This document shows positions 1 to 41,707 of a stretch of DNA of 41,707 nt, in pieces. The translations under genes were made by a program, and so were the position numbers. This DNA is from Lachnospiraceae bacterium (GTDB taxonomy: Bacteria; Bacillota; Clostridia; Lachnospirales; Lachnospiraceae). Where the stretch lies: positions 1 to 41,707 of the forward strand of contig JAILEN010000028.1 of the NCBI GenBank assembly GCA_024687655.1, in the 5' to 3' direction. The notes under the pieces were generated by a model that made no database searches, was not told the origin of the DNA, and saw only the letters and a program-made list of their open reading frames with translations. How positions within the stretch are numbered: the stretch's first letter is position 1; each line of letters opens with the position of its first letter.

Positions 1-45
1 AATATAGAAGCGGACAGTCCGGCAACCCAGATAACAACAAAAGAG

Positions 46-477
46 CTACAGCAACTGCTCCAACTCAATTTTTGCACGCATGGGGTCGGAAAGAATATAC
101 GAAGTGATATTCAAAAGATCATCCTTGGGAATAGAAACATACTTCCCTGAACGGGTAGTAAAAGACGTAGCTTCGAGAACTGCCTCACGGGTCTGCGCCA
201 AACGATCCTCAATACCGGAAAGTCGATTTTCCATTGCAGAGATCTGCTGTGTATAATCCGCGATCTCAGCTTCCGTCTCATCAATACGCTCCTTATTCTT
301 GGAATTGATATTACGAGGCGTGAAATCTGTAAAGACCTCCGCAGTCTCCTCCTTGATGACATCAAGAAACTTTTCAGATTCCAGAAGTCGGGTACGAACA
401 GCATCAAGACTCTCCTCTATGTCGGCCTTTTCAGCACGCAGTTCATCTTCATAGGACTTTAAGAAATCAACTATCAT
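46..477 (-). CDS. Coiled-coil protein of unknown function
   Basis: I do not recognise this 143-residue protein. The ORF track starts it at a GTG at 543, but an AGGAGG-like site lies just upstream of the internal ATG at 477 (MIVDFLKSYEDEL), so I use that start. It has no signal peptide or membrane segment. Residues of about 10-110 are rich in Glu, Lys, Arg and Leu and look like a long alpha-helical coiled coil; the C-terminal 30 residues (KYVSIPKDDLLNITSYIL) are less charged and may fold separately. It lies 80 bases downstream of rsmG on the same strand, where many Firmicutes carry noc, parA or parB, but it shows none of their motifs. It could be a scaffold or a regulator. Existence of the gene is likely; the function is open. 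Confidence 0.7.
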   Translation of the reverse strand: MIVDFLKSYEDELRAEKADIEESLDAVRTRLLESEKFLDVIKEETAEVFTDFTPRNINSKNKERIDETEAEIADYTQQISAMENRLSGIEDRLAQTREAVLEATSFTTRSGKYVSIPKDDLLNITSYILSDPMRAKIELEQLL

Positions 478-557
478 AACCCGATCCTCCTCTTTATCGC
501 AGTCAAAGAATAGATCCCGCCTGTGAAATATGTATGTTATCACTGACTGTGATAAAC

Positions 558-1280
558 CTATAGGGGTGACTTCTTCGGTAAAGGTGCCTTCCTGGGATAC
601 TTCTTCGGAGTGGACTTTACCTTATCAATGATGAGCAGGGATCTCATGGCATCGGTAGAGTATAACTCATACTTTTGAATACGGGGATTCCCTCCCCCTA
701 AAATGGTTATGGCACCCGATGCCGCCGACAACTCCTCATCCACCGAATCAGTCTTATACGATATAAATGTACCACCGCTTTTTACAAAAGGCAAGCAATA
801 CTCACTGAGGGTAGAAAGATTTGCCACCGCACGGGATACACAAAGATCATACTTTTCCCGGTATGACTCATCTCTTCCGAAATCTTCAGCCCGACCATGG
901 ATGGCATCTATATCGGAAAGTCCCAGCTCTAAGATCACATCCTGCAGGAATAATATCCTCTTTTGAAGGGAATCAAAAAGTGTGATATGAAGATTGGGAA
1001 AAGCGATCTTTAGGGGTATGCCCGGAAAGCCTCCACCGGTACCCACATCGATGAGTCTGTACTCAGCAGAGGAGATATCCTCAAAAACAGAAATGACAGA
1101 CAGACTGTCAATGAAATGCTTGGTCACCACTTCCTCAGGTTCGGTAATGGCAGTAAGATTCATCACCTTGTTCTTCTCGATCAAAAGATCATAAAATGAC
1201 GAGAACTTCTGAAACTGATCCGGTGACAGGGATACACCATGCTCCTCCATATACTTTTGTAAAAGTGAAAGGTCTATCAT
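558..1280 (-). CDS. rsmG: 16S rRNA (guanine527-N7)-methyltransferase RsmG
   Basis: Uses S-adenosylmethionine to methylate N7 of G527 in 16S rRNA in the 30S subunit; loss of it is a known source of low-level streptomycin resistance. The 240-residue length is normal for the family. The glycine-rich SAM motif [12 protein letters not shown] is at about residues 78-89, and the N-terminal [19 protein letters not shown] region is typical. The C-terminus is a basic tail ([14 protein letters not shown]). The ATG overlaps the mnmG stop by ATGA, so the two are translationally coupled, the usual arrangement left of the origin. Identification is firm. Confidence 0.97.
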
Positions 1281-3160
1281 TTTCTGTACCTCTGCTCCAG
1301 ATAAACCAAAAGCACTGAGATGTCTGCGGGAGATACTCCGGATATACGTGATGCCTGTCCGATGTTGTCGGGCCGGAGTGATGAAAGCTTCTGCCTGGCT
1401 TCGATCCTGAGTGACGATACATCATCATAATCTATATCTGCCGGTATCTTCTTTTGCTCAACTTTTTTAAATTTCTCTATCTGCTTTAACTGCCTGTCGA
1501 TGTAGCCCTGGTATTTGATATTGATATTGACCTGCTCCCTGACCTCATCGGACAGATCCGGTCTGTCGGGATCGATGGGCGATAATTTGTCATAATCAAG
1601 TTCCGGTCTGCGTATCAGCTCGGACAGTGAGACCCCGTTACTGATGGGTATGGAACCATAGCTTTCCAAAAGGGCATTGACTTCTTCTCTCGAACCTATG
1701 TTCACACCGGAAACTCGTGCAATCTCCTCTTCGATCTGTCGACGCTTTGTCTCAACGTGTTCATTTCTCTCATCGGAAATGAGCCCCACATCATGTCCGA
1801 TATTTGTAAGGCGAAGATCCGCATTATCCTGACGGAGCATCAGACGATACTCTGCCCTGGATGTCATCATACGATAGGGTTCATGACTCTCCTTTGTAAC
1901 CAGATCATCAATGAGAACTCCAATATAAGCCTGTGACCGATCCAGGATCACCGGATCACGACCCAGTAACTTCATGGATGCATTGATACCTGCCATGATA
2001 CCCTGGGCGGCTGCTTCCTCATATCCGCTGCTCCCGTTAAACTGGCCAGCCGCAAAAAGACCGTCGATATTTTTAAATTCCAATGAAAGCTTGAGCTGAT
2101 TGGCATTAATGCAATCGTACTCGATAGCATAAGCATTGCGGACTATCCTGGCATTTTCCAGTCCGGGAACCGTATGTATCATGGCATACTGAACTTCCTC
2201 CGGCATGGATGATGACATTCCGGAGATATACATCTCATTTGTATATTCTCCCTCCGGCTCGATGAAAAGCTGATGCCTCTCCTTGTCGGCAAAACGAACC
2301 ACCTTGTCCTCGATGGAAGGACAATATCTGGGTCCGGTTCCCTCTATGACTCCTGAAAAAAGCGGAGAACGATCTATATTATCACGGATGATCCTGTGAG
2401 TGTCCTCATTGGTATAGGTAAGGTAACAACTCACCTGATCACGACGTATGGACTCAGGATCTGTGGTAAAGGAAAAAGGAACGATCTTTTCATCCCCAGG
2501 CTGTTCCGTCATCTTGTCATAATCCAGAGTCTTTCCATCCAGCCTGGCGGGAGTACCCGTCTTGTATCGGTATATCTCCACTCCGTTATCGGAAAGTGAT
2601 GAAGTGAGATGATCGGCAGATTTCAGACCATTGGGTCCGGTGTGCTCGATCACATCACCATACAGGCATCTGGCTGCAAGGTATGTACCGGTACACAAAA
2701 TGACTGCCCGTGCATGATATGTCGCTCCCGAAACAGTCTTTACTCCCTGTATCACTTTCTCATCTGAGATCAAAAGCTCACTGACCTCAGCCTGACGGAG
2801 AGTGAGGTTTTCTTCTCTTTGAAGAGTCTTTCTCATCTCAAGAGAATACATGGCCTTGTCTGCCTGGGCACGAAGTGAATGAACCGCAGGTCCCTTTGAT
2901 CCGTTGAGCATACGTGACTGCAAAAATGTCTTGTCGATGTTTTTTGCCATCTGTCCACCCAGAGCATCAACCTCTCTAACCAGATGACCCTTTGACGTAC
3001 CTCCGATATTCGGATTACAAGGCATCATGGCAACCGAATCCATACTTACGGTAAATGCAATTGTCTTCAGTCCCAGTCTGGCACAGGCTAAAGCCGCTTC
3101 GCAACCTGCATGACCTGCACCGACTACAACTACATCATAATTTTCCTCAAGTTTTTTCAT
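1277..3160 (-). CDS. mnmG: tRNA uridine-5-carboxymethylaminomethyl modification enzyme MnmG (GidA)
   Basis: FAD protein that with MnmE installs the carboxymethylaminomethyl group on U34 of certain tRNAs, using methylene-tetrahydrofolate. The 627-residue length is typical. The dinucleotide-binding motif [12 protein letters not shown] is at residues 12-23, the conserved [14 protein letters not shown] block is near residue 48, and the C-terminal helical part that contacts MnmE and tRNA is present. An AGGAAG ribosome site precedes the ATG at 3160. The gap to mnmE is 45 bases and is filled largely by one copy of the dispersed hairpin repeat. Being next to mnmE and rsmG agrees with the function. 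Confidence 0.98.
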
Positions 3161-3174
3161 TATACTTCTTCCTA

Positions 3175-3203
3175 AAGATCCTTCGCTATGCTCAGGATGA
3201 CAG
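3175..3203 (-). repeat. Dispersed intergenic hairpin repeat, copy 1
   Basis: Read on the minus strand, this is GTCATCCTGAGC ATA GCGAAGGATCT. It is one of five half-elements in the window built as ATYCT-GA-GC-NNN-GC-GA-AGRAT. It occupies nearly the whole mnmE-mnmG gap. The other copies lie at 16435-16503 (two, inverted), 17129-17155 and 18098-18122. Confidence 0.8.
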
Positions 3204-3205
3204 AT

Positions 3206-4594
3206 CTATTTTCCCATACAAAACTTTGAAAAGATCTCATCCACCAGATCGTCGCTTATGGACTCTCCGATTATTGATCCCAGTGCACTATAGGCATCCA
3301 TCAAATCCACTGTATAAAAATCCTCCGGCAAACCGGAAGCTATTGACTCATTTACTCTTTTAACAGATCCGAGGGCATTTATAAGTTCGAACTTCTGTCT
3401 TTCGTTTGTAATATAGAGCCTGTCGGAATTTTCAACCTCACCTTTGAAGAACAAGCGGCTTATCTCGTCCTTAAGTGACGAAATTCCAAGCATATCTTTA
3501 CTTGAAAATGATATGATGCTCTTTTCCGAAAGGTTACCATCAAAGAATCCTCTGATATCATCCTCAGATACCACCTGGGTCAGATCAGACTTGTTTAACA
3601 GGACGATCACATTCTTATCTCTGATCCTCTCCATGATATCATGGTCATCATCATCCAATGCCTCAGAACCATCCACCACATAGATTATTAGTGATGCATC
3701 ATCTATCAGGGAAAGTGCTTTTTTCACTCCTATCTTTTCCACCGTATCCTCAGTATGTCTGATACCGGCAGTGTCCATGAGCCTCAGTGAAAAGTCACCA
3801 AAGGAAATCTTTTCCTCCACCACATCCCTTGTTGTACCGGGGATACTGGTGACAATTGCCGCTTCCTTATTCACCAATAGGTTAAATAAAGATGACTTTC
3901 CAACGTTGGGACGGCCCAATATCAGGGTACTGATACCGTCTCTTATGGTTGCTCCGTCATCTGCACTGTCTATAAGATCAGACAATACATCCTTCCATTC
4001 AGACAGCTTTTTTGAAAGTTCTTCCGAATAACCGGAAAGATCGTAATGCTCCGGATCATCCAGAGCCGACTCGATACGGGCTGTTTCAAAAAGGATCCCC
4101 TCACGAATGGAAGAAATCTTTGTGCTCATGGCACCCGACAAATGAGAAAGTGAGTTTTTCACAGCCATCTCATTTTCGGAGGATATGAGATCCATGACCG
4201 ATTCCGCCTGGGACAGATCAATACGGCCATTTAAAAAAGCTCTCTTGGTAAACTCACCGGGATCCGCAGGTCTGGCTCCATTTTTCAAAACACAGGATAA
4301 TACCCGACGCAATAAGAAAATACTCCCATGACAGGATATCTCCACCACATCCTCACGGGTATAGGTCTTCGGAGCAAAAAAAACCGACACCATCACCTCA
4401 TCGATCATATCCTCATCATCATAGATATGGCCGTAGTGAACAGTGTGTGATGGAACATCACAAAGCCTCTGTTTTCCCCTGTAGATTTTATCAGCCACCT
4501 CTATCGCTTCTGGTCCGGAGATCCTGATGACTCCGATGCCTCCCTCTGATGAAATGGGAGTCGATATTGCGGCTATGGTATCAAATTCATTCAT
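3206..4594 (-). CDS. mnmE: tRNA modification GTPase MnmE (TrmE)
   Basis: Potassium-dependent GTPase, partner of MnmG in modifying U34 of tRNA. The 462-residue protein has the N-terminal formyl-tetrahydrofolate-binding domain, a helical domain, and an inserted G domain with P-loop GRPNVGKSS near residue 225, SIPGTTRD, DTAGIR and NKSD. It ends in the catalytic C-x-GK tail (FCMGK). The ATG at 4594 has no visible Shine-Dalgarno sequence. It lies only about 10 bases downstream of the T-tract of the jag terminator, so transcription from further upstream would have to read through. A promoter that would give a leaderless message is listed separately. Confidence 0.98.
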   Translation of the reverse strand: MNEFDTIAAISTPISSEGGIGVIRISGPEAIEVADKIYRGKQRLCDVPSHTVHYGHIYDDEDMIDEVMVSVFFAPKTYTREDVVEISCHGSIFLLRRVLSCVLKNGARPADPGEFTKRAFLNGRIDLSQAESVMDLISSENEMAVKNSLSHLSGAMSTKISSIREGILFETARIESALDDPEHYDLSGYSEELSKKLSEWKDVLSDLIDSADDGATIRDGISTLILGRPNVGKSSLFNLLVNKEAAIVTSIPGTTRDVVEEKISFGDFSLRLMDTAGIRHTEDTVEKIGVKKALSLIDDASLIIYVVDGSEALDDDDHDIMERIRDKNVIVLLNKSDLTQVVSEDDIRGFFDGNLSEKSIISFSSKDMLGISSLKDEISRLFFKGEVENSDRLYITNERQKFELINALGSVKRVNESIASGLPEDFYTVDLMDAYSALGSIIGESISDDLVDEIFSKFCMGK

Positions 4595-4601
4595 AAGAGA
4601 T

Positions 4602-4630
4602 AATATAATAAAAAATGCCTGATCTGTAAA
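4602..4630 (-). promoter_or_regulatory. Possible mnmE promoter inside the jag terminator (leaderless message)
   Basis: On the minus strand, TTTACA (4630-4625) is followed by 17 bases and TATATT (4607-4602), each matching the sigma-A consensus at five of six positions. Start of transcription would fall at about 4594-4596, on the mnmE ATG itself. The -35 element lies in the loop of the terminator hairpin. AT-rich sequence can give chance matches, so this is a hypothesis. Confidence 0.4.
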
Positions 4631-4640
4631 GACCAGGCAT
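4605..4640 (-). terminator. Intrinsic terminator after jag
   Basis: On the minus strand, ATGCCTGGTC and GATCAGGCAT pair with one G-U wobble around the loop TTTACA, then TTTTTTATTATATT follows. It ends the rpmH-to-jag transcription unit and stands immediately before mnmE. Confidence 0.85.
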
Positions 4641-4658
4641 CGTCATAAAGATCTGTTA

Positions 4659-5405
4659 TTACTTTTTAAGTGTGATAACTACGTGTCTGTAAGGCTCCTC
4701 GCCCTCACTGTGAGTAGTAACATACTCGTCATTCTGCAGAGCATAGTGGATAACCCTGCGCTCATAGGGATTCATGGACTCCAATGAAACCGGTCTCTTG
4801 TTTCTCTTTACCTTATAAGCCATGTTCTTGGCCAGATTCTCCAATGTCTCTTTTCTGCGACGACGATAATCCTCTGTATCGATTTTGACTCTGGTATACT
4901 CATCAACCCTGCGGTTAAGAGCCAGATTTGCAAGATACTGCAAGCTGTCGAGAGTGGAACCGCGCTTTCCGATGATAATGCCCATCTCAGGACCTGCAAG
5001 GTCTACATTGATGGTATTGTCATCCTCATCATAATCTGTGGTGATGGTAACCTCAAGCTCCATTGCATCAAAGACATCCTTCAAAAACTCCTCAACTGCC
5101 TTCTTTGCAGTCTCAGGATCCTCAAGCTTTTTATGCTCCTTTGGTGTCTTTTCTTCAAAAACATCTTCCTTAACCTCAACAGGCTCAGAAACAGGTGCTT
5201 CTTCCTTTACCTCTTCTTCTGCCTCGGGCTCCTCAGACTTGAGTCTGACTCTGATAACAGCCTCTTTGCTTCCGATACCGAAAAGTCCGCTGCTTCCCTT
5301 TTCTACAACCACATAACTGAGCTGATCACTGGTAACTCCAAGCTCAACCGTAGCCTGTGTCAGTGCATCCTCAACCGATCTTCCGGAAAATTCCTTTGCA
5401 CTCAT
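4659..5405 (-). CDS. jag: RNA-binding protein Jag/KhpB (Jag_N-KH-R3H)
   Basis: Cytoplasmic RNA-binding protein of the KhpA/KhpB type, linked in other Firmicutes to cell division, cell elongation and sRNA binding. The ORF track adds 41 N-terminal residues that overlap yidC; the true start is the ATG at 5405, preceded by AGGAGG, giving 248 residues. Order of domains: Jag_N (MSAKEFSGRSVEDAL, residues 1-50), an acidic Glu-rich linker (about 55-95), KH with the loop GIIIGKRGSTLDSLQYL (about 137-153), and R3H with NPYERRVIHYAL near residue 212. The gene starts 10 bases after the yidC stop, the standard yidC-jag pairing. Confidence 0.95.
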   Translation of the reverse strand: MSAKEFSGRSVEDALTQATVELGVTSDQLSYVVVEKGSSGLFGIGSKEAVIRVRLKSEEPEAEEEVKEEAPVSEPVEVKEDVFEEKTPKEHKKLEDPETAKKAVEEFLKDVFDAMELEVTITTDYDEDDNTINVDLAGPEMGIIIGKRGSTLDSLQYLANLALNRRVDEYTRVKIDTEDYRRRRKETLENLAKNMAYKVKRNKRPVSLESMNPYERRVIHYALQNDEYVTTHSEGEEPYRHVVITLKK

Positions 5406-5415
5406 TATATGCCTC

Positions 5416-6684
5416 CTAATCCTTCTTTTTTCCTTCATTAAATTCCCTGACCAGATTTGCCTTTGCAGCAAGTGATCCGGGCTTTGCGTTGTTACGGTAT
5501 TCCGCAGCCTTTTCCAGGATCTCTTCATTCTCTGTTGCGATAGAAGCTCTCTCGGAAAGACTCTTTCTGGTATTCATGGTGGCTGCCTGCATCAGCTGCT
5601 CACGACGGACACCGCGCTTTTCCTTTTTAGCCTGTGCTTTTTCCTTGTTCTTCTCGATGATGTCATCCAAGTCTATCTTATCAAAATGCCTGTTGAGCAA
5701 AAACTGCTGCCCGGCACGGATAAATCCACCGGTGAGCCAGTAGAGTCCCAGACCTGCAGGAACAGTAAATGTGATAAAAAATGACATCAGAGGCATCATG
5801 AGGTTCATGGTACGCATCTGCTGAGTCATCTGATCATTACCTGCTCCGTTGGTAGGCATCTGCAAAATGGTAAGATACTGGGAAGCAAGTGAAAGCAAAG
5901 GGATCAGAGCCGCTACAAAAAGAAGTAACCACTCATGTCCGAAAAAACTGGCCTTCATCTGGTTCCAGGGTGTATCTGAAATATTAAGTCCAAATAAGTA
6001 GTTGACCTGTAAAAGCTCGGACTGTGTAGTCGCAATAACATCCGATAGACTGGAAAATGCAGCTTTTAAGCTGTCCCATCCGCTGTCAGAAAGCTTGTAG
6101 ACCACATCAATGATGAATCCCTTCATCTGAACAGGATCGGTAGTAGTAAAATCTACCTTAACCGCACGAAGATTGGCCTCATTGTAAATAGTATCCATCT
6201 TCTGGGCATAACCGTCCACACCCATGATACCATTTACGAGATCTGTAAAAATGCTCTTAACGCTGCCGATATAAGCAGGTACATTATAAAATACACGATA
6301 CAAAGCAAAAAGTATCGGCATCTGGATAGCCATCTGAACACAGGATCCCATGGGAGAAACACCATATTTATCATAGATCATCTGGGTCTCTTCCTGCTGA
6401 GCCTGCATGGATGCCTGGTCCTTTTTCCCCTTATACTTAGCTTGAACAGCGTTGATCTCCGGCTGCATCTTTCTGGTCAGAACGGAAAACTGCTGCTGCT
6501 TGTAGGTAAGAGGCAAAAGGCAAAGATAAATAAAAACCGTAAATACGACGATGGTAAGAGCTACACTTTCTACTCCCATTACATTTGAGAAGAAAAGGTA
6601 GATCTTGTCCATGATCCAGCCAAGGGCCTTGGCAATAGGTCCCAGGATAGATCCGTCGTAAGCAGTCATAATAATTCCTGCCAC
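5416..6684 (-). CDS. yidC: Membrane protein insertase YidC/SpoIIIJ/Oxa1 family
   Basis: Integral membrane insertase that helps place proteins into the cytoplasmic membrane, alone or with SecYEG. The GTG at 6684 is supported by GGAGG seven bases upstream; an ATG lies five codons further in. The 422 residues are longer than the usual 250-280 of Gram-positive YidC. The extra length is a loop of about 80 residues between TM2 and TM3 (from DLVNGIMGVDGYAQKMDTIY to SELLQVNYLFGLNIS), probably outside, plus a charged C-terminal tail of about 90 residues. No lipobox is evident, unlike B. subtilis SpoIIIJ. The family segment TVPAGLGLYWLTGGF is clear. Confidence 0.96.
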   Translation of the reverse strand: MAGIIMTAYDGSILGPIAKALGWIMDKIYLFFSNVMGVESVALTIVVFTVFIYLCLLPLTYKQQQFSVLTRKMQPEINAVQAKYKGKKDQASMQAQQEETQMIYDKYGVSPMGSCVQMAIQMPILFALYRVFYNVPAYIGSVKSIFTDLVNGIMGVDGYAQKMDTIYNEANLRAVKVDFTTTDPVQMKGFIIDVVYKLSDSGWDSLKAAFSSLSDVIATTQSELLQVNYLFGLNISDTPWNQMKASFFGHEWLLLFVAALIPLLSLASQYLTILQMPTNGAGNDQMTQQMRTMNLMMPLMSFFITFTVPAGLGLYWLTGGFIRAGQQFLLNRHFDKIDLDDIIEKNKEKAQAKKEKRGVRREQLMQAATMNTRKSLSERASIATENEEILEKAAEYRNNAKPGSLAAKANLVREFNEGKKKD

Positions 6685-6721
6685 AACAAAACCTCCATTT
6701 TATTCAATTAATAACTTCGGA

Positions 6722-6955
6722 TCACCAGTCAGCTTCCTCTACCCCGGGTACGGGATCAAAGCCTCCATGAGAAAAAGGATTGCATCGCAAAATACGCCAT
6801 GCAGTAAGAACCCCGCCTTTTATGGGACCGTGATGCTTGATCGCGATGATCCCGTAATTTGAACAGGTGGGACAATAAGGACACCTCGTAGTCTTAAGAG
6901 GTGACAGATACTTTTGATAAAGTCGGATCAAATATATCATAAAACGTCGGATCAT
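6722..6955 (-). CDS. yidD: Membrane protein insertion efficiency factor YidD
   Basis: Small protein of 77 residues, membrane-associated, that aids YidC-dependent insertion. It has the family features: an N-terminal amphipathic helix (MIYLIRLYQKYLSPLK), then CPYCPTCSNYGIIAI with its cysteines, GGVLTAWRILRCNPFSHGGFDPVP and an acidic end. The ATG at 6955 is preceded by GGGGG. It lies between rnpA and yidC, which is the conserved order. Confidence 0.95.
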   Translation of the reverse strand: MIRRFMIYLIRLYQKYLSPLKTTRCPYCPTCSNYGIIAIKHHGPIKGGVLTAWRILRCNPFSHGGFDPVPGVEEADW

Positions 6956-6976
6956 AATAATCCCCCGCCTTTTTCA

Positions 6977-7315
6977 TCATAACAGTAATCCATGGTGAAG
7001 ATCAGCCAGCTTTATAAGGGATCTCTCTGTCTCGGAAAATGACATCCTCGCGGATCCCTGCCTGACTACGACTACCAGATCCCACCCAATGTGGAAATCC
7101 TCTTCATGTAGCCGATATGCTTCTCTTATCAGTCTCGCCAAATGATGTCTGACAACGGAATTACCAACCTTTTTACTGACTGAAATACCCAGTCTGTTTT
7201 CATCGAGGTCATTTTTCATGGCATATAACACAAGCCTGCCATCCGCTTTTGATCTGGCTCGTCTGTATACTCTTTTAAAATCGTCATTTTTTTTAAGACT
7301 CTCTGAAAACTTCAT
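6977..7315 (-). CDS. rnpA: Ribonuclease P protein component
   Basis: Protein subunit of RNase P, which removes 5' leaders from pre-tRNAs with the RNA subunit. The ORF track starts at a GTG at 7387, inside rpmH; the natural start is the ATG at 7315 (MKFSESLKKNDDFKRVYRR), giving 112 residues as usual. The RNR motif region is present as NRLGISVSKKVGNSVVRHHLARLIREAYR at about residues 40-68. The Shine-Dalgarno sequence is weak (GGGA). A hairpin with a T-rich tail stands between rpmH and this gene and may reduce its expression relative to L34. Confidence 0.95.
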   Translation of the reverse strand: MKFSESLKKNDDFKRVYRRARSKADGRLVLYAMKNDLDENRLGISVSKKVGNSVVRHHLARLIREAYRLHEEDFHIGWDLVVVVRQGSARMSFSETERSLIKLADLHHGLLL

Positions 7316-7325
7316 TAGTAATCCC

Positions 7326-7357
7326 ATCAAAAAGAAAGACCACAAATAATGTGGTCT
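7326..7357 (-). terminator. Hairpin with T tract between rpmH and rnpA (attenuator-like)
   Basis: On the minus strand, AGACCACA and TGTGGTCT form a perfect 8-bp stem around a 5-base loop, followed by TTCTTTTTGA. The stem starts on the second base of the rpmH stop codon, so terminating ribosomes could melt it. It would let L34 mRNA outnumber rnpA mRNA. Confidence 0.65.
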
Positions 7358-7490
7358 AAGCGGATAATCTCTTTCTTCCCTTTGCACGTCTTGCCGCTAA
7401 AACCTTACGACCACCTGCAGTTCTCATTCTCTTACGAAAACCATGAACCTTTGAACGCTGACGCTTCTTAGGCTGAAATGTCATCTTCAT
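7356..7490 (-). CDS. rpmH: 50S ribosomal protein L34
   Basis: Forty-four residues, below the length cut of the ORF track. Translation of the minus strand gives [20 protein letters not shown] and then [24 protein letters not shown], the unmistakable basic L34 sequence. AGGAGG precedes the ATG at 7490. It is the first gene of the leftward unit next to the origin and has a strong promoter upstream. Confidence 0.98.
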
Positions 7491-7534
7491 AATATTTACC
7501 TCCTTTTAGATTTTTGTGCATAGACACAAACGAC

Positions 7535-7563
7535 ATTATATAAAAATAATTTGAAAAAGTCAA
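7535..7563 (-). promoter_or_regulatory. Promoter of rpmH
   Basis: On the minus strand, TTGACT (7563-7558), a 17-base spacer and TATAAT (7540-7535) match the sigma-A consensus closely, about 45 bases ahead of the rpmH ATG. Confidence 0.85.
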
Positions 7564-7606
7564 CAAAAATCGTTAAAAAATGGCCAAAAATCAACATTCC
7601 ACAATA

Positions 7607-7783
7607 TATCCACCATAATTATAATTCAACACAACATGTTGATAAAATGTCATTATAATGTCAAAATCTCAAAGAATTATTAACAAATCCCCATAAAACC
7701 ACAGTTTTACTTATCAACAACAATAATGTTAATAATGTTGATAACTATAATAACATGTTCAAAATTGCTTTTTATGTTGATAA
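7607..7783. other. oriC: Origin of replication, DnaA-box cluster upstream of dnaA
   Basis: Four exact TTATCAACA nonamers lie at 7637-7645 (-), 7711-7719 (+), 7736-7744 (-) and 7775-7783 (-). Two TTATTAACA variants lie at 7677-7685 (+) and 7727-7735 (-), the latter abutting the box at 7736. A weak ATATCCACC lies at 7607. The whole gap 7491-7880 is very AT-rich and holds no gene. Position between rpmH and dnaA is the classical Firmicute origin site. The box consensus has A where the usual TTATCCACA has C. Confidence 0.85.
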
Positions 7784-7805
7784 TTATTGTCATTTATAAT
7801 AAAAT
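7777..7805 (+). promoter_or_regulatory. Candidate dnaA promoter overlapping a DnaA box
   Basis: TTGATA (7777-7782), a 17-base spacer and TAAAAT (7800-7805). The -35 hexamer lies inside the DnaA box at 7775-7783, which would allow autorepression by DnaA as in other bacteria. The region is AT-rich, so other promoters are possible. Confidence 0.5.
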
Positions 7806-7880
7806 ATAGCTTGGGTTTTTGACAGAGAAAGGGATACATAAAAGGATCATTTCCTTATTATATATACAGGGTTTTAGCTT

Positions 7881-9245
7881 ATGAATTTAGAAGAACAGTG
7901 GCCTCAGATACTTGAAGACATCAAGACAGATTATGAGATACAGGATGTTACCTTTAACAGCTTCCTGAAACCACTCAAGATCAAAAAAATAGAAGAAAAA
8001 GATTTGTATTTGGTATATTCAACTGACTCCAATGAAGTGGCACTTACATTTTTAAGGAGACGATACGAGACTCCGATCAGGGTTAAGATAGCAGAACTTA
8101 CCGGCGTTGAGTATACCATACATTTTGTTTTACCTGAAAAAGATCTTTCAGGGATGATCAAAAAGAATGATGTTCCTACTATTAAGATGGATGCATCATA
8201 CGAAAAGACAAATCTTAATCCCATCTATACATTTGAAACATTTGTCGTTGGAAATAACAACCGTTTTGCACAGACGGCCTGCCTTGCTGTTGCTGAGACT
8301 CCCGGAGAGGCATACAATCCTCTTTATATCTATGGAGGACCGGGACTGGGCAAGACACATCTGATGCATTCCATCGGTAACTACATCATCCAGCAGAATC
8401 CCAAAAAAAAGGTGCTTTATGTTACCTCTGAGGAATTCATGAATGTGGTTATCGAGTCTATTCGTGACAATCGAAATGATCCTACAGTCATGACAAAGTT
8501 CAGGGATAAATATCGCAATGTTGATGTTTTAATGATAGATGACATTCAGACTATTATAGGCAGAGAGAGTACACAGGAGGAGTTTTTCCACACTTTCAAC
8601 TCTCTTCACCAGGCAGGAAAGCAGATAGTGATCACATCAGACAGACCTCCCAAGGACATGAAGACACTTGAGCTTCGTATCCGTTCCAGGTTTGAGATGG
8701 GACTTATGGCCGACATAGGATATCCTGATTATGAGACACGAATGGCCATCCTCAGAAAAAAATCAGAAGAAAAGAATATCAATTTTAACGATGATATCTT
8801 AAACTATATAGCAGACAATATTAAGTCAAACATCAGAGAAATTGAGGGTGCTCTTAATAAGCTCATTGCATACAGAGCCATGGAAAAAGAAGAGATCACT
8901 CTTGCCATTGCTGAAAAGGAGCTTCAGAGTATCATTTCTCCTGACAAGCCAAGAGAGATCACTCCGCAGCTTATCATTGAGGTGGTTGCCGACCATTACG
9001 GTATCACTGTGGATCAGATGATTTCATCCAGCAGACAAAAGATGATATCCAGACCTAGGCAGATCGCCATGTATCTCTGCAGAGAGATGGTTGATACTCC
9101 TCTTAATGCCATAGGAGCTCTTTTGGGAGACAGAAATCACGCAACCATTATCCACGGAGCTAATACAATAGCCCAGGAATACAATGAGAGCCAGGATTTC
9201 AGAAACGAAGTTGATGCAATAAAAAAGAAGATCAGTCCTGTATAG
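7881..9245 (+). CDS. dnaA: Chromosomal replication initiator DnaA
   Basis: AAA+ ATPase that binds DnaA boxes and opens the origin. The 454 residues contain domain I (1-85), a short linker, the AAA+ domain with Walker A GGPGLGKTHLMH near residue 152 and Walker B VLMIDDIQ, and the domain IV helix-turn-helix with PRQIAMYLCREM and the signature GDRNHATIIHG near residues 415-430. The ATG at 7881 has only a weak ribosome site (AGGG about 10 bases away). DnaA-box clusters lie on both sides. Confidence 0.99.
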   Translation: MNLEEQWPQILEDIKTDYEIQDVTFNSFLKPLKIKKIEEKDLYLVYSTDSNEVALTFLRRRYETPIRVKIAELTGVEYTIHFVLPEKDLSGMIKKNDVPTIKMDASYEKTNLNPIYTFETFVVGNNNRFAQTACLAVAETPGEAYNPLYIYGGPGLGKTHLMHSIGNYIIQQNPKKKVLYVTSEEFMNVVIESIRDNRNDPTVMTKFRDKYRNVDVLMIDDIQTIIGRESTQEEFFHTFNSLHQAGKQIVITSDRPPKDMKTLELRIRSRFEMGLMADIGYPDYETRMAILRKKSEEKNINFNDDILNYIADNIKSNIREIEGALNKLIAYRAMEKEEITLAIAEKELQSIISPDKPREITPQLIIEVVADHYGITVDQMISSSRQKMISRPRQIAMYLCREMVDTPLNAIGALLGDRNHATIIHGANTIAQEYNESQDFRNEVDAIKKKISPV

Positions 9246-9481
9246 GTTGATTACTTTTTTAACATATCTGTGGATAGTGTTGATCATATGATACATGAGA
9301 ATGATCCGTTAACATACATCCACAGAAAACTGACAATCATTTTTTAGTTTTCTATAATGTATTGACAGTGATGATTGCTTTAAATAAGCCGTTTACAGAG
9401 CTTTTTAACTTTTTAACAGCCATTATTAATAATTACTACTAAATTATTACTATATGTATATATAGAAAGGAGATCACATTA
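9246..9481. other. Second part of the origin: dnaA-dnaN gap with DnaA boxes and AT-rich unwinding region
   Basis: Two abutting boxes in the same orientation, CTATCCACA (9269-9277, -) and TGATCAACA (9278-9286, -), and a weaker ACATCCACA at 9316-9324 (+) lie near the dnaA end. The dnaN-proximal part (about 9395-9465) is almost pure A+T and includes ATTACTACTAAATTATTACTA, whose complement resembles the 3'-GAT repeats of DnaA-trio unwinding elements. This matches the bipartite origin of B. subtilis. The trio assignment is tentative. No gene is present. Confidence 0.65.
9330..9358 (+). promoter_or_regulatory. Promoter of dnaN
   Basis: CTGACA (9330-9335), a 17-base spacer and a perfect TATAAT (9353-9358), about 120 bases before the dnaN ATG and just past the DnaA boxes. 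Confidence 0.7.
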
Positions 9482-10594
9482 ATGAAGATCACTTGTTCAC
9501 AGAGCGAATTGGTCAAGGGAGTCAATATCGTATCCAAGGCTGTACCCACCAGGACTACCATGGCTATCCTTGAATGTATTCTCATTGATGCTTCAAAGGA
9601 TCAGATAGTTCTGACTGCCAACGATATGGAGATAGGCATAGAGACTATTGTGGATGGAACCATCATCGAGCCGGGTATAATCGCTCTTGATGCCAGATTT
9701 TTCGGTGACATAGTCAGAAATCTTCCGAATAGTGATGTTACCATTAGTGTTGATGACAGATTCAAGACACAGATCACCTGTGAAAGCGCAGATTTCAACA
9801 TAACCGGAAAATCAGGTGAGGACTTTTCAAAGATACCTGCCATAGCCAGGAACAATCCTGTGATCATCTCCCAGTTTACTATGAGAGAGCTTATCAGACA
9901 GACCACATTTACCATCAGTGATCTGAATCAGGTAAATAAGATGATGACAGGTGAGCTTTTTGAGATATCCGGCGATATGCTCAAGGTAGTAGCTCTTGAT
10001 ACCTCCCGTATATCCATCAGAAATATCAGGCTTAAGAACAGTTATGAGGATAAAAAGGTAATAGTTCCCGCAAAGGCACTTAACGAGATATCAAAGATAA
10101 TATCCGGAAGTATCGAGGATATGGTGGAGATTTTCTTTACAGACAATCATATTATCTTTGAATTTGAAAAGACCACAGTGGTTTCCAGACTTATAGATGG
10201 TGAGTTTTTCAATATTGATCACATGTTCTCCGGAAACTATGATGCGAAGATGAAGATCAATAAGCGCAGCCTTCTTGATTCCATTAACAGATCTACTCTC
10301 ATGCTTGTAAAAGAGGCGGAAAAGAAGCCTATAGTTATGGACATTACTGACAATAACCTTACTCTTTCCATGAGCTCTTTCATAGGAAAGATGAAGGAAA
10401 ACATACCTGTTGAGAAAAACGGTAAGGATATCAAGATAGGTTTTAATCCCAAATTCTTTATGGATGCATTGAGAGTGATCGATGATGAGGAGATCACTGC
10501 ATACTTTGTTGATCACAGATCACCCTGCTTCATTAAAAATGAAGAGGAAAGCTATATTTACGTGATCCTGCCTGTTAATATCCAGGAAGCATGA
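9482..10594 (+). CDS. dnaN: DNA polymerase III beta subunit (sliding clamp)
   Basis: Ring-shaped processivity clamp for the replicative polymerase, also a platform for repair proteins. The 370 residues are normal for the family. The start MKITCSQSELVKGVNIVSKAVPTRTTMAIL and the C-terminal VDHRSPCFI...ILPVNI are typical of DnaN. AAAGGAG precedes the ATG. The S4-domain gene follows one base after the stop, giving the order dnaA-dnaN-S4-recF-gyrB seen across Firmicutes. Confidence 0.98.
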   Translation: MKITCSQSELVKGVNIVSKAVPTRTTMAILECILIDASKDQIVLTANDMEIGIETIVDGTIIEPGIIALDARFFGDIVRNLPNSDVTISVDDRFKTQITCESADFNITGKSGEDFSKIPAIARNNPVIISQFTMRELIRQTTFTISDLNQVNKMMTGELFEISGDMLKVVALDTSRISIRNIRLKNSYEDKKVIVPAKALNEISKIISGSIEDMVEIFFTDNHIIFEFEKTTVVSRLIDGEFFNIDHMFSGNYDAKMKINKRSLLDSINRSTLMLVKEAEKKPIVMDITDNNLTLSMSSFIGKMKENIPVEKNGKDIKIGFNPKFFMDALRVIDDEEITAYFVDHRSPCFIKNEEESYIYVILPVNIQEA

Positions 10595-10595
10595 T

Positions 10596-10807
10596 ATGGA
10601 GACTGTAGAGATAAGAGAGGGTGAGGAGTTTATAAAGCTCGGTCAGGTACTTAAAAAAGCTGGGCTGGTCTCATCCGGAGTAGAGGCAAAGATGGTGATA
10701 CAGGAAGGAGAGGTTTCTGTTGACGGTGAGATTGATACACGTCGCGGCAGAAAGCTTTTCGGAGGAGAAGTTATCTCCTACAATGGAGAAGAAGTTAAGA
10801 TCGTAAA

Positions 10808-10811
<4 letters not shown>
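10596..10811 (+). CDS. Small S4-domain RNA-binding protein (YaaA type)
   Basis: Seventy-one residues, almost entirely one S4 RNA-binding fold: FIKLGQVLKKAGLVSSGVEAKMVIQEGEVSVDGE followed by TRRGRKLFGGEVI. Such a gene sits between dnaN and recF in most Firmicutes (B. subtilis yaaA/rlbA). A role with ribosomes or in recF control has been suggested for relatives; nothing in the sequence decides it. Its stop overlaps the recF start by ATGA. It is a real gene by position and family. Confidence 0.9.
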
Positions 10812-13833
<3,022 letters not shown>

Positions 13834-13881
13834 AGACGCTAAAATAGTAAGGCATAAGTTTGACATATGGGAAGAGATCAT

Positions 13882-13903
13882 AAAAAGCATTGAAAGGCTT
13901 TTT
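13882..13903. other. Weak hairpin in the gyrB-gyrA gap
   Basis: AAAAAGC and GCTTTTT can pair around ATTGAAAG, with AAGTTTT after it. Only two G-C pairs support it, so it is at best a weak terminator or processing site. The 87-base gap holds no other clear signal. Confidence 0.3.
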
Positions 13904-13920
13904 AAGTTTTAGGAGTAAAA

Positions 13921-16434
13921 ATGGACGAGAATAACATCGAAATCATAGAGGATGGCATAACCTTTAATACCGTTCAGGAGGTTGATCTTAAAAAAACAAT
14001 GGAGACCTCCTATATAGATTACGCCATGAGTGTTATTGCCTCACGTGCCCTTCCCGATGTAAGGGACGGATTAAAGCCGGTTCAGAGGCGTGTGCTTTTT
14101 TCCATGCAGGAGCTGCACAATATGCCGGACCAGCCTCATCGTAAGTGTGCCCGTATCGTTGGTGATACCATGGGTAAATATCACCCTCATGGTGACAGCT
14201 CCATCTACGGTGCACTGGTAAATATGGCCCAGGACTGGTCCACCAGATATCCCCTGGTGGACGGACACGGTAATTTCGGTTCCGTGGACGGCGACGGTGC
14301 GGCGGCAATGCGATATACAGAGGCCCGTCTTTCCAAGATCTCTCTGGCAATGCTGGCTGATATAGGCAAGGATACCGTCGATTTTATGCCCAACTTTGAT
14401 GAGACGGAAAAGGAGCCCACGGTACTTCCTGCCAGATATCCCAATCTTTTGGTGAACGGTACCACCGGTATTGCGGTAGGTATGGCTACAAATATACCTC
14501 CCCACAATCTTCGTGAGGTCATAGCCGCTGTTGATAAGATAATCGATAATCAGATTTTAGAGGACAGGGACACCGAGATCGATGAGCTCATGGAGATCAT
14601 AAAGGGACCAGACTTCCCCACAGGCGGGACTATCCTCGGTCATGCCGGAATAGACGAGGCATATCGTACCGGACGCGGCAAGATCAGAGTCCGTGCGGTA
14701 ACTGAGATAGAGCCCATGCAAAACGGCAAGAACCGCATTATCGTTACGGAACTTCCCTATAATGTAAATAAGGCCAGACTGGTTGAATATATCGGTAAGC
14801 TGGTAAGGGATAAAAAGCTGGACGGGATCACTGCCCTTCGTGATGAGTCATCTCGTGAAGGAATGCGTGTAGTCATCGAGCTTCGAAAGGATGTGAATCC
14901 CTCCGTTATGCTCAATCAGCTTTACAAGCATACCCAGCTTCAGGACACCTTTGGTGTGATCATGCTGGCTCTGGTTGACAACCAGCCCAAGATATTAAAT
15001 CTCAAGCAGATGCTTTCATACTATCTGGACCACCAGAAGGATGTGGTGACCAGAAGGACGAAGTTCGATCTCGCCGAGGCAGAGAAGAGAGCTCATATTT
15101 TGGAGGGTCTGCTCATTGCTCTTGATAATATCGATGAGGTCATAAAGATCATCCGCGGGTCCGAGACTGTTGCCATAGCCAGACAGGAACTGGAGAGCAG
15201 GTTTGGTCTTTCCGAGATGCAGTCAGCAGCCATCGTGGAGATGAGGCTTCGTGCCTTGACAGGCTTGGAGCGTGAGAAGCTTGAAGGTGAATATAACGAA
15301 AAAATGGCACTCATCGCGGAGCTCAAGGAGATTCTGGCTGATGAGAAGAAGCTCCTTACTGTTATCCGTAATGAGATAGATGTATATGCCGATAAGTACG
15401 GCGATGACCGCAGGACTTCCATCGGATATGATGTATATGATATTGATGCCGAGGATCTGATCCCGGTGACATCTACCGTGGTTACCTTTACTAAGGTGGG
15501 CTATATCAAGCGTATGAACGTTGATAATTTCAAGGCCCAGCACCGTGGTGGCAAGGGAATCAAGGGTATGGAGACCATTGAGGATGATTATATTGTGGAG
15601 ATGATGCTTACCACCTCTCATCATTACCTCATGTTCTTTACGAATTTCGGCAGGGTTTACCGGATCAAGGCCTATGAGATCCCGGAGGCCAGCCGGACTG
15701 CCAGGGGTACTGCCATTGTCAATATTTTACCCCTTATGCCGGATGAGAAGATCACGGCTATGATACCCATTAAGGAATACGGTGATGACGAGTATCTTTT
15801 CATGGCTACAAAATGCGGTATCGTTAAAAAGACAAAGATCTCGGAATATGAGAATGTCAAGAAAAACGGCCTGATCGCCATATCTCTTCGTGAGGACGAC
15901 AAGCTCATCGAGGTTAAAAAGGCTAAAAATGATGACGAGGCCATGCTCTTTACCAAGTATGGTCAGTGCATCCGTTTCAAGGTTGCGGAGGCCAGGACCA
16001 CGGGACGTGTATCCATAGGTGTCAAGGGTATGTCCCTGTCGGATACTGACGAGGTCATTGCCATGCAGATGACGTCTCAAGGTGAGAGTGTCATGATAGT
16101 ATCCGAAAAGGGTCTTGGAAAGTGCACACTTTTGACCGAGTTCCCCTCATATCATCGCGGCGGAAAGGGTGTCAAGTGTTACAAGATAACTGAAAAAACC
16201 GGAAATCTGGTGGGTGTCAAGGCAGTAACTCAGGAGGATGAGGTAATGCTCATCAATACTGAGGGTATAATCATCCGTATCAAGGTTGCTGAGACAGCGC
16301 TTTTATCCAGGATCACATCGGGTGTTAAGCTCATCGATCTCAAGGATGGCGTGGAGGTTGCCAGCATTTCCAAGGTCCGCAAGGAAGATATAGTTGAGGA
16401 AGAGATCGACGAGTCAGAAGTATCCGAAGAATAA
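13921..16434 (+). CDS. gyrA: DNA gyrase subunit A
   Basis: DNA-cleaving subunit of gyrase. In 837 residues: winged-helix start ([20 protein letters not shown]), quinolone region [13 protein letters not shown] at about 88-100, active tyrosine in [11 protein letters not shown] (Tyr132), and a C-terminal beta-pinwheel with the GyrA box present as QHRGGKG near residue 540 (canonical QRRGG[K/R]G, one difference). The tail is acidic ([16 protein letters not shown]). The position equal to E. coli Asp87 is Gly97. AGGAG precedes the ATG. The box confirms gyrase rather than ParC. Confidence 0.97.
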
Positions 16435-16503
16435 AGATTCTTCGGGCTAAAGCCCTCAGAATGACATCAATAATTATGTCATCCTGAGCGAAGCGAAGGA
16501 TCT
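16435..16503. repeat. Inverted pair of the dispersed hairpin repeat (copies 2 and 3)
   Basis: Copy 2 (about 16435-16467, minus orientation) reads GTCATTCTGAGGGCT TT AGCCCGAAGAATCT on the minus strand. Copy 3 (16475-16503, plus) reads ATGTCATCCTGAGCG AAGCGAAGGATCT. They face each other across CAATAAT and fill nearly the entire 74-base gyrA-fumarase gap. The AAGGA of copy 3 is the only ribosome-binding sequence ahead of the next gene. The pair may also fold as one long hairpin and end gyrA transcription. Confidence 0.85.
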
Positions 16504-16508
16504 GATAT

Positions 16509-17042
16509 ATGGAAAAGAAATTATCATTACCGTTAACTAAAGAAGATGCCCTTGATCTGCGAATAGGAGACTATTGTTTTCTGACCGGTGAGATGTATGT
16601 GGCTCGAGATGCAGCTCACAAGAGACTTTTTGAACTCATCGAAAAGGGGGAGGCTCTTCCCATAGAGATAGAAGGGGAGACCGTGTATTATATGGGACCT
16701 TCTCCGGCCAGGGAGGGCAGACCAATAGGTTCCGCCGGACCCACTACCGCAGGTAGGATGGACAAGTACACACCCACCCTTTTGGATATGGGACTTCGGG
16801 CCATGATAGGAAAGGGCAAACGTACTCCTGAAGTATATGAGGCCATGAAAAAAAACGGTGCGGTTTATTTTGCGGCCATAGGAGGAGCCGGAGCTTTGCT
16901 TTCCAAATGTATAAAGCGCTCGGATATAGTATGCTACGAGGACTTGGGAGCCGAGGCCATCAGGAGGCTTTATGTGGAGGACTTCCCGGTCATAGTGGTG
17001 GCGGACAGTCAGGGCGGTGTATTATACAAAGACATAGAATAA
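16509..17042 (+). CDS. Fumarate hydratase class I (Fe-S hydro-lyase), beta subunit
   Basis: C-terminal-type subunit of a two-chain [4Fe-4S] hydro-lyase that interconverts fumarate and malate (or acts on tartrate). The 177 residues carry VARDAAHKRL near residue 37, GPSPAREGRPIGSAGPTTAGRMD near 65 and GKGKRTPEVY near 105, all family motifs. The ATG is eight bases after AAGGA supplied by the upstream repeat. The alpha subunit follows 163 bases later, the reverse of the usual alpha-beta order. Fumarase is likelier than tartrate dehydratase in a genome with no sign of tartrate genes, but the sequence does not prove it. Confidence 0.9.
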   Translation: MEKKLSLPLTKEDALDLRIGDYCFLTGEMYVARDAAHKRLFELIEKGEALPIEIEGETVYYMGPSPAREGRPIGSAGPTTAGRMDKYTPTLLDMGLRAMIGKGKRTPEVYEAMKKNGAVYFAAIGGAGALLSKCIKRSDIVCYEDLGAEAIRRLYVEDFPVIVVADSQGGVLYKDIE

Positions 17043-17057
17043 TGAGTCATTTTGATT

Positions 17058-17081
17058 TAGCGACATCACATGGTGTCGCTA
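17058..17081 (+). terminator. Hairpin after the fumarase beta gene
   Basis: TAGCGACATC and GGTGTCGCTA pair over ten bases (one wobble) around ACAT, 15 bases past the stop. The sequence after it is TTATATAAT with no real T tract, so termination would be partial at best. Confidence 0.45.
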
Positions 17082-17128
17082 TTATATAATCAAGACACTC
17101 ACAGGACAATATTATTCTTAGCGGACAA

Positions 17129-17155
17129 TGTCATTCTGAGCGTAGCGAAGAATCT
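17129..17155 (+). repeat. Dispersed hairpin repeat, copy 4
   Basis: Reads GTCATTCTGAGCGTAGCGAAGAATCT. The outer stem is ATTCT/AGAAT rather than ATCCT/AGGAT, a paired change that keeps the hairpin. It lies between the two fumarase genes. Confidence 0.8.
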
Positions 17156-17205
17156 TTGCATTTTAGGATTTTTTAGTGCAATGATTCCCTTGAAAGGAAA
17201 ACCAT

Positions 17206-18051
17206 ATGAGAGAGATAGATGTATCGGTCGTCACAGAGGCCATCAGTGAAATGTGTATATCGGTGAACCATGAGCTTTCGGAGGATATGCGCGGCGCGCT
17301 GACGCGCGCAAAAGAAATGGAGACTTCACAAACCGGCCGACAGGTTTTGGATCAGCTGAATGAGAATTTAAAGATTGCCGGGGAGGAGATGATCCCCATC
17401 TGTCAGGATACGGGAATGGCAGTGGTATTTCTGGAAGTGGGCCAGGAGGTGCATTTTACCGGAGGATATATAGAGGATGCGGTAAACGAAGGCGTGAGAA
17501 AAGGATATACGGAAGGATATCTTAGAAAATCGGTGGTTTCCGATCCCATAGAGCGAAAGAATACAGGAGATAATACCCCTGCCGTGATCCATTACAATAT
17601 CGTTTCCGGTGATGAGGTGAGGATCACTCTGGCGCCCAAGGGTTTTGGAAGCGAAAACATGAGCCGTGTCTTTATGTTAAAGCCGGCTCAGGGGATAGAG
17701 GGCGTAAAGGATGCCATCCTCACGGCGGTTAAGGATGCGGGGCCCAATGCCTGTCCCCCCATGGTAGTGGGTGTCGGCGTAGGAGGAACTTTTGAAAAGG
17801 CGGCTGTTTTGGCAAAGCAAGCTCTGGCGGAGCCGGTGGGAAGCAGCACGGATAAACCACAGTGGGCTGCGGACCTGGAAAAGGAGATGCTTGATAAGGT
17901 AAACGGTCTGGGTATCGGACCTGCCGGACTTGGTGGTTCGGTGACGGCGATTTCCGTAAATGTCAAGTCATACGCCACTCACATAGCCGGTCTTCCCGTG
18001 GCGGTAAATATCTGCTGTCACGTAAACCGGCATATCACTAAGATAATATAA
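17206..18051 (+). CDS. Fumarate hydratase class I (Fe-S hydro-lyase), alpha subunit
   Basis: Catalytic [4Fe-4S] subunit partner of the beta chain just upstream. Its 281 residues include the three expected cluster cysteines: Cys66 in CQDTGMAVVF, Cys183 in GPNACPPMVVGVGVGG and Cys270/271 in NICCHVNRH. AAAGGA lies eight bases before the ATG. The 163-base gap from the beta gene holds a hairpin and a repeat, so the two may be transcribed at different levels. In fermenting anaerobes this enzyme feeds the reductive branch from malate to fumarate; that role here is inferred. Confidence 0.93.
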   Translation: MREIDVSVVTEAISEMCISVNHELSEDMRGALTRAKEMETSQTGRQVLDQLNENLKIAGEEMIPICQDTGMAVVFLEVGQEVHFTGGYIEDAVNEGVRKGYTEGYLRKSVVSDPIERKNTGDNTPAVIHYNIVSGDEVRITLAPKGFGSENMSRVFMLKPAQGIEGVKDAILTAVKDAGPNACPPMVVGVGVGGTFEKAAVLAKQALAEPVGSSTDKPQWAADLEKEMLDKVNGLGIGPAGLGGSVTAISVNVKSYATHIAGLPVAVNICCHVNRHITKII

Positions 18052-18097
18052 ATCGTTACTTTGAGTATAGCTAATTTGAGCAAAGCTTTAACCCATA

Positions 18098-18122
18098 TCA
18101 TCCTGAGCGCAGCGAAGGATCT
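18098..18122 (+). repeat. Dispersed hairpin repeat, copy 5
   Basis: Reads TCATCCTGAGCGCAGCGAAGGATCT, with loop GCA between the GC arms. It ends 15 bases before the sugar kinase gene, which has its own AGGAGG site. Confidence 0.8.
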
Positions 18123-18137
18123 TATACAGGAGGCAAC

Positions 18138-19235
18138 ATGGAACTTAACTTACGTCCCCAAAATGAATGTACATACGATGCGGTATCCATAGGCGAAGTG
18201 ATGCTGCGGCTGGATCCCGGTGAGGGCAGGATCAGGACAGCCAGGAGCTTCAGGGTCTGGGAAGGAGGCGGCGAATACAATGTGATCCGTGGCCTGCGCA
18301 GATGCTTTGGCATGAAGACCGCTGTTCTTACGGCTTTTGCAGCCAACGAAGTGGGAAAGCTTATGGAGGATCTGATACTCCAGGGCGGCGTGGATACTTC
18401 TTTTATTGCATGGATGGCAACCGACGGCATAGGACGGATATGTCGCAACGGCCTTAATTTTACAGAGCGTGGTTTTGGTATCCGCGGTGCCATAGGCTGT
18501 TCAGACAGGGCAAATACCGCAATCTCCAAGGCAAAGGCATCAGATTTTGATCTGGAGTATCTTTTTGGAGAGCTGGGCGTCAGATGGCTCCATACCGGCG
18601 GCATCTATGCTGCACTTTCAGAGACTTCCGCAGAAACCGTGATCGAGGTGATAAAGACTGCAAAAAAATACGGTACGGTAGTTTCCTATGATCTGAATTA
18701 CCGTCCTTCCATGTGGGATGCCATCGGCGGGCATGAAAAGGCAATGGAGGTAAACAAGGAGATCGCAAAATATGTGGATGTTATGATCGGAAACGAGGAG
18801 GATTTTACCGCCTGCCTTGGCTTTTCCATTGAAGGAAATGATGAAAACCTTAAAGAGCTCAACATTGAAGGCTATGAAAAGATGATCGGTGAGGCGGCAG
18901 CGGTGTATCCTAATTTTAAGGTAGTTGCCACCACCCTTCGTACCGTAAAAACAGCCTCGGTCAATGACTGGTCTGCAATCTGCTGGGCAGATGGTAAGAT
19001 ATACAAGGGTATGGAACTTAAGGATCTGGAGATCATGGACCGGGTAGGAGGCGGGGACTCCTTTGCATCCGGTCTGATATATGGTCTGATGACCACCGGG
19101 GATCCGCAAAAGTCCGTTGATTACGGCGTTGCCCATGGCGCTTTGGCCATGACCACGCCTGGGGATACCACCATGGCATCAAAAAAAGAGGTGGAGGCCA
19201 TTATGTCCGGTGCCGGTGCCAGGGTAAAAAGATAA
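18138..19235 (+). CDS. PfkB-family sugar kinase, probably 2-keto-3-deoxygluconate kinase
   Basis: Cytoplasmic ATP-dependent carbohydrate kinase of 365 residues. It has the N-terminal YDAVSIGEVMLRLDPGEGR strand, the substrate-site region EGGGEYNVIRGLRR (about 46-59) and the PfkB signature DRVGGGDSFASGLIYGL near residue 302, whose Asp is the catalytic base. The N-terminal pattern resembles KDG kinases more than ribo- or fructokinases, but substrate cannot be fixed by eye. AGGAGG precedes the ATG. No uronate-pathway gene is next to it, so context does not help; it may be a lone transcription unit. Confidence 0.85.
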   Translation: MELNLRPQNECTYDAVSIGEVMLRLDPGEGRIRTARSFRVWEGGGEYNVIRGLRRCFGMKTAVLTAFAANEVGKLMEDLILQGGVDTSFIAWMATDGIGRICRNGLNFTERGFGIRGAIGCSDRANTAISKAKASDFDLEYLFGELGVRWLHTGGIYAALSETSAETVIEVIKTAKKYGTVVSYDLNYRPSMWDAIGGHEKAMEVNKEIAKYVDVMIGNEEDFTACLGFSIEGNDENLKELNIEGYEKMIGEAAAVYPNFKVVATTLRTVKTASVNDWSAICWADGKIYKGMELKDLEIMDRVGGGDSFASGLIYGLMTTGDPQKSVDYGVAHGALAMTTPGDTTMASKKEVEAIMSGAGARVKR

Positions 19236-19251
19236 AGCACACTTTTTATAC

Positions 19252-19282
19252 TTGACTTGAAGTCAGCTTAAAGGTGTATAGT
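19252..19282 (+). promoter_or_regulatory. MerR-type promoter and operator of the aldo/keto reductase
   Basis: TTGACT (19252-19257) and TATAGT (19277-19282) are separated by 19 bases, the long spacing used by MerR-family activators. The spacer holds the dyad CTTGAAG TCAG CTTAAAG (CTTnAAG-N4-CTTnAAG, 19256-19273). Operators of this look serve NmlR/AdhR-like MerR regulators. The regulator gene itself is not in the window. Confidence 0.75.
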
Positions 19283-19337
19283 AGTGTCATAGGAGGAAGT
19301 GGCATTGCCATGAGCTTTAATAAAGGAGGAATATGGA

Positions 19338-20456
19338 ATGGGGATTGATCTGAATACTATGCCAAAGCTTGGGTTTGGTCTTATGAGACTGCCTGAGACT
19401 GAAAAAGTGATCGACCACGATCAGGTCTGCAGAATGGTTGACAAATACATGTCAGCCGGCATGAATTACTTTGATACTGCCTATGTTTATCACGAGGGCA
19501 GATCGGAGGTGGCCGCAAGGGAGGCCCTTGTAAAAAGATACCCGCGTGAGAGTTTTATGCTGGCGACTAAGCTGCCGGGCTGGGAGGTCAAAAAGGAAGA
19601 GGATATAGAGCGGATCTTTTCCGAACAGTTAGAAAGAGCCGGTGTTGACTATTTTGATTTTTATCTTCTCCATTCCATAGAGGATGGGACTAATTTTGAT
19701 ATATATGAAAAATACGATTGTTTCTCCTGGGGCCTGAGGAAAAAGGAAGAGGGTAAGATAAAGCATTTTGGTTTTTCCTTCCATGGAAGTCCGGAGCTTT
19801 TGGAGAGGGTGCTTGACAGCCATCCCGAGATGGAATTTGTCCAGATACAGCTTAACTATCTGGACCGGACAAACCCGGTTGTCAGATCCCAGAGACTGTA
19901 TGATATTTTAAGTGAAAGAAACATACCCATTATCGTTATGGAACCGGTAAGGGGAGGCATGCTTGCCAAAATGGATCCGGAAATTGAGGCAAAATTTAAG
20001 GCCAGACAGCCGGATAAGTCCGTGGCATCATGGGCGCTCAGGTTTGTTGCGTCGCTTCCCGGAGTGATGACGGTGCTTTCAGGCATGTCAAATGAAGAGC
20101 AGATGGATGATAATATCCATACTTTCACAGACTTTGAGCCCATTACAGAGGATGAGCTTAAGATAATAAACGAGGTTACTGAGACTCTTTTGGGGATGCC
20201 GCAGATCGGATGTACCGCATGTAAGTATTGCTGCGACGGGTGTCCGCAGAATATCAGCATCCCGGATGTTTTCAGGACCATAAACACTTTAAGGAGATAT
20301 CCGGACGACTGGCGTTCAAAGAATTTTTACTCGGGACTCATACAAAGGAGCGGAAAGGCATCTGACTGTATCGCCTGCGGCCAGTGTGAGAGTGTCTGCC
20401 CTCAGCATCTGCCGATAATCGAACTGATGAAAGAGGCAGCAGGGATACTTGATTAG
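19338..20456 (+). CDS. Aldo/keto reductase with C-terminal 4Fe-4S domain
   Basis: NAD(P)H-dependent oxidoreductase of unknown substrate, 372 residues. The N-terminal TIM barrel has the AKR tetrad: Asp and Tyr in FDTAYVYHEGRSE, Lys in LATKLPGW and His in LLHSIEDG. After about residue 285 comes a ferredoxin-like part with CTACKYCCDGCP and CIACGQCESVCP, consistent with two clusters although the first motif is irregular. AGGAGG lies eight bases before the ATG at 19338. A MerR-type promoter upstream suggests induction by aldehyde, quinone or other electrophile stress. Such Fe-S AKRs are common in anaerobic clostridia. Confidence 0.92.
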   Translation: MGIDLNTMPKLGFGLMRLPETEKVIDHDQVCRMVDKYMSAGMNYFDTAYVYHEGRSEVAAREALVKRYPRESFMLATKLPGWEVKKEEDIERIFSEQLERAGVDYFDFYLLHSIEDGTNFDIYEKYDCFSWGLRKKEEGKIKHFGFSFHGSPELLERVLDSHPEMEFVQIQLNYLDRTNPVVRSQRLYDILSERNIPIIVMEPVRGGMLAKMDPEIEAKFKARQPDKSVASWALRFVASLPGVMTVLSGMSNEEQMDDNIHTFTDFEPITEDELKIINEVTETLLGMPQIGCTACKYCCDGCPQNISIPDVFRTINTLRRYPDDWRSKNFYSGLIQRSGKASDCIACGQCESVCPQHLPIIELMKEAAGILD

Positions 20457-20504
20457 GCGATCTGCATGCCTGCAATGATTTAAAAGGGGAAGATAAAGTT
20501 TTCA

Positions 20505-20533
20505 TTGACAAAAGGCTGCTGTTCTTGTACAAT
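20505..20533 (+). promoter_or_regulatory. Promoter of the tRNA-Ser/tRNA-Cys unit
   Basis: Perfect TTGACA (20505-20510), 17-base spacer and TACAAT (20528-20533), about 44 bases ahead of the first tRNA. Strong match as expected for stable RNA genes. Confidence 0.85.
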
Positions 20534-20576
20534 ATCACTTGCGTTTATCGGCATGGTTGAGTGTTGATAATCATTC

Positions 20577-20664
20577 GGAGAAGTACTCAAGAGGCCGAAG
20601 AGGTGCCCCTGCTAAGGGTATAGGTCGGGTGACCGGCGCGAGGGTTCAAATCCCTCCTTCTCCG
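20577..20664 (+). tRNA. tRNA-Ser (anticodon GCU)
   Basis: Acceptor GGAGAAG pairs with CTTCTCC, followed by discriminator G. The anticodon loop CTGCTAA gives GCU, the long variable arm typical of serine tRNA is present, and the T arm is GAGGG-TTCAAAT-CCCTC. CCA is not encoded. Confidence 0.97.
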
Positions 20665-20690
20665 TTTCGACGGTATACGTCGACATATAA

Positions 20691-20761
20691 GGTGCTGTAG
20701 CCAAGTGGTAAGGCGTGGGACTGCAACTCCCTGATCATCGGTTCAAATCCGTTCAGCACCT
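20691..20761 (+). tRNA. tRNA-Cys (anticodon GCA)
   Basis: Acceptor GGTGCTG pairs with CAGCACC, discriminator T. The anticodon loop CTGCAAC gives GCA. The T arm is ATCGG-TTCAAAT-CCGTT, with one mismatch in the stem. CCA is not encoded. A 6-bp hairpin TCGACG/CGTCGA at 20667-20683 separates it from tRNA-Ser and may mark a processing site. Confidence 0.96.
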
Positions 20762-20772
20762 TGAAGTAACAA

Positions 20773-20810
20773 GTCGGAAAGTCCTAACAGGTCTTTCCGG
20801 CTTTTATATT
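20773..20810 (+). terminator. Terminator of the tRNA unit
   Basis: GTCGGAAAG and CTTTCCGGC form a 9-bp stem (one wobble) followed by TTTTATATTT, 12 bases after tRNA-Cys. Confidence 0.85.
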
Positions 20811-20827
20811 TAGAGGAGAGAGTGGAA

Positions 20828-21460
20828 ATGTACAGATTGATCTCGATCATCATGGGTTATGCATTCGGAAATATACTGACCGCATGCATTGTGACCAAAA
20901 AACATAACGGCAGCAGCCCTTTTGAGATAGGAAGCGGCAATCCCGGTATGGCCAATGTCATGGCCCAGTGCGGCTTCAGGCCCGGAATATGCGTGCTTGC
21001 CGGCGATCTGATAAAAACCCTGATCCCCTGCCTTTTGTGTAGATTCGTGATATTTCCCGGGGAGACTGGTATGCTGGCCTGTCTGTATGCCGGTCTGGGT
21101 GTGGTCCTGGGACACAACTATCCCATCTGGCATGGCTTCAAGGGTGGCAAAGGGGTTTCCACAAGCTGTGCAGCCATGTTCTGCATCCATCCCCTGTGGG
21201 GCATAGCGGCCATGCTGGTTGGGATGTTTGTGGTATTCGGTACCAAGTATTTGTCCATAGGAGCGGCTTTTATACCGGTGGCCTTTATCCCGGCAGCCTG
21301 GTACTACGCCGGAAAAGAGGGGGCCATAGTATATGCGGTACTTAGCCTGGCCATGCTTTTAGCCCACAGAAAGGATTTTGTCCGCATCAGACATGGACAG
21401 GAGGAAAAGATAGACGTACCCATGCTGATAAAGAAAAAGCTGTCAAAGCAGGCTAAATAA
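20828..21460 (+). CDS. plsY: Acyl-phosphate:glycerol-3-phosphate acyltransferase PlsY
   Basis: Membrane enzyme that transfers a fatty acyl group from acyl-phosphate to sn-1 of glycerol-3-phosphate, the first step of phospholipid synthesis. GGAG nine bases upstream favours the ATG at 20828 over the GTG at 20822, giving 210 residues. Family motifs are EIGSGNPGMANV (usual GSGN-GATN) near residue 32 and GHNYPIWHGFKGGKGVSTS near residue 95. Several hydrophobic segments match the five-helix fold. Motif 2 differs slightly from the textbook form, so this may be a divergent paralogue; substrate class still looks right. Confidence 0.88.
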   Translation: MYRLISIIMGYAFGNILTACIVTKKHNGSSPFEIGSGNPGMANVMAQCGFRPGICVLAGDLIKTLIPCLLCRFVIFPGETGMLACLYAGLGVVLGHNYPIWHGFKGGKGVSTSCAAMFCIHPLWGIAAMLVGMFVVFGTKYLSIGAAFIPVAFIPAAWYYAGKEGAIVYAVLSLAMLLAHRKDFVRIRHGQEEKIDVPMLIKKKLSKQAK

Positions 21461-21469
21461 AATGATATT

Positions 21470-21505
21470 TCGGAAGACCTGGATTTCGGGTCTTCCGATT
21501 TTTGT
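21470..21505 (+). terminator. Terminator after plsY
   Basis: TCGGAAGACC and GGTCTTCCGA pair over ten bases with a 9-base loop, then TTTTTGTT. A TATAAT at 21516-21521 just beyond may be the -10 of the GH5 gene, but no good -35 is seen. Confidence 0.9.
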
Positions 21506-21544
21506 TATAGAGGTGTATAATCGAAAAACAGGGGGTGATTACTT

Positions 21545-22528
21545 ATGAGGAACATCAAGAAGCTACTTTCAATCATTTTAGCATTTTCCATGGTGACAGG
21601 TATGATATTTTTTAATGCAGGAAAAGCGGAGGCAAAGCAGACCCTTTCTCCCCTACACGTAGAGGGAGTGGCACTGGCAGACAAGGACGGCAAAACTGTT
21701 CAGCTTCGGGGGCTTTCTACCCACGGCATGATGTGGTTTCCCCAGTATGTGAACAACGCCTTTTTCAAACAGATGCATAAGGAATGGGGCTGCAACGTTG
21801 TTCGGGCCGCTATGTACACCGAGGAATACAACGGCTACTGCACCGGCGGCAAAAAGGAAAGCCGTAAGCTGGTGAAAAAAGCCATCAAATACGCCACAGA
21901 TAACGACATGTATGTGATCGTGGACTGGCATATCCTGTCGGATAACAATCCCAACAAGCATACCAAGGCAGCCAAGGGCTTTTTTAAATGGGTCGCCAAA
22001 AAATACGGCAAGCAGAACAACATCATATATGAGATCTGCAACGAGCCAAACGGCGGCACTTCCTGGGCGGATATCAAAAAATACGCAAACCAGGTTATCC
22101 CGGTGATCAGAAAATACGATCCCGATTCGGTGATAATAGTCGGCACACCCACATGGAGTCAGGAGCTGGACAAGGCAGCAGCTGATCCTTTGGAGTTTGA
22201 TAATGTGGTATATACCCTTCATTTTTACGCCGCCACACACAGAGAGTGGCTGCAGGACACCTACACCAACGCCATCAATTCCGGACTCCCCGTATTTGTT
22301 TCCGAGTTCGGCATCTGCAGTGCGGACGGTAACGGCACCATAGACAAGGACTTTGCAAACAAATGGATCGATCTTTTGGATAAAAACAAGACCAGCTACT
22401 GCATGTGGAATATCTCCAACAAGGCAGAGGCATCATCCATTATAAAGCCCGAAGTAACGAAAACCAGTGGTTTTACCAAGTCGGATCTTACCACATCAGG
22501 AAAGTGGTTCATTAATAAGCTAAAGTAG
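21545..22528 (+). CDS. Secreted GH5 endoglucanase (cellulase)
   Basis: Extracellular beta-glucanase that cuts cellulose or related beta-1,4-glucans. The 327-residue protein starts with a signal peptide (cleavage probably after AEA, residue 30), followed by a single GH5 catalytic barrel, probably GH5 subfamily 2. The acid/base Glu167 lies in IIYEICNEPNG and the nucleophile Glu254 in VFVSEFG. TVQLRGLSTHG near residue 52 and DWHIL near 127 are also typical. No carbohydrate-binding module, dockerin or wall anchor is present, so it should be released or stay loosely bound. GGGGGTGAT precedes the ATG. It is followed by another secreted-protein gene. Confidence 0.95.
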   Translation: MRNIKKLLSIILAFSMVTGMIFFNAGKAEAKQTLSPLHVEGVALADKDGKTVQLRGLSTHGMMWFPQYVNNAFFKQMHKEWGCNVVRAAMYTEEYNGYCTGGKKESRKLVKKAIKYATDNDMYVIVDWHILSDNNPNKHTKAAKGFFKWVAKKYGKQNNIIYEICNEPNGGTSWADIKKYANQVIPVIRKYDPDSVIIVGTPTWSQELDKAAADPLEFDNVVYTLHFYAATHREWLQDTYTNAINSGLPVFVSEFGICSADGNGTIDKDFANKWIDLLDKNKTSYCMWNISNKAEASSIIKPEVTKTSGFTKSDLTTSGKWFINKLK

Positions 22529-22547
22529 GCACGAAAGGAGTAACAAA

Positions 22548-23015
22548 ATGAAAAAACAGATCACAACTATCCTCTTAACGGCAGCACTGGTGATCTCATC
22601 CGTATGTCCGGTATTTGCAGCATCCACGCAGATCAAGACTACCGAGGATGCCCATTATGAGGAAGAGGACAACGGCAGCAGAAAGACAGCAACGACTATA
22701 TTCCCCACACTGGATTATTTTGGTGTGTTAGAGACAGAAAAGGACGCTGATTACTACAGGTTTGTGGCACCCAAAAAGGGAACCTACAGGATCTATTTTG
22801 CAGATTATTCATCTCAGGAGATAGGAGAGGGCTGGGACATCTATGTTCTCAATTCCAAGGGCAAGAAGATGAAGAACAAGCTTTCCAAGGGTGTTCAGAT
22901 CAGCAGCAGCATCGGCGTGTCCCTGAAAAAGAAACAGGAAATCTATATCAAAGTGTGCAGCGATGCGGGAGAGGTAGCAGGAGCAGATTATATTATAAAG
23001 GTAGTTGAAAAATAG
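22548..23015 (+). CDS. Secreted protein with pre-peptidase C-terminal (PPC)-like domain
   Basis: The 155-residue precursor has a clear signal peptide (MKKQITTILLTAALVISSV, cleavage near residue 24). The mature part is one beta-rich domain resembling PPC domains: the stretch FGVLETEKDADYYRFVAPKKG is the typical core, followed by GTYRIYF and a final DYIIKV strand. Such domains usually accompany secreted enzymes and may bind them or a substrate; here it stands alone. It starts 19 bases after the GH5 gene with a good AAGGAG site, so the two are probably cotranscribed. A role as accessory to the cellulase is an inference. No catalytic residues are recognised. Confidence 0.75.
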   Translation: MKKQITTILLTAALVISSVCPVFAASTQIKTTEDAHYEEEDNGSRKTATTIFPTLDYFGVLETEKDADYYRFVAPKKGTYRIYFADYSSQEIGEGWDIYVLNSKGKKMKNKLSKGVQISSSIGVSLKKKQEIYIKVCSDAGEVAGADYIIKVVEK

Positions 23016-23016
23016 G

Positions 23017-23511
23017 ATGAACATAGGAAAAGACGTATTTATAGCTGACGGCGCCAGGGTTATCGGAGACGTGACCATCGGTGAGGGATCCAGTATATGG
23101 TTCAATGCCGTGGTCCGTGGTGACGAATATCCCATAACCATCGGCAGACACAGCAATGTTCAGGACAACGCCACCCTCCATGTGGGTGAGGGGTTTTCAT
23201 GTACCGTAGGTGACGAGGTCAGTATCGGTCACGGAGCCATCGTCCACGGCTGTGAGGTTGGAGACGGGACGCTCATCGGTATGGGTGCCATGGTCCTAAA
23301 CGGAGCCAAAATCGGTAAGAACTGTATCATCGGAGCAGGAGCTCTTGTGAGTGAAAACAAGGTGATACCTGATAATTCGGTGGTGATCGGCGTTCCCGGC
23401 AAGGTAGTCCGAGAGATGACTGAGGCAGATTTCGAGAGTCGTCGCAGAAATATCAATGTATACGTCAAGGCCGCCAAAGAATATTTGGACGGGAAATACG
23501 AGATAAGATAA
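23017..23511 (+). CDS. Gamma-class carbonic anhydrase-like hexapeptide protein
   Basis: Left-handed beta-helix protein of 164 residues built of hexapeptide repeats (VIGDVTIGEGSSIWFNAVVRGD and later GCEVGDGTLIGMGAMVLNGAKIGKNC). The metal-binding histidines of gamma-carbonic anhydrases are present in NATLHVGEG and IGHGAIVHG, together with the conserved Arg/Asp/Gln set (RGDEYPITIGRHSNVQDN). The ORF track begins at a TTG at 23005; I prefer the ATG at 23017, right after the previous stop, though its ribosome site is weak (TTG at 23005 has AAGG nearby). Activity cannot be proven from sequence, as many family members are inactive. Confidence 0.85.
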   Translation: MNIGKDVFIADGARVIGDVTIGEGSSIWFNAVVRGDEYPITIGRHSNVQDNATLHVGEGFSCTVGDEVSIGHGAIVHGCEVGDGTLIGMGAMVLNGAKIGKNCIIGAGALVSENKVIPDNSVVIGVPGKVVREMTEADFESRRRNINVYVKAAKEYLDGKYEIR

Positions 23512-23518
23512 GTAAAGG

Positions 23519-23560
23519 ATCCGGTGCAGCCCGAGACAGCTTCACCGGATTTTACATTTT
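23519..23560 (+). terminator. Terminator after the carbonic anhydrase gene
   Basis: ATCCGGTG and CACCGGAT pair over eight bases, with an inner AGC/GCT pairing, then TTTACATTTTATAC. It ends the GH5-to-carbonic anhydrase unit. Confidence 0.75.
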
Positions 23561-23688
23561 ATACAAAGGATTTTGTCATCTGTGACATAGTATTTATTTA
23601 CAAAAAGTCGTATCATGGCATTCGTAGGCCGAGGTTTTCCCGGCACTACACTAAGTAGGATCTCAGTTTTGAAAGGAGAAGGAACAAA

Positions 23689-24801
23689 ATGGCAAGCATT
23701 TCAATGAAAAATATTTGCAAGGTTTATCCCAATGGTTTTGAGGCTGTTAAGGATTTTAATCTTGAGGTACAGGATCAGGAGTTTATTATTTTCGTAGGAC
23801 CCTCCGGTTGCGGAAAGTCTACCACCCTTCGTATGGTAGCAGGTCTTGAGGACATCAGCAGTGGTGAGCTTCGTATCGACGACAAGATCATGAACAACGT
23901 GGAGCCCAAGGACCGCGATATCGCCATGGTTTTCCAGAACTACGCTCTTTATCCTCATATGTCAGTATATGATAACATGGCTTTCGGACTTAAGATCCGC
24001 AAGATGCCCAAGGAGGAGATCGACAAGCGCGTTCAGGAAGCAGCAAAGATCCTCGATCTTGACAAGCTTTTGGATCGTAAGCCCAAGGCTCTTTCCGGCG
24101 GACAGCGTCAGCGTGTTGCCATGGGTCGTGCCATCGTTCGTAACCCCAAGGTTTTCCTCATGGACGAGCCTCTTTCCAACCTGGATGCCAAGCTTCGTGT
24201 TCAGATGCGTACAGAGATCTCCAAGCTCCATGACAGACTTGGCGCTACCATCATCTACGTTACACATGACCAGACAGAGGCTATGACCCTGGGTACCCGT
24301 ATCGTAGTTATGAAGGACGGCGTGGTACAGCAGATCGACACACCTCAGAATCTCTACAACATGCCCGGCAACCTCTTTGTTGCAGGCTTCATCGGATCAC
24401 CTCAGATGAACTTCTTTGATGCCAAGATCGAAAAGAGTGGTGATGCAGTTACAGCTACAGTTGGCGGAGCAAAGCTTTCTGTTCCCGCTACCAAGGCAAA
24501 GGCCCTCATCGATGGCGGTTATGACGGCAAGACAGTTACCATGGGTATCCGTCCTGAGGATATCTACGATTCACAGATGATGATCGATGCCAACCCCAAT
24601 GCGGTTATCGAGTCCGTTATCCGTGTTTACGAGCTTTTAGGCGCAGAGGTGTTCCTGTATTTCGACTATGCAGACGCTCAGGTTACTGCACGAGTTGACC
24701 CCCGTACCACAGCCGGCGTAGGTGATACAGTCAAGTTTGCTCTGGATATGGAAAAGACCCACTTCTTTGACAAGGATACAGAGAAGACCATTACCAACTA
24801 G
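23689..24801 (+). CDS. msmK: ABC sugar transporter ATPase (MsmK/UgpC/MalK type), orphan
   Basis: Cytoplasmic ATPase that powers carbohydrate importers of the CUT1 group. The 370 residues show Walker A GPSGCGKSTTLRMVAG (about 37-52), Q-loop FQNYALYPHM, signature LSGGQRQRVAMGRA, Walker B VFLMDEPLSNLDAK and a C-terminal OB/TOBE part typical of CUT1 ATPases. No permease or binding protein is nearby, so it probably serves several importers, as MsmK does in streptococci. Codons look strongly biased (CGT/CGC, AAG, ATC), as in highly expressed genes. AAAGGAG precedes the ATG. A PucR-type regulator follows. Confidence 0.93.
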   Translation: MASISMKNICKVYPNGFEAVKDFNLEVQDQEFIIFVGPSGCGKSTTLRMVAGLEDISSGELRIDDKIMNNVEPKDRDIAMVFQNYALYPHMSVYDNMAFGLKIRKMPKEEIDKRVQEAAKILDLDKLLDRKPKALSGGQRQRVAMGRAIVRNPKVFLMDEPLSNLDAKLRVQMRTEISKLHDRLGATIIYVTHDQTEAMTLGTRIVVMKDGVVQQIDTPQNLYNMPGNLFVAGFIGSPQMNFFDAKIEKSGDAVTATVGGAKLSVPATKAKALIDGGYDGKTVTMGIRPEDIYDSQMMIDANPNAVIESVIRVYELLGAEVFLYFDYADAQVTARVDPRTTAGVGDTVKFALDMEKTHFFDKDTEKTITN

Positions 24802-24807
24802 TATAGT

Positions 24808-24836
24808 TTGCACATTTCCCCGTAAAGTAGTAAAAT
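24808..24836 (+). promoter_or_regulatory. Promoter of the PucR-type regulator gene
   Basis: TTGCAC (24808-24813), 17-base spacer and TAAAAT (24831-24836). The inverted repeat AAAGTA-GTAAAA-TACTTT at 24824-24841 covers the -10 element and could be an operator, perhaps for autoregulation. Confidence 0.65.
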
Positions 24837-24854
24837 ACTTTGCGAGGTGTGTGT

Positions 24855-25724
24855 ATGGACAAGGATGTAAAAGTTCTTTTAAAAAAGCTGAATAAAGAAA
24901 CCGGTCTGAGGCTGGAGATTGCCGAAGCAGACGTGGAAGATGATACCTCCTTACGTTTACAGGAATTACTGCTTTCTGTAAAAGACCACTCTCGTCGGGA
25001 TCTCTTTTGGCAGAATCTCCTCCTGGGGCAGTTGTCCCGGGAGGAAGCGATTCTGCTGTCCCACCGGTTTCATATGGATATGAGCGCCCCCAGGGTGCTC
25101 TTTCTTGTTGCCTTTTCGGAGCCGGCTGACGATATATCAGCATCTCTTTTAAAAAAGACTCTGGGAAAAAGGGATGAATATATCGAGCTGGACGACAGGC
25201 ATATAGTTATCTTAAAGGGATCCCAGGACATCGACCCGGGGGACGAGGCTTACAGTATGTCGGATCTCATACTTACAGAGGCCATGGTTTCCGCCGGTAT
25301 AGCCTATGACAGACCGGTTGACGACATATTTGAGCTGCCCGTCTGCCTGAAGCATTGTGAGGCGGCACTCAGGCTTTCCGCTCTTTTGCCCGGGGACGGC
25401 CGGGTCATTTCCTATGGAGATCTGAGCTTTGAAAAGCTTTTGTATTCCGTCAGTGAGGATGCGGCCCGGGAGTTCTTGTCGGAAAGTATTCCGGATGCGG
25501 ATCTTTTTGTTCTCGACAATGAAATGAAAAATACCATCAGGACCCTGTTTGAAAACGAGTTGAACATTGCCGATACAGCCAAGGCCCTGTTCATACACAG
25601 GAATACCCTAGTTTACAGACTTGAAAAATTTCAAAAACAGACGGGTTTGGATCTGAAGAGATTTGACGACGCGGTGATATGTCGCACGGCACTCATCCTT
25701 TCAGAGCTTTACGGAACGAAATAG
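24855..25724 (+). CDS. PucR/CdaR-type transcriptional regulator
   Basis: Predicted DNA-binding regulator of 289 residues. The C-terminal 60 residues form the PucR helix-turn-helix: NELNIADTAKALFIHRNTLVYRLEKFQKQTGLDLKRFDDA, followed by the usual leucine-rich end. The N-terminal two thirds has no recognisable ligand domain, only an alpha/beta GGDEF-like feel typical of CdaR proteins. GAGG seven bases upstream selects the ATG at 24855 over the TTG at 24840. Regulators like this often follow msmK in Lachnospiraceae (from memory, unchecked), suggesting a role in carbohydrate uptake; that is inference. Confidence 0.88.
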   Translation: MDKDVKVLLKKLNKETGLRLEIAEADVEDDTSLRLQELLLSVKDHSRRDLFWQNLLLGQLSREEAILLSHRFHMDMSAPRVLFLVAFSEPADDISASLLKKTLGKRDEYIELDDRHIVILKGSQDIDPGDEAYSMSDLILTEAMVSAGIAYDRPVDDIFELPVCLKHCEAALRLSALLPGDGRVISYGDLSFEKLLYSVSEDAAREFLSESIPDADLFVLDNEMKNTIRTLFENELNIADTAKALFIHRNTLVYRLEKFQKQTGLDLKRFDDAVICRTALILSELYGTK

Positions 25725-25754
25725 GGTCTTATACTTTTATAATTTGAAAAAAAG

Positions 25755-25782
25755 TGGTATCATATAGTGGTTTCTGATACCA
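25755..25782. promoter_or_regulatory. Inverted repeat ahead of gdpP
   Basis: TGGTATCA (25755-25762) and TGATACCA (25775-25782) are perfect 8-base arms with a 12-base spacer, ending 16 bases before the gdpP ATG. It may be an operator or a hairpin in the mRNA leader. No T tract follows, so it is not a terminator. Confidence 0.55.
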
Positions 25783-25798
25783 ATGTTTGGGATATGAT

Positions 25799-27865
25799 AT
25801 GAACACAATACAGATAAAAGGTCGATTAAAAGCATATTTGCAGGCACCCCTTTATATGGGAGTGCTCTTTTTGGCGGGCTCTCTTATACTTCTCAAGGTC
25901 AATTTCAGGCTGGGTCTTTTTGCGGGGATAGTGTCACTCTGCTACGCCGTAGCCATTTACATAGCCTATCGCATCACCTGGAAAAAGCTTACGGACGAGA
26001 TCATCAATTTCGCAGTCCAGTATGGGACGGTACAAAACCGCCTGCTGGGCAAGTTCCAGCTGCCCTACGCCGTTATGGACGGAGAGGGCAAGATCCTGTG
26101 GATGAATGAGCGGTTTATGGAGCTTTCCGGCAAGGACAGGTCATACAGAAAGTCCATAAGCTCCATTTTCAGCGAGGTCACCAGGGAGAACATCGGCCGT
26201 ATCGAATCCGGCAGCTTTACCGTTCAGCTTACCTACAACGACCGTATCTATGACGCCATTTTGGAAAAGCTCCCTCTGGATGAGTATACCGAGGATTATA
26301 CCCCCATTACTGACAGCAAAAAGATGATCATAGAGGGCATAGGGGAGATCACCTCCATCATGCTGGTGGATGTGACGGAGCGTGAGACTCATAAAAAGCG
26401 GAACCTGGAGCAGCAAATGGTACCTGCCCTGGTGTATGTGGATAATTACGAGGAGGTCATGGAGTCAGTGGACGAGGTAAAGCGTTCCATGCTGGTGGCC
26501 ATGATCGATCGAAAGGTGAACCGCTATTTCAGAGAGATAGACGGCGTGGTAAAAAAGCTGGAGAGGGACAAGTACTTTATCATTTTCCAGAGCCAGTACC
26601 TCAAGACCCTGGAGGATGGCAAGTTCTCCCTTTTGGAGGACATCCAGACCATCAAGGTAGGCAATGACTCGGTATTTACCATCAGTATCGGCATCGGTAT
26701 GGGAGCTTCTTCCTACACCCAGTGCTCCGAGTATGCCAGGGCTGCCATAGGTATGGCCCTTGGCCGCGGCGGATCCCAGGTGGTCATCAAGGATAATCAG
26801 GATGTTTCCTACTATGGTATCCGTGGACGTGAGGTAGAAAAGAACACCAGGGTCAAGGCCAGGGTCAAGGCCCAGGCTCTCAGGGAGATGATGGAGACCA
26901 GGAGCAGGGTGCTTGTCATGGGACATTCCATCTCTGATGCGGATGCCCTCGGTGCTGCAGTGGGAGTATATGTTGCGGCAACGGCTCTCGGCAAGCCCTG
27001 TCAGATCGTTTTAAACACGGTGACATCCTCACTGCGTCCCCTGGTTGATATGTTTACCACAGATGCTGGATATCCCAGGGATCTTTTCATCAACTCAGAG
27101 GAGGCCCTCACCATAGTGGACAACAATACCCTGGTAATGGTGGTGGATACCAACAGACCCACCTATACCGAGTGTCCCCAGCTTCTCAACCGTGGCGGTG
27201 GCGTAGTGGTATTCGACCACCACAGGCACGGTAATGAAAAGATCAAAAATCCGCTGCTTTCATATATCGAGCCCTATGCATCCTCAGCTTGTGAGATGCT
27301 GGCCGAGGTTTTGCAGTATTTTGCAGATGGTATCACCCTTACCAATCAGGAGGCGGACTGTATCTATGCAGGTATTCTCATAGATACCAACAACTTTATG
27401 ACAAAGACGGGAGTCCGTACCTTTGAGGCAGCAGCTTTTCTTCGCAGGAGCGGCGCGGACGTCATCCGTGTCAGAAAGCTTTTGCGCGAGGATATGAGTG
27501 CATATAAGGCCAGGGCTGAGGTGGTGAGAAACGCCGAGGTTTACAGGAACGCATTTGCCATCTCCGTATGCGAGGCCAAGGAGGCAGAGAGCCCTACCAT
27601 CGTAGGTGCCCAGGCTTCCAACGAGCTTTTGAATATAGTAGGGATCAAGGCATCCTTTGTGCTTACCGAGTATCAGGGAAAGATATACGTCTCATCCCGT
27701 TCCATTGACGAGATCGACGTACAGCTCATTATGGAGCGTCTCGGTGGCGGCGGACACTTAAACGTGGCCGGAGCGCAGATAGAGGATGCTACCGTATCCG
27801 AGGTCAAGCGCAGGGTCGAGGATATTATAGATGTAATGATGGATGAAGGAGAGATAAAACTATGA
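25799..27865 (+). CDS. gdpP: Cyclic-di-AMP phosphodiesterase GdpP
   Basis: Membrane-bound enzyme that hydrolyses c-di-AMP to pApA, setting wall and potassium homeostasis. The ATG at 25799 (MNTIQIKGRLKAYL) follows GGGA; the ORF track TTG at 25787 is less likely. The 688 residues have two membrane helices (about 15-60), a PAS domain (about 75-170), a degenerate GGDEF domain (about 190-310, lacking GGDEF residues), then DHH-DHHA1 with GHSISDADALGAAV, VVDTNRP, VVFDHHRHG and GGGGHLNVAGAQI. Its stop overlaps the rplI start by ATGA. The gdpP-rplI-dnaB order is conserved in Firmicutes. Confidence 0.97.
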   Translation: MNTIQIKGRLKAYLQAPLYMGVLFLAGSLILLKVNFRLGLFAGIVSLCYAVAIYIAYRITWKKLTDEIINFAVQYGTVQNRLLGKFQLPYAVMDGEGKILWMNERFMELSGKDRSYRKSISSIFSEVTRENIGRIESGSFTVQLTYNDRIYDAILEKLPLDEYTEDYTPITDSKKMIIEGIGEITSIMLVDVTERETHKKRNLEQQMVPALVYVDNYEEVMESVDEVKRSMLVAMIDRKVNRYFREIDGVVKKLERDKYFIIFQSQYLKTLEDGKFSLLEDIQTIKVGNDSVFTISIGIGMGASSYTQCSEYARAAIGMALGRGGSQVVIKDNQDVSYYGIRGREVEKNTRVKARVKAQALREMMETRSRVLVMGHSISDADALGAAVGVYVAATALGKPCQIVLNTVTSSLRPLVDMFTTDAGYPRDLFINSEEALTIVDNNTLVMVVDTNRPTYTECPQLLNRGGGVVVFDHHRHGNEKIKNPLLSYIEPYASSACEMLAEVLQYFADGITLTNQEADCIYAGILIDTNNFMTKTGVRTFEAAAFLRRSGADVIRVRKLLREDMSAYKARAEVVRNAEVYRNAFAISVCEAKEAESPTIVGAQASNELLNIVGIKASFVLTEYQGKIYVSSRSIDEIDVQLIMERLGGGGHLNVAGAQIEDATVSEVKRRVEDIIDVMMDEGEIKL

Positions 27866-28311
27866 AGGTGATCTTACTTACAGATGTAAAGCCCCATGGA
27901 AAAAAGGGAGATGTGGTGGATGTTTCGGACAGCCTGGCCAGAAATGTTCTGATCAAAAAGAATCAGGCCGTAGAGGCGACTCCCCAGAATATGAACAACT
28001 TAAAGCTCCAAAACCAGCATGCTGACAAGGTTGCCGCTGAGAATCTGGCTTCCGCAAAGGAGCTTAAAAAGCAGATAGAGGAGTGGACAGTGGAGACCTC
28101 CATCAAGTCAGGAGAGGGCGGCAGAACCTTTGGTTCCGTTTCCTCCAAGGAGATCGCACAGGCTGTAAAGGATCAGTATGATACGGATATAGACAAGAAA
28201 AAGATAATCGTGTCTGAGCCCATCAAGAGTCTGGGCACACATGAGGTAAAGGTAAAGCTCCACCAGGAGGTGACAGCCACACTTCGTGTCCATGTGGCAG
28301 AGCAGTCGTAG
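27862..28311 (+). CDS. rplI: 50S ribosomal protein L9
   Basis: Two-domain ribosomal protein of 149 residues binding domain V of 23S rRNA. The N-terminal signature GKKGDVVDVSDSLARNVLIKKNQAVEAT covers about residues 14-41; a long connecting helix and C-terminal domain (GRTFGSVSSKEIAQAV, then VKVKLHQEVTATLRV) follow. AAGGAGAG precedes the ATG, inside gdpP. Confidence 0.98.
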   Translation: MKVILLTDVKPHGKKGDVVDVSDSLARNVLIKKNQAVEATPQNMNNLKLQNQHADKVAAENLASAKELKKQIEEWTVETSIKSGEGGRTFGSVSSKEIAQAVKDQYDTDIDKKKIIVSEPIKSLGTHEVKVKLHQEVTATLRVHVAEQS

Positions 28312-28320
28312 GAGGGAAAT

Positions 28321-29661
28321 ATGGACGAGGTACAGATAAGTCGGGTCATGCCCAACTCCCTCAGTGCTGAGCGCTCTGTTATAGGTTCCATGATGATGGA
28401 TCGCGACGCCATCACTCAGGTGATGGAGATCCTTACGCCGGATGATTTTTACAATGCGCCCTTCAATGTTATCTACGAGGTTTTGCTCCAGCTGTATGAA
28501 GAGGGGAAAAGTGGCGATCTTGTGATCCTCCAGGACAGGCTCAAACAGAAGAATCTGCCGGGACAGTTTACGGATCCGGTATATCTGGCTGATATTATCG
28601 AGGGAGTCAGTGTTTCGGTCAACGCAGCGGAGCACGCCAAAATCGTCAAGGAAAAGTCCCTGTTACGTCAGGTTATCCGGACCAACCAGGAGATAGAGAA
28701 TGCCTGCTTCAAGGGCGAGGATTCTTCTGAGAAGATATTGGATGAGACCGAGAGGAGACTGAACGAGCTCATAAAGAATAAAGGTGTAGAGGCCGATGTT
28801 CCCATCAATGATATAGTGCAAAATGCTCTTTCTGCCATAGAGGCAGCCTCCAGGCAAAAAGGCAGGATCACCGGAATACCCACGGGATTTATCGATCTGG
28901 ACTACAAGATGGCGGGGCTCCAGCCCTCGGATCTGATCCTTCTGGCGGCGCGTCCCTCCATGGGTAAGACGGCGCTGGCTCTGAATATCGCCCAGTATGT
29001 GGCATTTCATGATAACCATTGCGTAGCTATTTTTTCTCTGGAGATGTCAAAGGAGCAGCTGGTCAACAGACTGTTTTCCCTGGAGTCCAGAGTCGATGCG
29101 CAAAAACTGCGTACCGGCAGTCTCCAGGAGAGTGAGTGGGAGCAGCTGGTAGAAGGTGCATCCAATATAGCCAGATCCGATCTGATCATAGACGATACGC
29201 CCGGTATATCCGTGGCACAGCTGAGGAGTAAATGCAGAAAGTACAGCAGGGAAAAGGATCTGAAGCTGGTCATCATAGACTATCTGCAGCTTATGACAGG
29301 TACGGGAAAGACCGAGTCCAGGCAGCAGGAGATCTCAGAGATTTCCAGATCCCTTAAGGGACTGGCCAGGGAGCTCAATGTCCCCATCATAGCACTGTCC
29401 CAGCTCAACCGTGGAGTGGAGCAGAGGGAGGACAAGCGTCCCATGCTTTCGGATCTTCGTGATTCGGGTGCCATCGAGCAGGATGCGGACGTGGTCATGT
29501 TCATATACAGGGATGATTATTACAACAAGGATTCGGACCGAAAGGGGATATCGGAAGTGATCATTGCAAAGCAGAGAAACGGCCCCATCGGTACCGTGGA
29601 TCTGGTATGGCTTCCCGAGTTTACCATGTTCAGAAACAGGGAAAAAGAACATAAGAAATAA
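28321..29661 (+). CDS. dnaB: Replicative DNA helicase DnaB
   Basis: Hexameric helicase that unwinds the fork. The 446 residues have the N-terminal helical domain (SLSAERSVIGSMMMDRDAI) that contacts primase, and the RecA-like domain with Walker A ARPSMGKTALALN near residue 210, Walker B LVIIDYLQLM and the later ALSQLNRGVEQREDKRPMLSDLRDSGAIEQDAD block. AGGAGG precedes the ATG. A strong two-way terminator follows. No intein is present. Confidence 0.98.
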   Translation: MDEVQISRVMPNSLSAERSVIGSMMMDRDAITQVMEILTPDDFYNAPFNVIYEVLLQLYEEGKSGDLVILQDRLKQKNLPGQFTDPVYLADIIEGVSVSVNAAEHAKIVKEKSLLRQVIRTNQEIENACFKGEDSSEKILDETERRLNELIKNKGVEADVPINDIVQNALSAIEAASRQKGRITGIPTGFIDLDYKMAGLQPSDLILLAARPSMGKTALALNIAQYVAFHDNHCVAIFSLEMSKEQLVNRLFSLESRVDAQKLRTGSLQESEWEQLVEGASNIARSDLIIDDTPGISVAQLRSKCRKYSREKDLKLVIIDYLQLMTGTGKTESRQQEISEISRSLKGLARELNVPIIALSQLNRGVEQREDKRPMLSDLRDSGAIEQDADVVMFIYRDDYYNKDSDRKGISEVIIAKQRNGPIGTVDLVWLPEFTMFRNREKEHKK

Positions 29662-29663
29662 AA

Positions 29664-29691
29664 AAAGGACATCCCTTTCGGGATGTCCTTT
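29664..29691. terminator. Bidirectional terminator between dnaB and ferredoxin
   Basis: AAAGGACATCCC and GGGATGTCCTTT form a perfect 12-bp stem with a UUUC loop (GAAA on the other strand). On the minus strand seven T residues follow, so it serves the convergent ferredoxin gene best; on the plus strand the T run is the end of the stem. Confidence 0.9.
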
Positions 29692-29703
29692 GGTGTCAAT
29701 GGA

Positions 29704-29874
29704 TTAACCCTGGGAAATAGCTCCTGTAGGGCAAACACCTGCGCAAGTTCCGCACTCAACACAAGCACTCTCATCAATGTTGTACTGAGAATCGCCTGCA
29801 GAAATAGCGCCAACGGGGCACTCGGGCTCACAGGTACCGCAGGATACACAAGAATCACTGATCACATAAGCCAT
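29704..29874 (-). CDS. 2[4Fe-4S] ferredoxin
   Basis: Fifty-six residues, too short for the ORF track. The minus strand encodes MAYVISDSCVSCGTCEPECP, then VGAISAGDSQYNIDESACVE and CGTCAGVCPTGAISQG. Two CxxCxxCxxxCP motifs give the classical clostridial ferredoxin, a low-potential electron carrier for pyruvate:ferredoxin oxidoreductase, hydrogenase and Rnf. AGGAGG precedes the ATG and a good promoter lies upstream. The overlapping plus-strand ORF at 29683-29955 is its shadow. Confidence 0.97.
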   Translation of the reverse strand: MAYVISDSCVSCGTCEPECPVGAISAGDSQYNIDESACVECGTCAGVCPTGAISQG

Positions 29875-29941
29875 GATACATTACCTCCTAAATTAGTTTT
29901 CAAATACAATACAAATCCGTATCTTTTCAGATACAAATGCT

Positions 29942-29970
29942 ATTTTAAATCATAAACCGTAATAATTCAA
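29942..29970 (-). promoter_or_regulatory. Promoter of the ferredoxin gene
   Basis: On the minus strand, TTGAAT (29970-29965), 17-base spacer and TAAAAT (29947-29942). A 6-bp hairpin GTATCT/AGATAC at 29919-29934 lies in the leader and may stabilise the message. Confidence 0.7.
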
Positions 29971-30024
29971 GTAAAAATCCTCAAATTGCGAAAGTTAGCA
30001 GGCTAAAACAGCGGATAGTTACAC

Positions 30025-30053
30025 TTGATAATTCTGAAAAATTAGTATATGAT
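30025..30053 (+). promoter_or_regulatory. Promoter of the DUF1858 gene
   Basis: TTGATA (30025-30030), 17-base spacer and TATGAT (30048-30053), 33 bases before the ATG; divergent from the ferredoxin promoter. Confidence 0.75.
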
Positions 30054-30086
30054 GTAGGCGAAAATAAACAGGAAAGGAGACGAAAC

Positions 30087-30323
30087 ATGGACGCTACATT
30101 GCAGGAAAAGACAGAAGGCACAGCTCAGGTATCAAAGGAAACTCTTATTGGCGAGCTTTTACAGATAGATCAGGACATTGCACCCATCCTTTTCGGTATC
30201 GGGATGCACTGTCTCGGATGTCCCGCATCACAGATGGAATCTTTGGAGGAGGCCGCCATGGTACACGGCATCAATCCGGATGATCTGGTGGACGAGATCA
30301 ACAGCTTTCTGGCAAGCAAATAA
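30087..30323 (+). CDS. DUF1858 redox-disulfide domain protein
   Basis: Seventy-eight residues forming a single DUF1858 domain (hybrid-cluster-protein-associated redox disulfide). The paired cysteines Cys42 and Cys45 are in GMHCLGCPASQMESLEEAA, the family core; the rest is LIGELLQIDQDIAPILFGIG ahead and a helix DDLVDEINSFL behind. Family members are thought to act in thiol or nitrosative redox chemistry, but biochemical roles are not settled. AAAGGAG precedes the ATG. It is transcribed alone and divergently from the ferredoxin gene, so a shared redox context is possible. Confidence 0.9.
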   Translation: MDATLQEKTEGTAQVSKETLIGELLQIDQDIAPILFGIGMHCLGCPASQMESLEEAAMVHGINPDDLVDEINSFLASK

Positions 30324-30357
30324 AAAAGTGGCCGGCTGATGCCGGCCACTTTTTTTA
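30322..30357. terminator. Bidirectional terminator between DUF1858 and mecA
   Basis: AAAAGTGGCCGGC and GCCGGCCACTTTT form a near-perfect stem with loop TGAT, flanked by A and T runs so that it works for both convergent genes. Confidence 0.95.
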
Positions 30358-30365
30358 TAACTAAA

Positions 30366-31130
30366 TTATAACTGTGAAAGCGCCTGAAGGGCATCCTGGG
30401 GGATGATCATCTCTGAGATCTCCGTCAGGTGGCAATCCAACCCCAGGGTCTCTGGCAGGGGTGATGAGTACTCACTTAAGATATTGCACAGGCGGTTGAA
30501 AACCTCCGGCGTAGCCTCGTCCATGGAAAGAATGAGGCAGTACTCGTCGGTATAGAGCTTGAGGAGCCTGCTGCTGCCGGGATAGGTAAAATCAAAAGCC
30601 CGGGAAGCATCCACCGCATCATCCAAAGTATCAAAGCAGAAGGAACGAACCACATTTTCAAAGGGAACATCTGCCTCGGTGCTCTCGGAAGCGGCCTTTT
30701 TGGCATTTTTACCGGCAAAGAGCTTAAGAATGTCATTAGCGGTGTGGCTGTAGTCGATGGAGGGCAGGGGGCTTGTGAAGTCCTCAAGGGAAATATCATC
30801 ATAGTCCTCATAATCCTCATCCATATCCGAGGAAATATCCGAAAGGTCCGCAAAGCTGGAAAATCTGGTGTCCAGCTCATCGGGATAGGGCACCTTGGTA
30901 ACGATGAGTATGATGCCGTCTGCAGAAACCGGAATGGCCTCTATCACAAGAGGGATATCCTCCGCCTCAAAGCCATATTTGTAAGAGGCCCAGCGAAGCA
31001 TCTCCTTGAAGAGAGTGCGGGCCTTGGGGGTACCGTAGGCAAACTCCGAAAGTCGGATATTACGCTGCTCCAAGTCCTCCCGGCTAAGTGTGCACCGGAT
31101 TTGGTTTTCATTTATCTTTTCTATTCTCAT
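30366..31130 (-). CDS. mecA: Adaptor protein MecA
   Basis: Adaptor that delivers proteins to ClpC-ClpP for degradation. The 254 residues have the N-terminal substrate-binding domain (MRIEKINENQIRCTLSREDLEQRNIRLSEFAYG), an acidic linker (DMDEDYEDYDDISLEDF, about 97-115) and the C-terminal ClpC-binding alpha/beta domain (from FRSFCFDTLDDAVDASR-like sequence to the end). AAAGG precedes the ATG. It is transcribed alone toward the shared terminator, and a promoter and two 14-base palindromes lie upstream. Confidence 0.92.
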   Translation of the reverse strand: MRIEKINENQIRCTLSREDLEQRNIRLSEFAYGTPKARTLFKEMLRWASYKYGFEAEDIPLVIEAIPVSADGIILIVTKVPYPDELDTRFSSFADLSDISSDMDEDYEDYDDISLEDFTSPLPSIDYSHTANDILKLFAGKNAKKAASESTEADVPFENVVRSFCFDTLDDAVDASRAFDFTYPGSSRLLKLYTDEYCLILSMDEATPEVFNRLCNILSEYSSPLPETLGLDCHLTEISEMIIPQDALQALSQL

Positions 31131-31168
31131 ATATCAACCTTTATAAAAATACGCATATTTGTATTTAC

Positions 31169-31198
31169 ATTATAGAGTATAACCCGGTCCTAAGTAAA
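31169..31198 (-). promoter_or_regulatory. Promoter of mecA
   Basis: On the minus strand, TTTACT (31198-31193), 18-base spacer and perfect TATAAT (31174-31169), about 40 bases before the mecA ATG. Confidence 0.7.
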
Positions 31199-31199
31199 G

Positions 31200-31243
31200 T
31201 TAATAATTATTAAGAATTATTACAGAAATTTAATAATTATTAA
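31200..31243. repeat. Two identical 14-base palindromes, 30 bases apart
   Basis: TTAATAATTATTAA occurs at 31200-31213 and again at 31230-31243. Each is a perfect palindrome and their centres are exactly 30 bases apart, about three helical turns, so a protein would meet both on one face. They abut the mecA -35 on one side and lie 27 bases from the putative RNA promoter on the other. They could be operator sites or an UP-like AT-rich element. Confidence 0.6.
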
Positions 31244-31269
31244 CAAAGGTTAACAATGGCCTGAAACTA

Positions 31270-31298
31270 TTGAAAAGCAGATAGTTTGCTGATATATT
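31270..31298 (+). promoter_or_regulatory. Promoter of the putative noncoding RNA
   Basis: TTGAAA (31270-31275), 17-base spacer and TATATT (31293-31298). The spacing is ideal and each element differs from consensus by one base. The inverted repeat AAACTAT/ATAGTTT (31264-31287) overlaps the -35. No ORF with a ribosome site follows for 490 bases. Confidence 0.6.
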
Positions 31299-31304
31299 AA
31301 GCGC

Positions 31305-31735
31305 GGATCAAAGATATGATCCTGTAAATGATAGCTGCATACCGACATTTTCTGTTCATCATATTCTAAATTCGATAGTCATTCCATCAAAGAGTTTATG
31401 AGAAGAAGGTTTTGGAGAGTTTTTATCAGGGATATACCTATATACCACGAGGTTCCTGCCTCCACACGGAAAATGGTAAAGAACTAGTGTAAAGAATAAT
31501 TTTACGCATCCTGGGGAGGATCGAAGTGACAAATGGTATGCCAGGCTGAGATGGGAGGTGGTATGAAAAACGTAAATAGCCGAGACTGACAGCAGTAATG
31601 TACGTATTGACACTGCTGTCGGAGAAACCGGTGTTTGTATCATTATTTGAGTAGTCTGTAAATAAGTTCATAGGGACTTAATAAAACGAATTCAGAAATC
31701 AGATGGGGGCAGGATACATATCCTGCTCCTGCTTT
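31305..31735 (+). ncRNA. Candidate structured noncoding RNA of about 430 bases, family unknown
   Basis: This stretch, with flanks the largest gene-free gap in the window, is bounded by a promoter and a terminator-like hairpin, while the next gene has its own promoter. It can form many local stems: GGATCA/TGATCC (31305-31322) at the 5' end, GTGTAAA/TTTACGC (31487-31507), ATCCT/AGGAT with a GGGG loop (31508-31521), and GACAGCAGT/ACTGCTGTC (31588-31620). All frames are broken by stops and the small ORFs lack credible start sites. I checked by eye for RNase P RNA, tmRNA, 4.5S RNA, group II intron domain V and CRISPR and saw none. It may instead be decayed sequence. Confidence 0.45.
31706..31735 (+). 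terminator. Terminator-like hairpin ending the putative noncoding RNA
   Basis: GGGGCAGGAT and ATCCTGCTCC pair over ten bases (one wobble) around ACAT, then TGCTTTATG. The T tract is short. Confidence 0.55.
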
Positions 31736-31761
31736 ATGTTGAAGATAAGATGTGCTATAAT
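31733..31761 (+). promoter_or_regulatory. Promoter of the GH18 gene (extended -10)
   Basis: TGCTATAAT at 31753-31761 is an extended -10 element; a weak -35 TTTATG lies 17 bases upstream at 31733-31738. The ATG is 37 bases downstream of it. Confidence 0.65.
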
Positions 31762-31797
31762 GCCTTAATGAGCGAAACAAACTGAAGGAGATGCTTT

Positions 31798-33513
31798 ATG
31801 AACAAAAAAAAGAAACCTGCAAGCGGTCTGTATATAGCACTGGCTTTCGGCCTTCTGATCCTGACGGCGGGTCTGTTGATAATTGCCAAAAAATACGCAC
31901 CTACCCGGGAAAGGATGGAGCTTTCCGAGGTATATGAGAGCCATTTTGAAAATGAGGCAGCAGTCATTTTAAACGGGGAATACATGCCCACTGAGGAGAC
32001 GGACAGCTGTGCATACGGTGTGATACTTTCCGGGACACCCTATCTCCAGTTGGATTTTATTAAAAACAATATCGATAACCGCTATGTTTACGATGACAGC
32101 GAAAAAGTGCTTCGGTACACCACAGATACGGACATCATTTCCGTGAATATCGGTGATAATACCTACAGCGTGGGCCGTACTGAGGAGAGCATAGATGCAC
32201 CCATTATCGAGCAGGAGGGAGCCGGGGTTTATCTTGCGGTGCAGTTTGTCCAGAAGTATTCGGATCTCGGATATTCCGTGGAAAGTGACCCGGATCGTAT
32301 CATCATCCAGCTGGCGGGCTGGGAGAAAAAGACGGCTACCATCAAAAAGAACACCCAGATCAGACGGCTGGGCGGCCCCAAGAGCAAGATCCTGAAGGAT
32401 GTCAGTAAGGGTGATCACGTCATAGTTTTGGATGAGATAGGAAAATGGACCGAGATCATGACCGATGACGGGGTTATGGGCTACTGCCTGGATAAGTACA
32501 TCATTGACAAGAATACCGAGACAGTGGAAGCGGTTTTGCCCGAGAGGAGCTACAAGCATATCCTTATGAACGAAAAGGTTTCCATGGGCTGGGTCCAGAT
32601 CATGGACAAGCCGGGCAACGTCAGTATTGACAGCGTACTCAATAAGGCTGGTGACGGCATCAATGTCATCTCACCCACTTGGTTCAGACTCAGTGACAAT
32701 CAGGGTGGGATAGATAATATCGCCAGTTATGACTACGTCAACAAATGTCACGATATGGGCATACAGGTTTGGGGTCTGGTCAACAATTTCGACAATAAGG
32801 ATATTTCCTCCAATGCAGTTTTAACCTCCGCCTCCGCCAGGGATAATCTCATCAACAATCTGATCGGTGCGGCGGTGGCATACGATATGGATGGTATCAA
32901 CGTGGACTTCGAATTTCTTCAGCCCGCAGATGCAGATGGTTTTCTGGAGTTTATCAGGGAGCTTTCCGTAAAGTGCAGGAACAATGATCTGGTGCTTTCC
33001 GTGGATAACTACGTTCCCTCATCCTTCCATGCATTTTATGATTACGAGGAGCAGGGCAAATATGCGGATTACGTGGTGATCATGGCCTACGACGAGCATT
33101 ATTCTGGCAGCGATGATCCGGGCAGTGTGTCCAGTCTGGGCTTTGTGGAAAAGGCGGCGTCGGATATGCTGGAATATGTGTCGCCTGATCAGATAATCCT
33201 GGGCATGCCCTTTTATTATCGCCTGTGGATCACCAATGAAACTGGGCTTACCAGTTCCGTGATCCATATGGATGAGACGGACAGTATGCTGGAAAAGTAT
33301 GGAGCCACCACCAACTGGATTGATGAGGTGGGTCAGAGTTACGCAGAGTTTGACTATGAAGGATCGCATTATCAGACCTGGATCGAGGATACCAGATCTC
33401 TTGAGCTGAAGCTGCAGGTTATGGAGGAAAATAACCTGGCGGGAGCAGCCTTTTGGAAGCTGGGTCTGGAACCCGAGAGTACATGGGATGTGATCAACGA
33501 GTATTTGCAATGA
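31798..33513 (+). CDS. Membrane-anchored SH3 and GH18 domain hydrolase
   Basis: Predicted cell-wall-facing glycoside hydrolase of 571 residues. A single N-terminal membrane helix (LYIALAFGLLILTAGLLIIA, about 11-30) is followed by a copper-amine-oxidase-N-like region (about 50-175), a bacterial SH3 domain (about 180-236, ending GVMGYCLDKYI) and a GH18 barrel (about 255-571) with the catalytic DGINVDFE motif, Glu372. The layout is that of YaaH/SleL and YdhD relatives, which cut peptidoglycan or chitin-like chains. AAGGAG precedes the ATG. It overlaps sua5 by ATGA and so heads the unit leading to the ATP synthase genes. Confidence 0.9.
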   Translation: MNKKKKPASGLYIALAFGLLILTAGLLIIAKKYAPTRERMELSEVYESHFENEAAVILNGEYMPTEETDSCAYGVILSGTPYLQLDFIKNNIDNRYVYDDSEKVLRYTTDTDIISVNIGDNTYSVGRTEESIDAPIIEQEGAGVYLAVQFVQKYSDLGYSVESDPDRIIIQLAGWEKKTATIKKNTQIRRLGGPKSKILKDVSKGDHVIVLDEIGKWTEIMTDDGVMGYCLDKYIIDKNTETVEAVLPERSYKHILMNEKVSMGWVQIMDKPGNVSIDSVLNKAGDGINVISPTWFRLSDNQGGIDNIASYDYVNKCHDMGIQVWGLVNNFDNKDISSNAVLTSASARDNLINNLIGAAVAYDMDGINVDFEFLQPADADGFLEFIRELSVKCRNNDLVLSVDNYVPSSFHAFYDYEEQGKYADYVVIMAYDEHYSGSDDPGSVSSLGFVEKAASDMLEYVSPDQIILGMPFYYRLWITNETGLTSSVIHMDETDSMLEKYGATTNWIDEVGQSYAEFDYEGSHYQTWIEDTRSLELKLQVMEENNLAGAAFWKLGLEPESTWDVINEYLQ

Positions 33514-34559
33514 AAACTGATATAATAAGGATCGATCCGGAAAACATAGATGCCGCAGCCATGGAACGGGCGGCAGGGTATATCAGGAAAAAGGAGCTGG
33601 TGGCCTTTCCCACGGAGACAGTGTACGGACTGGGTGGTGATGCCATGGACACCGGTGCATCCAAAAGGATATATTCGGCAAAGGGCAGGCCCTCAGACAA
33701 TCCGCTGATCATCCATATAGCACAGACGGAGAGTCTATATGATATCGGGACGGATATTCCGGAGGCAGCCTTTGATCTGGCCGGGGCGTTTTGGCCCGGT
33801 CCCATGACTCTTATCATAAAAAAGAAAGCCGGGGTCCCTTATGAGACCACGGGAGGATTGGATACCGTGGCAGTGAGGCTTCCCTCGCACCCCATAGCCA
33901 GGGAGCTCATTAAAAAAAGCGGATGCTTCATTGCAGCTCCATCAGCCAACACCAGCGGCAGACCCTCACCCACAAAGGCATCTCACGTTATTGAGGACAT
34001 GGATGGTCGCATTGCCTGCATTATAGACGGAGGGACCGTGGAGATCGGACTGGAGTCCACCATCATAGACCTGACTGAGGACATTCCCACAATTTTACGT
34101 CCCGGAGCCATCACTTTGGCACAGGTTAAAAGTGTTACAGGTGAGGCGAGGATGGATCCGGGACTGGTAAAGGAAGACGAGACCACACGCCCCAAAGCAC
34201 CGGGGATGAGATACAGACACTATGCTCCCCGGGGAGAGCTTACAATAGTAGAGGGCGAGAGGCAGGCTGTGATAAGCAGGATACAAAAGCTGTGTGAGGA
34301 AAGCAAAAACGCAGGGCACAGGACTGCCGTCATCTCCAGCACCGAGAGTGCAAAGAATTATGAGGGTTACCGGGTCTTTGATATAGGGGCCCTAAGCCAC
34401 GAGGAAGAGATCGCTCACAACCTCTATGACATCCTCAGAAAGCTGGATGAAGAAGACATAGAGCAGATCTATTCGGAGTCCTTTGATACTCCAAATGTGG
34501 GGACGGCCATTATGAACCGGCTTCTCAAGGCAGCAGGACACAGACTTATCAGAGTGTAA
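33510..34559 (+). CDS. tsaC: Threonylcarbamoyl-AMP synthase Sua5/TsaC (YrdC plus Sua5 domain)
   Basis: Makes threonylcarbamoyl-AMP from threonine, bicarbonate and ATP for t6A37 in ANN-decoding tRNAs. The ORF track start at 33453 lies within the GH18 gene; the ATG at 33510 overlaps that stop and yields 349 residues, typical of the long Sua5 form (B. subtilis YwlC). The YrdC part (1-200) has KGRPSDNPLIIHIA and SANTSGRPSPT, and the Sua5 domain (about 220-349) follows a linker with PGMRYRHYAP. There is no good Shine-Dalgarno sequence, so it probably relies on coupling. Confidence 0.95.
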   Translation: MKTDIIRIDPENIDAAAMERAAGYIRKKELVAFPTETVYGLGGDAMDTGASKRIYSAKGRPSDNPLIIHIAQTESLYDIGTDIPEAAFDLAGAFWPGPMTLIIKKKAGVPYETTGGLDTVAVRLPSHPIARELIKKSGCFIAAPSANTSGRPSPTKASHVIEDMDGRIACIIDGGTVEIGLESTIIDLTEDIPTILRPGAITLAQVKSVTGEARMDPGLVKEDETTRPKAPGMRYRHYAPRGELTIVEGERQAVISRIQKLCEESKNAGHRTAVISSTESAKNYEGYRVFDIGALSHEEEIAHNLYDILRKLDEEDIEQIYSESFDTPNVGTAIMNRLLKAAGHRLIRV

Positions 34560-34621
34560 AATACAATTTTATACAAAACTTACAGTTTTTTTAATAATAT
34601 GATAGACTTTTTGGTTGAAAA

Positions 34622-35089
34622 ATGAGAAAATACAAACGTGTGATATTTGCCGAGGGTAATGGGATCACCCGGGCACCCATGGCGGCAGAGATTTTTAAAA
34701 GCATATACAGCGGCGATGCGGAGATTTTATCCCGGGGGATCATAGTTCAGTTTTCCGAGCCCCTTAATCAAAAGGCACAGGCTGTGATGATCAGTAACGG
34801 TATAGATCTTACTGATTTTGAGTCCCAAAAGCTGGTGGCTTCGGACATTACCCTGGATACCATAGTTTTTACCATGGAGGCATCATCGCTTAAAAAGATC
34901 CTTGAGAGTATAGATACTGCCAATGAGGAGAATACATTCCTACTCACGGATTTTGTGGGAGAGGAGCTTCCCATCATGAATCCCTTTGGCGGGACTCTCC
35001 AGACCTACGGAATATGCTTCGAGATGCTTAAGACCACACTTAAAAAGCTTAATGACAGGCTTTGTGAGGATGATACCAAGGAGGCTTAG
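34622..35089 (+). CDS. Low-molecular-weight phosphatase homologue with degenerate active site
   Basis: This 155-residue protein aligns along its length with LMW protein phosphatases (YwlE, arginine phosphatase, also lies downstream of ywlC in B. subtilis). The P-loop, normally VCxGNxCRSPMAE, reads FAEGNGITRAPMAAE: the nucleophilic Cys becomes Glu11 while Arg17 and PMA remain. The general acid Asp of the DP motif is Asn120 (PIMNPFGG). Catalysis by the normal route is therefore not expected; it may bind a phosphoprotein or have a new role. The frame is intact and codon use like its neighbours, so it is not an obvious pseudogene. The leader has no clear ribosome site. Confidence 0.8.
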   Translation: MRKYKRVIFAEGNGITRAPMAAEIFKSIYSGDAEILSRGIIVQFSEPLNQKAQAVMISNGIDLTDFESQKLVASDITLDTIVFTMEASSLKKILESIDTANEENTFLLTDFVGEELPIMNPFGGTLQTYGICFEMLKTTLKKLNDRLCEDDTKEA

Positions 35090-35575
35090 GTGAGCGAAAA
35101 AAGAGAAGACTATTTAAGCTGGGATGAATACTTTATGGGCATTGCCTTTTTATCCGGCATGCGCTCAAAGGATCCCCACACTCAGGTGGGAGCCTGCATA
35201 GTGAGCCAGGACAACAAGATCCTGTCCATGGGCTATAACGGCTTTCCTCTGGGATGCTCGGATGATGAGTTTCCATGGAACCGGGACGGCGACCCCCTGG
35301 ACAATAAATACTTTTACACCACCCACAGTGAGCTCAACGCCATTTTAAACTACAGAGGCGGATCACTGGAGGGAGCCAAGTTGTATGTATCACTGTTTCC
35401 CTGCAACGAATGTGCCAAGGCCATCATACAGTCGGGGATCAAGGAGATCATTTACGACAGTGACAAGTACGAGCATACTCCCAGCGTCATAGCTTCCAAG
35501 AGGATGCTTGATGCTGCCGGGGTGACCTTCAAGAAATACGAGCATACCGGACGCACCATTACCATGGACGTATGA
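35090..35575 (+). CDS. dCMP deaminase (zinc, ComEB-like)
   Basis: Converts dCMP to dUMP for thymidylate synthesis. The 161-residue protein has zinc ligand and base in THSELNAI (His and catalytic Glu, about residue 83) and the PCNECAKAI pair of cysteines (about 104-107), together with DPHTQVGACIV near 29 and MGYNGFP. The GTG at 35090 follows the previous stop directly and is preceded by AAGGAGG five bases upstream. It overlaps the next gene by ATGA. Placement in front of the ATP synthase genes is seen in relatives (from memory). Confidence 0.93.
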   Translation: MSEKREDYLSWDEYFMGIAFLSGMRSKDPHTQVGACIVSQDNKILSMGYNGFPLGCSDDEFPWNRDGDPLDNKYFYTTHSELNAILNYRGGSLEGAKLYVSLFPCNECAKAIIQSGIKEIIYDSDKYEHTPSVIASKRMLDAAGVTFKKYEHTGRTITMDV

Positions 35576-35814
35576 GAAAAAACAGAGAAGTATTTGAAAT
35601 GCTCACCCTCATCATGCAGTTGGGAATATCCATGCTGGTGCCCATCATGATGTGTACCCTGATCGGGGTGTGGCTCGGAAAAAGGGCTGAGTCCAACGTC
35701 ATCCCCGTGGTGGGATTCGTGATCGGTGCAGTGGCGGGCCTTGAATCGGTTTATAAGATAGTAAAAAAATATATCGATAAAAAGGATGATAAAAGCATTA
35801 AAAAGGATGAATGA
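35572..35814 (+). CDS. AtpZ/AtpI-family small membrane protein
   Basis: Eighty residues with two membrane helices (LTLIMQLGISMLVPIMMCTLIGVWLG and IPVVGFVIGAVAGLESVYKIVKKY), the layout of AtpZ, which helps ATP synthase assembly or magnesium/calcium transport. The C-terminus is highly charged (IDKKDDKSIKKDE). It starts in the dCMP deaminase stop (ATGA) and its end overlaps the next gene. Position at the head of the atp operon supports the assignment. Confidence 0.85.
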   Translation: MRKNREVFEMLTLIMQLGISMLVPIMMCTLIGVWLGKRAESNVIPVVGFVIGAVAGLESVYKIVKKYIDKKDDKSIKKDE

Positions 35815-36217
35815 AGCCCTGCCGGGGTTACTTTTGGGGATACTGATCTTCGGGATCGCAGAGGAGCTCATCGGCGTATGGTTCGTGGCTGACAAGCTGC
35901 GGTTTACCACAGGGGTTTTGATTGGGATTGGCTGTGCCGCAGGCATGGGCATCCACATAGCATGGATACTGGAGGAGTCAGTCAGGTTTGAGGGCACCGC
36001 CACCAAAAAGATGGCGTTTTTCTCGGCTCTCAGGTATGTATGCGTGGTTCTTGTATTTTTTGCCATGGTATATTTCAAACTGGGCAATTTCTATGCGGCT
36101 TTCATTGGGGTACTTAGCCTCAAGGCCAGTGCATATGCCCAGCCCATGCTGAAAAGATTATTAAATAAGGACTCTTCGGGCATGCGCCCTTTCGATGACG
36201 GAAATATACAGACTTAG
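35786..36217 (+). CDS. atpI: AtpI-like ATP synthase subunit I
   Basis: Hydrophobic protein of 143 residues with about four helices (LPGLLLGILIFGIAEEL, VLIGIGCAAGMGIHIAWIL, LRYVCVVLVFFAMVYF, FYAAFIGVLSL), matching the ATP synthase I family that chaperones c-ring assembly. It overlaps the upstream gene by 29 bases if the ATG at 35786 is used, or 8 bases with the ATG at 35807 (MNEALPG); neither start has a convincing ribosome site. The 44-base gap to atpB holds only the atpB ribosome site. Confidence 0.85.
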   Translation: MIKALKRMNEALPGLLLGILIFGIAEELIGVWFVADKLRFTTGVLIGIGCAAGMGIHIAWILEESVRFEGTATKKMAFFSALRYVCVVLVFFAMVYFKLGNFYAAFIGVLSLKASAYAQPMLKRLLNKDSSGMRPFDDGNIQT

Positions 36218-36261
36218 GAAGTGCAGATCTACGATTCCTGGAAATAAGAGGAGGTGATAGA

Positions 36262-37032
36262 GTGGGAAATGTGGTAGTGATGTCATCCATGCCATCCGCT
36301 GATGACATTGACTTTATGATACATGGACTGTTCAAGTACAAGTACTTTGGTCATGAAGTCTGGATCACCACATCGCATGTGTGTATTCTGATCGTTATGC
36401 TGGCACTCATAATCTTTGCGCTCATTGTGAACCGCAAGATGAAAAAGGCAACGGAGGTGCCGGATGATTTTCAGAATGTGATCGAGGTCATAGTGGAGTT
36501 TTTGGATAGCATCGTGGAAGGAGCGATGGGATGGAGCGCTCCGAAGTTTCGGAATTATATAGGTACCCTGTTTTTATTCATACTGGTATCCAATATTTCC
36601 GGCATCTTCGGCCTGCGGCCCCCCACGGCAGATTATGGGACGACACTGGCCCTGGCTCTTATTACGTTTACACTGATACATTTCAATCAGTTTAGGCACA
36701 ATTCCCTTAAGAGCATCTGGGTGGATATGTGTTCACCTCTGCCACCCTGGCTTCCGATCTGGTTCCCCATCAACCTTATCAGCGAGATAGCGGTACCCAT
36801 TTCCATGAGTCTGCGTCTTTTCGCCAATGTGTTGTCGGGCACCATCATCATGGCACTGGTATACGGACTCCTCAAGTCCATCGCCTATGTCTGGCCCGCA
36901 GTACTTCATGTGTACTTCGACCTTTTCTCGGGAGCCATTCAGACATACGTTTTCTGTATGCTGACCATGACATACATCGCACAGCAGATGGGAGATCCCC
37001 CTCCTGCAGTAGCGGAAAAAACAACAAAGTAA
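36262..37032 (+). CDS. atpB: ATP synthase subunit a
   Basis: Stator subunit that forms the ion half-channels against the c ring. The 256-residue protein begins at GTG 36262, chosen because AGGAGGTGAT, a nearly full anti-16S match, ends a few bases upstream. Family features are the run of membrane helices and the essential arginine in PISMSLRLFANVLSG, and the last helix with SGAIQTYVFCMLTMTYI. The gap downstream to atpE (142 bases) carries three hairpins. Confidence 0.96.
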   Translation: MGNVVVMSSMPSADDIDFMIHGLFKYKYFGHEVWITTSHVCILIVMLALIIFALIVNRKMKKATEVPDDFQNVIEVIVEFLDSIVEGAMGWSAPKFRNYIGTLFLFILVSNISGIFGLRPPTADYGTTLALALITFTLIHFNQFRHNSLKSIWVDMCSPLPPWLPIWFPINLISEIAVPISMSLRLFANVLSGTIIMALVYGLLKSIAYVWPAVLHVYFDLFSGAIQTYVFCMLTMTYIAQQMGDPPPAVAEKTTK

Positions 37033-37035
37033 CAA

Positions 37036-37146
37036 AAACGCATTTCATGCGTTTATGTTAAACAAGGATGCACACGACACGGCACGGAAAGCCGCCTTCA
37101 GCGGCTCCGTGTCGGCGCAACAGAAAATGAGTCCATTCATTTTCTG
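37036..37146 (+). other. Three successive hairpins between atpB and atpE
   Basis: Stem 1: AAACGCAT/ATGCGTTT with loop TTC (37036-37054). Stem 2: CGACACGG/CCGTGTCG enclosing AGCCGC/GCGGCT (37075-37114). Stem 3: CAGAAAATGA/TCATTTTCTG with loop GTCCAT (37121-37146). None is followed by a good T tract on the plus strand. They probably act on mRNA processing or stability so that the many-copy c subunit is made in excess. Confidence 0.7.
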
Positions 37147-37147
37147 A

Positions 37148-37432
<285 letters not shown>

Positions 37433-37446
37433 AAAAGGAGTTTTAG

Positions 37447-37965
37447 ATGGAAAGATTATTTAATCTTGACATTCAGCTTCTTGCAGACGCAACGCTTCTG
37501 ATAATAGCCGTTCCCTTCCTGTTCATCCTGCTTTCGTACCTTTTGTTCAATCCGGTACGTCAGTTCATGAACGATCGTAAGAACCGCATCGCCAACAACA
37601 TCAGCGATGCCATTGAGGACAGGGAAGAGGCAGAAAAGCTCAAGGAAGAATACGAAAAGAAGCTGAAGGATATCGACAAGGAAGCGGAAAAGATCCTTGC
37701 AGAGGCGAGGTCCAAGGCGCTTTCCAATGAAAACAGGATAATCAGTGATGCCAAGGAGGAAGCAGCAGCCATCATCGCAAAGGCCAGAGAGGATGCAAGA
37801 CTCGAGGCCAAGGCTGTGGAGGATGAGATGAAGCAGCAGATGATCGCCGTAGCGGCACTCATGGCACAAAAGGTAGTGACCAAGAACATCGACACTACCA
37901 TTCAGGCGTCGCTTGTGGATGACACATTAAAGGAAATGGGTGGTTTTTCATGGCAAAGCAGGTAG
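37447..37965 (+). CDS. atpF: ATP synthase subunit b
   Basis: Peripheral stalk subunit of 172 residues. One N-terminal membrane helix (LLIIAVPFLFILLSYLLF) is followed by a long charged helix from about residue 40 to 150 (EEAEKLKEEYEKKLKDIDKEAEKI), as in bacterial b subunits. AAGGAG precedes the ATG. It overlaps atpH by 16 bases. Confidence 0.95.
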   Translation: MERLFNLDIQLLADATLLIIAVPFLFILLSYLLFNPVRQFMNDRKNRIANNISDAIEDREEAEKLKEEYEKKLKDIDKEAEKILAEARSKALSNENRIISDAKEEAAAIIAKAREDARLEAKAVEDEMKQQMIAVAALMAQKVVTKNIDTTIQASLVDDTLKEMGGFSWQSR

Positions 37966-38489
37966 AGACCGTATATGGCGATGCACTGTTTGAGCTGTCC
38001 ATGGAACAGGATAAGGTGGATGTCTTTTACGATGAGGTCAGATTTCTGATAGAGGTACTTGATGATAACAAGGACTTCATGGCAATGATGACACATCCCC
38101 AGATCCCTCAGGATGAAAAGCTTCAGACGGTTGACGCCATATTCAAGGGTAAGATCTCGGATGAGATGATCGGCCTGATGCGTATGATCGTGGAAAAAGG
38201 ACATTTTTCCGATATACGAGCTGTTTTTTCATATTTTGTCGGCAGGGTCAAGGAATACAAGAACATAGGCGTGGCCCATGTGTCCACTCCCATGGAATTG
38301 ACCGCAGACGAAAAGGACAGGATCGAAAAAAGACTTTTGGAGACCACAGATTACAAGTCCTTTGAGATGGATTATAAGGTGGATGAGGGACTCATCGGCG
38401 GCATGGTGATCCGCATAGGAGACCGTGTGGTGGATTCCTCCATCAGGACCAAGCTTTACAATCTGTCAAGAGAACTAAGTCGCGCATAG
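37950..38489 (+). CDS. atpH: ATP synthase subunit delta
   Basis: Stalk subunit of 179 residues linking F1 to subunit b. The N-terminal helical domain starts MAKQVETVYGDALFELSMEQDK, and the C-terminal part has the family segment DEGLIGGMVIRIGDRVVDSSIRTKLYNLSREL. It starts inside atpF, so it is coupled to it. Confidence 0.95.
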   Translation: MAKQVETVYGDALFELSMEQDKVDVFYDEVRFLIEVLDDNKDFMAMMTHPQIPQDEKLQTVDAIFKGKISDEMIGLMRMIVEKGHFSDIRAVFSYFVGRVKEYKNIGVAHVSTPMELTADEKDRIEKRLLETTDYKSFEMDYKVDEGLIGGMVIRIGDRVVDSSIRTKLYNLSRELSRA

Positions 38490-38516
38490 GCAATCAGTTT
38501 TATAGGAAGAAGGTGA

Positions 38517-40034
<1,518 letters not shown>

Positions 40035-40052
40035 GAAAGGCGGTAACGCAAT

Positions 40053-41707
<1,655 letters not shown>

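Follow-up and report, generated by a model that had tools for sequence, protein, structure and literature searches.

The window, that is, the whole stretch of 41,707 nucleotides analysed here, carries a mecA gene on the minus strand at 30366-31130, recognized by a Pfam MecA match, and, at 31798-33513, a gene whose GH18 protein includes an SH3-like part. The gap between the two divergent genes, which an earlier note based on the sequence alone had put at 667 bases, spans exactly 31131-31797, and no plus-strand ORF of at least 30 amino acids lies in 31214-31790, in agreement with the same note's description of a unit free of coding frames. The order mecA, gap, GH18 recurs in six of eight members of the genus, with gaps of 595-743 bases. 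The two members left out are G006, whose contig stops within the gap, and G001, in which GH18 was not found.

The elements mapped in the gap lie on the plus strand. A sigma-A type promoter, TTGAAA-N17-TATATT, is located at 31270-31298, as previously read, and, like its counterpart in most relatives, has CTA in front of it. A TTGnnn-N17-TATAAT-like promoter is common to the six genus members, with a box spacing of exactly 17 bases in each of them. The terminator-like hairpin that had been noticed sits at 31704-31731, and such a hairpin is common to the six genus members; its T tail is weak in the window (CTTTATGTT), and clear T-tailed terminators are readable in four relatives (G004, G005, G002 and G003). 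Farther downstream, the extended -10 promoter that GH18 had been said to possess for itself, TGCTATAAT, is found at 31753-31761 and in all six genus members. The conservation of promoter and terminator makes a transcript at 31305-31735 likely. This predicted noncoding RNA of about 430 nt is further delimited by the absence of ORFs and by its conservation in the genus.

The stretch 5′ of the RNA promoter, 31199-31255, contains AT-rich operator-like repeats with a putative regulatory role. The palindrome TTAATAATTATTAA occurs twice (about 31199-31214 and 31229-31244), and a direct repeat, TTAACAAAGGTTAACA, is found at 31240-31255. Operator-like repeats also precede other promoters of the same genome (G000:C168:27247-27289 and G000:C17:28725-28801); the TTAATAATTATTAA palindrome is among the shared repeats, and direct TTAACA repeats occur at C172 and C168. 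The exact form TTAACA-N4/5-TTAACA is present genome-wide only upstream of the RNA promoter and upstream of the gene after uvrB, where it lies, again, 14 bases 5′ of a TTGAAA/TTGAAT box. The gene that follows uvrB in G006 and G007 codes for a response-regulator-like protein and is without the TTAACA repeat. No regulon was identified from the repeats that the promoters share, which perhaps mark a small regulon including the RNA; shared regulation of the RNA and the locus near uvrB is a lead, not a result.

Other origins of the interval were rejected. No phage or plasmid record matches, a decayed kinase, MinD or small ORF finds no significant homology, and the outcome against which the earlier note had warned, a decayed gene or mobile element, was excluded on these grounds. 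Antisense ORFs of 94 and 77 amino acids are not conserved, and a blastn match in G055 falls within a coding region and is attributed to chance.

Structure and conservation within the genus

Taken by itself, the window sequence has an ordinary folding energy (z -1.6), so stems read from this single sequence are no proof of structure. The 5′ hairpin proposed earlier, GGATCA/TGATCC, is indeed present at 31305-31322, but it is species-specific and not conserved in relatives. The 9-bp stem GACAGCAGT/ACTGCTGTC forms hairpin P4 at 31588-31620, and direct reading places a hairpin of other sequence at the same position in G007 and G004.

In blastn, the window and G007 share 68% identity over 220 bases (31329-31548), as against 35% for GH18 and 40% for mecA at the fourfold-degenerate sites of the same two genomes, which are near saturation. 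Global alignments of the predicted transcripts score 3 to 20 SD above shuffled sequence in nearly all genus pairs; window-G003 and G007-G005 do not follow the rule.

The most informative structural element, and one that the earlier note does not list, is P1, a 12-pair helix between AGYTGYATWCC and, about 200 bases farther 3′, GGWATRC(C)AAGCT, as seen in alignment A4, which runs from AGYTGYAT to the purine-rich element. In the window, its 5′ strand is AGCTGCATACCG (31333-31344) and its 3′ strand TGGTATGCCAGGCT (31534-31547). In A4, 93% of the P1 cells are paired, and compensatory changes on both sides occur at four pairs; when the partner is slid by 1-3 columns as a control, pairing falls to 19-44%. 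RNAalifold recovers P1 and the P2 hairpin unaided. For G003, the segment aligned as P1 partner is not the best one available. The covariation sample consists of six genus sequences only, which fall in two clades, and the double changes in P1 therefore represent few independent events.

Two hairpins are enclosed by P1. P2 (31360-31411, approximate bounds) is of variable sequence, and its stem is maintained via double changes in relatives (RNAalifold pairs 28-33 with 74-79 of A4). P3, CAGGGA/TTCCTG at 31427-31458, holds TATACCACG in its loop at 31441-31449. Next to the 3′ strand of P1 lies a purine-rich, Shine-Dalgarno-like element, GCTGAGATGGGAGG (31545-31558), which is kept in the genus. It is followed by a directly read frame of eight codons, ATGAAAAACGTAAATAGCCGAGACTGA (31563-31589), whose peptide is not conserved.

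With a covariance model, R1, each of the six genus genomes yields a single strong match, at this locus, scoring 115-163 bits. Across 295 genomes, every other match scores below 26 bits, and none of the best 14 weak matches elsewhere adjoins mecA or GH18. With one strong copy per genome and only weak matches beyond, the RNA proper is a single-locus feature of the genus. The structured noncoding RNA unit suggested in the earlier note is thus supported by the related intergenic regions to which it had pointed: among six genus members the region is conserved, P1 is kept by compensatory changes and no conserved protein-coding frame is present. Within the genus, the aligned sequences leave the predicted P1 helix certain.

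The interval in other Lachnospiraceae

Among 79 Lachnospiraceae GH18 loci, most have a divergent mecA upstream, the arrangement seen in the window, and gaps that range from 600 to 3700 bases. In L068, L070, L072-L076, L079, L083, L088 and L090, mecA is co-directional with GH18, the gap measures 167-435 bases and the TATAYCAC motif described below is absent. Many gaps contain a fusion of a Hanks-type kinase with a MinD-like domain, often followed by a second MinD-like ATPase. The kinase with the C-terminal MinD-like domain stands beside mecA in L058, L060, L062, L063, L077, L081, L084 and L085. Twenty-four gaps contain a small ORF, marked by the signature YMRDY, that is without a match among Pfam and NCBIfam families. 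Its products (L091, L082, L127, L123 and 20 other loci) are about 65-85 amino acids long, with YMRDY as core and an end near F-D-K-I/V. Searches of the window genus turned up no kinase-MinD fusion and no small ORF, the one for the small ORF having been run without a positive control. Gaps without an ORF of 90 codons are those of L106, L107, L116 and L132; L097 has one on the minus strand only. In sister genera, a purine-rich element (e.g., AGCTGAGAAAGG in L062) follows the last gene with no ORF behind it, and after it come a terminator and then the GH18 promoter.

A short motif recurs across these gaps. TATAYCACR occurs 29 times on the plus strand of the gaps, where 3.7 are expected from control sequence, and never twice in one gap. 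Around the noncoding copies, variants included, the flanks form a hairpin (33 cases, mean z -1.4, combined z -8.2). In the window, UAUAYCACR occupies the P3 loop at 31441-31449, with a z of its own of only -0.7. Nine copies inside the kinase gene show no hairpin (mean z near 0), and for this reason they may be plain protein coding; the I-Y-H of the kinases listed above is always written ATA TAY CAC at the motif, again without a hairpin. Two other explanations of the motif were rejected. As a minus-strand extended -10 promoter it fails in that GTCAC-type copies lose the TATA part, and as a conserved peptide (IYH or YTT) it fails in that frames and stop codons, judged by eye, vary among loci. 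In L107 and L116, possible 19-aa peptides, MENGPWNVYTTACTLPWVT and MENSLWNIYTIFCALPQVT, lie just before the motif hairpin and overlap it; they may be coding, or a by-product of conserved RNA.

Long-range pairing of the 5′ end is encountered outside the genus. In kinase-free relatives, the transcript's 5′ end forms a helix with a segment 100-300 bases downstream, as in L107, L116, L132 and L133, examples picked by eye. An automatic test for such helices at 16 loci of relatives gave a combined z of -6.2, with values near -1.5 in relatives and -0.35 in the genus, where P1 starts about 30 nt downstream of the start site.

Origin and function of the RNA

Judged by these comparisons, the interval holds a real, structured and conserved RNA element, which is a new orphan family. 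The reading that we prefer, and to which we assign about an even chance, is that of a stand-alone structured noncoding RNA, descended from a leader and acting in trans. Transcription of the RNA would be driven by a dedicated sigma-A promoter (31270-31298) and would end at the hairpin near 31731. P1 would bring the 5′ part beside the purine-rich Shine-Dalgarno-like element and enclose the hairpins, one of which would show UAUACCAC in its loop. With P1 as the scaffold, the motif in the loop and the purine-rich arm could then serve for regulation in trans, either by base pairing or by binding a protein. As to origin, the RNA may descend from the leader or UTR that precedes the small ORF or the kinase/MinD operon in other Lachnospiraceae, the operon genes having presumably been lost in the window genus and the RNA retained. 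This descent from a leader or UTR of the mecA-GH18 operon is suggested by the shared purine element next to P1, by synteny and by short motifs. Since R1 recognizes no locus outside the genus with confidence, synteny and short motifs are what the argument for descent draws on.

The RNA and GH18 are neighbours on one strand, the RNA immediately 5′ and a terminator separating the two, and this synteny is kept in six of six genus members. The RNA might accordingly be a leader or attenuator acting in cis, which starts at 31270-31298 and sets part of GH18 expression through the choice between termination and read-through, or between P1 and other folds; the 5′ part of G005 can form another hairpin, in competition with P1. 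However, the extended -10 promoter of GH18 lies past the terminator in all six genus members, and sister genera, too, place a terminator and a GH18 promoter between the upstream operon and GH18. We consider control of GH18 in cis unlikely. Alternatively, the transcript could be an mRNA that encodes a very short peptide, or an RNA of dual function, with the purine element as ribosome binding site and the mini-ORF as a shrunken remnant of the small ORF that 24 relatives carry in this gap. In the window, the Shine-Dalgarno spacing to an ATG is good (31545-31565), but G007 has no ATG there, the candidate peptides (MKNVNSRD, MVLYL, MQKNNG etc.) show no similarity, the genus yields no match to the small-ORF profile and sister genera retain the purine element with no ORF behind it. 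Such a coding role is improbable.

A remnant of the kinase/MinD/small-ORF operon that is decaying, transcribed and functionless has only a slim chance. Relatives hold these genes in the same interval and the genus is without them, and the loop motif is surrounded by readable traces that resemble 'KDxxIYH'; a tblastn search with the L063 kinase against G004 aligns eight residues only, with an E-value of 0.36. Against decay, the RNA is far more alike between species than fourfold sites are, P1 covaries, the promoter is kept in six species and no protein homology reaches significance. These signs of selection and covariation, together with the lack of protein homology, leave decay strongly disfavoured.

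Beyond the preferred reading of a trans-acting RNA in the window genus, a broader proposal can be put forward, though tentatively. Lachnospiraceae as a family may possess a regulatory RNA between mecA and GH18 whose 5′ long-range helix and UAUAYCAC loop hairpin outlast near-total sequence turnover. It would control a small-protein or kinase/MinD operon in some lineages and would have become a free-standing, trans-acting RNA after gene loss in others. The loci also form a natural series from operon leader, through leader with small ORF, to RNA alone, which offers a test of how an mRNA leader turns into an independent RNA. For a poorly studied gut and rumen family, the element adds a well-supported orphan RNA. 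The wider locus brings together an unstudied kinase-MinD fusion, a MinD-like ATPase, an unassigned small protein and a conserved RNA loop motif.

Comparison with known RNAs

The window gap matches no Rfam 15 family at or above the gathering threshold, which agrees with the earlier by-eye failure to place it among known RNAs. Relaxing the E-value adds only two chance matches, both eukaryotic, and Rfam gave no match in 26 relatives either. In the literature, nothing was found on a mecA-GH18 RNA, the candidate list of PMC8040213 lying outside this comparison.

Like 6S RNA, the window RNA would be a stand-alone RNA in which a long-range helix closes about 190-230 nt. Unlike 6S RNA, it lies at a mecA-GH18 locus without an RF00013 match, and the 6S RNA of G002, G003, G004 and G007 is found on other contigs, which led us to reject this identity. 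mRNA leaders that control translation through anti-Shine-Dalgarno helices form a second point of comparison: in relatives, a 5′ hairpin appears to sequester the kinase ribosome binding site, and others have the 5′ long-range helix ahead of the small ORF. In contrast to such leaders, the RNA of the window genus is followed by no ORF, and a terminator and a separate promoter precede GH18. Finally, comparative genomics of intergenic regions has yielded orphan structured ncRNA candidates (PMC6429828, PMC8632094, PMC8040213). Set beside these, the window RNA is without a match to any Rfam model; like them, it has an unassigned role, occupies a long intergenic region and shows covariation.
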